From Alphaproteobacteria bacterium (GTDB taxonomy: Bacteria > Pseudomonadota > Alphaproteobacteria > Geminicoccales > Geminicoccaceae): 52,209 nucleotides of DNA. Made by a program: the position numbers and the translations under genes. This document shows, one piece after another, positions 1 through 52,209 of this stretch; position 1 is the first letter of the stretch; every line of letters starts with the position of its first letter. The stretch lies in the NCBI GenBank assembly GCA_026982705.1, contig JALSGP010000030.1:1-52209 (forward strand), written 5' to 3'. Below the pieces are notes generated by a model, which was not told where the DNA came from, searched no databases, and worked only from the letters and a program-made list of their open reading frames with translations.

Positions 1-100
1 GCGCCAGCGACGACACCGCCGCGCCCCACGCCCGCCACAGGGACCGGCCCGCCCCCGCCGGCCGGCCGGTGGTGACCCCCTCCACCGCCGCCCTCGCCAC
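1..100 (-). CDS. possible N-terminus of an ABC permease (cut by window edge)
   Basis: On the minus strand a GTG at 100 is preceded by a purine-rich GAGGGTGG ribosome site, and the frame stays open to the window edge. The 33 visible residues include SLWRAWGAAVSSLA. That would suit the cytoplasmic start of the ABC permease often found beside the PQQ-associated binding protein and beta-propeller genes that lie just upstream in transcription order. This rests mainly on position; too little sequence is present for a family call, and it could be a chance open frame in GC-rich DNA. Confidence 0.3.
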   Translation of the reverse strand, partial: MARAAVEGVTTGRPAGAGRSLWRAWGAAVSSLA

Positions 101-141
101 AATCCACCCTCACCAGCGCACGCGGTCGCGGGCTTCCGCCC

Positions 142-585
142 TCATTCGACGACGAAAGTGATGGTCTCCGACTCGCCACCGCGCGGCGTCCTCAGCTCGA
201 ACACGCCACCACGGATCGGCACGAAGGTGATGGAGAGCTCCCCCTCACCCTCGAACTCGAAACTCTCGACGCCGAAGGGGCGGATCTCCACGTCCTCGAC
301 GGCGATTTCGTTGATCCAGATGTTCCGGAAGAAGGACGGCCCCACGAGGACGAACTCGTCGGTTCCGTCGGAGACGAGCTTCAACTGATAGTATTTGCCG
401 GCCTCGAGCCGGATCGGTTCGGTGGCGAAGGGCTTCCGCAGGGTGAGCTCGACGGGGGGCAGCTTGATCCGCTTGCCCACCAGTCCCCGTTTCGCCCCCT
501 CGGCGAGCGCGGGGCCGGCGACCCCCGTGCAGGCCAGCAGCAACACTGCCGTCAGCCGTGTCGCGATTCCCTTCTTCATCGTCAT
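142..585 (-). CDS. small exported beta-rich protein of the PQQ-dehydrogenase cluster
   Basis: A 147-residue protein with a signal peptide (MKKGIATRLTAVLLLACTG, cleavage near PALAEG). The mature part is short alternating hydrophobic strands, and the pattern GKYYQLKLVSDGTDEF ... ITFVPIRGGVFEL resembles a cupredoxin-like sandwich. The mature chain contains no Cys, His or Met, so it cannot be a blue-copper protein even if the fold is right. ATG 585 overlaps the upstream stop as ATGA; ATG 579 (MKKG) is an alternative that sits better behind the GGAGGA. It is the last complete gene of the xoxF-linked cluster, so a periplasmic accessory role to the dehydrogenase is inferred. I do not recognise a characterised family. 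Confidence 0.8.
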   Translation of the reverse strand: MTMKKGIATRLTAVLLLACTGVAGPALAEGAKRGLVGKRIKLPPVELTLRKPFATEPIRLEAGKYYQLKLVSDGTDEFVLVGPSFFRNIWINEIAVEDVEIRPFGVESFEFEGEGELSITFVPIRGGVFELRTPRGGESETITFVVE

Positions 586-1583
586 TCCTCCCTCCTTTCC
601 GCTGGATGGGGCACCACCGCGATGCCCCAGGGCAGCCGACCGACGGGAACCGAGACGACCGGACGAAGCGTCTCGAGATCGATCACCGTCATGTCGTTGG
701 TGAGACCATTGGCGACATAGAGTCGATCCCCATCGGGGTCGATCTCGAGATGCCACGGGCGTTGACCGACGAGGACATAATCGAGGACCCGATACGTCGC
801 GACGTCGACGACCGCGACCCGGTTGGCCGGTCCCAGAGCGACGAACGCCCGCTTGCCGTCCTTCGAAAATCGCAGTCCCACGGGCTGGATGAGTTCGGGA
901 CGGAGCCCCTGGATCTCGAAAGAGATCTTCTCGACGATCTCGTAGGTTTCCACATCGATCACCGAGACCGTCCCTCCTACCTCCGACGTCACCCAGACGC
1001 GCTTCTCCTCGGGAGGTTCGAAGAGCGCGTAACGTGGCCGGGTGTCGACGAGCACGTTGCCCACCAGCTCCAGGGTATCCGTGCGGATGAAGTGGGCCAT
1101 GCTCGTCGATTCCGAAGTCGCGACCACGATGGTGTTGGCCCGGTTCACGATCATCCCCTCGGGCTCGATGCCGACGGGGATCTCCTTCAACGTCTTTCCC
1201 GACGCGATGTCGATCACCGTGACGAGGGCATCGTCCTCGTTCGCGATGTAGATTCGCTCGTGAGGCGGATCCACCGCCAGGAGTTCGGGATCGGGACCGG
1301 AATCGAGGCTCCGCACCACACGCAGTGTCGCCGGATCGATCACGTCGATGCGGTTGTCGTCTCCCACGCACACGTAGACGACGCTGCCATCGGGGGCGGC
1401 CACGATTCCACGCGGCCGCATGCCCACCTCCACCACCGCCACGGTCTCGAGGTTTTCCGTGTCCAACACCGTGACGGTGTTGTCCCGTTCGTTGGAGACG
1501 AACAGCAGCGCCGCCTCCGCCGTGCCGCCGACGACGAGTGTCCACGAGATGACGGCTGCGATGGTCGAGCGCATTTCCCTCAT
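582..1583 (-). CDS. PQQ-dependent catabolism-associated YVTN beta-propeller protein
   Basis: 333 residues, with a signal peptide (MRSTIAAVISWTLVVGGTAEA) followed by about seven repeats of the YVTN/NHL type, such as LLFVSNERDNTVTVLDTE, VYVCVGDDNRIDVIDP and LYVANGLTNDMTVIDLETL. This matches the periplasmic propeller family found beside PQQ alcohol dehydrogenases and their ABC-type genes (TIGR03866 type). Its biochemical role in that system is unknown; binding of a partner or ligand is presumed. The start at 1583 overlaps the preceding TGA as ATGA. An ATG at 1574 has better spacing (9 nt) from GGAGGA and leaves the signal peptide intact. Confidence 0.88.
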   Translation of the reverse strand: MREMRSTIAAVISWTLVVGGTAEAALLFVSNERDNTVTVLDTENLETVAVVEVGMRPRGIVAAPDGSVVYVCVGDDNRIDVIDPATLRVVRSLDSGPDPELLAVDPPHERIYIANEDDALVTVIDIASGKTLKEIPVGIEPEGMIVNRANTIVVATSESTSMAHFIRTDTLELVGNVLVDTRPRYALFEPPEEKRVWVTSEVGGTVSVIDVETYEIVEKISFEIQGLRPELIQPVGLRFSKDGKRAFVALGPANRVAVVDVATYRVLDYVLVGQRPWHLEIDPDGDRLYVANGLTNDMTVIDLETLRPVVSVPVGRLPWGIAVVPHPAERREE

Positions 1584-2809
1584 TCCTCCGCTTCGTCGAG
1601 CCGGCAACGGCTCTCGGGCCTGTCGTAGCCGAGCGTATCCAGAGGATTGCGCTGGTGGAGGAACTTGTCCTGGGGCGACAGCGAGACGGTGTTGCGCGCC
1701 CAGGCCAAGAGGATCCTGTGCCGCAGTTGCTGGTTCCACGGCCGGAAGGTCAGGCCGACACCCTTGTACGCGCCCACGATGAAACGATCGGAACGCAGAT
1801 AGTCGCGCACCGTCGCGGCATCGGTCCGACCGGTGCGCAACGCCGCCTCCACCAGGATCCGCACCGCCAGCCAGCCGAGATAGTCGCGTTCGGTGGCATG
1901 CCGTCCCGCGAAGTCGTCGAAGGCTTCCTGGAACTGCATGCCTGCGTAGAATTCGTAGCTGCGGTGCCAGACGCGTGGCACGAGGCCGAAGCTGCCGACC
2001 ACGGGAGCCGGATCGGTGGTGTTGTACGGCAGATAGAGACCGAAGGCCTCGGTGGTGTCCACGACCCAGAGCACGTCGTGGGCCGGGGCCCCCACGGTGA
2101 ACAGGGGCATCTGGGTCTGGATCTGCTGATAGCCGGACTCCACTCGCCGGGAACCCACCCGGAACTCGTATTCCCGGGTCTCGACGATCTTGCCGGCGAA
2201 CCGTTTCGCCGCCCGCTCCAGAGCCGCCATGAAGGCATCGTCCGAGTCCGCGACGCCGCGGATCACCAACCACCGATACCACCGCTTCCAGACCAGGAAC
2301 TGGGCCAGCGCATCGGCCAACATGGCATAGCTGGGGGCCACGTGGAACAGGTTCGCCCGACAGGCCTCGACCCGCAGGAGGTCGTCCCGGGCCCGGATAT
2401 TCAGCAACACCGCCTCGCCCGCTTCCGGCAGATCGGCGACGGCCAACAGATCCGGTGCCTCGAGGTCGAGCACGAAGAGCCGCTCGCCGTCGGCGAGCAG
2501 ATCCCGGGCTCGTGCGGCGACGTCCTCGTCTTCGGGCACGATCACCTCGGTCAGCTCATATTCCTGTCCGAGGAAACGGCCGATGTGGCGTGCCTCTGCG
2601 AGGCCGAAGCGAGCGCCCACGAGGCCCTTGTCAGGGATGGGTTTTTCGACGAGCGACAGTGGCAGAGGCTCACGGTAAGCCTTGCCCAGGTACACCATCC
2701 GTAGTCGGAAGGCCGCCTGCCCGTCCGTCGCCGCCCCGGCCGGGCCGCGGGGGACGACGGTGGCCCATGCACCGAGGACGAGCAGGATGCCCACCAACAG
2801 CCTGATCAT
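1580..2809 (-). CDS. ABC-type substrate-binding protein, PQQ-dependent alcohol dehydrogenase system
   Basis: 409 residues with a clear signal peptide (MIRLLVGILLVLGAWATVV) and a periplasmic type-I binding-protein body (QAAFRLRMVYLGKAYREPL ... RDYLRSDRFIVGAYKGVGLTFRPWNQQLRHRI). The ending, with an SPQDKFLHQRNPLDTLG stretch, is characteristic of the PQQ-ABC binding protein family (TIGR03863 type), a divergent Leu/Ile/Val-binding-protein relative. The ligand is unknown. The gene overlaps its neighbours by ATGA at both ends, so it is translationally coupled to the cytochrome c gene upstream and the propeller downstream. The family occurs with quinoprotein dehydrogenases, which fits the xoxF gene here. 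Confidence 0.88.
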   Translation of the reverse strand: MIRLLVGILLVLGAWATVVPRGPAGAATDGQAAFRLRMVYLGKAYREPLPLSLVEKPIPDKGLVGARFGLAEARHIGRFLGQEYELTEVIVPEDEDVAARARDLLADGERLFVLDLEAPDLLAVADLPEAGEAVLLNIRARDDLLRVEACRANLFHVAPSYAMLADALAQFLVWKRWYRWLVIRGVADSDDAFMAALERAAKRFAGKIVETREYEFRVGSRRVESGYQQIQTQMPLFTVGAPAHDVLWVVDTTEAFGLYLPYNTTDPAPVVGSFGLVPRVWHRSYEFYAGMQFQEAFDDFAGRHATERDYLGWLAVRILVEAALRTGRTDAATVRDYLRSDRFIVGAYKGVGLTFRPWNQQLRHRILLAWARNTVSLSPQDKFLHQRNPLDTLGYDRPESRCRLDEAEE

Positions 2810-3651
2810 CGCCCTTCGACCGCCATGACGTCCCCGCCGCCGGCACCGCGGCACCGTTCGGGATCGTAGCCGCCGAGCGACTGGACGAATGCGACGATCT
2901 TCCACACTTCGTCGGAAGTCTCGATCAGTTCGCCGAAAGGTGGCATCGGTCCGACGACGTTTTCCCGGCCCTTACGGACGTAGCCGGCTCCCTGCAGCCC
3001 TTCGGAACCCAGCGTGATCAGGCGGAACAGGGTATCGTCGTCGCAGCCGTAGACCCAGACGGGATTGCTCAGGGGCGGCCCCATGCCCCCGCCGCCGCTG
3101 CCGCCGTGACACCCGTTGCACGAATAGCCGAGGAAGTATTTTCGTCCTTCCGCCACCGCGGCGGGATCGTCCCGATAGGGATTGGCGAGGCCGCCCACGG
3201 CCGTCTGCTCCACCAGTGCGAGGGGAGGTGGCGATTCCAGAGCCGCGGCCGCCCGCTCCGCCTGTCGTTGCGCTTCCGCCCGCAACTCGTCCGTGGCTGC
3301 CTCGCAGCCCACGGCGAACAACCCTCGGCTGCCGATCGGGCCGAAGTAGAGAAGGGTGCACACGCGATCGTCGTCGGTGACCACCAGACGCGGCGTGTTC
3401 GCCTGCAGCTCCACCTCATCCTCCCGGAACCGAATCCGGGCACGATGTCGTTCGAGACCGAGTACCTTCACCTCCACGCGACTTTCGTCGAAGCGCGCGG
3501 AATCGCCCGGGGCGATCTTCCGTTGTTCCACGGGGATCGGAAAATCCAGCTTCGGGGCGTTCGGATCCTGCACCGCCGCTTCGAGGAAGCCGGCGCCGCC
3601 GAGCATCAGCGCACAGGCGGTTCCGATCAAGATGGCACGACGCATTTTCAT
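2806..3651 (-). CDS. periplasmic c-type cytochrome, probable electron acceptor of XoxF
   Basis: 281 residues. A signal peptide (residues 1-26) is followed by an N-terminal domain of about 95 residues with a Cys pair (C98, C116) that could form a disulfide. A single cytochrome c domain follows, with haem motif C178-NG-C181-H182 and a likely axial Met236 in VVGPMPPFGEL. The final helix EVWKIVAFVQSL is typical of small class I cytochromes. Methanol dehydrogenases pass electrons to a dedicated cytochrome c encoded nearby (XoxG/MxaG in known systems), and position makes this the natural candidate. The extra N-terminal domain differs from plain XoxG, so I do not assign the symbol. ATG 3651 overlaps the preceding stop as ATGA. 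Confidence 0.88.
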   Translation of the reverse strand: MKMRRAILIGTACALMLGGAGFLEAAVQDPNAPKLDFPIPVEQRKIAPGDSARFDESRVEVKVLGLERHRARIRFREDEVELQANTPRLVVTDDDRVCTLLYFGPIGSRGLFAVGCEAATDELRAEAQRQAERAAAALESPPPLALVEQTAVGGLANPYRDDPAAVAEGRKYFLGYSCNGCHGGSGGGGMGPPLSNPVWVYGCDDDTLFRLITLGSEGLQGAGYVRKGRENVVGPMPPFGELIETSDEVWKIVAFVQSLGGYDPERCRGAGGGDVMAVEGR

Positions 3652-5465
3652 CGACCCGCTTCCCCCTTCTTTTCCCGACTTCCTTCGGTTGGCGTCGCCT
3701 TCGCGACGAGTCGCAAGGCCTGTTCCGCCCCTCGACGATGATACTTTCGCGCGAGATCGAGAGCCGTCTCCCCGCGCCGATTGCGTATCGTGGGATCGGC
3801 ATTCCGCGACAGCAGGAATCCCAGCATCGCACCGTTGTCGTTGGCCGCCGCGATCATGAGCGCGGTCATGCCCTCGGTGCTCCGGGCGTCCACGTCCGCT
3901 CCCCGCTCGACCAGCATCGCGGCGAGTTCGGTCACTCCCGGACCACCGGCCACACGCTTGAGCCGCGCGAAGGCCTCGTCCTGGGCCGCGAGCAACATCA
4001 GCGGCGTGACGCCGAACTCGCCGATGCGTTCGTTCACGTCCGCACCGAGTTCGATCAGTGCCGCGGCGGCCCACCGCTTGCCCTCGCTCAGCGCCAGAGC
4101 GAGGGGTGAGAGCCCGGCCGGCCCTCCCTTGCGTCCGAGATCGGCACCGCGAGAAACCAGCAACTCGATGGTCGGCACGTGATTGCGAAGCACGGCATGA
4201 TGGAGTGCCGTGAATCCGGACCGATCGGTGGCGTCGACATCCGCCCCTGCCTCGAGCAGGAGTCGGATCATCCGCGTGTCACGATTCTGCGCGGCGATCA
4301 CGAGGGGAGGGAACCCCTGCCGATCCGGTGCGTTCGGATCGGCGCCACGCTCGAGGAGAAAACGGACCCGTTCGAGATCCGATGCGAGCACCGCACGCGC
4401 CAATTCCGTTCGGAGATCGGCGCCGGCGGCCAGGGCCCGGGCCACCTCTTCCACCGTGACGATCTGGTCCGGACTGGCCAAGCGCGGATCCGGGCGGAAG
4501 GCCGACGGGTCCACCGGTTCGAGAAAGCGCGCCCGGTACGCGGCCGCGTCCGTGATACGGTAGGGGCCATGGCTCGGCAGGTCGCCATCCACCACACAAC
4601 GACCGCAGCGTACGAGCGGGACGCCGTAGTCCCGAAGAATGCGGCGGATATCCTCCTCTCGCCGCAGCAGGGCATAATCGAGGGCGAACTTCAACACCGC
4701 ATGGGTGCGGGGGACGGCGAACGCCAAGTCGAACTCGAGCGGGACATCGTCGTCCCACAGATTGACCGGCACGAGCTCGATGGGGTCACCCAGCACCTTG
4801 CGCCAACCGGCGAACGGCCCCCACACGCCGGCGATGTCCAGCCGGCCGTTCACGACCATCTCCACCAGCCGCCAGGGCTGATGCTCCGGAACCAGATCGG
4901 CGTCGCGCGAGACGGCGAGCAATTCCACGTCCTTGATGCCGTACCGCGCCAACACCTGCCGGATCGCCGAGGTCTGGTAGACACCTATACGTCGCGTCCG
5001 CAGATCCTCGTCATCGAACCCCGCGATCTCGAAATCAGCATCCTGCCGTTTGACGAATACATAGGTGGTCCGATAGATCGGTTCGGTTGTCAGAACGTCC
5101 TCGTGTCCATAGGGAATGTCGATCAGAATATCACAGCGTCCGTAGCGGAACGGTTCCCGAGTGAGGCCGCGTTCGTAGAAGGGGCGCCAGTAGTATGAAG
5201 CACGCGCGCCGAGTTCCTCGGCAACGATTTCGGCAATTCGGTTCAGATAACCGTCACGATCCCGGGTCGACAGCGGAGGATTGCCCGGATCGGCGCAGAA
5301 GGTGAGCTCCTGGTAGCGTGCGTTCCTGCCGAGCCTTTTGGCGAGGGTGATCTCGGCCGGGGTCAGGCGTTCGTAGGGGATCTCGCGGACCACCTCCTGC
5401 GCGACCGCCGGCGTCGCGAACCCGGCAACGATCAAGCATGTCAAGAGGTTGGCGGACCGACGCAA
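3648..5465 (-). CDS. MxaJ/XoxJ-like periplasmic binding protein fused to ankyrin repeats
   Basis: 605 residues from a TTG start at 5465, chosen because GGGGAGGGAAGG lies just upstream and because the farther ATG (5537) would place a transcription terminator inside the gene. A signal peptide (RRSANLLTCLIVAGFATPAVA) leads into a family-3-like solute-binding domain at about residues 40-320 (ELTFCADPGNPPLS, RYGRCDILIDIPYG, TTYVFVK, GRLDIAGVWGPFAG). This matches the quinoprotein-dehydrogenase-associated MxaJ type. From about 340 to 590 run six or seven ankyrin repeats (RVRFLLERGADPNAPDRQGF, GFTALHHAVLRNHVPTIELL, GMTALMIAAANDNGAMLGFL). MxaJ/XoxJ is thought to help assemble or activate methanol dehydrogenase; XoxJ itself is a single domain. 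An exported ankyrin array is unusual and could dock XoxF or the cytochrome. Confidence 0.88.
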   Translation of the reverse strand: MRRSANLLTCLIVAGFATPAVAQEVVREIPYERLTPAEITLAKRLGRNARYQELTFCADPGNPPLSTRDRDGYLNRIAEIVAEELGARASYYWRPFYERGLTREPFRYGRCDILIDIPYGHEDVLTTEPIYRTTYVFVKRQDADFEIAGFDDEDLRTRRIGVYQTSAIRQVLARYGIKDVELLAVSRDADLVPEHQPWRLVEMVVNGRLDIAGVWGPFAGWRKVLGDPIELVPVNLWDDDVPLEFDLAFAVPRTHAVLKFALDYALLRREEDIRRILRDYGVPLVRCGRCVVDGDLPSHGPYRITDAAAYRARFLEPVDPSAFRPDPRLASPDQIVTVEEVARALAAGADLRTELARAVLASDLERVRFLLERGADPNAPDRQGFPPLVIAAQNRDTRMIRLLLEAGADVDATDRSGFTALHHAVLRNHVPTIELLVSRGADLGRKGGPAGLSPLALALSEGKRWAAAALIELGADVNERIGEFGVTPLMLLAAQDEAFARLKRVAGGPGVTELAAMLVERGADVDARSTEGMTALMIAAANDNGAMLGFLLSRNADPTIRNRRGETALDLARKYHRRGAEQALRLVAKATPTEGSREKKGEAGR

Positions 5466-5483
5466 GAGCCTTCCCTCCCCATC

Positions 5484-5528
5484 GGAAAAAAATGGGAAGG
5501 AAGAATATTGCGAGTATTCTTCCTTCCC
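5484..5528 (-). terminator. strong intrinsic terminator directly after xoxF
   Basis: A perfect 14-bp inverted repeat (5494-5507 with 5515-5528, arms GGGAAGGAAGAATA and its complement) with a 7-nt loop. On the minus strand it is followed by A and seven T (5493-5486). It lies 39 bp after the xoxF stop and just before the TTG start of the next gene. The T-run is on the xoxF-sense strand only, so the direction is clear. Confidence 0.92.
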
Positions 5529-5566
5529 CCGGGTCATCGAGAGTGGAAACCAGCCTTACGTCACCC

Positions 5567-7438
5567 TCAGCTGATCGGCTTGCGAAGCCGGAAGGTGTAG
5601 AGCGTGCCGCCCTGCGGGATCGTATAGAGCTTGGACGCCTTGGCGATCGCGGTGGCACCGATGGCACCGAACCGGTCGTTCCAGTCGAGCCCGGCGGTCA
5701 CCGGCAGACCGATCCAGCCACCGATACCGGCGAACACCGACACATACTGGACCCCGTCGATCTCGTATGTGATCGGATTGCCGATGATACCGGATCCGAG
5801 CTTGCGCTCCCAGAGGATCTCACCGGTATCGCGGTCGACCGCCCGGAAGTGCCCGCTCAGTGAGCCGTAGAAGACGAGACCGCCGTCGGTGACGAGCACG
5901 CCGCTCCAGTTGGGAAACGGATCCGGGATCTCCCACAGCGTCTCGCCGGTGAGGACGTCGAACTTCTTCAGCTTTCCGGTAATGCCGGGAACTTCGGGAT
6001 ACATGTAGACGTTGGCGAAGACGTAGACCGTGCCCTGCTGCGTATGGGTCCGCGGCTGCGGCGTATCCTCCATGCACCAGTTGTTGGTCGGCACATAGAA
6101 GATGTTGGGCTCCTTCGGATCCACGGCCGCCGGCTGCTGATCCTTGCCGCCCATCGCCGACGGGCAGGCCTGGACCGTCTTGCCCACCTCGAAGGGCGAG
6201 TGCTCCTTGACCTTGATCGGCCGCCCCGTCTCGAGATCGACCTTCTCGGCCCAGTTGACGGTCACGAATTTGTGCGCCCGCAGGAGCGTGCCGTCGGTCC
6301 TGTCGAGCACGTACGCGAACCCGTTGCGGTCGAAATTGACCAGAACCTTCCTCTTCTTCCCGTCGACCTCCATATCGACGAGAATGTTTTCATTGACCCC
6401 GTCATAATCCCACTGATCGAAGGGCGTCTTTTGGTAGGCGAACACCGCCTCACCGGTATCCACCCTGCGACCGAAAATCGTCATCGACCACTTGTTGTCC
6501 CACTTGCCGGTGTTGCACTCCTCGTGCGTGTCGGCGCCACACCGGAAGGAGGGAGACCAGTGACCGGGGTTGCCGGTCCCCACATAGACCATCCGCAGAA
6601 CGGGATCGTAGCTGAACCAGGCCCAAGGCGCACCACCACCCAGTTTCCATTCACCCTCCGGCCAGGTGGTGATCCCGAGATTCTGACCATAGGTCCCGAA
6701 ATGGGGATTGGCCTTGTTCGTCTCCGGCGTCAGACAGACGTCCTCGTCGGTACCGGTGGAATGACAGACCCACACGCGCTCACCGGTCTCGAGATCGTAG
6801 GCGGTCAGTCGGCCCCGCGCGGCGAATTCGTCACCGCCGAAACCCACGATGACGTATTTGTCGGCGATGATCACCGGCCCGGTGTGGGTCTCGCCCTTCT
6901 CGGGATAGTTGTTTCGGACCACCCACAACTCTTCGCCGGTACGGGCATCCAGAGCGATCACCCAGCCGTCGAGCGTGCCGAAGACGATCTTGCCATCCGC
7001 GTACGCGAGACCACGGTTGATGGTGTCGCAGCAGGCCCTCGGCACCGCGGATTCATCGCGGTCCGTGGTCTTCACGTAGCTCCAGACCTGAACCGGATTG
7101 TCCGGGTCCGACAGATCGAGCGCCTGGACGATGTTCGGCCAGGGGCTCACGAAGAACATCATCGGCTTGCCGTCGATGGGAACGACGATCGGCTGCCCTT
7201 CGTGGCCGCGCAGGGCACCCGTCGACTGCGCCCAGGCCAGCTCCAGATTGGCGACGTTCTCCTTGTTGATCTGCTTGAGAGGTGAATGTCGGGTCATGGC
7301 CAAGTCGCGCCCCGGCGCCGGCCACCACCTGGGATCCTTGGCCAGCTCGACGATCTCGGGATTCGCCTGCGCGGACGCGGCCACCAACGCCAGCGTCGCG
7401 ACCCCCATCAGGGGCGTGAACCATCGATGCCTGAGCAT
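5567..7438 (-). CDS. xoxF: lanthanide-type PQQ-dependent methanol/alcohol dehydrogenase
   Basis: 623 residues: an N-terminal signal peptide (cleavage near ASAQANP) and an eight-bladed quinoprotein propeller with repeated W-docking motifs (GEELWVV, GEILWERKLG). The adjacent-cysteine disulfide C136-C137 (RACCDTINRG) over the PQQ site is present. Metal and catalytic residues by comparison with known enzymes are E204 (GGDEFAARG), N290 (GTGNPGHWSP) and D344. The residue two after the catalytic Asp is D346 (WDYDGVNEN); this extra Asp marks the lanthanide-dependent XoxF branch, where calcium-dependent MxaF has Ala. It oxidises a primary alcohol, most simply methanol, in the periplasm and passes electrons to cytochrome c. 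ATG 7438 follows AGGGAGAGGGG. No mxaI-type small-subunit gene is seen. Confidence 0.95.
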   Translation of the reverse strand: MLRHRWFTPLMGVATLALVAASAQANPEIVELAKDPRWWPAPGRDLAMTRHSPLKQINKENVANLELAWAQSTGALRGHEGQPIVVPIDGKPMMFFVSPWPNIVQALDLSDPDNPVQVWSYVKTTDRDESAVPRACCDTINRGLAYADGKIVFGTLDGWVIALDARTGEELWVVRNNYPEKGETHTGPVIIADKYVIVGFGGDEFAARGRLTAYDLETGERVWVCHSTGTDEDVCLTPETNKANPHFGTYGQNLGITTWPEGEWKLGGGAPWAWFSYDPVLRMVYVGTGNPGHWSPSFRCGADTHEECNTGKWDNKWSMTIFGRRVDTGEAVFAYQKTPFDQWDYDGVNENILVDMEVDGKKRKVLVNFDRNGFAYVLDRTDGTLLRAHKFVTVNWAEKVDLETGRPIKVKEHSPFEVGKTVQACPSAMGGKDQQPAAVDPKEPNIFYVPTNNWCMEDTPQPRTHTQQGTVYVFANVYMYPEVPGITGKLKKFDVLTGETLWEIPDPFPNWSGVLVTDGGLVFYGSLSGHFRAVDRDTGEILWERKLGSGIIGNPITYEIDGVQYVSVFAGIGGWIGLPVTAGLDWNDRFGAIGATAIAKASKLYTIPQGGTLYTFRLRKPIS

Positions 7439-7571
7439 GAGCCCCTCTCCCTGATCCTTCTTGGCGGGTCTGCGGGCGTCGGAGACAGCGGGCCTTCCGC
7501 TCCCGGCGCCGTGTGTCAGCTAGCGTGAGGAGCCATGCCGTGCATTCCAGAAATCCCTGCCCGTGAGGGAG

Positions 7572-7588
7572 GAGGTCGGTGGGACCTC
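7572..7588. promoter_or_regulatory. inverted repeat upstream of xoxF, candidate operator
   Basis: GAGGTC-GGTGG-GACCTC, a perfect inverted repeat with 6-bp arms, in the 184-bp gap between the response-regulator gene and xoxF. A second short palindrome (CGGGA-AAAAA-TCCCG, 7602-7616) sits against the regulator stop codon. The first is placed where a LuxR-type dimer could act on xoxF, but it could equally be a weak hairpin at the regulator gene's end. Confidence 0.35.
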
Positions 7589-7622
7589 GTCCCGGGCCAG
7601 CCGGGAAAAAATCCCGCGAGGC

Positions 7623-8249
7623 TCAGTCCAGTCGATGGCGAATGGCGAAACGGAGAAGCTCGGCGCGATTGCGCAGGCCGAGTTTGCGACGCATGCCGGC
7701 AGCCGTGTTGGCCGCCGTCTTGTAGCTGATCGCGAGGGCGTCGGCGATCTCGGACAGACTGTGTCCCGCGGCCATCATCTTGAGCACCTGGAGTTCCCGG
7801 GGGGTGAGACAGGCGATGGGATCGCCCGCCCCGGTCGTGGAAGCGACGGCAAGGCGCACGGCGATGCGGTGTTCGAGGAACACTTCGCCCCGCTCGATGG
7901 CCGTCACGGCCTCCGAGAAGAGCTCGGGATCCGCGCTCTTGGTCAGGAAACCGGAAGCTCCCACCTTCAGTGCCGCCGCTGCGAGGGCGGGGCTCTCGTG
8001 CATGGTGAAGACCAGCACGCGCGTCTCCGGGAGCCAGTGCCGGAACCGCTCGATCAGAACGAGCCCCTCTTCGTCCCCCAGTCCGAGATCGAGGACCACG
8101 AGCGCCGGCCGCTCCGACCGGACCAGGGCACGTGCCTCGGCACCGTCCCGGGCGGTCAGAATGCGGCCGTAGCCGAGTTCCTCGAGGATTCGGGTGCAGG
8201 CGAAATGGGTGATCGGGTGGTCGTCCACCACGAGTGCCGTCTTGGTCAT
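7623..8249 (-). CDS. NarL/FixJ-type response regulator, probable xoxF regulator
   Basis: 208 residues. The N-terminal receiver carries the acidic pair D9-D10, phospho-acceptor D54 (VVLDLGLGD) and the switch Lys in GFLTKSADPE. A C-terminal LuxR helix-turn-helix covers about residues 145-205 (LTPRELQVLKMMAAGHSLSE, AISYKTAANTAAGMRRKLG). ATG 8249 overlaps the kinase stop codon as ATGA, so the two are coupled. It is the gene immediately upstream of xoxF on the same strand with 184 bp between them. Two-component systems control methanol dehydrogenase in several methylotrophs, so control of xoxF is a reasonable inference. Confidence 0.92.
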   Translation of the reverse strand: MTKTALVVDDHPITHFACTRILEELGYGRILTARDGAEARALVRSERPALVVLDLGLGDEEGLVLIERFRHWLPETRVLVFTMHESPALAAAALKVGASGFLTKSADPELFSEAVTAIERGEVFLEHRIAVRLAVASTTGAGDPIACLTPRELQVLKMMAAGHSLSEIADALAISYKTAANTAAGMRRKLGLRNRAELLRFAIRHRLD

Positions 8250-9619
8250 CTCTCCCCCCGAACCGCCTCTCCTCCCCCCTGGTCGCCCTCGTCGGGGATC
8301 CACGCCCGGATCCGCGTACCCTTTCCGCAAGCCGTCTCGACCTCGAACGACCCTCCCAGGCCCTGCACGCGTTCGCGCATGCCGTGAAGCCCGAGTCCCC
8401 GAGTACACCGCGTGTCGAAACCGCGACCGTCGTCCGCGACGAGCACGCGGAAGCCGTCACCCTCTCGCCGAATCGCGACCCGCACATGCGAGGCACGTGC
8501 ATGTCGCAGAACGTTGGTGACCGCTTCCTGGATCAGACGATAGATGGTGACCTGGGCGACCTCGCCCGCCCGATCGACGGCGGGATCCAGTTCCACGGAC
8601 CAGTCCATCCCTTCGCTTCGGAGGGCGCTCTCGCTCAGCAGCTCACCGATCTGCTGGGTGAACCGCACACCGGGCGGCCGGATCGGACGCAGATGGGCCA
8701 GCACCCGCCGCTGCGCCTCCTCCAGAGTCCGAACCACGTGGAGGAGTGCTTTCGAGCGATTGGCGAGCTCCTCCTTGCCGGCGTCTCGTCGGATCGCGCG
8801 CTCCAGTCCCGCGAGCTCGGCACGCAGGGCGAAGAGACATGGGCCGACCTCGTCGTGCAGCTCGAGTGCCACGGCCCGCCGCTCCGCGTCTTCGGCCGCC
8901 ACCAGCCGTCGGGTGAGCGCCTCCCGCTCGGCACGGGTGCGGCCCAGCTCCCGCATCAGGGCGTTGAAGGTTTCGACCAGGGGTACCAGTTCCCCGATGG
9001 CCGGAGGCTCCAGCCGCACGTCCAGATCGCCGCCCCGGGCCCGTTCCAGGGCCTCGCGGAGCTTGCGCAGCGGACGCAGGGCCCAGACGGTGCCCGCCCA
9101 CACCGCCGTCGTCAGGATACCGAAACCGAGACCGCCGATCACGAGGATTCCGCGCAGATCACGCCAGATCTCGACGATCTCGTCCCGCGGATCGGCGATG
9201 ACCAGGACCTTGCCGTAGGTGCGCCCGTCGACCACCACGGCGATCTCACTGCTGCGCGCGGACACGGCCAGGGAAGCGTACAGCCACCACGGGACATCCC
9301 CGTGGCGAACGCCCTCTTCCACGGTCGGCTGAGGATCTCCCCGGCTGTCCACTACGAGGAAACGGACATGACGCGCGGTCGGAAGGCGCCCCGCGAGTTC
9401 GGCCATGAGGTCCACGCGAGGGACGACCGGTACCAGGGACGCCAAGGTGGCGCGGACGAGTCCGACCGCGAGACGTTCGCTCGCGGCGAGCTCTTCCTGC
9501 ACCGCCTCACGGGCATTGGCGAGAAGCGCCGCGAACGTCAATACACCGATGAGCAGCTCGACTCCGAGGACGAGAACCATCAATCGCGTGATCAAGGACC
9601 ATCGCCGTCCGCAATCCAT
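8246..9619 (-). CDS. NarX/UhpB-type sensor histidine kinase
   Basis: 457 residues. TM1 lies at about residues 8-33. A periplasmic sensor of about 120 residues follows, then TM2 at 157-180, a HAMP linker (LRPLRKLREALERARGGDL) and a HisKA_3 dimerisation domain with phospho-acceptor H255 (ALELHDEVGP). The HATPase has an intact N-box (IYRLIQEAVTNVLRHARA) and G1 box (VADDGRGFD), so the kinase looks active. ATG 9619 is preceded by only weak ribosome-site sequence, and an upstream GTG remains possible. It is coupled to the response regulator by ATGA. No gene is evident in the 280 bp upstream (9620-9899). The signal is unknown; proximity suggests alcohols, formaldehyde or lanthanides. Confidence 0.92.
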   Translation of the reverse strand: MDCGRRWSLITRLMVLVLGVELLIGVLTFAALLANAREAVQEELAASERLAVGLVRATLASLVPVVPRVDLMAELAGRLPTARHVRFLVVDSRGDPQPTVEEGVRHGDVPWWLYASLAVSARSSEIAVVVDGRTYGKVLVIADPRDEIVEIWRDLRGILVIGGLGFGILTTAVWAGTVWALRPLRKLREALERARGGDLDVRLEPPAIGELVPLVETFNALMRELGRTRAEREALTRRLVAAEDAERRAVALELHDEVGPCLFALRAELAGLERAIRRDAGKEELANRSKALLHVVRTLEEAQRRVLAHLRPIRPPGVRFTQQIGELLSESALRSEGMDWSVELDPAVDRAGEVAQVTIYRLIQEAVTNVLRHARASHVRVAIRREGDGFRVLVADDGRGFDTRCTRGLGLHGMRERVQGLGGSFEVETACGKGTRIRAWIPDEGDQGGGEAVRGER

Positions 9620-9899
9620 CCATCGCCCCCGGCGGGAACCCTTTTCGACTCTCCACCACCCCGCCGATTCGACAAGAGTGCCGTGTCCCCACCCCGCCCC
9701 CGTCGAGGCGGATCTGGATCTCGGGCGCGGGATCACCATCTCCGGCGCAAGGTCCCGTGGCAAAGTCTCCCGGCGAAAGCTGACGGGGAGCCCGGACCCG
9801 GAAGGTGCCAGGGACGTTCCACCTGGCGGGGGCGAACGCCCCTCGTGGCGGTCAGGGGAGCCCGCCACACGGGACCCGCGAGGCCGGCCGGGCGCGGCC

Positions 9900-10490
9900 T
9901 CATGCCCGCCTCCGCCGCAGGAGCCGGGCGATCTCCGCGTCGCGCTCCGCATCCCGGCGCGAGAGACGCCGGAAGCTCGTGACCCACAGGCCACCACCCG
10001 TGCGGGTGGCCTTCACCACCAGCACATGGCCGCCGCGCTCCGGTGTGGGCTCGACGAGCACGTAGACGATGTTCCGACCCTCGACGATCCGGATCGTGCG
10101 CGCCTCGATCACCCGCTGGATGTCCAGATACTCGAGCGGCTCGAGCTCCGGGTGCACCTCGCGCTGCTTGCGGGCGGTCTCGGCCGGAAGCTCGACGATG
10201 CGGACCGTGGCGCCGATGTCCTCGGCCTCGGCGTCGGGCAGACGGGCGACGGGCCAGGAGCCCCGCGGATCGTCCAGCCAGCGTCGGAAGGCCTCGGACG
10301 TGATCCACTCGCGCACGAGGGCGAGGGAGAGGGGATGCGGCAGGCTCTCGACGCGCTCGCGCAGGGCGGTGACGGCATCGGCGACCGTCGCGCCGGGTGC
10401 GTGGTCCCACCCCTCGTCGATGCCGCGGGTATCGTCCGGCGGCGTCGGCCGGCCGAAGCGACGGGCGCCGAGCCGGCGCGCGGCCGGCAC
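9900..10490 (-). pseudogene. C-terminal remnant of a Mu-like phage head morphogenesis protein with a nuclease-like domain
   Basis: 196 codons from GTG 10490, with a stop codon directly before it. The start (IDEGWDHAPG) looks like the GWxYNPG motif that precedes the C-terminal domain of Mu gpF/SPP1 gp7-like minor head proteins. The end (LEYLDIQRVIEARTIRIVEG, HVLVVKATRTGGGLWVTSFR) resembles the small barnase/EndoU/colicin/RelE-like nuclease domain (PBECR type) carried by such proteins. The large N-terminal morphogenesis domain is missing, so this is most likely prophage debris, consistent with the integrase fragment 450 bp away. A free-standing, still expressed nuclease-like protein cannot be excluded. 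Family assignment is from recalled motifs and is moderate. Confidence 0.55.
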
Positions 10491-10615
10491 CTAGGACTTC
10501 TGCCCACCCCCATGCCTGCGACAACTGGTTCCTATGCTGAGGCTTTACCTCAACCTCTCAGCCTCCTTCATCATTCGCTCATGAACCGCTGATGCGTTGC
10601 CGCCCGGGATATCGA

Positions 10616-10669
10616 CGACCCGGACACGTGTCCCGGTCGCTGATGACCCACCCGGTCATGTCCGGGTCG
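10616..10669. repeat. inverted repeat with internal palindrome
   Basis: The arms CGACCCGGACA (10616-10626) and TGTCCGGGTCG (10659-10669) are perfect complements. Within the span, GGACACGTGTCC (10622-10633) is a 12-bp palindrome, and CCCGGT recurs twice more. It could be a protein-binding site of the integrated element or a REP-like hairpin. Confidence 0.6.
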
Positions 10670-10778
10670 ATTATAGCGAAGAAAGCTTGTGAAATGATCC
10701 ATCAAGCCGTTGCGACACCTGGATTCTTCGCTCGTTTCGTTCCTCGAATATGTCGTCAATGGTCCCGATCTGAGACTT

Positions 10779-10914
10779 CCGATTCCTCGAAACGCCTGTC
10801 ATCGGCAAATCCCGACGGACGCGCCGCGATCTCGAGTTTCTGTCGATATTTCAACGGCTTGTCCCACCACGTCCCACCCGATCCCGCGAGATCCCGATTC
10901 CTCGAATTCCTGTC
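10779..10914 (+). repeat. pair of direct repeats upstream of integrase fragment
   Basis: CCGATTCCTCGAA at 10779-10791 and again at 10894-10906, each followed within 2-3 nt by CCTGTC. The spacing is 115 bp. Integrase arm sites or leftovers of a duplicated segment are possible readings. Confidence 0.6.
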
Positions 10915-10935
10915 GCGTGACATCTGCGGCTGTCA

Positions 10936-11408
10936 TGGACGGACTACCGCGACGGGGCGCTTCACGTGCGGCAGAGCAAGACCGGGCGCCCCGTGGTGAT
11001 TCCGGTCATCGGGCCCCTGGCGGAAGCGCTCGAGACAGCACCGCGCGTTGCCACGGTGATCGTGGCGGACGAGCGGGGCCTGCCTTGGAGCGCCCATCAT
11101 TTCCGCCATGTGTTCAAGCGCATCATGCGCGCGGCGGGTGTCGAGGGCGTGCGGTTCCAGGACCTGCGCCGGACCGCCATCGTGCGGCTCGCCGAGGCCG
11201 GCTGCACCGTGCCCGAAATCGCCGCCATCAGCGGCCACCAGATCGACGACTGCCAGCGCATCCTGGAGGTCTACCTGCCACGCACCCGCCGCCTGGCCGA
11301 GAGGGCCGTGGTCAAGCTGCTACGGAACGGAACCGGTACGCGAGGCCCCAAAGGAGGCCAACGCGGTGTCCAACGAGTCCAACGCGCCATGGCCAAGTCC
11401 TCGAGAAC
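10936..11408 (+). pseudogene. C-terminal half of a tyrosine recombinase/integrase
   Basis: Similarity begins at TGG 10936 (WTDYRDGALHVRQSKTGRPV) just after an in-frame TGA. It covers the C-terminal catalytic half: the beta-hairpin Lys region (QSKTGRP), the box II region FQDLRRTAIVRLAEAG (with Gln where His is usual, QDLR), SGH, and the nucleophile Tyr in EVYLPRT. The N-terminal core-binding domain and the first catalytic Arg are absent, so it is a broken gene. The frame has no stop of its own and continues through the adjacent tRNA gene to 11688. The orientation, running into the 3' end of a tRNA, is typical of an integrase at its attachment site. Confidence 0.85.
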
Positions 11409-11485
11409 TGGTGCGCCCGGCGGGATTCGAACCCACGACCCTCGGATTAGGAATCCGATGCTCTATCCTGCTGAGCTACGGGCGC
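11409..11485 (-). tRNA. tRNA-Arg(CCT), CCA encoded
   Basis: A complete cloverleaf on the minus strand: acceptor GCGCCCG pairs with CGGGCGC, D arm GCTC/GAGC, anticodon stem TCGGA/TCCGA with loop TTCCTAA (anticodon CCT), and T arm with GTTCGAAT. The discriminator A is followed by an encoded CCA (11411-11409). The gene is intact, so integration at its 3' end, if it happened, restored the sequence. Confidence 0.96.
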
Positions 11486-12215
11486 CCGCGATCCCTATAT
11501 CGCCCGTTCCCGCGGGGGGACAAGGTGGCACGAGGAGGGACCGGCCGCGGGGCGCCCCGCGGCGTCGCGACGGCCCCGCCGCCCCTCCTTCCCGTCGCGC
11601 CCGCCCTCGCGCGAGGGGCCGCGCGGGTGCGATGGCGCCGGCCGTCGGACCGGAGGGTGCCGCAGCGACGTCGGGCCCATCGCCGTGACGCCCGCTTTCC
11701 CGGGAGCAGCGTCGCAAAGGCCTCCCGCGGACGCGACGGCGGGGCGGACCGGGCGCGTGATCACGGGCCCGCGTTGTCGGTCCGCGGCACGGGGGGCATG
11801 GGGCCGGAGGCCCCGCGCGCGGCGAAGCTCCCGTTGCCCGGGAGGCGTGGACCCGACCCGAGATCCGCATGTCGCGCGCACGGCGGAGATCGGCGCACAC
11901 GGCAGGGCCCCCGGCCGCGGGGCGATGCCTTCGCGCGGAGCGTCCCCTTGCTGGGACCGGCGCCGGTGACCGTCCGGGGGATGCCCCGGGCGCGGGGAAG
12001 ATCCTCACACATCGCGGAACATGATGTCGGGGATGCCCCCGCGCGGGGCGGAGGTCCGTGGGGTGGTCGGTCTCCCGTGCGGGATCCCGAGGGATGCCCC
12101 GCGCAGGGGCCGGAACGCCCGCCCGATACGGCGGAACATCGCCCCGGTGGGATACCGCGTGCCCGGGAGCGACCCCCGCACCCGGAACGCGCGAGGGGCG
12201 GCAGGCGCCCTCGGG
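11486..12215. other. 730-bp gene-free, very GC-rich region
   Basis: No open frame here has recognisable protein character; all are arginine/proline/glycine-rich frames expected by chance. The right half holds imperfect repeats around GGGATGCCCC (see 11923-12109), and GCGGAACAT occurs twice (near 12014 and 12132). It lies between the tRNA and the end of the Hpt gene. Confidence 0.6.
11923..12109 (+). repeat. four imperfect copies of a GGGATGCCCC-CGCGGGG motif
   Basis: Copies start at about 11923 (CGATGCCTTCGCGCGG), 11976 (GGGGGATGCCCCGGGCGCGG), 12029 (GGGGATGCCCCCGCGCGGGG) and 12091 (GGGATGCCCCGCGCAGGGG). Spacing is 53, 53 and 62 bp. Each copy can fold as a short GGGG...CCCC hairpin. No function is known to me. 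Confidence 0.5.
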
Positions 12216-12563
12216 TCACGTCTCCGCCGCGGCCGGCGCACCGGCGTCGGTCGGGATCCGGGCGGCGACGCCGCGCAGCGCCGCCCCCAGCCTTCCCTCC
12301 ACCGCCTCGCCCCGCTCCAGCGCCCGCAGCAGCGCCTCCAGGGCTGCCGCCTCGCGGCCCAGCTCCGGATAGCCGAAACTGCCGGCACCGCCGGCGAGCT
12401 CGTGGGCGAGGCGACGGGCGCGCCGCCGGTCGGCCTCGTCGCCCTTCCCCGCCTCCAGCCGGGCCACCAGCGTCTCGAGCTCCCCGAGCCGGCTCCGCGC
12501 CCGCTCACGGAACCGCCGGCGCAGTTCGGCCAGGGCCCGTTCCATCTCCGGTGCGGTAGTCAT
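12216..12563 (-). CDS. histidine phosphotransfer (Hpt) protein
   Basis: 115 residues, all helical, with the Hpt signature RRRARRLAHELAGGAGSFGY around phospho-accepting H54, then the conserved helix LGREAAALEALLRALERG. It would carry phosphate between receiver domains of the adjacent phosphorelay. ATG 12563 has GGAGA 7 nt upstream; it overlaps the preceding receiver gene by 59 bp, and ATG 12545 (MERALAEL) would shorten the overlap. It is the last gene of the phosphorelay operon. Confidence 0.9.
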   Translation of the reverse strand: MTTAPEMERALAELRRRFRERARSRLGELETLVARLEAGKGDEADRRRARRLAHELAGGAGSFGYPELGREAAALEALLRALERGEAVEGRLGAALRGVAARIPTDAGAPAAAET

Positions 12564-12939
12564 GGTGGAGTCTCCTTATCCGTCGCGGCAGTTCGAGGGG
12601 ATCGAAGGGCTTGACCACGACGCCCAGCACCCCCGGCAGATCGCCCCGGGCGAGGGCCGGATCGTCACCGCGGGCGGTGACGAAGATCACCGGCAGATCG
12701 GCGCCGGAGGGATGGCGGCGCAGCGCCCGCAGCGTCTCGAGGCCGTCCATCTCCGGCATCATCACGTCCAGCAGCACCAGATCCGGGACCTCCTCCGCCA
12801 GCGCCGCCAGGGCCTCCGCCCCCGAGGCGCAGGCCCGCACCGCGAAGCCGCCCACCTCCCGCAGCACCAGCGCCATCAGGGCCCGCACGTCGGGATCGTC
12901 GTCGACGCACAGCACCCGTCGCAGCCCGCCCGCGCTCAT
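12505..12939 (-). CDS. single-domain response regulator (receiver only)
   Basis: 144 residues, receiver fold only: acidic pocket D13-D15, phospho-acceptor D58 (LVLLDVMMPEMDG), switch Thr in VIFVTARG and Lys in VVVKPFDPLELPRRI. It has no output domain, so it probably acts as a phosphate shuttle or by protein contact with its neighbours. The C-terminal 20 residues are low-complexity. It overlaps the kinase gene by ATGA at 12936-12939 and the Hpt gene by 59 bp. Confidence 0.92.
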   Translation of the reverse strand: MSAGGLRRVLCVDDDPDVRALMALVLREVGGFAVRACASGAEALAALAEEVPDLVLLDVMMPEMDGLETLRALRRHPSGADLPVIFVTARGDDPALARGDLPGVLGVVVKPFDPLELPRRIRRLHHDYRTGDGTGPGRTAPAVP

Positions 12940-14384
12940 GCCGACCCCTCCCCCGCTGCCGACCCGCCGGGATCCGCGGTGGCCAGCGGCAGTTCGAGGA
13001 TCACGGCGGAGGATGCACCGGCCGGTCCGGCCAGCCGCAGTCGGCCGCCGAGACGCGCCGCCAGCCGGGCGGCGATGGCGAGCCCCAGCGCCCGCCCGGC
13101 CCGGGCCGCCGCCGCGAGTGCGGCCTCGTCCAGCGGCCCCGAAGGAGCCTCCGCCGCCGCCACCGTCGCCGCCACCGCGAGCCGCGCGAACGCCCCGTGC
13201 ACCGTGAGGACCAGGACGGGCGGGGTGCCGCCGGCGACGGCGGCGGCGAGCTCCCGCAGAACCGGTGCGAGCCGCCCCGGATCGAAGGCCACCGGCACCG
13301 ACACCGGGGGAAGGACCACACGCGCGTCCCCCGGGCCGCCGCCCCCTCCTCCCGCGGCGAAGTCCGCGAGCCAGGCGGAGAGATCGTGGACGCGTCCATC
13401 CTCCACCGCCCCGCGCCGGTCCAGCAGCCCCTCCACAAGATCGGCGAGGCGGCGGGCGCCACGGCGCGCACGGGTCAGCAGCTCCCGCGCCGGGTCGGAG
13501 AGATCGCCGCCGCGCACGGCGAGGAGGTCGAGGGCCGTGAGCAGGGCGGTGAGCGGCGTGCGCAGCTCGTGGCCGACACTGGCGAAGAAGGCCTCGCGCG
13601 CCCGCACCGCCGCCCGTCGTTCGCTCACGTCGCGGCAGAGGCCGGCGAGCCCCGCGGCATCGGCTCGCAGCTCCACCTCCAGCGGCCGGCCGTCGACGGT
13701 GACCAGCTCCACCACCACCGGCGCCCCCTGCGGCGCGCTCCGGGCCCGACGCACGGCCGTCAGCACACGCCCGCGATCCCCGCGCCGGATGCGCCGCAGC
13801 AGCGTGCGGGGCGTGGGCGGCGGATCGGCGGCGAGGCCGAGGAGCTCGGCGAGGGGACGGGAGAGATCCACGCGGCCCGAGCCGGCCTGCCAGCGCCAGT
13901 AGCCGAAACGGCCGATGCGCTGGGCCTCCTCCAGCCGCCGCTCGCGCTCCCGCAAGAGCCGGCGCAGCCGCGCCCGTTCGTGGGCGGTGACGAGGATGCG
14001 GGTGAGACGCTCGCCGTCCATCTCCCCCTTGGGCAGATGATCCTCGGCGCCGTGGCCGACGGCGAGGCGGGCCAGCAGCAGGTCCTCGTCGTCCATGCCG
14101 CTCACCACCACCACCGCCGCCGCGGGGGCCGCCGCCACCACCCGCTCCACCACCGGCAGTCCCTGACCGTCCGGGAGCACCAGGTCCAGCAGCACCAGAT
14201 CGAAGGGCTCGCGGGCGAGCCGGGTCAGCGCGGCGGCGAGCCGCCCCGCGCGCACCACGGTGAAGCGTCCGCTCTCCGCGAGCAGCCGCGTCACCAGCAC
14301 GGCATCGGGCTCGTGGTCCTCCACCAGCAGCACCCGCAGCCGCCTCCCGGCCTCCGGCCCCGCCGGTCGGGAGGCCGGTTCCAT
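12936..14384 (-). CDS. REC-PAS-histidine kinase with degenerate ATP-binding domain
   Basis: 482 residues from ATG 14384 (ATG 14393 also possible; neither has a good ribosome site). An N-terminal receiver (residues 17-135) has phospho-acceptor D67 and K119. A PAS-like segment at about 155-255 (IGRFGYWRWQAGSGRVDLSR ... LCRDVSERRA) is followed by HisKA with H272 (FFASVGHELRTPLTAL). The catalytic domain is abnormal: the N-box Asn is replaced (VLRELAAAVAGG), the DxGxG box is absent, and only the last glycine box (RALGLAIAARLAARLGG) is recognisable. ATP binding is therefore unlikely. It may serve as a phosphatase, a scaffold, or an acceptor of phosphate from another kinase through its REC and the Hpt protein. 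Confidence 0.88.
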   Translation of the reverse strand: MEPASRPAGPEAGRRLRVLLVEDHEPDAVLVTRLLAESGRFTVVRAGRLAAALTRLAREPFDLVLLDLVLPDGQGLPVVERVVAAAPAAAVVVVSGMDDEDLLLARLAVGHGAEDHLPKGEMDGERLTRILVTAHERARLRRLLRERERRLEEAQRIGRFGYWRWQAGSGRVDLSRPLAELLGLAADPPPTPRTLLRRIRRGDRGRVLTAVRRARSAPQGAPVVVELVTVDGRPLEVELRADAAGLAGLCRDVSERRAAVRAREAFFASVGHELRTPLTALLTALDLLAVRGGDLSDPARELLTRARRGARRLADLVEGLLDRRGAVEDGRVHDLSAWLADFAAGGGGGGPGDARVVLPPVSVPVAFDPGRLAPVLRELAAAVAGGTPPVLVLTVHGAFARLAVAATVAAAEAPSGPLDEAALAAAARAGRALGLAIAARLAARLGGRLRLAGPAGASSAVILELPLATADPGGSAAGEGSA

Positions 14385-14539
14385 GGAAGGCATCGCGGAT
14401 GTCGTGGACGGTGGACCGCCCGCGGCCGGTCGGCCCGTCGCGGGCCGATGTGGCCCGCCGGTCACCGGAACCGGCGGTGCTCCGCCGTCCCCCGCGACCC
14501 CAGCCCACGCCACCGCCTCCGATGCGCCGGCCCATCGGC

Positions 14540-14938
14540 TCATCCCAGGAGCCCCCACAGCAGCAGCCCCACGCCGACGGCGGCGCTGGACAGGGCGGCC
14601 CACGGCCACGGGATCGGCGCCGACGCCGCGCCCGCCGCCGGCACCGGCGCGGCGGGCTCGGGCAGGGCCACCACCCGGCCCACCCGGTGCGGCACGTAAC
14701 GGCCGCCCGCGGGCCTGCGCCGCCGGCGTTCGTCCAGCACCAGCGTGGAGCTGCGATCCGTGTCGGGATCCCAGATCTCCTTCACCAGACGCAGGCCCAC
14801 CACCTCCGGCCGTTCCCACAGCCGGTCCAGCATGCCGCGCGCCTCCGCGGCCTCGGGACTCGAGAAGAAGACGGTCCAGCGACCACCCTCGAGGAGATGG
14901 ATCTCGTAGGTGATCTGCCAGCTCCGGCTCGGCGACAC
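14540..14938 (-). CDS. uncharacterised small protein with C-terminal membrane anchor
   Basis: 132 residues from GTG 14938, chosen because GGGAGA lies 6 nt upstream; GTG 14962 is an alternative. The N-terminal two thirds form a soluble mixed alpha/beta domain (SWQITYEIHLLEGGRWTVFF, MLDRLWERPEVVGLRLVKEI). A proline/alanine linker then leads to one hydrophobic segment (PWPWAALSSAAVGVGLLLWG) ending the protein. That layout suggests a tail-anchored inner-membrane protein with its domain in the cytoplasm. It lies between the glutamate dehydrogenase and the phosphorelay genes on the same strand. I do not recognise the family. Confidence 0.75.
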   Translation of the reverse strand: MSPSRSWQITYEIHLLEGGRWTVFFSSPEAAEARGMLDRLWERPEVVGLRLVKEIWDPDTDRSSTLVLDERRRRRPAGGRYVPHRVGRVVALPEPAAPVPAAGAASAPIPWPWAALSSAAVGVGLLLWGLLG

Positions 14939-14996
14939 GGATCGTCTCCCGGCGGTGCGCACGTCGGGGGGCCTTCACACGACAATATGCCCGCCC

Positions 14997-15016
14997 TTTC
15001 CCAAGGAATGGTTAAC
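14997..15016. repeat. 20-bp direct repeat, copy 1 (gdh 3' end), CtrA-like
   Basis: TTTCCCAAGGAATGGTTAAC, matching 18 of 20 bases with 19917-19936. The gdh stop codon (TAA, complement of 15012-15014) lies inside it. On the gdh-sense strand it reads GTTAACC-N5-TTGGGAAA, near the alphaproteobacterial TTAACC-type CtrA box. Confidence 0.7.
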
Positions 15017-18000
15017 GGGCCGCCGCCGCACCGCCGGCGGGGCGCAGGGCGGCGAGGGCCCGGACCAGGACGCTGGCCGCCCCCAGATCGCCGGCGGCCG
15101 CCTCGCCCACCTCCCGCCGCAGCCGCCGATAGCGGGCGGTGCCGTACACGGCCTCCTCGATCCACGCCGCCACCGCCTCCACGCAGCGCTCGGGCGCATC
15201 CGCCCGCACGCCGGCGCGCAGCGCCGCGGCGGCGAGGCGCCGGGCGGTGGCGTCCAGCTCCCCCTCGAGGGTGGTGACCGCCAGCCGGTCCCACGGCCCC
15301 GAAAGCGGCATGCCCTCGAGATGGGCCCGCAGCCCGTCCAGCCCGAGCACCTCGTGGAGGGCGAACCAGATGCGGGCGGCGGCGAGGATGCGCTCGGCCT
15401 CCTCGGCGTCGCCGCCCTCGGTGACGGTCACCACGTCGAGGGCCACCAGCCGCAGCGGCAGCCGCGCGAAGGCCCTGGCCAGCTCCTCGGGGATCCCCTC
15501 CCCGGCCAGTCGCCCCACCTCCGCCTCCACCGCCGCGCGCCGGGCCTCCGGGAGCACCTCGCCGAAGCGGGCATCCAGCAGCCGTACGCCCGGCCCGTAG
15601 CGGGCCAGGGCCTCGCGGATGGAAAGGGGGCGCGGACCGTGCAGCACGAACCAGCGGGTGCCGCGCAGGAACAGCTCGCGCAGGCGGGCGAAGAGGTCGA
15701 GCTGGACCCGGGCGGGCACCGTCGCCGGCAGCGCGTGGGTCCGCTCCCACAGCTCCTCCGCCCCCAGCAGCTCGCGGGTCACCACGAAGCCGAGCCCGAT
15801 CTCCGCCGGCTCGGCCCCGGTCTCGTCCTCGAGCTGGCTCACGAAGGTCTCGGTGCCGCGGTCCAGCATGGCGTTGACGAGGCGGGTGACCACGATCTCC
15901 CGCCGCAAGCGGTGACGGTGCAGCCATGTCCCCCACCGGCGGCGCAGGAGGGTGGGGAAGTAGGCCTCGAGTTCGGCCAGCAGATAGGCGCGGTCCGGCA
16001 GATCGCTCGCCCGCAGCGCCGCCTCGAGACCGCGCTTGGCGTGGGCCAGCAGGAAGGCCCGCTCCGGCCGGGTGAGCCCCCGGCCGGCACCGCGGCGGGC
16101 GGCGAGGGTGGCGGCGTCCGGCAGCACGTCGAGGGCCCGGTCGGCGAGGCCGGCCGCCTCCAGCTTGTCCAGGAGCCGCGTCTGGGCGTCCAGCAGGCGC
16201 GGGCCGAGATGGGCGCCCAAGGAGAGGGCCAGATTCTGGTCCCGGTTGTGGCGCAGCACCAGCGCCACCACTTCGTCGGCCATGTCGGCGAGCAGCCGGT
16301 CGCGCTGCCTGCGGGTGAGCTCGCCGGCCTCGACGGCGGCGTCGAGGGCGATCTTGATGTTGACCTCGTGATCGGAACAGTCGACACCGGCGGAATTGTC
16401 GATGAAATCGGTGTTGATGCGGCCGCCGTTCAGCGCGTAGACGATGCGGGCCTTCTGGGTGAAGCCGAGATTGCCGCCCTCGGCCACCACCCGGCAGCGC
16501 AGCTCCTCGGCGTCGACACGGATGGCATCGTTGGCGCGATCCTGGACCTCGGCGTGGCTCTCCTCCCGCGCCTTGACGAAGGTGCCGATGCCCCCGTTCC
16601 ACAGCAGGTCCACCGGCGCCCGCAGGATGGCCCGGATCAGCTCGGGCGGGCTCAGGGCGCCGGGCGCGATGTCCAGCACCCGCGCCGCCTCGGGCGAGAC
16701 GGGGATGCGCTTGATGGTGCGCGGCCAGACCCCGCCGCCGCGGCTGATGGCCCCGCGGTCGTAGTCGTCCCAGCTGGAGCGGGGAAGCGCGAACAGACGC
16801 CTGCGTTCGGCGAAGGCCCGGGCGGGATCCGGGTCGGGATCGAGGAAGACGTGACGGTGGTCGAAGGCGGCCACCAGCAGGATGCGGTCGGAGAGCAGCA
16901 TGCCGTTGCCGAACACGTCCCCCGACATGTCGCCGATGCCCACCACCCGGAAGGTGTCGCGATCCGGATCGAGACCGAGTTCACGGAAGTGGCGGCGTAC
17001 CGACTCCCAGGCCCCGCGGGCGGTGATGCCGAGGCGCTTGTGGTCGTAGCCGGCGGAACCGCCGGAGGCGAAGGCGTCACCGAGCCAGAAGCCGTATTCG
17101 GCGGCGATGCGGTTGGCGAGGTCGGAGAAGGTGGCGGTGCCCTTGTCCGCCGCGACCACCAGATAGGGATCGTCGCCGTCGTGGCGCACCACTCCGGGCG
17201 GCGGCACCACGGCGTCGCCGCGGCGGTCGTCGGTGAGGTCCAGGAGCCCGCGCACGAAGGTCTCGTAGGCCTCGACGCCGGCCCGGCGCAGCGCCTCGGG
17301 ATCGCGCGGCGGCCGCGTCAGCACGAAGCCGCCCTTGGCGCCGGTGGGCACGATGATGGCGTTCTTCACCATCTGCGCCTTCATCAGTCCCAGCACCTCC
17401 GTGCGGAAGTCCTCCCGCCGGTCCGACCAGCGGATGCCGCCGCGGGCGATGGGCCCGCCGCGCAGATGGATGCCCTGGACGTGGGGTGCGTAGACGAAGA
17501 TCTCCCGGTCCGGCACCGGCCGCGGCATCCACGGCACGGCGGCGGAGTGGAACTTGAAGGCGATCCAGGAGCGCGGGCGTCCCTCGGCGTCGGTACGGAA
17601 GACGTTGGTGCGCCGGGTGGCCTCGATCAGCCCGAGGAAGGTGCGGAGGATGCGGTCCTCGTCGAGGCTGGTCACCGCCTCGAGATCCCGCAGCACCGCC
17701 TCGCGCAGGGCGGCGGTGCGGGCGCCGCGTTCCTCCTCCGGGAGGGCCGGATCGAAGCGGGCGTCGAAGAGCGCCACCAGCCGCTCGGCGAGGGCCGCGT
17801 GGGCGACGAGGGTGCGCTCCATGTAGGCCTGGGAGAAGGGGACGGCGAGCTGAAGGGCGTATTTGGCGTAGGCGCGGAGCACGGCGATGCGGCGGGCGTC
17901 GAGACCGGTGCGCATCACCAGTTCGTCGAAGCCGTCGCTCTCCCACAGCCCCTGCCAGACGCCCAGGAACAGCGCGCAGAAGCGGTCGTGGAGGCGCTCC

Positions 18001-19877
18001 ACGTCCACCTCGTGATGGTAGCGGGCGGAGAAGTCGTGGATCCAGAACACCTCGCCGTCGCCGGTGCGGACCTCGAAGTTCTGCTCCCCCACCACCACGA
18101 GACCGGCGTGTTCGAGGATGGGCAGCACCTCCGACAGCAGCAGCGGCCCGCCGCGCCGCACCAGCCGGAAGTGCAGCCGCTCCTCGCTCTCCTCCAGCCG
18201 TCGGTAGAGGCGGGTGTCCAGGCCCGAACCCTCGCCGCGGGCCAGCCGGTCGAGGGCCACCACGTCGGCCACCGCCGCCCGCGCCGGCACCGCCTCGCGG
18301 TAGGCGGCGGAGAAGGCCCGGCCGTAGCGGCGGAAAAGGCGGGTGCCCTCCTCCTCGCCGAGGGTCTCCAGCAGCGCTTGGTGGAGCACATCGGACCAGT
18401 CCCGCGCCGCCTCCACCAGCCGCGCCTCGAGACGGACGAGGTCGAGGTCGCCGGACAGGCCCTTCGGAGTGCGGACGAGGAACAGCACCCGCGCCGCCAC
18501 CGCCTCGCCCAGGAAGATCTGATGTTCGATCTCGTCGCTGCCGAAGGCCTCGGCGAGAATGGCCCGGAAGCGCTCGCGCAGGGCCGTGTTGTAGCGGTCC
18601 CGCGGCACCAGCACGAGACAGCTCGCGAAGCGCCGCCACGGATCACACCGCACGAACAGGCGGATGCGCTGGCGATCCTGGAGGTGGAGGATCTCGCGGG
18701 CGATGCGCAGCAGCTCCTCCTCCTCGATCTGGAAGAGCTCGTCGCGCGGGTAGGTCTCAAGGATGTGGAACAGGGCCTTGCCGTCGTGGCTGCGCCGGTC
18801 GAGCCCGGAGCGGGCGAACACCCGTTCGATCTTGCGCCGCAGCAGCGGGATGAAGCGGGGACTGCGGTTGTAGACGGCGGAGGTGAAGAGGCCGAGGAAA
18901 CGGTTCTCTCCCACCACCCGCCCCTCGGCGTCGTAGCGCTTCACCCCCACATAGTCGAGATAGGCGGGCCGGTGGACGGTGCTGCGGCTGGTGGCCTTGG
19001 TGACCACCACCGGCGGCACCGGCGTCGCCGCCCGGCGACGCAGGGCCCCGGGCAGGGCATCGAAACTGGCGGAGTACGCCTCGCCCGCATCCCTCAGCAC
19101 GCCCAGCCCCGAATCCGGCTCGCGCCGGAGCCGCGGCCCGTCCGCTCCCTCCTCGAGGCGGTAGCGGGCGGAGCCGAGGAAGGTGAAGTGGTCGTCCGCG
19201 AGCCACCGCAGGAACGCCACGATCTCGTGCCATTCCTCCTCGGCCACGTGGCGGCGGGCCGTCGCCAGCTCGCGGATGGCGAGGTCCACCCGCTCGCGCA
19301 TGGCCGGCCAGTCCTCGACGGCCCGGCGCACGTCGCCCAGCACCCGCACGATGCCGCGCTCCAGGTCCCGCAGAAAGGCGGGATCGCTGTGGCGATCGAT
19401 CTCGAAGTGCATCCAGCTCTCGGGCCGCACCCCCGCCTCGCCGGCCGGCCCCATGGCCCGCAGCACGCCGTCTCCGTCCCGCACCACCGGCAGCACCGGA
19501 TGGACCACGAGATGGATGCCGAGCCCGCGGCGGACGATCTCCATGGAGACACTGTCCACCAGGAAGGGACGGTCGTCGGTGACGATGTCCACCACCGTGT
19601 GGGTGGACTGCCAGCCGTGCTGTTCGAGGCGGGGGTTGAAGGCGCGGATCCGTTCCCCGCCGGGACGGCGACGCCGGCCCAGCCGATAGTGGGCGAGGGC
19701 GGCGCCGTAGAGATCCTCGACCGCCCGCTCCGCGAGATCGAAGGGCGCGACATTGTGGTAGTAGCGGCGCACGAAATCCTCGACGAGGGCGGCCTCCTCC
19801 CCCTCCAGCCGCGCGCGCACGCAGGCCACCACCGCCTCGATCTTCTCCCGCGCCCGGATCTCCTCGCGTGGACTCAT
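15012..19877 (-). CDS. large NAD-specific glutamate dehydrogenase (GDH-180 class)
   Basis: 1621 residues, the usual size of the large bacterial NAD-GDH. It catalyses oxidative deamination of glutamate to 2-oxoglutarate. Visible landmarks are the N-terminal regulatory part (FNPRLEQHGWQSTHTVVDIV, DDRPFLVDSVSMEI), the catalytic core GGIRWSDRREDFRTEVLGL followed by MVKNAIIVPTGAKGGFV with the substrate Lys, the nucleotide-binding region (VVGIGDMSGDVFGNGMLLSD) and the ACDHE-like motif DNSAGVDCSDHEVNIKI. ATG 19877 (MSPREEIRA) is preceded by GAGGGGAG; a GTG at 19913 would add 12 residues. It stands alone, and both ends are flanked by the 20-bp repeat. Confidence 0.96.
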   Translation of the reverse strand: MSPREEIRAREKIEAVVACVRARLEGEEAALVEDFVRRYYHNVAPFDLAERAVEDLYGAALAHYRLGRRRRPGGERIRAFNPRLEQHGWQSTHTVVDIVTDDRPFLVDSVSMEIVRRGLGIHLVVHPVLPVVRDGDGVLRAMGPAGEAGVRPESWMHFEIDRHSDPAFLRDLERGIVRVLGDVRRAVEDWPAMRERVDLAIRELATARRHVAEEEWHEIVAFLRWLADDHFTFLGSARYRLEEGADGPRLRREPDSGLGVLRDAGEAYSASFDALPGALRRRAATPVPPVVVTKATSRSTVHRPAYLDYVGVKRYDAEGRVVGENRFLGLFTSAVYNRSPRFIPLLRRKIERVFARSGLDRRSHDGKALFHILETYPRDELFQIEEEELLRIAREILHLQDRQRIRLFVRCDPWRRFASCLVLVPRDRYNTALRERFRAILAEAFGSDEIEHQIFLGEAVAARVLFLVRTPKGLSGDLDLVRLEARLVEAARDWSDVLHQALLETLGEEEGTRLFRRYGRAFSAAYREAVPARAAVADVVALDRLARGEGSGLDTRLYRRLEESEERLHFRLVRRGGPLLLSEVLPILEHAGLVVVGEQNFEVRTGDGEVFWIHDFSARYHHEVDVERLHDRFCALFLGVWQGLWESDGFDELVMRTGLDARRIAVLRAYAKYALQLAVPFSQAYMERTLVAHAALAERLVALFDARFDPALPEEERGARTAALREAVLRDLEAVTSLDEDRILRTFLGLIEATRRTNVFRTDAEGRPRSWIAFKFHSAAVPWMPRPVPDREIFVYAPHVQGIHLRGGPIARGGIRWSDRREDFRTEVLGLMKAQMVKNAIIVPTGAKGGFVLTRPPRDPEALRRAGVEAYETFVRGLLDLTDDRRGDAVVPPPGVVRHDGDDPYLVVAADKGTATFSDLANRIAAEYGFWLGDAFASGGSAGYDHKRLGITARGAWESVRRHFRELGLDPDRDTFRVVGIGDMSGDVFGNGMLLSDRILLVAAFDHRHVFLDPDPDPARAFAERRRLFALPRSSWDDYDRGAISRGGGVWPRTIKRIPVSPEAARVLDIAPGALSPPELIRAILRAPVDLLWNGGIGTFVKAREESHAEVQDRANDAIRVDAEELRCRVVAEGGNLGFTQKARIVYALNGGRINTDFIDNSAGVDCSDHEVNIKIALDAAVEAGELTRRQRDRLLADMADEVVALVLRHNRDQNLALSLGAHLGPRLLDAQTRLLDKLEAAGLADRALDVLPDAATLAARRGAGRGLTRPERAFLLAHAKRGLEAALRASDLPDRAYLLAELEAYFPTLLRRRWGTWLHRHRLRREIVVTRLVNAMLDRGTETFVSQLEDETGAEPAEIGLGFVVTRELLGAEELWERTHALPATVPARVQLDLFARLRELFLRGTRWFVLHGPRPLSIREALARYGPGVRLLDARFGEVLPEARRAAVEAEVGRLAGEGIPEELARAFARLPLRLVALDVVTVTEGGDAEEAERILAAARIWFALHEVLGLDGLRAHLEGMPLSGPWDRLAVTTLEGELDATARRLAAAALRAGVRADAPERCVEAVAAWIEEAVYGTARYRRLRREVGEAAAGDLGAASVLVRALAALRPAGGAAAAR

Positions 19878-19916
19878 GGACCGCGCTCCCCTCGGCCTTT
19901 CCCGCCCTAGCACGAA

Positions 19917-19936
19917 TTTCCCAACGAACGGTTAAC
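19917..19936. repeat. 20-bp direct repeat, copy 2 (upstream of gdh), CtrA-like
   Basis: TTTCCCAACGAACGGTTAAC, 40 bp upstream of the gdh ATG and about 200 bp upstream of divergent fliK. It differs from the copy at 14997 in two positions. Its location between gdh and the flagellar genes suits a regulatory site. Confidence 0.7.
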
Positions 19937-20135
19937 CATGCTGCGCCTCCCGGCGACCGGCAGGATCTGCCCGGCCGGCAGCGACTGCCGGCACACGGGG
20001 TATCGTGGTGCGCTCCCGGCATCCAGCCACCGCCCCGGAAAACGCCCGGATGCCGCCATCTGCCGGAGCTGGCACGTCGGTTGCTTCGAAGCGCGTGGAT
20101 CCCCGCGCCGTGCGCGGGCGTGACGAGGGACACCC

Positions 20136-21410
20136 GTGGACCCCGTGTCGACCGACACCATCGCGGCCTCCGCTCCGGTCGGCTCCGGCCCTCCGGAGAT
20201 GCGGGAGGTGGGCGGCGGATCCGCCGATCCCTTCGCCGCCCTGCTGACGGCCCTGCTCGCCGGCACCGTACCGGCACTCCCGTCCCCGCCGGAGACGGGG
20301 ACGGGGGCGGCGACGGCGGACGCCGCCGTCGGATCCGAGGCGGGCGGTGCGCCCCGCGGGGATCTCCCGGGTCCACCGCCCCGGCCCGACGTCGGGACGG
20401 CGCACCGGAGGTCCGGCCCCGCCGGAGGGGGCGGGACGCCGGGCCTCGACGGGACGGCCGGCCCGTCCCTCGCGCCGGGTGGGAACGCATCGCTGCCGGA
20501 AGCGGAAGCGTCCGACGGCGGGGCCGCGCAGAACGCGCTCCGGACCCTCGCGGCTCCGCACCGCCCGCGGACGGACCCGTCCGCGCCCCCGCTTCCCTCC
20601 CCGGCGGGGCCGCCCGGGCCGGCCCCACGCGCGTGGTCGGACCCGACGGTGCCGCCCGCGACCCCGGCGACGCCGTCCGCCGCCGGCGCGGCCGACGGCA
20701 CCGTCGGGCGGGAACGCCGGGGCGGGGGCGCCGGCCCCGCACCGTCCCCGGCCGCCGGCGGGGTCGTGGCCGATTCCCCGCTCCGGCCGTCGCGCGCGGC
20801 GCCCGGATCGACACCGCCGCTCGCACCCCCCACCGCCATCGGACACGGCCGCCGGGTCGCCGAGGACGGCTTCGGTCCCGACGAGGATCCGGAGGTCGCG
20901 GAGGCCGTCGATCCGGCCCCCGCCGCTCGCGCCGACGGGGGCCCCGAGGGCGTGGAGGCGCCGGCGATCCGCGAGGGCGCGACGGGTCGGTCGCCACCGC
21001 CGCCTCCGCCGATGCCGCGGGCGGCGCCGCAGGCCCTCCCGATGCTGGTCGCCCGCGCCGTCGCCGAGGGACGTCCGACTCTCCGGGTCCAGCTCGATCC
21101 CCCGGCGCTGGGCCAGGTGGAGGTGGCGGTGCGCACCGGCCCCGGCGGTCGGCTGCGGGCGACGGTGCGGGTCCAGCGGCCGGAGACGCTGGAACGCCTG
21201 CGGGAGCTCGAGAGCGATCTGCTGCGCGCCCTCGACGATGCGGGGGAGCGCGGGACGGTGGAGCTCCGCCTGGTGCTGGCCGACGCGGGCGACGACCCCG
21301 GGCGCGGAGATCGCTCCGGTTCTTCCGCGCACGACACGCCTCCCCGCCGGCCTGCCGGGGACGGCGCCTTCGCCCGCACTCTCGCCGGTCTCCTGGACGT
21401 GAGGATCTGA
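20136..21410 (+). CDS. fliK: flagellar hook-length control protein FliK
   Basis: 424 residues from GTG 20136, preceded by GAGGGA. The first 320 residues are low-complexity Pro/Ala/Gly, as in the ruler part of FliK. The C-terminal domain at about residues 305-390 is the Flg_hook domain (PTLRVQLDPPALGQVEVAVR, GRLRATVRVQRPETLERLRE, LLRALDDAGERGTVELRLVL), which switches export specificity once the hook is complete. Two bases separate its stop from flgD, and flgE follows, giving a hook-assembly operon. Confidence 0.9.
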   Translation: MDPVSTDTIAASAPVGSGPPEMREVGGGSADPFAALLTALLAGTVPALPSPPETGTGAATADAAVGSEAGGAPRGDLPGPPPRPDVGTAHRRSGPAGGGGTPGLDGTAGPSLAPGGNASLPEAEASDGGAAQNALRTLAAPHRPRTDPSAPPLPSPAGPPGPAPRAWSDPTVPPATPATPSAAGAADGTVGRERRGGGAGPAPSPAAGGVVADSPLRPSRAAPGSTPPLAPPTAIGHGRRVAEDGFGPDEDPEVAEAVDPAPAARADGGPEGVEAPAIREGATGRSPPPPPPMPRAAPQALPMLVARAVAEGRPTLRVQLDPPALGQVEVAVRTGPGGRLRATVRVQRPETLERLRELESDLLRALDDAGERGTVELRLVLADAGDDPGRGDRSGSSAHDTPPRRPAGDGAFARTLAGLLDVRI

Positions 21411-21412
21411 CC

Positions 21413-22096
21413 ATGGTCGCCATCGACGCCACGGCCACCGCATCCTCCGGAGCCTCCACGGCCGCCGGCCCCGCGGCCCGCGGCTTCGGCGAGTTCGAGG
21501 ACTTCCTGCGGCTGCTCACCACCCAGCTCCAGCAGCAGGATCCCCTCGCGCCCATGGATGCCCAGACCTTCACCCGCCAGCTGGTCCAGTTCGCCACCGT
21601 CGAACAGGCCATGAAGGCCAACGCCCGCATCGAGACGCTGATCGAGACGGTGCGGGCGGGACAGGTGTTCGCCGCCGCCGGCTTCGTCGGCCGCACCGTC
21701 GAGCTGGACGGCGAGGAGCTCTATCTGCCCGAGGCGGGACCGGCCCGGGTGCGCTACCGGCTGGCGACGCCGGCGGCGTCGGTCCGGATCACGGTCCGCG
21801 GCGAGGACGACCGCACCGTCGCCACCCTCGACGCACTGCCCACCACCCCGGGCCTCCACGAAGTGAGCTGGGACGGGCTCGACCGGGCCGGCCGCCGTCT
21901 GCCGGCCGGTCGCTACCGCGTCGCCCTCGAGGCGGTGGACGAGAGCGGCCGGGCGCTGGAGGCGGACCTCGGCATCGTCGGCCGGGTGGAGGCGGTGCAG
22001 TTCGACGGCGAGCGTCTGCTGCTCGCGGTGGACGGCGTCCTGCATCCGGCCACCGCCGTCCGCGCCGTCACCGATTCCACGTCGTCCCAACGGTAA
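21413..22096 (+). CDS. flgD: flagellar hook capping protein FlgD
   Basis: 227 residues. The N-terminal FlgD signature is GEFEDFLRLLTTQLQQQDPL followed by PMDAQTFTRQLVQFATVEQA. The C-terminal part forms the Ig-like/FlgD-TUDOR module (GFVGRTVELDGEELYLPEAG ... HEVSWDGLDRAGRRLPAGRY). It caps the growing hook so that FlgE can polymerise, and is not retained in the final hook. It is translated directly after fliK, with 14 bp to flgE. Confidence 0.96.
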   Translation: MVAIDATATASSGASTAAGPAARGFGEFEDFLRLLTTQLQQQDPLAPMDAQTFTRQLVQFATVEQAMKANARIETLIETVRAGQVFAAAGFVGRTVELDGEELYLPEAGPARVRYRLATPAASVRITVRGEDDRTVATLDALPTTPGLHEVSWDGLDRAGRRLPAGRYRVALEAVDESGRALEADLGIVGRVEAVQFDGERLLLAVDGVLHPATAVRAVTDSTSSQR

Positions 22097-22110
22097 GGGA
22101 GGAGGTCCCC

Positions 22111-23427
22111 ATGTCGCTGTTCGGTTCCCTGTTCTCGAGCGCCTCCGGGCTCACCGCCCAGAGCCGGGCGCTCGGCATGATCTCCGACAACATCGCCAAC
22201 GTGAACACCGTCGGCTACAAGGCCGCCGCGCCGGACTTCACCAGCATCGTCACCCAGCAGACCTCGTCCGTGGCCTACTCGCCCGGCGGCGTACGCGCCG
22301 TCACCGGCTACGAGATCATGAAGCAGGGCCTCATCCAGGGCACGGACTCGCCGACGGACGCGGCCATCTCCGGCGGCGGCTTCTTCGTGGTCAACACCCG
22401 CACCGACGGGACCGGCGAACAGCTCTACACCCGCGACGGCTCCTTCAGCGCCGACCGTCAGGGCTATCTCGTGACCCCGGCCGGCTTCTACCTGCAGGGC
22501 TGGGAGCTGGACGCCGACGGCAACATCGTCGACATCAACACCCTGGTGCCGGTCAACGTCCGCAGCATCAGCGGCACCGCCACCGCCACCACCCGCGTCG
22601 AGCTGGACGCCAATCTCGACGCCCGCCAGAGCGACCACACCGGGGCCTACACCGCCGGCGACATGGAGGCCTGGGCGACGAGCGGCGGCACCTCGGGCGT
22701 GCAGCCCCATTTCTCGCGCAAGGTGCGGGTCTACGACAGTCTCGGGCGCGGCCACTCCCTCACCCTGGCCTTCCTCAAGACCGCCACCAACACCTGGCAG
22801 ATCGAGCTGTTCGCCGAGCGTGGCGATCTCGACCCGACGGTCCATCCCACCGGTCTCGTGGCCTCCGGCACCGCCACCTTCGCCGGCGACGGCTCCCTCG
22901 CCGCCATCACCGGCACGCTGGCCTCCCCCGTGTCCATCAGCTGGAGCAGCGGGGCCGACCCCAGCAGCATCACCTTCGACCTCGGCACCGGCGGGGGATC
23001 CGCCGACGGCCTCACCCAGTTCGCCGCTCCCGCCGACGTGGCCTTCGTCCAGCAGAACGGCTCCGAGGTGGGCCATCTCAAGGGGGTGAGCATCGACCGG
23101 GACGGCTATGTGGTGGCCTCCTTCACCACCGGCGCCCAGCGCCGCATCTACCGACTGCCGGTCGCCACCTTCGCCAATCCGCTGGGACTCGAGCCGCGCA
23201 CGGGCAACGTCTTCGCCGAGACCGAATATTCGGGCGAGTACAACCTCCGTTTCGCCGGCACCAGCAACGCCGGCCGCATCGCACCGGGCGCCCTCGAGAC
23301 GGCCAACGTGGACCTCGCCGACGAATTCACCAAGATGATCGTCACCCAGCGCGCCTATACCGCCAATGCCCGCGTCGTCTCCACGGTCAACACCATGCTC
23401 GACGAGCTGATGCGTATCACCACATGA
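22111..23427 (+). CDS. flgE: flagellar hook protein FlgE
   Basis: 438 residues. The N-terminus SLFGSLFSSASGLTAQSRAL with SDNIANVNTVGYKA is the rod/hook motif, the central part holds the FlgE D2 region, and the C-terminus LADEFTKMIVTQRAYTANAR is the matching coiled-coil end. Mature hook subunit, exported by the flagellar type III apparatus. A strong GGGAGGAGG site lies upstream of ATG 22111. Last gene of the fliK-flgD-flgE group. Confidence 0.97.
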   Translation: MSLFGSLFSSASGLTAQSRALGMISDNIANVNTVGYKAAAPDFTSIVTQQTSSVAYSPGGVRAVTGYEIMKQGLIQGTDSPTDAAISGGGFFVVNTRTDGTGEQLYTRDGSFSADRQGYLVTPAGFYLQGWELDADGNIVDINTLVPVNVRSISGTATATTRVELDANLDARQSDHTGAYTAGDMEAWATSGGTSGVQPHFSRKVRVYDSLGRGHSLTLAFLKTATNTWQIELFAERGDLDPTVHPTGLVASGTATFAGDGSLAAITGTLASPVSISWSSGADPSSITFDLGTGGGSADGLTQFAAPADVAFVQQNGSEVGHLKGVSIDRDGYVVASFTTGAQRRIYRLPVATFANPLGLEPRTGNVFAETEYSGEYNLRFAGTSNAGRIAPGALETANVDLADEFTKMIVTQRAYTANARVVSTVNTMLDELMRITT

Positions 23428-23438
23428 CCGGGATACGG

Positions 23439-23453
23439 TTAATCGCTCTCAAC
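23439..23453 (+). promoter_or_regulatory. CtrA-like box upstream of sciP
   Basis: TTAA-TCGCTCT-CAAC matches TTAA-N7-TTAAC with one mismatch and stands out in GC-rich DNA. It is 98 bp upstream of the sciP ATG, in a relatively A/T-rich spacer (CTTTAGGTCTTTCTTAAAAG). Confidence 0.45.
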
Positions 23454-23550
23454 CCTGATCTTTAGGTCTTTCTTAAAAGGGGGCGAGTAGATGAGGGCTG
23501 TGCCTGAAGCGGAACGCCGGCCGAGTCGGAACGGAACACGGAGACGCCTC

Positions 23551-23826
23551 ATGTCGGACGTCGCCCCCCCACGGCCCGCGGCCGTCCTCGGCCCCGACGG
23601 CCGTCCCCTCACCCTCGACGACCTGCCGCCCGCCGACACCGTGCGCTGGGTCGCCCGCCGCAAGGCGGCGGTGGTGGCGGCGGTGCGCGGTGGGCTGCTC
23701 ACGCTGGACGAGGCGTGCCGCCGCTGGCGCCTCACCCCCGAGGAGTTCGAGTCCTGGGCGCGCGCCCTGGACCGCCACGGCCTCGCCGGCCTGCAGGTGA
23801 CCCGCCTGCAGGACTTCCGGGCCTGA
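23551..23826 (+). CDS. sciP: SciP-type CtrA inhibitor (DUF1153)
   Basis: 91 residues from ATG 23551. The core LPPADTVRWVARRKAAVVAA, then GLLTLDEACRRWRLTPEEFE and SWARALDRHGLAGLQVTRLQ, is the DUF1153 helix-turn-helix. In Caulobacter this small protein binds CtrA and blocks CtrA-driven transcription late in the cell cycle. Placement after flgE fits control of flagellar and cell-cycle genes. An in-frame ATG at 23491 would add 20 residues of poor character and has no good ribosome site. A CtrA-like box in its upstream region suggests feedback. Confidence 0.9.
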   Translation: MSDVAPPRPAAVLGPDGRPLTLDDLPPADTVRWVARRKAAVVAAVRGGLLTLDEACRRWRLTPEEFESWARALDRHGLAGLQVTRLQDFRA

Positions 23827-24135
23827 TCCCGCCGCGGGTGGACGCGCCCGCCGAAGCCGGCGGGCACCCACCCGCCCTGCCGGGCCATCCTCGGCGATAC
23901 GGTGAACCCCTCCCCGGACCGGCACCCTCCGGGCCGGTACCGAGGTCGGTCGCCGGACCGTGAGGCCCACCTCCGCACCCGGGCCCGGCGATGCCGGAAC
24001 CGCCTTCGCGGACGGGCCCGGGTCCCGTCCCCGCCCATGGGGATCCTCGCCGGACGCCGCCCGCTCCTCATGGCGCCGCTTCCCGCACCACGCCGCCCGT
24101 CCCATCTCCACCCCCGGTCCCCGGAGGGTGCGCGG
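23827..24135. other. 309-bp gene-free spacer between sciP and dapF
   Basis: No gene seen. It starts with a large GC hairpin (23834-23875) just after sciP, and a second weaker one lies around 23917-23945. The rest is low-complexity GC-rich sequence ahead of the dapF ribosome site GGAGG at 24122. Confidence 0.65.
23834..23875 (+). terminator. GC-rich hairpin after sciP
   Basis: Nested stems GCGGGTGG/CCACCCGC and GCCCGCCG/CGGCGGGC, 8 bp after the sciP stop. There is no T-run, so termination may be partial or need Rho. Confidence 0.55.
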
Positions 24136-24960
24136 ATGACCGCCTTCACCAAGATGCACGGCCTCGGCAACGACTTCGCCCTGTTCGACGCCCGCGGTGG
24201 GCCCTTCGCCCTCGACCCGGCCGCCGTCGCCCGCCTCGCCGACCGCCGCCGCGGCATCGGCTTCGACCAGCTGGTGCTGGTGGAGCCGGCCGAAGGCGCC
24301 GACGCCCGGCTGCGCTTCTTCAACGCCGACGGCTCCGAGAGCGGTGCCTGCGGCAACGGCACCCGCTGTGCCGCGCGCTGGCTGGCCGAACGTACGGGCC
24401 GTCGCCGGCTGGTGCTGGAGGCGGGCGGGGATCGGCTCACCGCCGAGGTCCACGACGACGGCAGCGTCACCGTCGCCATGCCGGAACCGCGCTTCGACTG
24501 GCGGGAGATCCCGCTGGCCGAACCGCGCGACCCCGACCGGCTCGCCGGCCTCGCCCCCGGGCTGCCGCCGGGGTGGGCGCTGTCCATGGGCAATCCCCAT
24601 CTCGTCTTCTTCGTGGAGGATCCGGACGCGCCGGAGGTCGCTCGGCTGGGAGCGACGCTGGAGCGTCATCCCCTCTTCCCCGAGCGGGTCAACGTGGGCT
24701 TCGCCCGCATCCTCGCCCCGGACCGGATCCGCCTCCGCGTCCACGAGCGCGGCGTCGGTCTCACTCCCGCCTGCGGCAGCGGCGCCTGCGCCGCCGCGGT
24801 GGCGGCCCGGCGCGCCGGCCTTGTGCGGGATCGGGTGCGGATCATATTGGACGGCGGCGAACTGGAGATCTCGTGGCCGGGTGCCGGCCCCGTGCACATG
24901 CGCGGTCCCGCCGTCACCGTCTACGAAGGGCGCCTCCATCCGGACGTGCTGGGCGCATGA
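24136..24960 (+). CDS. dapF: diaminopimelate epimerase
   Basis: 274 residues. Interconverts LL- and meso-diaminopimelate in lysine and peptidoglycan synthesis by a two-cysteine acid-base mechanism. Both catalytic motifs are present: SGACGNGTRC near residue 73 and TPACGSGACA near 217. The N-terminal KMHGLGNDF and the MGNPHLVFFV region are typical. It leads a run of genes coupled by ATGA overlaps (dapF-mtaB-ftsY-mlaD-DUF2155); dapF-mtaB-ftsY is a common alphaproteobacterial order. Confidence 0.97.
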   Translation: MTAFTKMHGLGNDFALFDARGGPFALDPAAVARLADRRRGIGFDQLVLVEPAEGADARLRFFNADGSESGACGNGTRCAARWLAERTGRRRLVLEAGGDRLTAEVHDDGSVTVAMPEPRFDWREIPLAEPRDPDRLAGLAPGLPPGWALSMGNPHLVFFVEDPDAPEVARLGATLERHPLFPERVNVGFARILAPDRIRLRVHERGVGLTPACGSGACAAAVAARRAGLVRDRVRIILDGGELEISWPGAGPVHMRGPAVTVYEGRLHPDVLGA

Positions 24961-26219
24961 GCGAACCGCGGGTCATCACCTTCGGCTGCCGCCTCAACAC
25001 CTACGAGTCCGAGATCCTGCGCCGCCACGCGGCGGCGGCGGGGCTGGACGAGGTGGTGGTGGTGCACACCTGCGCCGTCACCGCCGAGGCCGAACGCCAG
25101 GCGCGGCAGGCCATCCGCCGCGCCCGTCGCGAGCACCCGCGCGCCCGCATCGTGGTGACCGGCTGCGCCGCCCAGATCGACCCCGGCCGCTATGCCGCCA
25201 TGCCCGAGGTGGATCATGTGCTGGGCAATGGCGAGAAGCTGCGGCCGGAGAGCTGGCGGGCGCTGGCCGGCGACGGGGCACCGCGGGTCAGGGTGGGCGA
25301 CCTCGCCCGCCTCGCCGCCCTCGCGCCCCACATGCTGGAGGGCTTCGCCGACCGCACCCGCGCCTTCGTGCAGATCCAGCAGGGCTGCGATCACCGCTGC
25401 ACCTTCTGCGTCATCCCGCTGGGACGCGGCCCCGGCCGCAGCCTGCCGGCCGACGTGGTGATCCCCCAGATCCGCCGGCTGGTGGCCCACGGCCATCTCG
25501 AGGTGGTCCTCACCGGCGTCGACCTCACCTCCTGGGGCCGCGACCTGCCCGGCCGGCCGACGCTGGGAACGCTGGTGCGCCGCATCCTGCGGGAGGTGCC
25601 GGAGCTGCCGCGCCTGCGCCTCTCCTCGGTGGATCCGGCGGAGGTGGACGGGGAGCTGGAGCGGGTGCTGGCGGAGGAGCCCCGCTTCATGCCCCACCTC
25701 CATCTCTCGGTGCAGGCCGGTGACGATCTCGTGCTCAAGCGCATGAAGCGTCGTCACCGCCGCGCCGACGTGGTGGCGCTGTGCGCGCGGCTGCGGCGGC
25801 TGCGGCCGGACGTGGTGTTCGGCGCCGACCTCATCGCCGGCTTCCCCACCGAGAGCGAGGAGATGTTCGCCCGCACCCTCGATCTGGTGGACGAGGCCGG
25901 TCTCACCTGGCTCCACGTCTTTCCCTATTCCGAGCGGCCGGGCACGCCGGCGGCGCGCATGCCCCAGGTGCCGCGGGAGGTGCGGCGGGCGCGGGCGGCG
26001 AGGCTGCGGGCGCGCGGCGAAGCGCGGGTGCGCGCCTTCCTCGCCGGCGAAGTGGGCCGGCGGCGGCGGGTGCTGGTGGAACGCGGCGACCGCGGCCACA
26101 GCGAGCACTTCGCCCCGGTGCGTCTCGCGCCCGCCGGCGCGGTGGCGCCGGGGGCGCTGGTGGAGGTGGCGATCGTCGCGGCGGAGGACGGCATGCTGGT
26201 GGGACGGCCGGTGACATGA
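24957..26219 (+). CDS. mtaB: tRNA t6A37 methylthiotransferase MtaB
   Basis: 420 residues. A radical-SAM methylthiotransferase that converts t6A to ms2t6A at position 37 of tRNAs reading ANN codons. The N-terminal UPF0004 domain carries three Cys for one iron-sulfur cluster (FGCRLNTYES, HTCAVTAEAE, VTGCAAQ). The radical SAM triad is GCDHRCTFC, and a C-terminal TRAM-like segment starts near EVGRRRRVLVERGDRGHSEH. It overlaps dapF and ftsY by ATGA. Confidence 0.94.
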   Translation: MSEPRVITFGCRLNTYESEILRRHAAAAGLDEVVVVHTCAVTAEAERQARQAIRRARREHPRARIVVTGCAAQIDPGRYAAMPEVDHVLGNGEKLRPESWRALAGDGAPRVRVGDLARLAALAPHMLEGFADRTRAFVQIQQGCDHRCTFCVIPLGRGPGRSLPADVVIPQIRRLVAHGHLEVVLTGVDLTSWGRDLPGRPTLGTLVRRILREVPELPRLRLSSVDPAEVDGELERVLAEEPRFMPHLHLSVQAGDDLVLKRMKRRHRRADVVALCARLRRLRPDVVFGADLIAGFPTESEEMFARTLDLVDEAGLTWLHVFPYSERPGTPAARMPQVPREVRRARAARLRARGEARVRAFLAGEVGRRRRVLVERGDRGHSEHFAPVRLAPAGAVAPGALVEVAIVAAEDGMLVGRPVT

Positions 26220-27166
26220 GCGGAGAGCGGGGCTGGTTCGGACGGCTGCGGGAGCGTCTCTCCCGCACCTCGCGGGCGCTGGGCGCGCGCCTCGGCGCCC
26301 TCGTGCGCCGGCGGCGGGTGGACGACGAGCTGCTGGAGGAGCTGGAGGAGGCGCTGATCCTCGCCGACATGGGGGTGGAGACGGCGACCCGCCTCACGGA
26401 GCGGCTGCGCCGCGAGCGCTTCGGCCGCGAGGTGGAGGAGCGCGAGCTGCGCGAGACCCTGGCCGGCTGGATCACCGAGATCCTCGCCCGCGTGGAGCGG
26501 CCCCTCACCGTGGATCCGACCCGCCGTCCCCACGTGATCCTGGTGGTGGGGGTCAACGGCACCGGCAAGACCACCACCATCGGCAAGCTCGCCCACCGCT
26601 TCGCCGCGGAGGGACCGCGGCCCGTGCTGGCCGCCTGCGACACCTTCCGCGCCGCCGCCGTGGAGCAGCTCGTCGCCTGGGGCGAGCGGGTCGGCGCGCC
26701 GGTGGTGACCGGCCGGCCCGGTGCGGATGCCGCCGGCCTCGCCTACGAGGCGCTGCAGCGGGCGCGACGGGAGGGGGCCGACGTGCTGCTGATCGACACC
26801 GCCGGCCGCCTCCACAACAAGAAGGCGCTCATGGACGAGCTGGCCAAGATCCGGCGGGTGCTGAAGAAGCTGGATCCGGAGGCGCCCCACGACACCCTGC
26901 TGGTGCTGGATGCCACCACCGGCCAGAACGCCCACGCCCAGGTGGCCACCTTCCGCGAGCTGGTGGAGGTGACCGGCCTCGTGGTCACCAAGCTGGACGG
27001 CACCGCCAAGGGCGGGGTGGTGGTGGCGCTGGCCGAGCGTTTCGGCCTGCCGGTCCACTTCGTGGGCGTGGGCGAAGGGGTGGAGGACCTGCGCCCCTTC
27101 CGCGCCGGGGCCTTCGCCCGTGCACTGCTGGATCTCGACGCGCCCGCCGAGGCGCCGGCGTCATGA
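26216..27166 (+). CDS. ftsY: signal recognition particle receptor FtsY
   Basis: 316 residues. SRP receptor GTPase that targets translating ribosomes to the inner membrane. The helical N domain (DELLEELEEALILADMGVET) is followed by the G domain with G1 GVNGTGKTTTIGKLA, DTFRAAAVEQL, DTAGRLHNK, TKLDGTAKGG and the closing GVGEGVEDLRPF. The acidic A domain of E. coli FtsY is absent, replaced by a short basic start, as is common in alphaproteobacteria. It overlaps mtaB and mlaD by ATGA. Confidence 0.97.
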   Translation: MSGERGWFGRLRERLSRTSRALGARLGALVRRRRVDDELLEELEEALILADMGVETATRLTERLRRERFGREVEERELRETLAGWITEILARVERPLTVDPTRRPHVILVVGVNGTGKTTTIGKLAHRFAAEGPRPVLAACDTFRAAAVEQLVAWGERVGAPVVTGRPGADAAGLAYEALQRARREGADVLLIDTAGRLHNKKALMDELAKIRRVLKKLDPEAPHDTLLVLDATTGQNAHAQVATFRELVEVTGLVVTKLDGTAKGGVVVALAERFGLPVHFVGVGEGVEDLRPFRAGAFARALLDLDAPAEAPAS

Positions 27167-27621
27167 GGGGCCATCTGGTGGAGACGGTGCTGGGCGCCGT
27201 GGTGCTGGCCGTGGCCGCGGCCTTCCTGGTCTGGGCCTACACCCGCAGCGACCTGCCCGCCCCCGACGGTTACGTGCTGCGGGCGGTGTTCGACCGCGCC
27301 GACGGCCTCGATCCCGGCGCCGAGGTGCGGGTGGCGGGCATCCGGGTGGGGACGGTGCTGGCCACCCGCCTCGATCCCGAGACCTGGCAGGCGGTGGTGG
27401 AGTTCAGCGTGCGCGAGGACCTGCGTCTTCCGGTGGACTCCTCCGCCGCCATCGTCTCCACCGGTCTCCTGGGCCGCCGCTATCTCGCCATCACGCCGGG
27501 AGCGGAGGAGGAGATGCTGGCGCCCGGCGAGGCCATCACCTTCACCCAGCCCGCCCTCAATCTCGAGGAGCTGATCGGCCGCTTCGTCTTCGGCGGCCCC
27601 GGCGGGGGAGGCGACCGATGA
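27163..27621 (+). CDS. mlaD: MlaD-type phospholipid-transport substrate-binding subunit
   Basis: 152 residues: one N-terminal membrane anchor (VETVLGAVVLAVAAAFLVWA) and an MCE domain (YVLRAVFDRADGLDPGAEVR, GIRVGTVLATRLDPETWQAV, VSTGLLGRRYLAITPGAEEE). MlaD hexamers sit on the MlaFEB transporter and move phospholipids between the membranes. The other mla genes are not in this window. In many relatives this gene stands next to the DUF2155 gene, as here. Confidence 0.92.
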   Translation: MRGHLVETVLGAVVLAVAAAFLVWAYTRSDLPAPDGYVLRAVFDRADGLDPGAEVRVAGIRVGTVLATRLDPETWQAVVEFSVREDLRLPVDSSAAIVSTGLLGRRYLAITPGAEEEMLAPGEAITFTQPALNLEELIGRFVFGGPGGGGDR

Positions 27622-28067
27622 GTCGTCGCGCGATCCTGCTCGCCGCCCTCCTCGGGCTGCCGTGGACCGTCCCGTCGGCCGCGGCGGCGGTGGACCTCCC
27701 CTTCCGCACCGCCGTGCTGCGCGGCCTCGACAAGATCACGGCCCGAGTCCGCACCTTCACCGTCCCGGTGGGCGAGACGGTGCGCTTCGGCACCCTCGAG
27801 ATCCGCGCCCTCGCCTGCTTCCGGGCGCCGCCGGTGGAGCCGCCGGAGGCGGCGGCCTTCCTCACCATCGACGCCGTCGATCCCGGCCGGCCGCGGCGGC
27901 GCGCCTTCTCCGGCTGGATGTTCGCCTCCAGCCCCTCCCTCTCGGCCCTGGAACACCCGGTCTACGACGTGTGGCTGCTGGACTGCCGCGATCCGCTGCC
28001 GGCGGGGGATGCCGCGCCGGAGGCGCCGCCGGCCGGTGACGGCGAGGCCGGCGCGAAGGTGCGGTAG
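27618..28067 (+). CDS. exported DUF2155 family protein
   Basis: 149 residues with a signal peptide (RRAILLAALLGLPWTVPSAA). The conserved body is LRGLDKITARVRTFTVPVGE, FGTLEIRALACFRAPP, AFSGWMFASSPSLSALEHPV and YDVWLLDCRDP; the two Cys probably form a disulfide. The family is alphaproteobacterial and of unknown function, usually found next to aat/accC, the arrangement seen here. Its last 106 bp overlap the 3' end of the convergent aat gene. Confidence 0.9.
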   Translation: MSRRAILLAALLGLPWTVPSAAAAVDLPFRTAVLRGLDKITARVRTFTVPVGETVRFGTLEIRALACFRAPPVEPPEAAAFLTIDAVDPGRPRRRAFSGWMFASSPSLSALEHPVYDVWLLDCRDPLPAGDAAPEAPPAGDGEAGAKVR

Positions 28068-28678
28068 GCGTAGGAGCCGGGCTCGCCCGGAAAGGCCACG
28101 CTCTTGAGGATGGCGTGGCGCAGGCGCACCCGATAGTCCTGCCGGCTGATCTCGATGGCGCCGAAGCGGCGCAGATGGTCGGTGACGAACTGGGTGTCCA
28201 GCAGCTCGTAGCCGGCGGTGCGCAGCCGCAGCACCAGCTCCACCAGGGCCACCTTGCTGGCGTCGCGGACCCGCGAGAACATGCTCTCGCCGAAGAAGGC
28301 CCCGCCCAGGGCCACGCCGTACAGCCCGCCCACCAGGGCACCCTCCCGCCAGCACTCGATGCTGTGGGCGAAGCCGCGGCGGTGGAGGTGAATGTAGGTG
28401 TCGATGAGCTCGTCGTTGAGCCAGGTGCGCGGCCGCTCCGGCGTCGGCTCGGCGCAGGCGTGGATCACCGCCGCGAAATCGTGGTCCACCCGGATCTCGA
28501 AGGGACGCTTCCTCAGGGTCTTGCGCAGGCTGCGCGGCACGTGGAAGCGATCGAGAGGGATGATGCCGCGGCGGATGGGATCCAGCCAGTGGATGGTGGG
28601 ATCGTGGCGGTCCTTCCCCATGGGGAAGAGACCGCTGGCATAGGCGCTCAGCACCAGTTCCGGCGGCAGGGCCAGCAT
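27962..28678 (-). CDS. aat: leucyl/phenylalanyl-tRNA-protein transferase
   Basis: 238 residues from ATG 28678 behind GAGGGGAGCGG. It adds Leu or Phe to N-terminal Arg/Lys of proteins for the ClpS/ClpAP N-degron pathway. Family motifs are YASGLFPMG, IHWLDPIRRGIIPLDRFHVP, AYAEP-like CAEPTPERPRTWLNDELIDT, GFAHSIECWREGALVGGLYG, FFGESMFSRVRDASKVALV and LLDTQFVTDHL. The C-terminal 35 residues are Ala/Ser/Pro-rich and read across the antisense of the DUF2155 tail, so they may be a late extension. Confidence 0.96.
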   Translation of the reverse strand: MLALPPELVLSAYASGLFPMGKDRHDPTIHWLDPIRRGIIPLDRFHVPRSLRKTLRKRPFEIRVDHDFAAVIHACAEPTPERPRTWLNDELIDTYIHLHRRGFAHSIECWREGALVGGLYGVALGGAFFGESMFSRVRDASKVALVELVLRLRTAGYELLDTQFVTDHLRRFGAIEISRQDYRVRLRHAILKSVAFPGEPGSYAYRTFAPASPSPAGGASGAASPAGSGSRQSSSHTS

Positions 28679-28712
28679 CCGCGCCGCTCCCCTCCCGACC
28701 CGGCCCGCCGGC

Positions 28713-30056
28713 TCAGCCGCGTCCCTCCAGGAAGCGCTCGAGCCAGCCCGTGTCCACCCGGCCGAGATGCATGGCTTCGTGGTCCACAATGGTGCGCAGG
28801 AGGGGGATCGTCGAGGGGATGCCGTCCACCACGCACTCGGCGAGACTGCGGGCGGCCCGCCGGAGACAGGCGGTGCGGTCGCGGTCGTGGACCACCAGTT
28901 TGGCGATCAGGCTGTCGTAATGGGGCGGCACCGTGTAGCCGGCATAGACGTGGGAGTCGACCCGCACGCCGGGCCCGCCCGGCGGGTGCCAGTGGGTGAC
29001 GCGTCCGGGCGCCGGCAACAGGGTCTCCGGATCCTCCGCGGTGATCCGGAACTCGATGGCGTGACCCTCGATGCGCAGATCCTCCTGGTCGAAGGCGAGG
29101 GGCTCGCCGGCGGCGATGCGGATCTGCTCGCGGACGATGTCCACGTCGGTGATCGCCTCGGTGACCGGATGCTCCACCTGCAGGCGGGTGTTCATCTCGA
29201 TGAAGTGGAACTGGCCGTCGGCATAGAGGAACTCCAGCGTGCCGGCGTTCACGTAGCCCAGCTCCTCCATGGCCCGCACCACCCGCGCGCCCATCCGCCG
29301 GCGCGTCTCCTCGTCCAGCGCCGGCGAGGGCGCCTCCTCGATCACCTTCTGATGGCGGCGCTGGACGGAACAGTCGCGCTCGAACAGATGCACCACCCGC
29401 CCGTGGCGGTCGCCCAGCACCTGGAATTCGATGTGGCGCGGCCGCTCCAGATATTTCTCCAGATAGACGCGGGCGTCGCCGAAGCCGGCGCGGGCCTCGC
29501 GCGCCGCCAGTTCCAGCGCGCCCACCAGCTCGGCCTCGTCGTGCACCACCTTCATGCCACGACCGCCGCCGCCGGCCACCGCCTTGACCAGCACCGGATA
29601 GCCGATCTCGCGGGCGAGGCGCACCGCCTCTCCGGGATCCGCGACCGGTCCGTCGCTGCCCGGCACCACCGGAATGCCGAGGCGGCGCATGGTGCGCTTG
29701 GCGGCGATCTTGTCGCCCATGAGCTCGATGTGCTCGGGCCTGGGGCCGACGAAGAGATAGCCGTGTTCCTCCACCATGCGGGCGAAGGCGGCGTTCTCGG
29801 CGAGGAAGCCGTAGCCGGGATGGATGGCGTCGGCACCCGTGATCTCGGCGGCGGCGAGGATCTGACGGGCGTCCAGATAGGACTGGGCGGCAGGTGGCGG
29901 GCCGATGCACACGCTCTCGTCGGCCAGCCGCACCGGCATGGAATCGGTGTCGGCGGTCGAGTGGACCACCACCGTGGCGATGTCCATCTCGCGGCAGGCG
30001 CGGAGGATGCGCAGCGCCACCTCGCCGCGGTTGGCCACCAGCAGCTTGCGGATCAC
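28713..30056 (-). CDS. accC: acetyl-CoA carboxylase, biotin carboxylase subunit
   Basis: 447 residues from GTG 30056. Carboxylates biotin on AccB using ATP and bicarbonate, the first step of fatty-acid synthesis. Landmarks are KLLVANRGEVALRILRA, HPGYGFLAENAAFARM, the glycine loop KAVAGGGGRGMKVV, RDCSVQRRHQKVIEEAPSP and FIEMNTRLQVEHPVTE with catalytic Glu and Arg. It lies directly after accB (6 bp) in an aroQ-accB-accC-aat operon. Confidence 0.97.
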   Translation of the reverse strand: MIRKLLVANRGEVALRILRACREMDIATVVVHSTADTDSMPVRLADESVCIGPPPAAQSYLDARQILAAAEITGADAIHPGYGFLAENAAFARMVEEHGYLFVGPRPEHIELMGDKIAAKRTMRRLGIPVVPGSDGPVADPGEAVRLAREIGYPVLVKAVAGGGGRGMKVVHDEAELVGALELAAREARAGFGDARVYLEKYLERPRHIEFQVLGDRHGRVVHLFERDCSVQRRHQKVIEEAPSPALDEETRRRMGARVVRAMEELGYVNAGTLEFLYADGQFHFIEMNTRLQVEHPVTEAITDVDIVREQIRIAAGEPLAFDQEDLRIEGHAIEFRITAEDPETLLPAPGRVTHWHPPGGPGVRVDSHVYAGYTVPPHYDSLIAKLVVHDRDRTACLRRAARSLAECVVDGIPSTIPLLRTIVDHEAMHLGRVDTGWLERFLEGRG

Positions 30057-30062
30057 CGGCCC

Positions 30063-30524
30063 TCACCCCAGCAGCACCAGGGGCTCGCCGAACTCCACCG
30101 GCTGGGCGTTCTCCACCAGGATGCGCAGCACCCGGCCGGCCCGCGGCGCGCGGATCGGATTCATCACCTTCATGGCCTCGATGATGAGCAGGGTCTGGCC
30201 CTCCTCCACCGCGTCCCCGGGACGGACGAAGGGCGGCGCACCCGGCTCCGGCTGCAGATAGACGGTCCCCACCATGGGCGCCGTCACCGGCGTCCCCTCC
30301 TCTTCCGCCGACGCCGCCGGTGCCGTGGACGCGGGGGTGGCCGGCGGCGGGGGCTGCACCGTGGCGGGGGCGGGCGCCACCGTCTGCTCGATGCGGGTCT
30401 CCACCCGTCGCACCACCCGTACCCGGGTCTCGCCCTGGGCGATCTCGATCTCGGTGAGGCCGCTCCGGGTCAGGAGCTCGGCCAATCGTTCCAGGAACTC
30501 GGGATCGATGTCGATGCCGTTCAT
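30063..30524 (-). CDS. accB: biotin carboxyl carrier protein of acetyl-CoA carboxylase
   Basis: 153 residues. An N-terminal helical part ([20 protein letters not shown]) and a Pro/Ala-rich linker lead to the biotinyl domain ([20 protein letters not shown]) with the biotinylated Lys in [14 protein letters not shown] 30524 overlaps the aroQ stop as ATGA. Confidence 0.97.
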
Positions 30525-30979
30525 CTCCCGCCGCCCGCCTGCCGCGGCGCCAGCCGTGCGGCCAGCGCCCGCAGCGCCAGTTCGTAGCCCAGCGGCCCGA
30601 AGCCGCAGATCACCCCCGTCGCCACCGGCGAGACGTGGGACCGGTGACGGAAGGGCTCGCGGGCGAAGATGTTCGAGAGATGGACCTCGACAACCGGTCC
30701 CTCGAAGACCTCCAGCGCGTCCCGGATGGCCACCGAGGTGTGGGTGTAGGCGGCGGCGTTGATCACGAGGGCGTCGGCGGTCCCGCGCGCCTCCTGGATC
30801 CAGTCCACGAGGGTGCCCTCGTGATTGCTCTGGCGCACCTCCACCGCGAGGCCGAGCTCCTCCCCGAGCGCGTGCAGGCGCTTCTCGATCTCGGCGAGGG
30901 TGGTCCGGCCGTACAGATCCGGCCTCCGGGTCCCGAGCAGATTGAGGTTGGGACCGTTGAGGACGAGCACGCGGGGCAT
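30521..30979 (-). CDS. aroQ: type II 3-dehydroquinate dehydratase
   Basis: 152 residues. Dehydrates 3-dehydroquinate in the shikimate pathway. It shows [20 protein letters not shown] with the catalytic Tyr (Tyr23), [32 protein letters not shown] and [17 protein letters not shown] with the catalytic His region. First gene of the aroQ-accB-accC-aat operon, transcribed away from the 261-bp divergent control region. Confidence 0.97.
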
Positions 30980-31047
30980 GGAGGCTCCTCCGGCTGCGGG
31001 ATGGCGATAGCACGCGGCGGCGGGTGGGGGAACGGGCGCCTCTAGCC

Positions 31048-31072
31048 CACAGGTTGTCCACAGCCGCCTGTG
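31048..31072. promoter_or_regulatory. DnaA-box-like site inside an inverted repeat
   Basis: TTGTCCACA (31054-31062) differs from the DnaA box TTATCCACA at one position. It is enclosed by CACAGG (31048-31053) and CCTGTG (31067-31072), a perfect inverted repeat. It lies 69 bp upstream of aroQ. Confidence 0.4.
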
Positions 31073-31143
31073 AGCAACCGAAGCGCGACTAAAATTCTCT
31101 CGACTTTTTCGCGAAGACTATTCGAGTTCGTAGTCAATCCTCG

Positions 31144-31175
31144 TTGACACCATTCCTGGTAAAGGTCAGGTTAAC
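31144..31175 (+). promoter_or_regulatory. promoter-like TTGACA with CtrA-like box
   Basis: A perfect -35 hexamer TTGACA (31144-31149) precedes TAAA-GGTCAGG-TTAAC (31160-31175), which is one mismatch from TTAA-N7-TTAAC and occupies the place of the -10 element. It lies in an unusually A/T-rich stretch (31085-31175), upstream of the plus-strand gene at 31241. Confidence 0.5.
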
Positions 31176-31240
31176 GCCCGGCCGATGCCCATGAATGTCA
31201 CATGACCGCCTCGTCGCGGGCCGGAAGAGGAGTGCCGGGG

Positions 31241-31708
31241 ATGACCGTCATCGCCAACACCATTCTCACCGCGCGCCGCATCGCCGAACTGCAGCGCCGT
31301 CGCCGCGAGCTCCTGGAACGTCAGGAGCGCCTGCGCCGTACCCTGCCGGAGTGGGCCTTCGCGCCGCTGCGGCTCGTGGGCATGTCCGCCGACGAGATCC
31401 GTCGCATGATGGAGGAGCTGGATCGGGCCGAGGCCGAAGCCGGCCTCGATGCCGTCGAGGCCGAGATCGACGCCCTCGACCGCCAGATCGACGCCCTCGA
31501 GCACCAGCTCCTCGCCGGTTCCCAGCAGTCCTTCGAGGGCGTGCTGGCGCTGCTGGACCTGGCGGTGGCGCGCCTGCGCGAGACGGTGTCCACCGATCCC
31601 GACGACGTCTTCTACGATCACGGTGACGCCCGCACTCTGTTCCTGCTGGAACGCGCCCGCGACGATCTGGAGGCGCTGCTGCGGACCGAGGAGCGCGTGG
31701 CGAGCTGA
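31241..31708 (+). CDS. uncharacterised coiled-coil protein
   Basis: 155 residues from ATG 31241, behind GAGGAG at 8 nt; an ATG at 31202 would add 13 poor residues. It is almost entirely helical and charged, with heptad-like stretches ([56 protein letters not shown]), and has no signal peptide or membrane segment. I do not recognise a family. The promoter-like region with a CtrA-type box suggests cell-cycle or motility linkage, which is only inference. A bidirectional hairpin follows. Confidence 0.8.
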
Positions 31709-31730
31709 CCCCTTTCCCGTCGAGCCCGGA

Positions 31731-31763
31731 GCGGACGGCACCCCTTCCCGGGGTGCCGTCCGC
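31731..31763. terminator. bidirectional hairpin between convergent genes
   Basis: A perfect 14-bp stem (GCGGACGGCACCCC with its complement) and a TTCCC loop, filling the gap between the coiled-coil gene (ends 31708) and the minus-strand gene whose stop is at 31764. There is no long T-run on either side. Confidence 0.75.
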
Positions 31764-32438
31764 CTATCCGCGGCCTTCGTCGAGATGGCCCAGCCGCCCG
31801 TTCACCCACCCGCGGAAGTCGGCATCCGTCACGAGCCTCCTCACGAAGGCGCGATAGGGTTCTCCCCGCGCCAGGCGGCGGGCCAGCAACCGCAGCAGGG
31901 CCGGCTGGGTGAGGGCGGGAAGCGGCGTGCCGACGCTCGCCACCTCGGCGAGGCGCACCGGCCGTCCCCGCAGTCGCAGCGGACCGGCCCCGCCCACGTA
32001 GAGATGGGCGCGGCGGAGGATCCCGCCGCCCACCGTCTCGAGACGGAGGTGCCGCACCACCCGCCGGTAGCGCCCCGGAACGCCCTCGCTGGCGTCGATG
32101 CGCGCGAGCTGGGCGGGCGTGAACCAGCCCACGAACACCCGCGTCCGCGCCCGCGATCCCGCCGGCACCACCGTCGCCGGCACCGAACCGTAGGCCGCCA
32201 CGTGGGCACTGTAGACTACGGCGTGGCCGTGCAGCACCGCCTCGTCCAGCGGCACCGGGTCCTCGTCGCCGGCGAGCTTGACGGACAGGCGCGAGGGGGC
32301 AGCGTTGGAGCCGATGCACACCACCGGGACGCGTCCCGCCCGTGGCACCGGCGCCTCGCCCCGGAAGAGGAAGGAGCGGTCCGGAACGTCGAAGGGATAG
32401 GCCTCGGCGCGGGCCACCGGATCGGCGAGGTCGAACAT
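31764..32438 (-). CDS. gamma-glutamylcyclotransferase-fold protein
   Basis: 224 residues from ATG 32438 (start uncertain; in-frame upstream codons exist but lie toward the PHO boxes). It shows the GGCT-like features [13 protein letters not shown] (in place of YGSN), [20 protein letters not shown] with a possible catalytic Glu, [13 protein letters not shown] and [13 protein letters not shown]. The C-terminal helices ([20 protein letters not shown]) are outside the usual domain. The substrate is unknown. It is divergent from pstS, and the PHO boxes lie between them, so phosphate control is possible. Confidence 0.65.
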
Positions 32439-32479
32439 GTCCCTCACATAGTCGGCGGCGATCCGTCGCACAGGCCCCG

Positions 32480-32519
32480 CCGTCACCGATCCGTCACATT
32501 CCCGTCCCATCCTCGTCAC
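32480..32519 (+). promoter_or_regulatory. PHO box, four 7-bp units at exact 11-bp spacing
   Basis: CCGTCAC (32480), CCGTCAC (32491), CCGTCCC (32502) and TCGTCAC (32513), each start 11 bp after the last. The 7-bp-plus-4 pattern is the PhoB recognition array (CTGTCAT type). It ends 51 bp before the pstS start and can explain phosphate-starvation induction of the operon. Confidence 0.88.
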
Positions 32520-32570
32520 CGGCCGGAGACAGGAAGCGGGCGTGGCATCCAGCGACGGAGGTCCGAGACC

Positions 32571-33581
32571 ATGAGACGACACGGCGCCCTGGGCGCGCTC
32601 CTCGTCCTCGGCGGCCTCGCCCTTGCGGAGCCGGTGGTGGCGGAGGGCGACATCGTGCGCATCGACGGCTCCTCCACCGTCTACCCCATCACGGAGGCGG
32701 TGGCCGAGGAGTTCCAGATCAAGTACCGCGGGAAGTACCGGGTCACCGTCGGCATCTCCGGCACCGGCGGCGGGTTCAAGAAGTTCTGCCGCGGCGACAC
32801 CGACATCAACGACGCCTCCCGTCCCATCAAGGAGAGCGAGCGGGAGGCCTGTGCCGCCGGCGGCGTCCGCTACATCGAACTGCCGATCGCGATCGACGCG
32901 CTGACGGTGGTGGTGAATCCCGCCAACGACTGGGTGGACTGCCTCACCATGGAGGAACTGCGGAGGATCTGGGCGCCGGAGGCGCAGGGGAAGGTCGTCC
33001 GCTGGAATCAGGTCCGCCCCGACTGGCCCGACCGACCGCTCACCCTCTACGGGCCCGGCGTCGACTCCGGCACCTACGACTATTTCACCGCCGCCGTGGT
33101 GGGCCGCGAGGGCGCGAGCCGCGGCGACTACACCGCCAGCGAGGACGACAATGTCCTGGTGCAGGGCGTGGCGGGCGACCCCGGCGCCCTCGGCTTCTTC
33201 GGTCTCGCCTATTACGAGGAGAACCGCGGCCGCCTGCGGGCCGTGCCCGTCCGCAATCCCGCGACCGGCGAATGCGTCGAGCCCTCGGTGGAGAACGCCC
33301 GCTCCGGCCGCTACGCGCCCCTCTCGCGCCCCCTGTTCCTCTACGTCAATCCCGAGCGCCTCGACACCGGACCGGCGGTCGCCGCCTTCGTGGACATGTA
33401 CCTGGATCCGGAACTGATCGTCGAGCTGGTGCGCGAGGTGGGCTACGTCCCCCTGCCCGAGGAGGGCTATCGCCTCGCCCGCCGGCGGGTGGAGGCGCGC
33501 GTCACCGGGACCGCCTTCCACGGCGGTGCCCAGGTGGGCCTCTCGGTGGAAGCGCTGTTGCGGGCGGAGACGGTGGACTGA
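32571..33581 (+). CDS. pstS: phosphate ABC transporter substrate-binding protein PstS
   Basis: 336 residues, with a signal peptide ([20 protein letters not shown]). The phosphate-binding motifs are [38 protein letters not shown] and [14 protein letters not shown]. This matches the PstS family of the longer, Sphx-like type. High-affinity periplasmic phosphate binder that delivers to PstCA. First gene of pstSCAB-phoU-phoB under the PHO box. Confidence 0.96.
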
Positions 33582-33639
33582 GGGGCGGTGCGGGGCGGCC
33601 CGTCCCGGTGCCGCCCCGGCCGACCGCGGGCGAGGATCC

Positions 33640-34572
33640 ATGCGGGGATCGTCGAGCTTCGGAGGACGTTTCGCGCCCACGCCCGCCTTCCTGCGGCGGC
33701 GGGCGCTGCGCGCCCGGATCGTCCACGCGCTGCTGGTACTCGCCGGTTCGGTCTCGGTGCTGGTGACCGCCGGCATCGTCTGGACGCTGATCCGCGATTC
33801 CCTGCCCTTCTTCGCCGAGGTGGGGCTCGTCGCCTTCCTCACCGACACCCAGTGGACGCCCCTCTTCGCCGAGCCCCACTACGGCATCCTGCCGCTGCTC
33901 TCCGGCACCCTCACCACCTCCGCCATCGCCCTCGCGGTGGCGATCCCGGCCGGCACGGTGCTGGCCATCCATCTCAGCGAGTTCGCCGACCGACGCGTGC
34001 GGGAGGTGATCAAACCGGTCCTCGAGCTGCTCGCCGGCGTGCCCACCGTGGTCTACGGCTATTTCGCGCTGCTGGTGGTGACGCCGCTCCTCCAGCGGGT
34101 GATCCCCGGCCTTCCCGGCTTCAACATGCTCTCGGCCGGACTGGTGATGGGGATCATGATCCTGCCCTATGTGGTCTCGCTGTCCGAGGACGCCATGCGG
34201 GCGGTGCCGGATTCCCTGCGCGAGGGCGCCTACGCCCTCGGCTTCACCCGTCTGCAGACGGCGCTCCGGGTGGTGATTCCCGGCGCCTTCAGCGGCATCA
34301 CCGCCGCCTATCTGCTGGGGATGGCGCGGGCGGTGGGCGAGACCATGGTGGTGGCCATCGCCGCCGGTCAGAACCCGCGCCTCACCTTCGACCCGCTCGA
34401 GGGGGCGGCCACCATCACCACCTACATCGTCCAGGTGAGCCTCGGGGATGCCCCCCACGGCTCCCTCGCCTACCGCTCCATCTTCGCCGCCGGCCTCACC
34501 CTCTTCCTCCTCACCCTGCTCTTCAACATCCTCGGCTTCTGGCTGCGTCGGCGCTTCCGCGAGGTGTACTGA
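33640..34572 (+). CDS. pstC: phosphate ABC transporter permease PstC
   Basis: 310 residues from ATG 33640 with GAGGA upstream. Six membrane segments, with the EAA-type loop [20 protein letters not shown] and [18 protein letters not shown]. PstC motifs include [40 protein letters not shown] and [17 protein letters not shown]. Its stop overlaps the pstA start (TGATG). Confidence 0.95.
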
Positions 34573-35486
34573 TGCAGGCCCTCGACCGCTCCCTCGACCG
34601 CGTGCGCGCCGCCCGCCGGCGGGATCTCCTCTTCGCCGCCCTGGCCCTGCTGCTGCTGTTCGTGGCGAGTCTCGTGCTCCTCGGGCTGATCCTGGATCTG
34701 GTGCTGCGGGGCGCGCCCCATCTGGATCTGGACTTCTTCACCAGTTTCCCCTCGCGCCGCCCTTCCCGCGCCGGCATCCTCTCGGCCTGGGTGGGCACCA
34801 CCCTGGTGATGGTGGTGGTGGCGGCCGTCGCCATCCCCCTCGGCGTGGGGGCCGGCATCTATCTCGAGGAGTATGCCCGCCGCAACTGGCTCACCGACAT
34901 CGTCGAGATCAACATCACCAATCTCGCCGGCGTCCCCTCCATCATCTACGGCCTGTTGGCCCTGGGACTGTTCGTCCACGGCGCCGGCTTCGGCGAGTCC
35001 ATCTTCACCGCCGGCCTCACCCTGGCGCTCCTGATCCTGCCCATCGTCGTGGTGGCCACCCGCGAGGCCCTGCGGGCCCTGCCGCGGGAGATGCGGGAGG
35101 GCGCCTTCGCCCTCGGCGCCGATCGCTGGCAGACGGTGGCCATGTTCCTGCTGCCGGCGGCCGGCCCGGGCATCCTCACCGGCATCATCGTCGGCCTCTC
35201 CCGCGCCATCGGCGAGACCGCCCCGGTCATCACCGTCGGCGCCCTCACCTTCATCGCCTTCCTGCCGCCGTCCCCCGTCGGCTCCGAATTCCCGTGGGTG
35301 AACTTCGACTGGCTGTGGTCGCCCTTCACGGTGCTGCCCATCCAGATGTTCAACTGGGTCTCGCGACCGCAGCCCGCCTTCCACGACCTCGCCGCCGCCG
35401 CCGGCGTGGTGCTGCTGGTCATGACGCTGGCCATGAACGCCCTCGCCATCTACGTGCGCTATCGAGCCCGGAGGATGCTGGGATGA
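34572..35486 (+). CDS. pstA: phosphate ABC transporter permease PstA
   Basis: 304 residues with six membrane segments. Landmarks are [40 protein letters not shown], the EAA loop [20 protein letters not shown] and [20 protein letters not shown]. It pairs with PstC to form the channel and overlaps pstB by ATGA. Confidence 0.96.
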
Positions 35487-36319
35487 CCGCCGAGGCCACC
35501 GCCACCGCTCCCGCCCTCGCCCTCGACGCGCCGCGCGCCGAGCGGGCGCGGGCCGACGTGCCGGTGAAGGCGCGGGTGGAGCGGCTCAGCTTCTGGTACG
35601 GGGCCAAGCAGGCCCTCCACGAGATCACCATGCCCGTCCACGAGCGCTGCGTCACCGCCCTCATCGGCCCCTCGGGCTGCGGCAAGAGCACCTTCCTCCG
35701 CTGCTTCAACCGCATGCACGACCTCTATCCGGGCAACCGCTACGCCGGCCACATCTGGCTGGAGCCGGAGGGGATCGACATCATTTCGCCGAAGACGGAT
35801 CCCATGATCCCGCGGCTGCGCATCGGCATGGTGTTCCAGAAGCCCAATCCCTTCCCCAAGTCCATCTACGAGAACGTGGCGGCGGGACTGCGGATCCGCG
35901 GCGTGCGCAACCGCGCCGTCCTCGACGAACAGGTGGAGAAGAGCCTGCGGTGGGCGGCGCTGTGGGACGAGGTCAAGGACCGGCTCGACGCCAGCGCCTA
36001 CGACCTCTCCGGCGGGCAGCAGCAGCGGCTGTGCATCGCGCGGGCGCTGGCGCCGGAGCCGGAGGTGCTGCTGCTGGACGAGCCCACCTCGGCCCTGGAT
36101 CCCATCGCCACCGCCCACATCGAGGAGCTGGTGGACGAGCTGCGCAGCCGCTATACCATCGTGATCGTGACCCACAACATGCAGCAGGCGGCCCGGGTGT
36201 CCCAGTTCACCGGTTTCTTCCATCTCGGCCGGCTGGTGGAGTTCGGCGAGACCGAGCAGATCTTCACCAACCCGCGCGAGAGCATGACCCAGGACTACAT
36301 CACCGGCCGCTTCGGCTGA
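35483..36319 (+). CDS. pstB: phosphate ABC transporter ATP-binding protein PstB
   Basis: 278 residues. An N-terminal extension of about 28 residues (Ala/Thr-rich) precedes the ATPase. Walker A is [13 protein letters not shown], the PstB-specific FNRMHDLYP and [17 protein letters not shown] follow, the signature is [15 protein letters not shown], Walker B is [13 protein letters not shown], and the switch is [12 protein letters not shown]. It energises PstSCA. Confidence 0.97.
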
Positions 36320-36329
36320 GGGAGGGGGC

Positions 36330-37018
36330 ATGAGCGATCCCGTCATCCGCCGCCACACCGTCCACGCCTTCGACGAGGAGCTGGACCGCCTCACCCGCCA
36401 CATCCTGGAGATGGGCGGCCTCGTCGAACGGCAGCTGCAGATGGCCGTGCGGGCCCTCGTGGAGCGCGACGAGACGGCGGCCGACGGGGTCATCGCCGGC
36501 GACGACGCGGTGGACGAGCTGGAGGAGACCATCGACCACGAGGCCATCCGCATCCTCGCCACCCGTCAGCCGCTGGCCATCGACCTCCGCATGGTGGCCA
36601 TGGCCCTCAAGATCTCCAACGATCTGGAGCGGATGAGCGACTACGCCGTCAACATCGCCCGCCGTGCCAAGGGGCTCCTGGACCAGCCCCGCTTCAAGCC
36701 CATGATCACCATCCCCCGCATGGCGCAGGTGTGCCAGGAGATGCTCAAGCAGGTGCTGGACGCCTATGCCGCCCGCGACCCGGCCCAGGCCTACGCCGCC
36801 TGGCAGCGGGACGAGGAGGTGGACCAGCTCTACGTCAGCCTGTTCCGCGAACTCCTCACCTACATCATCGAGGACCCGCGCAAGACGTCCGCCTGCATCG
36901 ACCTGATGTTCGTCGCCAAGAACCTCGAGCGGATCGGCGACCACACCACCAACATCGCCGAGAAGATCCACTACATCGTCCACGGCGACCGTATCAACCG
37001 CATGATCCGGCCGGAGTC

Positions 37019-37022
<4 letters not shown>
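36330..37022 (+). CDS. phoU: phosphate signalling regulator PhoU
   Basis: 230 residues, two repeated three-helix PhoU domains with the metal-binding motifs KISNDLERMSDYAVNIARRA and AKNLERIGDHTTNIAEKIHY. PhoU relays the transport state of PstSCAB to the Pho histidine kinase and restrains the regulon when phosphate is plentiful. Its stop overlaps the phoB start as ATGA. Confidence 0.96.
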
Positions 37023-37708
<686 letters not shown>

Positions 37709-37738
37709 AGCGCCGCCGGCCGGGAGGTCGCCGCTTCC

Positions 37739-37771
37739 CTCTTCCCACCGCCGTCCCCACATCGGGAAGAG
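37739..37771. terminator. weak hairpin after phoB
   Basis: CTCTTCCC (37739-37746) pairs with GGGAAGAG (37764-37771) across a 17-nt loop, 31 bp after the phoB stop. With no T-run it is at best a weak terminator, so readthrough into the archease gene is plausible. Confidence 0.3.
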
Positions 37772-37789
37772 AGACGGGGGGCGCGGGCG

Positions 37790-38233
37790 GTGACCGGATC
37801 GGAACGGACGCGGCGGCAGTGCGGGTACGAACTCTTTCCCCACGGCGCCGACGTCGGCGTCCGCGGTTTCGGTCCCGACCGCGCCACCGCCTTCGCCGAG
37901 GCGGCGCGGGCGCTCACCGCCGTGGTCACCGACCCCGATCGGGTGGAGCCGCGCGAGCCGGTGGCGATCCACTGCGAGGCCGAGGACGACGAGATGCTGC
38001 TGATCGATTGGCTCGACGCGGTGATCTACTACATGGCCACCCTCGGCATGGTGTTCGGCCGCTACGAGGTGGAGATCCGCGATCATCGCCTCGAGGCCAC
38101 CGCCTGGGGCGAGCCGGTGGATCCCGAGCGCCACCAGCCGGCGGTGGAGCCCAAGGCCGCCACCCTCACCGAGCTCGCCGTGCGGCACGAGCCGGACGGC
38201 CGCTGGATCGCCCAGTGCGTGGTGGACGTGTAG
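37790..38233 (+). CDS. archease (RtcB activator)
   Basis: 147 residues from GTG 37790. Archease motifs are FPHGADVGVRGFGPDRATAF, DEMLLIDWLDAVIYYMATLG with metal-binding Asp, and EPKAATLTELAVRHEPDGRW. The protein stimulates RtcB, speeding guanylylation and broadening its use of nucleotides. It lies 14 bp before rtcB in the same direction, the usual partnership. It also follows phoB by 81 bp on the same strand. Confidence 0.92.
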   Translation: MTGSERTRRQCGYELFPHGADVGVRGFGPDRATAFAEAARALTAVVTDPDRVEPREPVAIHCEAEDDEMLLIDWLDAVIYYMATLGMVFGRYEVEIRDHRLEATAWGEPVDPERHQPAVEPKAATLTELAVRHEPDGRWIAQCVVDV

Positions 38234-38247
38234 CGGAAGGAACGGCC

Positions 38248-39678
38248 ATGGACCCGCGTCGGTTCGAGCGCGTCGACGAGACCACCTGGCGCTACGGCCC
38301 GGAGGGGGCGATGCGCGTGCCGGCGGTGATCTACGCCACCGAGCCGCTGCTGCGGGAGATGGACGAGAAGGTGCTGGAGCAGCTCCGCAACGTCGCCACC
38401 CTGCCGGGCATCGTCGAGGCCGCCTTCGCCATGCCCGACGCTCACTGGGGCTACGGCTTTCCCATCGGCGGCGTGGCCGCCTTCGATCCCGAGCGGGGCG
38501 GCGTGGTCTCCGCCGGCGGCGTCGGCTTCGACATCTCCTGCGGCGTGCGCACCCATCTCACCGGCCTCCGGGAGGCGGACATCGCGGCCGTCCGCGAGCG
38601 TCTCGCCGACGAGCTGTTCCGCACCGTCCCCGCCGGCCTCGGGCGGCGCGGGCGCATCCGCCTCGACGACCGCGCCATGGACGCCATGCTCGCCGGCGGT
38701 GCCGCCTGGGCGGTGGCCGAGGGCTACGGCGAGGACGCCGATCTCGAACGCATCGAGGAGCGCGGCCGCACGGCCGGGGCCGATCCCGATGCCGTCTCCC
38801 GCCGCGCCCGCGAGCGCCAGCGCGAGGAGATGGGCACGCTGGGCTCCGGCAACCACTATCTCGAGGTGCAGGTGGTGGACCGGGTGGAGGACGAGGCCAC
38901 CGCCCGCGCCTTCGGCCTGCGTCCGGGCGAGGTGGTGGTGACCATCCACTGCGGCTCGCGCGGCCTCGGCCATCAGATCGGCACCGACTATCTGCGCGAG
39001 ATGGCGCGGGCCGCCGAGCGCCACGGCATCCGTCTGCCCGATCGCGAGCTCGCCTGTGCCCCCGTCCGTTCGGAGGTGGGCCGCCGCTATCTCGGGGCCA
39101 TGCGCGCCGGCATCAACTGCGCCCTCGCCAACCGCCAGATCGTCGCCCATCTGGCCCGCACCGTCTTCGCCCGCTTCTTCCCGGGCATCCGCCTGCCGCT
39201 GCTGTTCGACGTCTCCCACAACACCTGCAAGGAGGAGGTCCACGCCACCGCCGAGGGCCCGCGCCGCCTCTTCGTCCACCGCAAGGGTGCCACCCGCGCC
39301 TTCCCGCCGGAGCATCCCGACATCCCGGAGCCCCTCAGGCCCTGGGGTCAGCCGGTGCTCATCGGCGGCAGCATGGGCACCGGCTCCTGGGTGCTGGCGG
39401 GCGCGCGCGCGGACGGCACGCGAGCCTTCGCCTCGGCGGTCCACGGGGCCGGCCGCGCCATCAGTCGCCACCGGGCGCTCAGGACCTTCCGCGGCGAACA
39501 GGTGGTGCGGGCGCTGGCCGAACGGGGCATCCTGGTGCGCAGCGTCTCCCTGCGCGGCGTCGCCGAGGAGGCGCCGGCGGCCTACAAGGACGTGGATGCG
39601 GTGGTGGAGGCGGCGCATCGGGCCGGCCTCGCCCGCAAGGTGGCTCATCTGCGCCCGCTGATCGTGATCAAGGGATGA
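38248..39678 (+). CDS. rtcB: RNA-splicing ligase RtcB
   Basis: 476 residues. Joins RNA 2',3'-cyclic phosphate (or 3'-phosphate) ends to 5'-OH ends with GTP and Mn2+. Metal-binding motifs are MPDAHWGYGFPIGGVAA, GGVGFDISCGVRTHL with the key Cys, GTLGSGNHYLEV and TIHCGSRGLGHQIG. The guanylated His lies in ASAVHGAGRAISRHRA. Function in tRNA or rRNA repair after stress is expected from the family. Its 3' end overlaps an alternative upstream start of the next gene. Confidence 0.97.
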   Translation: MDPRRFERVDETTWRYGPEGAMRVPAVIYATEPLLREMDEKVLEQLRNVATLPGIVEAAFAMPDAHWGYGFPIGGVAAFDPERGGVVSAGGVGFDISCGVRTHLTGLREADIAAVRERLADELFRTVPAGLGRRGRIRLDDRAMDAMLAGGAAWAVAEGYGEDADLERIEERGRTAGADPDAVSRRARERQREEMGTLGSGNHYLEVQVVDRVEDEATARAFGLRPGEVVVTIHCGSRGLGHQIGTDYLREMARAAERHGIRLPDRELACAPVRSEVGRRYLGAMRAGINCALANRQIVAHLARTVFARFFPGIRLPLLFDVSHNTCKEEVHATAEGPRRLFVHRKGATRAFPPEHPDIPEPLRPWGQPVLIGGSMGTGSWVLAGARADGTRAFASAVHGAGRAISRHRALRTFRGEQVVRALAERGILVRSVSLRGVAEEAPAAYKDVDAVVEAAHRAGLARKVAHLRPLIVIKG

Positions 39679-39701
39679 CGGCCAGAGAGCGAGGAGTGAC
39701 G

Positions 39702-40256
39702 ATGGACAAGCCTCTCGAGATCCGGTTCCACGAGGTCCCGAAATCGGACTTCATCGAACAACGCATCCGCGAGAAGGCCGCCGATCTGGAAAAAATATTT
39801 CCGCACATCAATTCCATGAGAGTGGTCGTGGACCGGGACAGCGACCGTCATCACAAGGGAAACGACTACAGGATCCGGATCTTCATCCACGTTCCCGGCC
39901 GTGAGATCGTCGTCAATCACAATCAGCGCGGGGATCCGGCGCGGGAGGACTTCCGCTTCGCCCTGCGCGAGGCCTTCCGCGCCGCCCGGCGCGAGCTGGA
40001 GAAGTACAAGGAGAAGATGCGCGGCGACGTGAAGACCCACGTGGAGCCGCCCACCGGCCGGGTGATCCGGCTGTTCCGCGAGCAGGGCTACGGCTTCATC
40101 GAGCTGGACGACGGACAGGAGATCTACTTCCACCGCAACGCCGTGGTGAACAACGGCTTCGAGCGGCTGGAGGTGGGCAGCCGCGTCCGCGTCCACGTGG
40201 CCGAGAACGAGAGTCCGAACGGTCCCCAGGCCTCCACGGTCCACGTCCTCGACTGA
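39702..40256 (+). CDS. ribosome hibernation factor (HPF/RaiA) fused to a cold-shock domain
   Basis: 184 residues from ATG 39702, with GAGGAG 5 nt upstream. Residues 1-105 are an S30AE/HPF-like domain (LEIRFHEVPKSDFIEQRIRE, HINSMRVVVDRD, FRFALREAFRAARRELEKYK). Residues 115-184 form a cold-shock-type OB fold (TGRVIRLFREQGYGFIELDD, EIYFHRNAVVN, LEVGSRVRVHVAENESPNGP), which binds single-stranded RNA. HPF proteins dock in the 30S decoding centre of idle ribosomes. Following rtcB directly, it suggests a shared role in handling RNA and ribosomes under stress. A good terminator follows. Confidence 0.88.
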   Translation: MDKPLEIRFHEVPKSDFIEQRIREKAADLEKIFPHINSMRVVVDRDSDRHHKGNDYRIRIFIHVPGREIVVNHNQRGDPAREDFRFALREAFRAARRELEKYKEKMRGDVKTHVEPPTGRVIRLFREQGYGFIELDDGQEIYFHRNAVVNNGFERLEVGSRVRVHVAENESPNGPQASTVHVLD

Positions 40257-40264
40257 ACCCGCCG

Positions 40265-40296
40265 CCGCCCCCGCGTTGCGGGGGCGGTTGAATTCT
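40265..40296 (+). terminator. intrinsic terminator after the rtcB-HPF group
   Basis: CCGCCCCCGC-GTT-GCGGGGGCGG, a perfect 10-bp stem with a 3-nt loop followed by TTGAATTCT, 8 bp after the stop codon. Confidence 0.85.
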
Positions 40297-40366
40297 GCCA
40301 TGCTGTCGCTAGCTGGCCCGGCGGGCGCGGGAGGGCGCCGCCGCGGAACGACGACGAGGGAAACGC

Positions 40367-40615
40367 ATGAGCATCGGCATCTGGCAGGTCGTTCTCATTC
40401 TGCTGATCGTGCTCATCATCTTCGGCGCGGGCAAGCTGCCGAACGTGATGGGCGACCTCGCCAAGGGCATTCGCAACTTCAAGAAGGGGCTGTCCGAGGG
40501 CGAGGAGGAGAAGGCGGAGGAGACGCCCAAGGCCGTCACCGCCGAGAAGAAGGGCGAGGGCGCCGAGACGGTGGTGCAGGCCCGCACGGCCGAGGACCAG
40601 CCGGCCAAGAGCTGA
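40367..40615 (+). CDS. tatA: Sec-independent translocase subunit TatA
   Basis: 82 residues: one N-terminal membrane helix (IGIWQVVLILLIVLIIFGAG), the amphipathic helix KLPNVMGDLAKGIRNFKKGL with the FGxxKLP and FK signatures, and a charged tail. It oligomerises to allow folded proteins through the membrane. First of tatABC. Confidence 0.97.
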   Translation: MSIGIWQVVLILLIVLIIFGAGKLPNVMGDLAKGIRNFKKGLSEGEEEKAEETPKAVTAEKKGEGAETVVQARTAEDQPAKS

Positions 40616-40645
40616 GCCCGCACCCGGATCCGGGAGGCCGGGGCG

Positions 40646-41104
40646 ATGTTCGACATCGGCTGGTCGGAGATGGCCATCGTCCTGCTGGTGGCGATCATCG
40701 TCATCGGCCCGCGGGAGCTGCCGCGCGTCGCCCGCGCCATCGGCCGCTGGACCGGCAAGGCCCGCGCCATGGCCCGGGAGTTCCAGCGTTCGCTCGAGGA
40801 CATGGCGCGCGAGGCGGAGCTCGAGGATCTCCGGAAGGAGATCGAGGGCGCGAGTCGCCTCGACCTCGGCGAGAAGATCCGCGAGACCGTCGACCCCGAC
40901 CGCACCCTCGACCGCGCCCTCGACTTCTCCGACACCGACCCGCGCGGAAAGGGACCGGCGTCGACACCGTCCTCCACCTCCACCCCTGCCAAGACGGAGA
41001 CCGCGCAGGGTGCCGCCACCGCCCCTGACGCGACGGCGCCGGCCGAGACCACCCCGCGCGTCGATCCGTCCCCGGCGGAGGCCGATCGGCGGTCATGGCA
41101 TTGA
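40646..41104 (+). CDS. tatB: Sec-independent translocase subunit TatB
   Basis: 152 residues: MFDIGWSEMAIVLLVAIIVI membrane helix with the conserved Glu, GPRELPRVARAIGRW, an amphipathic helix, then a Thr/Pro/Ala-rich tail. It forms the twin-arginine signal receptor with TatC. Overlaps tatC by 10 bp. Confidence 0.96.
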   Translation: MFDIGWSEMAIVLLVAIIVIGPRELPRVARAIGRWTGKARAMAREFQRSLEDMAREAELEDLRKEIEGASRLDLGEKIRETVDPDRTLDRALDFSDTDPRGKGPASTPSSTSTPAKTETAQGAATAPDATAPAETTPRVDPSPAEADRRSWH

Positions 41105-41922
41105 AGGACAAGATCCTCGGCGACATCGACGACCGCGAGATGCCGCTGCTCGATCATCTGATCGAGCTGCGCAACCGCCTCACCCATGCCGCGGTCGCGG
41201 TCCTGATCGGCTTCGTCGCCTGCTGGTTCTTCGCCGAGGACATCTTCGACTTCCTCGCCCGGCCGCTGGCGGAGATCTGTCTGGAGAACAGCGGACCCGA
41301 CGGTCGCCCGTTGTGCAACCGGATGATCTACACCCATCTCGGAGAGAAGTTCTTCACGGATCTGAAGATCGCCTTCTGGGCCGGCACCTTCCTCGCCTTC
41401 CCCTATGTCGCCACCCAGCTGTGGCTCTTCATCGCACCGGGCCTCTACCGTCACGAGAAGCAGGCCCTGCTCCCCTTCCTGGTGGCGACGCCGGTGCTCT
41501 TCTTCCTCGGCGGCGCGGTGGTCTACTACTTCATCTTCCCACTCGCTTGGCGCTTCTTCCTCAGCTTCCAGAGCCCCGGCGGCGAGGGCACCCTGCCCAT
41601 CGAGCTGGAGGCGCGGGTGGGCGAATACCTCGACTTGGTCATGAAGATGATCTTCGCCTTCGGCATCGCCTTCCAGTTGCCGGTGGCCCTCACCCTGCTC
41701 GGGCGGGTCGGCCTCGTGTCCTCCGCCGGTCTCGCCCGCAACCGCAAGTTCGTGATCGTCGGCCTCTTCACCGTCGCCGCCGTCTTGACGCCGCCCGACG
41801 TCATCAGCCAGATCGGCCTCGCCCTGCCGCTGCTGCTCCTCTACGAGGTCTCCATCTGGCTGGTGCGCGCCGCCGAAAGGCGCCGCGCCGAGGCGGAGGC
41901 CGGGGACGCGGCGGCCGACTGA
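41095..41922 (+). CDS. tatC: Sec-independent translocase subunit TatC
   Basis: 275 residues, six membrane segments. Family motifs are MPLLDHLIELRNRL, the PLAEICLENS...YTHLGEKFFTDLKIAFWAG loop, LFIAPGLYRHEKQALLPF, FGIAFQLPVALTLLGRVGLV and LTPPDVISQIGLALPLLLLY. It binds twin-arginine signal peptides. Cofactor-loaded periplasmic proteins are typical clients of this pathway. Confidence 0.97.
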   Translation: MALKDKILGDIDDREMPLLDHLIELRNRLTHAAVAVLIGFVACWFFAEDIFDFLARPLAEICLENSGPDGRPLCNRMIYTHLGEKFFTDLKIAFWAGTFLAFPYVATQLWLFIAPGLYRHEKQALLPFLVATPVLFFLGGAVVYYFIFPLAWRFFLSFQSPGGEGTLPIELEARVGEYLDLVMKMIFAFGIAFQLPVALTLLGRVGLVSSAGLARNRKFVIVGLFTVAAVLTPPDVISQIGLALPLLLLYEVSIWLVRAAERRRAEAEAGDAAAD

Positions 41923-41958
41923 GCCCATCTCGCCACGCCCACCGGGACCTGCGTCGTC

Positions 41959-43248
41959 GTGATCGATCTCCGCTGGCTGCGCGAACATCCCGAGGCCTAC
42001 GAACGCCATCTCGCCCGACGCGGTCTGCCGCCCGAGGAGCGGCGGGACCTGATCGAGGCCGTCCTCGCCCTCGACCGCCGCAAGCGCCAGGTGGAGACCC
42101 GCCTGCAGGAGCTCCAGGCGGAGCGCAACCGCCTCTCCCGCGAGATCGGCTTCCGCAAGCGGCAGGGGGAGGCGGTCACGGACCTCCTCGCCCGCGTGGC
42201 CGAGCTCAAGGATCGGGTCAAGGAGGGCGAGGCGGAGCTGACGCGGCTCGAGCGGGCGCTGGAGGACCGTCTCGCCCTCCTGCCCAACCTCCTCGCCGAG
42301 GACGTCCCCGACGGTCCCGACGAGACCCACAACCGGGTCGAGCGGGAGGTGGGCGCGCGCCGCGACCTTCCCTTCCCGCCGAAGACCCACGACGAGCTGG
42401 GCGCGCGGATGGGCATGGACTTCGCCCGCGCCGCCCGGCTCTCCGGCGCGCGCTTCGTGGTGCTGTGGTCCCGCCTCGCCCGGCTGGAGCGGGCGCTGGC
42501 CCAGTTCATGATCGACTTCCACGTGCGCGAGCACGGCTACACCGAGGTCCAGGTCCCCTATCTGGTCCGCGCGCGGGCGCTGTTCGGCACCGGCCAGCTC
42601 CCCAGGTTCGCCGACGACCTCTTCCGCACCACCGACGACTACTGGCTCATTCCCACCGCCGAAGTCCCCCTCACCAATCTCGTCGCCGACGAGATCCTGG
42701 AGGAGGCGGCGCTGCCGCTGCGCCTCGTCGCCCTCACCCCCTGCTTCCGGGCCGAGGCGGGGGCGGCCGGGCGCGACACCCGCGGCATGATCCGTCAGCA
42801 CCAGTTCGACAAGGTGGAGCTGGTCTCCGTCACCACGCCGGAGTGCTCCCGCGAGGAGCACGAGCGCATGACCGCCTGCGCCGAAGCGGTGCTGCAGCGG
42901 CTGGAGCTGCCCTATCGGGTGGTGACGCTGTGCGCCGGCGACACCGGATTCGCCGCCAGGAAGACCTACGATCTCGAGGTGTGGCTGCCGGGCCAGGGGC
43001 GCTGGCGGGAGATCTCGAGCTGTTCCGACTGCGGCGACTTCCAGGCCCGCCGCATGCGGGCCCGCTACCGTCCCACGGGCGAGAAGCGCACCCGCTTCGT
43101 CCACACCCTCAACGGTTCCGGCGTGGCGGTGGGGCGGGCGCTGGTGGCGGTGCTGGAGAACTATCAGGAGGCCGACGGCTCGGTGGTGGTGCCGGAGGTG
43201 CTGCGCCCCTACATGGACGGGCTCGCGAGGCTGGAGCCCGATGGCTGA
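41959..43248 (+). CDS. serS: seryl-tRNA synthetase
   Basis: 429 residues from GTG 41959 ([20 protein letters not shown]). The N-terminal coiled-coil arm that grips tRNA-Ser is followed by the class II core with the [34 protein letters not shown] and [16 protein letters not shown] motifs. Its end overlaps surE by 8 bp. Confidence 0.97.
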
Positions 43249-44089
43249 GCCCATCCGCCGCATCCTCGTCACCAACGACGACGGCATCCACGCGCCGGGG
43301 CTGGCGCTCCTCGAGGAGATCGCCCGCGTGTTCACCGAGGAGGTGTGGGTGGTGGCGCCGGAGACGGACCAGAGCGGGGCCAGCCACTCCCTCACCCTGC
43401 GCCGGCCCCTGCGGCTGCGCCACGTCGGCCCGCGCCACTTCGCCGTGGACGGGACCCCCACCGACTGCGTGCTGCTGGCCCTCCAGCACGTGATTCCCGA
43501 ACCGGTGGACCTGGTCCTCTCCGGCGTCAATCGCGGCGGCAATCTCGGCGAGGACGTCACCTATTCGGGGACGGTGGCCGCCGCCATGGAGGCGACGCTC
43601 CTGGGCGTGCGGGCCATCGCCCTCTCCCAGGTCCACGAGGACCCCCATCCGGTGCCGTGGGAGACGGCGCGGCGCTTCGCACCGGAGGTGATCGCCCGGC
43701 TCTGGCGGGCGCCCTGGAAGGCGGGCGTGCTCGTCAACGTCAACTTCCCCGCCCGTGCCCCCGGCCGGGTGGCCGGCTGGCGGGTCACCCGCCAGGGACG
43801 GCGCAAGATCGGCGATCAGCTCGTGGAACGCCTGGACCCCCGCGGCGAGCCCTACATCTGGATCGGCAGCTGGCGCCGCCAGGAGTCCCACCTCGAGGGG
43901 ACGGATCTCTGGGCGGTGGAGCGCGGTTTCGTCTCCCTCACCCCCATCCGCCTCGACATGACCGACGACGAGAGCCTCGCGCGCTTGCGCGAGAGCCTCG
44001 GTCTGTGCGAAAAGACGGTGGAGGAAGGGGCCGCCTCCGGGGCGGCCGGGCCGGCGGCCGGGCGGTCGGGTCGCACCGGCCACGGATGA
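43241..44089 (+). CDS. surE: 5'/3'-nucleotidase SurE
   Basis: 282 residues. Metal-dependent nucleoside monophosphatase. The active-site motifs [50 protein letters not shown] and [20 protein letters not shown] are all present. The C-terminal 25 residues are low-complexity. In many proteobacteria pcm (isoaspartyl methyltransferase) lies between surE and nlpD; it is absent here. Confidence 0.97.
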
Positions 44090-44165
44090 GGGACCGCACG
44101 TGGAGGAGCGGGCGTCGTCGACGACGGGGCCCGGGATCGTGACGAGGAAGGATCGGACGGGACGC

Positions 44166-45128
44166 GTGCCGTCGCTTCGTCCGCGGCTCTTGGCGGCATG
44201 GTTGCTGCTGACCGCGGCGGTGGCCGGTTGCGGCGGGCCGCCGGCACGGGAGGCCTGGCAGCGGTCGCCGGCGCGGGACATGGATGCCGGCCCCGGTCGC
44301 CATCTGGTGATGCCCGGCGACACCGTCTACGGCATCGCCCGCCGCTACGGCGTCGATCCCGCCACCATCATCCGCCTCAACGGTCTGCGCCCGCCCTACA
44401 CCATCTACGTGGGGCAGGTGCTGCGGGTGCGCCCCGAATCGCCGGCCCCGCCGCGGACCACCCGGGTGCACCGCATCCGCCGCGGCGAGACCCTCTCGCA
44501 TCTGGCCGTGCGCTATCGCGTGCCGCTGGGGATGCTCCTCGCCGCCAATCCCGGCCTCGATCCCCGCCGGTTGCGGGTGGGCCAGGCGGTGCACATCCCC
44601 GCGACCGATGCCCGCCTCGCCGTGCGCCGGGCACCGGCGCCGGATCCCGCGGCCCTCGCCCGCGCCCGCCGGGCGGCGGCGACCCCCCCGCCGCCCCTCT
44701 CCCGCGCCGGCTTCCTGTGGCCGGTGGAGGGGCGGGTGATCGCCCGCTTCGGTCGTCGCGCCAGCGGTCTCGAGAACGACGGCATCAACATCGCCGCCCC
44801 CGAGGGCACGCCGGTGCGGGCCGCCGAGGGCGGCGTGGTGGTCTACGCCGGCGAGGCCATCCCCGCCTTCGGGCGCATGGTGATCCTGCGCCACGCCGGC
44901 GGCTGGCTCACCGCCTATGCCCACAACCGGACGCTGCTGGTGACGGTGGGCGACGTGGTGCGCCGCGGCCAGGTGATCGCCAAGGTGGGGCGGACCGGGG
45001 CGGTGGACCGCCCCCAGCTCCACTTCCAGATCCGCCGCGGACGCCGGCCCGTGGACCCCCTCGCCCATCTGCCGCCGCCGCGCCGACCGCGGCTGGTGGC
45101 GGTACGTGCGGGCTCAGCGGCCCAGTAG
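44166..45128 (+). CDS. nlpD: NlpD-like lipoprotein: two LysM domains and a degenerate LytM domain
   Basis: 320 residues from GTG 44166, chosen because it gives a clean lipoprotein signal (LLAAWLLLTAAVAGC); in-frame GTGs at 44100 and 44139 are alternatives. Two LysM repeats (HLVMPGDTVYGIARRYGVDP and HRIRRGETLSHLAVRYRVPL) bind peptidoglycan. The M23/LytM domain lacks catalytic zinc ligands: the HxGxD position reads NDGIN and HxH is reduced to QLHF. NlpD-type proteins activate amidases at division rather than cut the wall themselves. Its last 15 bp overlap the convergent asmA. Confidence 0.88.
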   Translation: MPSLRPRLLAAWLLLTAAVAGCGGPPAREAWQRSPARDMDAGPGRHLVMPGDTVYGIARRYGVDPATIIRLNGLRPPYTIYVGQVLRVRPESPAPPRTTRVHRIRRGETLSHLAVRYRVPLGMLLAANPGLDPRRLRVGQAVHIPATDARLAVRRAPAPDPAALARARRAAATPPPPLSRAGFLWPVEGRVIARFGRRASGLENDGINIAAPEGTPVRAAEGGVVVYAGEAIPAFGRMVILRHAGGWLTAYAHNRTLLVTVGDVVRRGQVIAKVGRTGAVDRPQLHFQIRRGRRPVDPLAHLPPPRRPRLVAVRAGSAAQ

Positions 45129-47270
45129 CCCGCGCAGCAGATCCTCCGGCCCCGGCGCCGGTTCACGCGCGCCCGCGCCTTCCCCCTCCCGCGCGGCCGG
45201 GGACGCCTCGGCCCCCGGCAGCCGCGGCAGCAGCCGGCGCGGATCCGGCACCGGCGTCGGCCGCGCACGCTCCGTTCCATCGCCCGGCGCCGCACCCCCG
45301 AGACCCGGCAGCAGCCGCTGCAACCCCTCCGGTTCCACGCCCAGCAGCGCCTGGGCGCCGGCGAAACGCGCGCCCAGCCGTCGGACCGCATCCGGATCCC
45401 CGCGCAGCCGCGCCACCAGCGCCTCCACGGCGGCGGGATCCCGCACCGCTTCGGTGAGACGGCCACCGATGTCGAAGCGCCAGGAAGGCGCCGCCCACGG
45501 GCCGCTCAGCACCACCGGCACCGCCACGGCGAAGCGCGGCGGACCGCCGCCCTGGCCCTCGAGGGTGGCGGCGAGGGCCGGCTCCAGCCGGAGATCGAGG
45601 GTGCGGGCCGGCAGGTCCACCGTGCCGCCGCCGCGCAGGCGGAACAGCGGCGCCTCCAGGGTGATGTCGTCGGTGCGGAGGATGCCCTCCGTCACCGTGA
45701 AACGCGCGGCGAGGCGGGCGAAGTCGGTGCGACGTGGCGCCTCCTCGGCGGCGAGGCCGAGGCTCGTGACCCGCCGCACCATGGCCGCGAGATTGATGCC
45801 GAGGATGGCGCCGTCGCGGAACTCCACCCGTCCGCGGCCCGTGAGCGCCGCCACCAGCGCCTTCGGACTGGCTCCGCGGCTGCGGAGTTCCGCCTCGGCG
45901 AAGCCGCGTCCCTCGAGCCGGTCGAGGGCGGCGAGGGCGGCGAGGAGCGGCCGGGCGCGCACGCCCTCCACCCGCAGGTCCAGGGCGAGATCGGGGATCT
46001 TCCCGGCGGTGACGTCGAGGGTGCCCGTGGCTTCGCCCTCGTAGAGGGCGAGTTCGGGGACCGCGATCCGCGCCCGCGATCCCTCCACCACCAGCTCCAC
46101 CCGCCCGGCCCCGAACTCCAGTCCGCGGACCCGCACGCCCGCGAAGCGCAGGACCAGCTCCGCGTCCACCGGTGCCGGCAGCGGCAGCGCCAGCGGTTCC
46201 TCCGACCAGCCGGCCTCCGCCTCTCCGCCGTCCGCCTCCGCCGCGGCCCCGTCCGCCGGTCCCGGCGGCAGATAGGGATCCAGATCCAGCCGGCCGAAGG
46301 CGAGTTCGCCCACGAGTCGTGGCCGCGCGCCCGTTCGTGCCAGCGACAGCGTGCCCTCGCCGCGGAGATGGTCGAGGGCGAGGGTGAGGTCGGCCAGCCG
46401 CACGGCGTTCACCGTCGCCTCCACCTCCGCGGCGAGGGCGAGGGTGCGCAGCGCCTCCGCCCCGATCCCCTCCGGACGCACACCCCACGTCGCGAGGAAG
46501 CCGCGGAGATCCTCGAAGGCCAGATCCAGCCGCCCCCGCACGGCGGGGTCCGGGCCCTGCAACCGGCCGTCGAAGCGGAGAGCCCCCCGCGCCAGCCGCA
46601 GATCGAGACGGACGGGTCCACCCTCGCCGGTCCGCACCCGCCGGGGGTCGGCGAGCACGCCCGTGAGGGTCACCGCCTCACCGTCGAGCCGGGCGCTCCC
46701 CTCGAGGCGCAGCGCCCCGGTCCCGAGATCCCGCCGCAGATCGAGGTCGAGACCGGCGAGTTCGGTGCGGCGGCCGCCGGCATCGTCGAAGACGAGATCG
46801 AGTGCGGTGATGCGGGCCCGCTCCAACACCAGCGGCCAGCCCCGTCCCCCGTCTTCGCCACCCGCCGCGGGCCCCGCCTCGCCGCCGGCACCGAAACGCC
46901 AGTTGGCGCGGCCGTCCGCCGCCCGCTCGAGCACGATGCGGCCATCCGCCACCGCCAGCTCCGTGAGGCGGACTTGGCCCCGGACCAGCGCCGCCACGTC
47001 CACCACCACCGCGAGCCGGCCGATCCGCGCCATCTCCGGCTCCCGCGCCCAGGGCGCGTTGACGAGCACCAGATCGGAGGCCTCCAACCGCACCGGCCAG
47101 CGCCCGAGGCGGAAGTCGCCGTGGACGGCGAAGTCGCGGCCGGTGGCGGCGCGCACCGCCGCCTCCAACCGGCCGCGGATCCACGAATCGGGAACGAGGA
47201 ACCAGGCCCCCACGACCGCCGCCACCAGCGCTGTCGGCAGGAGCAGGAGGATGATCAGGATCCGTCGCAC
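45114..47270 (-). CDS. asmA: AsmA family protein
   Basis: 718 residues from GTG 47270. An N-terminal membrane segment (ILIILLLLPTALVAAVVGAW) precedes a long beta-rich AsmA body (FAVHGDFRLGRWPVRLEASD near the start; RGRVEFRDGAILGINLAAMV and APLFRLRGGGTVDLPARTLD in the conserved C-terminal domain). AsmA-like proteins are envelope-spanning and linked to outer-membrane lipid transport. The last 90 residues are Pro/Gly/Arg-rich. It stands alone, convergent with nlpD. Confidence 0.93.
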   Translation of the reverse strand: MRRILIILLLLPTALVAAVVGAWFLVPDSWIRGRLEAAVRAATGRDFAVHGDFRLGRWPVRLEASDLVLVNAPWAREPEMARIGRLAVVVDVAALVRGQVRLTELAVADGRIVLERAADGRANWRFGAGGEAGPAAGGEDGGRGWPLVLERARITALDLVFDDAGGRRTELAGLDLDLRRDLGTGALRLEGSARLDGEAVTLTGVLADPRRVRTGEGGPVRLDLRLARGALRFDGRLQGPDPAVRGRLDLAFEDLRGFLATWGVRPEGIGAEALRTLALAAEVEATVNAVRLADLTLALDHLRGEGTLSLARTGARPRLVGELAFGRLDLDPYLPPGPADGAAAEADGGEAEAGWSEEPLALPLPAPVDAELVLRFAGVRVRGLEFGAGRVELVVEGSRARIAVPELALYEGEATGTLDVTAGKIPDLALDLRVEGVRARPLLAALAALDRLEGRGFAEAELRSRGASPKALVAALTGRGRVEFRDGAILGINLAAMVRRVTSLGLAAEEAPRRTDFARLAARFTVTEGILRTDDITLEAPLFRLRGGGTVDLPARTLDLRLEPALAATLEGQGGGPPRFAVAVPVVLSGPWAAPSWRFDIGGRLTEAVRDPAAVEALVARLRGDPDAVRRLGARFAGAQALLGVEPEGLQRLLPGLGGAAPGDGTERARPTPVPDPRRLLPRLPGAEASPAAREGEGAGAREPAPGPEDLLRGLLGR

Positions 47271-47691
47271 GATCGCCGTCCCGGGGATATCGCCCCCAGC
47301 CTAACGCCGGCGGACGATCCTGCCCAGTGGGGCCGTGCCCCGGACCGGCATCGGGGATCCCCGCGCTCCGGCGGATGCGCGGGCCGGGGTGCCCGATGCG
47401 GCGGATCGACGCGTCCTCTCGCCGTGCGCCTCGGCGGCCGCGGGGGCTCCCTCCGTGCCCCGCGTCACCTCGCGGCGCTCCTGGAGAGGACACGATCCGC
47501 CCGAACAGCAACGCGCGTGCCGGTGCCCTTGTCGGACCCACCTGCGATACCCTTTTCCCGCTGTCCTCAGGCGGCCCGGCTCCCGCCTCCCCGCGCCCCT
47601 CTCCGGGTCGCCGTCGGAGACCCGGGGTCCGGTCCGAAGGACTCCGCTCGCCCCGTCCCTTCGATGCCCGTCGACCGGGCGCGTCGTGGCA
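47271..47691. other. 421-bp gene-free region
   Basis: No gene or clear signal on either strand. The sequence is low-complexity GC-rich, with a short palindrome CGGGGATCCCCG near 47350. It contains the asmA promoter region and whatever ends the diguanylate cyclase transcript. Confidence 0.6.
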
Positions 47692-48801
47692 TCACCGCGG
47701 CCCTGGACCCGTCGCCACACCCTCCGCCGAAACGCCGCCGGCCGCCGTCACGGCCGCGGGCTCACCGCCCTCCGCCGGCAGGTCCCGCTCCGTCACCACC
47801 CGGTTGCGCCCCAGCCCCTTGGCCCGGTAGAGGGCGGCATCCGCCCGTTCGAACAGCTGGTCGAACGGCTCGCCCGGCCGGTATTCGGCCAGGCCCACCG
47901 AGACGGTCACCTTGCCGAATTCCTTCCCGGAGCCGCGATGGCGCAGGACGTGGGAGCCGATGGTGTGGCGGATGCGTTCGGCGATCTCCCGCGCCTCGTC
48001 GAGACGGGTGCGCGGCAGCAGCAGCACGAACTCCTCGCCGCCGTAGCGGGCGGCGAAGTCGCCCTCGCGGATGTGGTGGCGCAGCACCGCCGCCACCGTC
48101 TTCAGCACCGCGTCGCCCACCTTGTGGCCGTAGCGGTCGTTGAACTTCTTGAAATGGTCGATGTCGAGAACGAGGATGCTGTAGGTGTCGCCCGTCTCCA
48201 TGGCTTCGCGGCCGAGGACCCGCAGCCGCCCTTCCAGCGCCTTGCGGTTGGCGAGTCCGGTCAGGGGATCGGTCTCGGCCTCGCGGCGGGCCTCCTCGAG
48301 CTGGCTGCGGAGCTCGTGGACCTCGAGGCTGCGGGCATGGAGATGGCGGCTCAGGGTGCGCAGGTTCTCGCCGAGTCGGCGCGTCTCCTCCACCAGCGAG
48401 CGGGTGACGGCGCGGACCAGCGTCGCCTCATCCTCGCCCCGTGCCAGCTCCTCGCCCAGCGCCTCGATGCGGGCGCCCGCCGCCTCGTTCTCCTCGCCCG
48501 AGCGGGACAGCTCGTGTTCCAGTTCGGTCATGATCTTCTCGAAACGGGTGACGGTGCGACTCAGCAGCCGCTCCGTCTCCGTCTTCATGAAGAAACGCTC
48601 GTAGAGCTCGCGGCAGCGCTCGGCGTCGAACGGATCGCCGTTCTGCTCGAGGAGACGGATGATGCGCGAGAGGGCCGGATTCTCGCCGCTGTGGTGCGCG
48701 TACCAGATGAGATAGTTCTCCGGTGTGGGCGGCACCCGCAACCGGCGCAGCGTCTCGCAGGTCCGACGACCGATCTCGAAGGGGTCGGTGATGACGGCCA
48801 T
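47692..48801 (-). CDS. diguanylate cyclase (GGDEF)
   Basis: 369 residues, no membrane segment. The N-terminal helical domain (FEIGRRTCETLRRLRVPPTP, ENYLIWYAHHSGENPALSRI) is of a type seen in alphaproteobacterial cyclases. A coiled-coil linker follows, then GGDEF from DPLTGLANRKALEGRL to the active-site RYGGEEFVLLLP. The product-inhibition I-site is present (REGD, five residues before GGEEF). It makes cyclic di-GMP and would favour sessile growth and exopolysaccharide. It is divergent from manC. Confidence 0.95.
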   Translation of the reverse strand: MAVITDPFEIGRRTCETLRRLRVPPTPENYLIWYAHHSGENPALSRIIRLLEQNGDPFDAERCRELYERFFMKTETERLLSRTVTRFEKIMTELEHELSRSGEENEAAGARIEALGEELARGEDEATLVRAVTRSLVEETRRLGENLRTLSRHLHARSLEVHELRSQLEEARREAETDPLTGLANRKALEGRLRVLGREAMETGDTYSILVLDIDHFKKFNDRYGHKVGDAVLKTVAAVLRHHIREGDFAARYGGEEFVLLLPRTRLDEAREIAERIRHTIGSHVLRHRGSGKEFGKVTVSVGLAEYRPGEPFDQLFERADAALYRAKGLGRNRVVTERDLPAEGGEPAAVTAAGGVSAEGVATGPGPR

Positions 48802-48974
48802 GGTCGCATCCCCGCTCGGGTGGGCTCGCGCCCCACGGACTGCCGCAAAAACCCGAAGATTGCGTTAACGTGGGGATGCCCGGCCGGTCGCCGCGTGAAC
48901 GGGCCCCTCACGGCGTCGGCGGCCGGATCGACCGGCAGCCGAGCATGGAAACGAGGCCGTGGAGTCATACCGGA

Positions 48975-50393
48975 ATGCATGGGATTCGCCACCGTGATCC
49001 CGAGGCCACACCCGCCGTGGGCGTGGTGCTGGCCGGCGGCTCGGGCACCCGTCTCTGGCCCCTGAGCCGGGCCGAGGCGCCGAAGCATCTGATCCCCCTT
49101 CTGGGACGGCGGTCGCTGTTCCAGGAGACGCTGCGGCGCCTGACCCGTGCGCTGCCGGACGTCCCGCCGGTGGTGGTGGGGGCCGAGGCCCAGGGCGAGA
49201 TCCTGAAGGAGCAGCTCGCCGCCCTCCATCTCGCCGATGCGCCTCTCCTGCTGGAGCCCGCCGGCCGCAACACCGCCGCCGCCGTGGCGCTGGCGGCGCG
49301 GGAGGTGGCGGCGCGGCTGGGCGGGGCCTCCGTGCTGTGGGTGTGCCCCTCGGACCATCTGGTGCGCCGCCCCGAGGTGCTGGAGGCGGCCTTCCGCCTC
49401 GCCCTGCCGGCGGTGCGCGACGGTGCCATCGCCACCTTCGGCATCGCACCCGACCGGCCCGAGACCGGCTTCGGCTGGATCGAGGTGGGGGAAACGGTGG
49501 TGCGCGGCGGTGACCTCGCCCTCCACCGGGTGGTGCGTTTCCGCGAGAAGCCGGATGCGGTCACCGCCCGCCGGCTGCTGGCGGAAGGCCGTCATGTCTG
49601 GAACAGCGGTATGTTCGTGATGCGGGCGGACGTGTTCCTCACGGAACTCTCGCGCCACGCCCCCGACATCGCGGCGGCGGTGGAGGCCGCCCATGCGGCG
49701 GCGGAGCGGCACGACCGGGTGCTGCGCCCGCCGGCCGACCTCTACGGCCGCATCCCCGCCCGGCCGGTGGACGTGGCGGTGATGGAGCGGAGCGACCGGA
49801 TGGTGGTGGTGCCCTGCGATCCCGGCTGGTCCGACCTCGGCTCCTTCCGCGCCCTGTGGGAGGCGGCGGACCGCGACGAGGCGGGTGTGGCCGCCGCGGG
49901 GCCGGTGGTGGTGGTCGACGGCGGCGACTGTCTCGTGCGGGCGGAGAGTCGCCTCGTGGCGGTGGCCGGCGTGCGCGATCTCGCCGTGGTGGAGACGGCG
50001 GACGCGGTGCTGGTGGCCGGGATCGAGGCCGGCGAGTCCATCCGGCGGGTGGTGGCGCGGCTGGAGGCGGAGGGGCGACCCGAGGCGCGCCGGCCCGCCC
50101 GCGAGACCCATCCCTGGGGCCGCCGGACCCGTCTCCGGGGCGAAACGGCCCTCGACGCCTTCGCCCGCGTGCTCGACCCGGGCGCCAGGATGCCGTTGCC
50201 GGCCTCGCCCGAAACGTACTATCTGGTGGCGGCCGGTCGCGGCCGTCTGCAACCGGCGACGGGGGCCCCGCGGGCCCTGGTACCGGGTGTGACCTTCGCG
50301 GCCCCGGCCGGCGCGACCGTGTGTGCGGAGGGGTCGGCGTCGCTGGTGCTGGTGGAGGTGAGGATCGGCGACGGGGAGGGCGCGGAGCGGTGA
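48975..50393 (+). CDS. manC: mannose-1-phosphate guanylyltransferase with degenerate C-terminal cupin
   Basis: 472 residues from ATG 48975; no start has a strong ribosome site, and ATG 48945 is an alternative. The nucleotidyltransferase domain is intact: VGVVLAGGSGTRLWPLSRAE, PKHLIPLLGRRSLFQETLRR, EPAGRNTAAAVALAA, VCPSDHLV, RFREKPDA and NSGMFVMRADVFL. It makes GDP-mannose for polysaccharides. The C-terminal region keeps the start of the isomerase cupin (HPWGRRTRL) but lacks the metal-binding HxHRxEHW motif (MPLPASPETYYLVAAGRG), so phosphomannose isomerase activity is unlikely. Confidence 0.93.
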   Translation: MHGIRHRDPEATPAVGVVLAGGSGTRLWPLSRAEAPKHLIPLLGRRSLFQETLRRLTRALPDVPPVVVGAEAQGEILKEQLAALHLADAPLLLEPAGRNTAAAVALAAREVAARLGGASVLWVCPSDHLVRRPEVLEAAFRLALPAVRDGAIATFGIAPDRPETGFGWIEVGETVVRGGDLALHRVVRFREKPDAVTARRLLAEGRHVWNSGMFVMRADVFLTELSRHAPDIAAAVEAAHAAAERHDRVLRPPADLYGRIPARPVDVAVMERSDRMVVVPCDPGWSDLGSFRALWEAADRDEAGVAAAGPVVVVDGGDCLVRAESRLVAVAGVRDLAVVETADAVLVAGIEAGESIRRVVARLEAEGRPEARRPARETHPWGRRTRLRGETALDAFARVLDPGARMPLPASPETYYLVAAGRGRLQPATGAPRALVPGVTFAAPAGATVCAEGSASLVLVEVRIGDGEGAER

Positions 50394-50893
50394 ACGACGT
50401 TCCGGTGCCGTTCCGGCACGAGGGACGGGTCCTCGCCGACTGGATCGACTACAACGGCCACATGAACGTGGCCTTCTACGTGATGGCGTTCGACCGGGCG
50501 GTGGACGAGGTCTACGACGCCCTCGATCTCGGTCGCGCCTACGCCGTCCGCGAGGGCCGGTCCATGTTCGCCGTGGGCCTGGACATCGACTATCTGCGCG
50601 AACTGCACCGGGACGAGGCCTACCGCATCGACACCCGCATCCTCGATCTCGACGACAAGCGCCTGCTCTACCATCAGGAGATGGTGCGGACGGCCGACGG
50701 CGTCCTCGCCGCCCGCGCCACCTGGCTCGCCCTCCACGTGGATCTCGAAAGCCGCCGCGCCGTTCCCTTCCCCGCCGCCAAGGCCGCCCTCCTGCGCGAC
50801 GTGGTGCTCTGTCACGCGGTCCTGCCACGGCCCGCCGACCTCGGCCGACGACTCGCCGTCAAGCGCCCTTTCCTCGGCCCGCCGGCGTCCTAG
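50390..50893 (+). CDS. hotdog-fold acyl-CoA thioesterase
   Basis: 167 residues from GTG 50390, overlapping the manC stop. The hotdog motif [20 protein letters not shown] contains the catalytic Asp. [20 protein letters not shown] and [20 protein letters not shown] follow. It resembles the 4HBT-type thioesterases linked to carnitine/betainyl-CoA breakdown, but no such genes are nearby, so the substrate is open. Tight coupling with manC looks like compact packing rather than shared function. Confidence 0.85.
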
Positions 50894-50906
50894 CTGCCCC
50901 TTCGCC

Positions 50907-52209
50907 ATGGCCTCCGTCCAGCTCTTCGTGGAACCGGCCGAATACACCGTCTCCGAACTCGCCCGCGCGGTGCGGCGGGTGGTGGAGGAGGGCTTCGGCC
51001 GCGTGCGCGTGCGGGGCGAGCTCTCGGGTCTGCGGCGCGCCGGCTCCGGCCATCTCTACTTCACCCTCAAGGACCGGGAGGCGGTGCTGGAAGTGGTGTG
51101 CTGGCGCCATGCGGTGCGCTGGGACTTCGAGCCGGAGGACGGGCTCGAGGTGGTGGCCACCGGCCGCCTCACCACCTATCCGCTGCGCTCCCGCTATCAG
51201 CTGGTGCTGGAGGCCATCGAGCCCGCCGGTCTCGGCGCCCTCATGGCCATGCTGGAGGAGCGGCGGCGCCGGCTCGAGGCCGAGGGCCTCTTCGACTCCG
51301 CCCGCAAGCGGCCACTGCCCTTCCTGCCGGAGGTGATCGGCATCGTCACCTCCCCCACCGGTGCCGTCATCCGCGACATGCTCCATCGCATCGCCGACCG
51401 CTTCCCGAGACGGGTGCTGCTGTGGCCGGTGCCGGTGCAGGGGGACGGTGCCGCCGAGCGCATCGCTGCCGCCATCCGGGGCTTCGGCCGGCTGGCCGCG
51501 GACGGTCCGCTGCCGCGGCCGGACGTGATCGTGGTGGCCCGCGGCGGCGGCAGCATCGAGGACCTCTGGGCCTTCAACGAGGAGGTGGTGGTGCGGGCGG
51601 CGGCCGCCTCGCCGATCCCCCTGGTCTCGGCGGTGGGCCACGAGACCGACACCACCCTGATCGACCACGCCGCCGATCTGCGCGCGCCCACGCCCACCGC
51701 CGCCGCCGAGCTGGTGGTGCCGGTCCGGCGCGAGCTATACCGCCGCCTGACGGGGCTGGGGGAGCGTGCCGACCACGCCCTCCAGCGGCGCCTCGAGGCG
51801 CTGGCCCATCGCCTGCGGGCGGCGGCGCGCGGCCTGCCGGATCCGCACCGCGAGCTGGCGCTGGCGGTCCAGAGACTGGACGATCTCGCCGAGCGGCTGG
51901 CCCACCGCACCCCCGAGCGGGTGCTGGCCGAGCGCGCCCGCGATCTCGCCCGTCACGGCCACGGGCTGGAGATGCGGACCCGCCAGCACCTCGACCGGGC
52001 GGCGGAACGACTCGCCGCCGTCTCGACGCGGCTGGCGCCGGCACTGTTGCGGCGGCCGGTCGCCGAGGCCGGCCGCACGCTTCTCCGCGAGGGCCGCCGG
52101 CTCGCCGCCGCTTTCGAGGGCCGCCTCGCCCGCGAGGAGACCCGGCTCGCCGGCCTCGGGCGGGCGCTGGAGAGTCTGAGCCATCGGCGGGTGCTGGAGC
52201 GCGGCTACG
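50907..52209 (+). CDS. xseA: exodeoxyribonuclease VII large subunit (3' end beyond window)
   Basis: 434 residues visible from ATG 50907, open to the window edge. The N-terminal OB fold is [20 protein letters not shown] ... [20 protein letters not shown]. The catalytic part shows [40 protein letters not shown] and [20 protein letters not shown] with [13 protein letters not shown] long coiled coil follows. With XseB it degrades single-stranded DNA processively. The E. coli protein has 456 residues, so only a short C-terminal part is missing. Confidence 0.96.

Follow-up and report, generated by a model that had tools for sequence, protein, structure and literature searches.

The 52,209-nucleotide stretch of alphaproteobacterial DNA considered here (the window, from a member of the Geminicoccaceae) carries, immediately behind a gene for a lanthanide-type methanol dehydrogenase (xoxF), a gene for a real, conserved and exported protein that joins XoxJ to seven ankyrin repeats. 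We consider it somewhat better than an even bet, at a probability of roughly 0.55, that this gene specifies a XoxJ dedicated to the XoxF1-type lanthanide methanol dehydrogenase and extended by a C-terminal seven-repeat ankyrin docking arm, probably for XoxF1 itself. The same architecture recurs in 14 genomes belonging to two bacterial classes, always next to xoxF.

The fusion gene and its product

The genes of the cluster lie on the minus strand in the order xoxF, fusion gene, cytochrome c, TIGR03863 binding protein, TIGR03866 propeller and a small gene (Table 1), in agreement with the initial annotation of this DNA, which had placed the fusion gene directly after xoxF and fifth from the window edge. 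The best start is the TTG at 5465, which has a strong Shine-Dalgarno sequence (GGGGAGGGAAGG) just upstream, and the stop codon is at 3648-3650. A plain signal peptide is predicted at the N terminus (MRRSANLLTCLIVAGFATPAVA followed by QE); most of the homologues also have a hydrophobic N-terminal leader, and three of them (L057-L059) have the lipobox LVAAGC and are predicted lipoproteins. The initial annotation had read the protein as an exported MxaJ/XoxJ-like domain and an ankyrin array in one frame, and the domain profiles, signal peptide and homologues all bear this out.

Table 1. Features of the xoxF1 cluster and its surroundings in the window
Feature	Coordinates	Strand	Remarks
XoxJ-ankyrin fusion gene	3648..5465	minus	605 aa, TTG start, Shine-Dalgarno GGGGAGGGAAGG
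Signal peptide region	5397..5465	minus	residues 1-23, MRRSANLLTCLIVAGFATPAVAQ, predicted from sequence
XoxJ/MxaJ-type binding domain	4611..5306	minus	residues 54-285, TIGR03871
CxxC (C287, C290)	4596..4607	minus	just after XoxJ domain; GDLPxHG next in most members
Variable linker	4452..4559	minus	residues 303-338
Ankyrin array, seven repeats	3690..4451	minus	residues 339-592, fifth repeat with ~20-aa insertion
xoxF, XoxF1 type	5567..7438	minus	623 aa, lanthanide motif WDYDG
Cytochrome c, XoxG1-like	2806..3651	minus	N-terminal extension of ~110 aa
Periplasmic binding protein, TIGR03863	1580..2809	minus	413.2 bits; LutA-like by position in published xoxF1 cluster
YVTN beta-propeller, TIGR03866	582..1583	minus	423.2 bits; LutB-like by position
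LuxR-type response regulator	7623..8249	minus	upstream of xoxF
Histidine kinase	8246..9619	minus	weak LapD/MoxY-type periplasmic domain match

A domain search of the translated protein matched both the XoxJ-type domain and the ankyrin families. The profile for quinoprotein dehydrogenase-associated binding proteins (TIGR03871) aligns with the window protein over model positions 2-232 of 232 at about 207.6 bits, the curated cut-off being 212.15, and is matched by all 14 homologues (best E=8.3e-76). By phmmer, the fusion protein finds the solved XoxJ 6ONP at E=9.7e-31 over 234 residues and the MxaJ entries 9ISM and 5SV6 at E=3e-21 and 1e-16, respectively; with the MoxJ equivalog TIGR03870, which describes the MxaJ of the calcium enzyme, it scores 96 bits, under the required 258.1. 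The fold of this half is taken from sequence homology, because two attempts with AlphaFold2 (three sequences each) gave a poor model of it, in which much of the domain had pLDDT under 50.

The ankyrin half is modelled far better than the XoxJ half. Five Pfam ankyrin families score well above cut-off on residues 339-592 (Ank_4 at E=3.8e-32, Ank_2 at E=3.3e-30), and an AlphaFold2 model from three sequences has seven helix pairs between residues 343 and 592, with pLDDT of about 90 over most of 340-590, so that of the "six or seven" repeats first counted it is seven that stands. A structure comparison of the full model returned DARPins and ankyrins with Z up to 26.8 (DARPin 6MOJ); its matches were taken up by ankyrin chains, and it is uninformative on the XoxJ half. 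The insertion of about 20 residues in the fifth repeat is absent from six members (L041, L053 and L056-L059).

Between the two halves lies a CxxC motif that, in the alignment, is invariant in the fusions (14/14) and found in no unfused XoxJ (0/24). It would, we infer, form a disulfide or bind a ligand in the XoxJ-ankyrin form only.

The neighbouring dehydrogenase

The closest solved relative of the window XoxF is 7O6Z, with 62% identity over aligned columns; identity falls to 51% with 4MAE, 47% with 6OC5 and 44% with 4TQO, which we take to be XoxF2, XoxF5 and MxaF, respectively. 7O6Z was published as an XoxF1-type enzyme (PMC8546591), and the other clade names follow general usage and that paper. 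The lanthanide-binding aspartate occurs in the window XoxF in the motif WDYDG, as in 7O6Z, the corresponding motif of MxaF being WDYAG. When trees were built with XoxF1, XoxF2, XoxF5 and MxaF as references, the XoxFs found beside the fusion formed one clade with 7O6Z, with support of 1.000. By these sequence comparisons the window xoxF is of the XoxF1 type. A diverged member is found at locus L055 (genome G1421), which has the binding motif CADPANMP instead of CADPGNMP and a XoxF with WDYDA instead of WDYDG.

Distribution and evolution of the fusion

With the XoxJ domain and the whole protein as queries, the full-length fusion was recovered in 14 genomes of two classes, that of the window included. 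One carrier belongs to the window's family (G002) and another to its class (G681), while others fall in a different class of the same phylum, which we take to be Pseudomonadota (G770, G832, G882, G1275, G1343, G1357, G1397, G1421 and G1437); the named carriers, both Alphaproteobacteria, are Methyloceanibacter sp. MO_226.B1 and Methylorubrum rhodinum DSM 2163. All 14 proteins align end to end and have seven repeats, and in 14/14 loci the gene immediately follows xoxF. Among the 13 loci where the contig reaches far enough, 12 have a cytochrome gene, 13 the propeller gene and eight the TIGR03863 gene. The survey of xoxF loci that the initial annotation proposed thus finds the fusion to be clade-wide in these XoxF1 operons and not a one-off.

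The possibility that assembly error, frameshift or chance joined two reading frames, of which a frameshift at the junction had been foreseen by the initial annotation, can be given almost no credence. The same join, with an aligned junction, occurs in 14 separate genomes, single-contig chromosomes among them, and chance and artefact are excluded because 13 more full-length homologues share the architecture of the window protein and dN is well below dS in close pairs. For the three closest pairs, dN/dS is about 0.16, 0.12 and 0.31 in the ankyrin part and 0.07, 0.06 and 0.26 in the XoxJ part, from which it follows that the array is kept by selection, albeit less tightly than the XoxJ domain. Mean pairwise identity is 41% in the ankyrin part and 49% in the XoxJ part, i.e., the ankyrin part evolves somewhat faster.

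Two kinds of match were set aside. A 1250-aa frame in L057-L059, which might be taken for a larger fusion, arises where a frame happens to stay open across xoxF; the real gene is of about 570 aa. Ankyrin-only matches in Methylophilaceae and similar records (L036-L038) have no xoxF, XoxJ or cytochrome match nearby. In plasmid records, no place covering 80% of the fusion protein was found, and the three that were examined carried unfused or rhodanese-fused XoxJ.

As a guard against circularity, XoxF alone was used for an independent search of the window's family (31 genomes) and of the order around G770 (150 genomes). The family yielded two XoxF1-like genes (100 and 78% identical), its other XoxFs being at 49% or less, and the order yielded six (58-71%) and two others at 44-48%. 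In these two groups the genomes with an XoxF1-like gene (58% or more), eight in all, coincide exactly with those that have the fusion; two of the eight, the window and G770, were the centres of the search, leaving six free of that selection. The other XoxFs of the same family and order (44-49%) are accompanied by XoxJ proteins that either stand alone or carry a rhodanese-like domain. A sample of 239 genomes from the class contained no XoxF1-like gene besides that of the window, and hence none without the fusion. In 24 XoxJ proteins of other clusters, neither ankyrin repeats nor CxxC was found.

The fused XoxJ domains form a single clade in the tree (support 0.991), and tree and distribution together fit a single origin of the fusion, after which the operon was inherited as a unit or transferred. 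Counts of the fusion with XoxF1 are therefore not independent of one another, the association resting on one ancestral fusion. The spread is patchy, in that three other genomes of the window's genus (one only 74% complete) are without XoxF1. Among the genomes sampled, XoxJ takes the form of the ankyrin fusion in these XoxF1 operons.

Other genes and other XoxJ fusions

Several features of the surrounding DNA deserve mention in their own right. The N-terminal extension of the XoxG1-like cytochrome, of about 110 aa, is common to L039 and L040 and not recognisable in L035, L041, L052 and L054; co-variation of the ankyrin array with this extension was considered and rejected, since several members are without it. 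After the propeller gene, a 147-aa exported protein is encoded (142-585, minus strand) that has no Pfam match and no homologue in the other loci. The segment at window positions 10966-11485, some 1.4 kb upstream of the kinase gene, holds a C-terminal integrase fragment (plus strand) beside a tRNA-Arg gene (CCT, 11409-11485, minus strand), which may mark the border of a mobile element near the xoxF1 cluster.

A second kind of fusion, XoxJ followed by a rhodanese-like domain, occurs in the window's own genome (L002, contig C12, 1375-2757) and also in L007, L008, L009, L012, L014, L015, L019, L022 and L091, the last on a plasmid of Azospirillum lipoferum. Most have a CxxCW-type motif, and the Pfam rhodanese profile matches in L002 and falls just under cut-off in L008. 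This form is widespread in the window's family, where XoxF5 is the prevailing type of enzyme. In L002 a cytochrome c gene (830-1387) directly precedes the XoxJ-rhodanese gene and a gene for a pentapeptide-repeat protein (2756-3583) directly follows it.

Relationship to known systems

For Methylorubrum extorquens AM1, losing xoxJ affects growth just as losing xoxF does (PMC7391723), and a proposal that XoxJ helps PQQ insertion is cited in PMC8170126; in the solved entry 9ISM, MxaF and MxaJ chains are found together. Given these genetics, this proposal and this entry, the fused XoxJ domain most likely acts likewise on XoxF1. The XoxJ of strain AM1 (6ONP), whose partner is of the XoxF5 type, has the same binding-protein domain and is encoded with xoxF and xoxG, but its 284-residue chain leaves no room for an ankyrin array. 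MxaJ (9ISM, 5SV6), the partner of the calcium enzyme MxaF, also has this domain but is more distant and stops after it.

The view that XoxJ/MxaJ is a single-domain protein does not hold in general, as is evident from the XoxJ-rhodanese-like proteins described above, one of them in the window's genome, and from the XoxG/J fusion (cytochrome cGJ) published for Methylacidiphilum (PMC8170126). The latter is also a XoxJ fusion in lanthanide methanol oxidation, but it is from Verrucomicrobia and the partner is the cytochrome, not an ankyrin array. A published counterpart of the locus is the xoxF1 cluster of Methylocella silvestris (Msil_3149-3146), in which xoxF1, xoxJ1, xoxG1 and a gene for an ABC-type LutA-like binding protein are consecutive (PMC9291206); the order is that of the window, with a LutB-like propeller adjacent, and the ankyrin content of Msil_3148 is not stated there.

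Ankyrin repeats were said at the outset to be uncommon in exported bacterial proteins, a statement to be qualified by periplasmic cases that do exist, e.g., AnkB of Pseudomonas aeruginosa. Catalases with an ankyrin gene beside their own depend on its product for activity, probably through haem (PMC7567364); Cj1386 of Campylobacter jejuni traffics hemin to the enzyme, and AnkB is periplasmic (PMC7567364, PMC2830190). AnkB and Cj1386 offer an analogy, as ankyrin proteins required for the full activity of a redox enzyme, but they are stand-alone proteins that serve catalase and have no XoxJ. No paper linking xoxF or quinoprotein dehydrogenases to ankyrin repeats was found in the literature searched, and earlier mention in subscription papers is possible. 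XoxJ and ankyrin parts are all known; a protein that combines them and is strictly tied to XoxF1 appears to be undescribed.

What the ankyrin arm may do

By analogy with characterised relatives, the XoxJ half would bind XoxF1 and help in its activation, by PQQ or metal loading. The ankyrin array would add a further surface for docking to a protein, XoxF1 itself being the most probable one, and such an arm would retain the apo-enzyme or ensure that XoxJ pairs with XoxF1 and not with XoxF5 in cells that have both. XoxF1 is the best candidate for the partner of the array because it is the product of the only gene always directly beside the fusion, a choice made from gene neighbourhood, which partners encoded elsewhere would escape. 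The propeller is a weaker candidate, since its gene, present in all 13 readable loci, varies in position and its product is only 28-31% identical in five. More tentatively, and as a possibility we would not call probable, the protein may be a two-handed maturation chaperone for XoxF1, with the XoxJ half docked on the dehydrogenase, the ankyrin arm gripping a second site of the apo-enzyme and the CxxC taking part in cofactor hand-over.

The initial annotation had instead pictured the array as holding XoxF, the cytochrome and the extra cluster proteins together, as a dedicated maturation or electron-transfer platform. In the terms used here, this would be a scaffold for electron transfer or metal delivery on which XoxF1, its cytochrome (XoxG1) and the LutA/LutB-like proteins are brought together. 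The grouping of these genes in one operon at most loci and, in the window, the overlap of four bases (ATGA) between the fusion-gene stop and the cytochrome start are what such a platform would lead one to expect. The cytochrome and the extra proteins fit less well: the 16.6-kb Methyloceanibacter locus (L034) has no xoxG, in L052, L054 and L055 xoxG and the fusion are separated, L041 and L056-L059 lack the TIGR03863 gene, and not all members have the XoxG extension, so that none of the three tracks the array as strictly as xoxF1 does. Since xoxG or the LutA-like gene is missing from some of the clusters, we regard the platform as rather unlikely. Still less probable is an array that makes no contact with the dehydrogenase and serves to tether XoxJ close to the membrane or the cell wall, or does no more than stabilise it. 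Ankyrin arrays are often stable modules, and the predicted lipoproteins among the fusions would suit a tether; against this, the arm is kept only with XoxF1 and not with the XoxF5 partners of the same family, and a mere stabiliser would have little reason to follow a single type of enzyme.

How XoxJ/MxaJ activates methanol dehydrogenase is an unsettled question, and XoxF1 is a rarer type of XoxF with high affinity for methanol (PMC8546591, PMC12482762). A XoxJ that is tied to one XoxF type and has a binding arm of its own offers a way to learn to what, and at which stage, XoxJ binds; Methylorubrum rhodinum DSM 2163, which encodes the fusion, is a possible test system. If the two-handed chaperone were true, these bacteria would have a loading device reserved for XoxF1, by which that enzyme is kept apart from XoxF5 where both share a periplasm.
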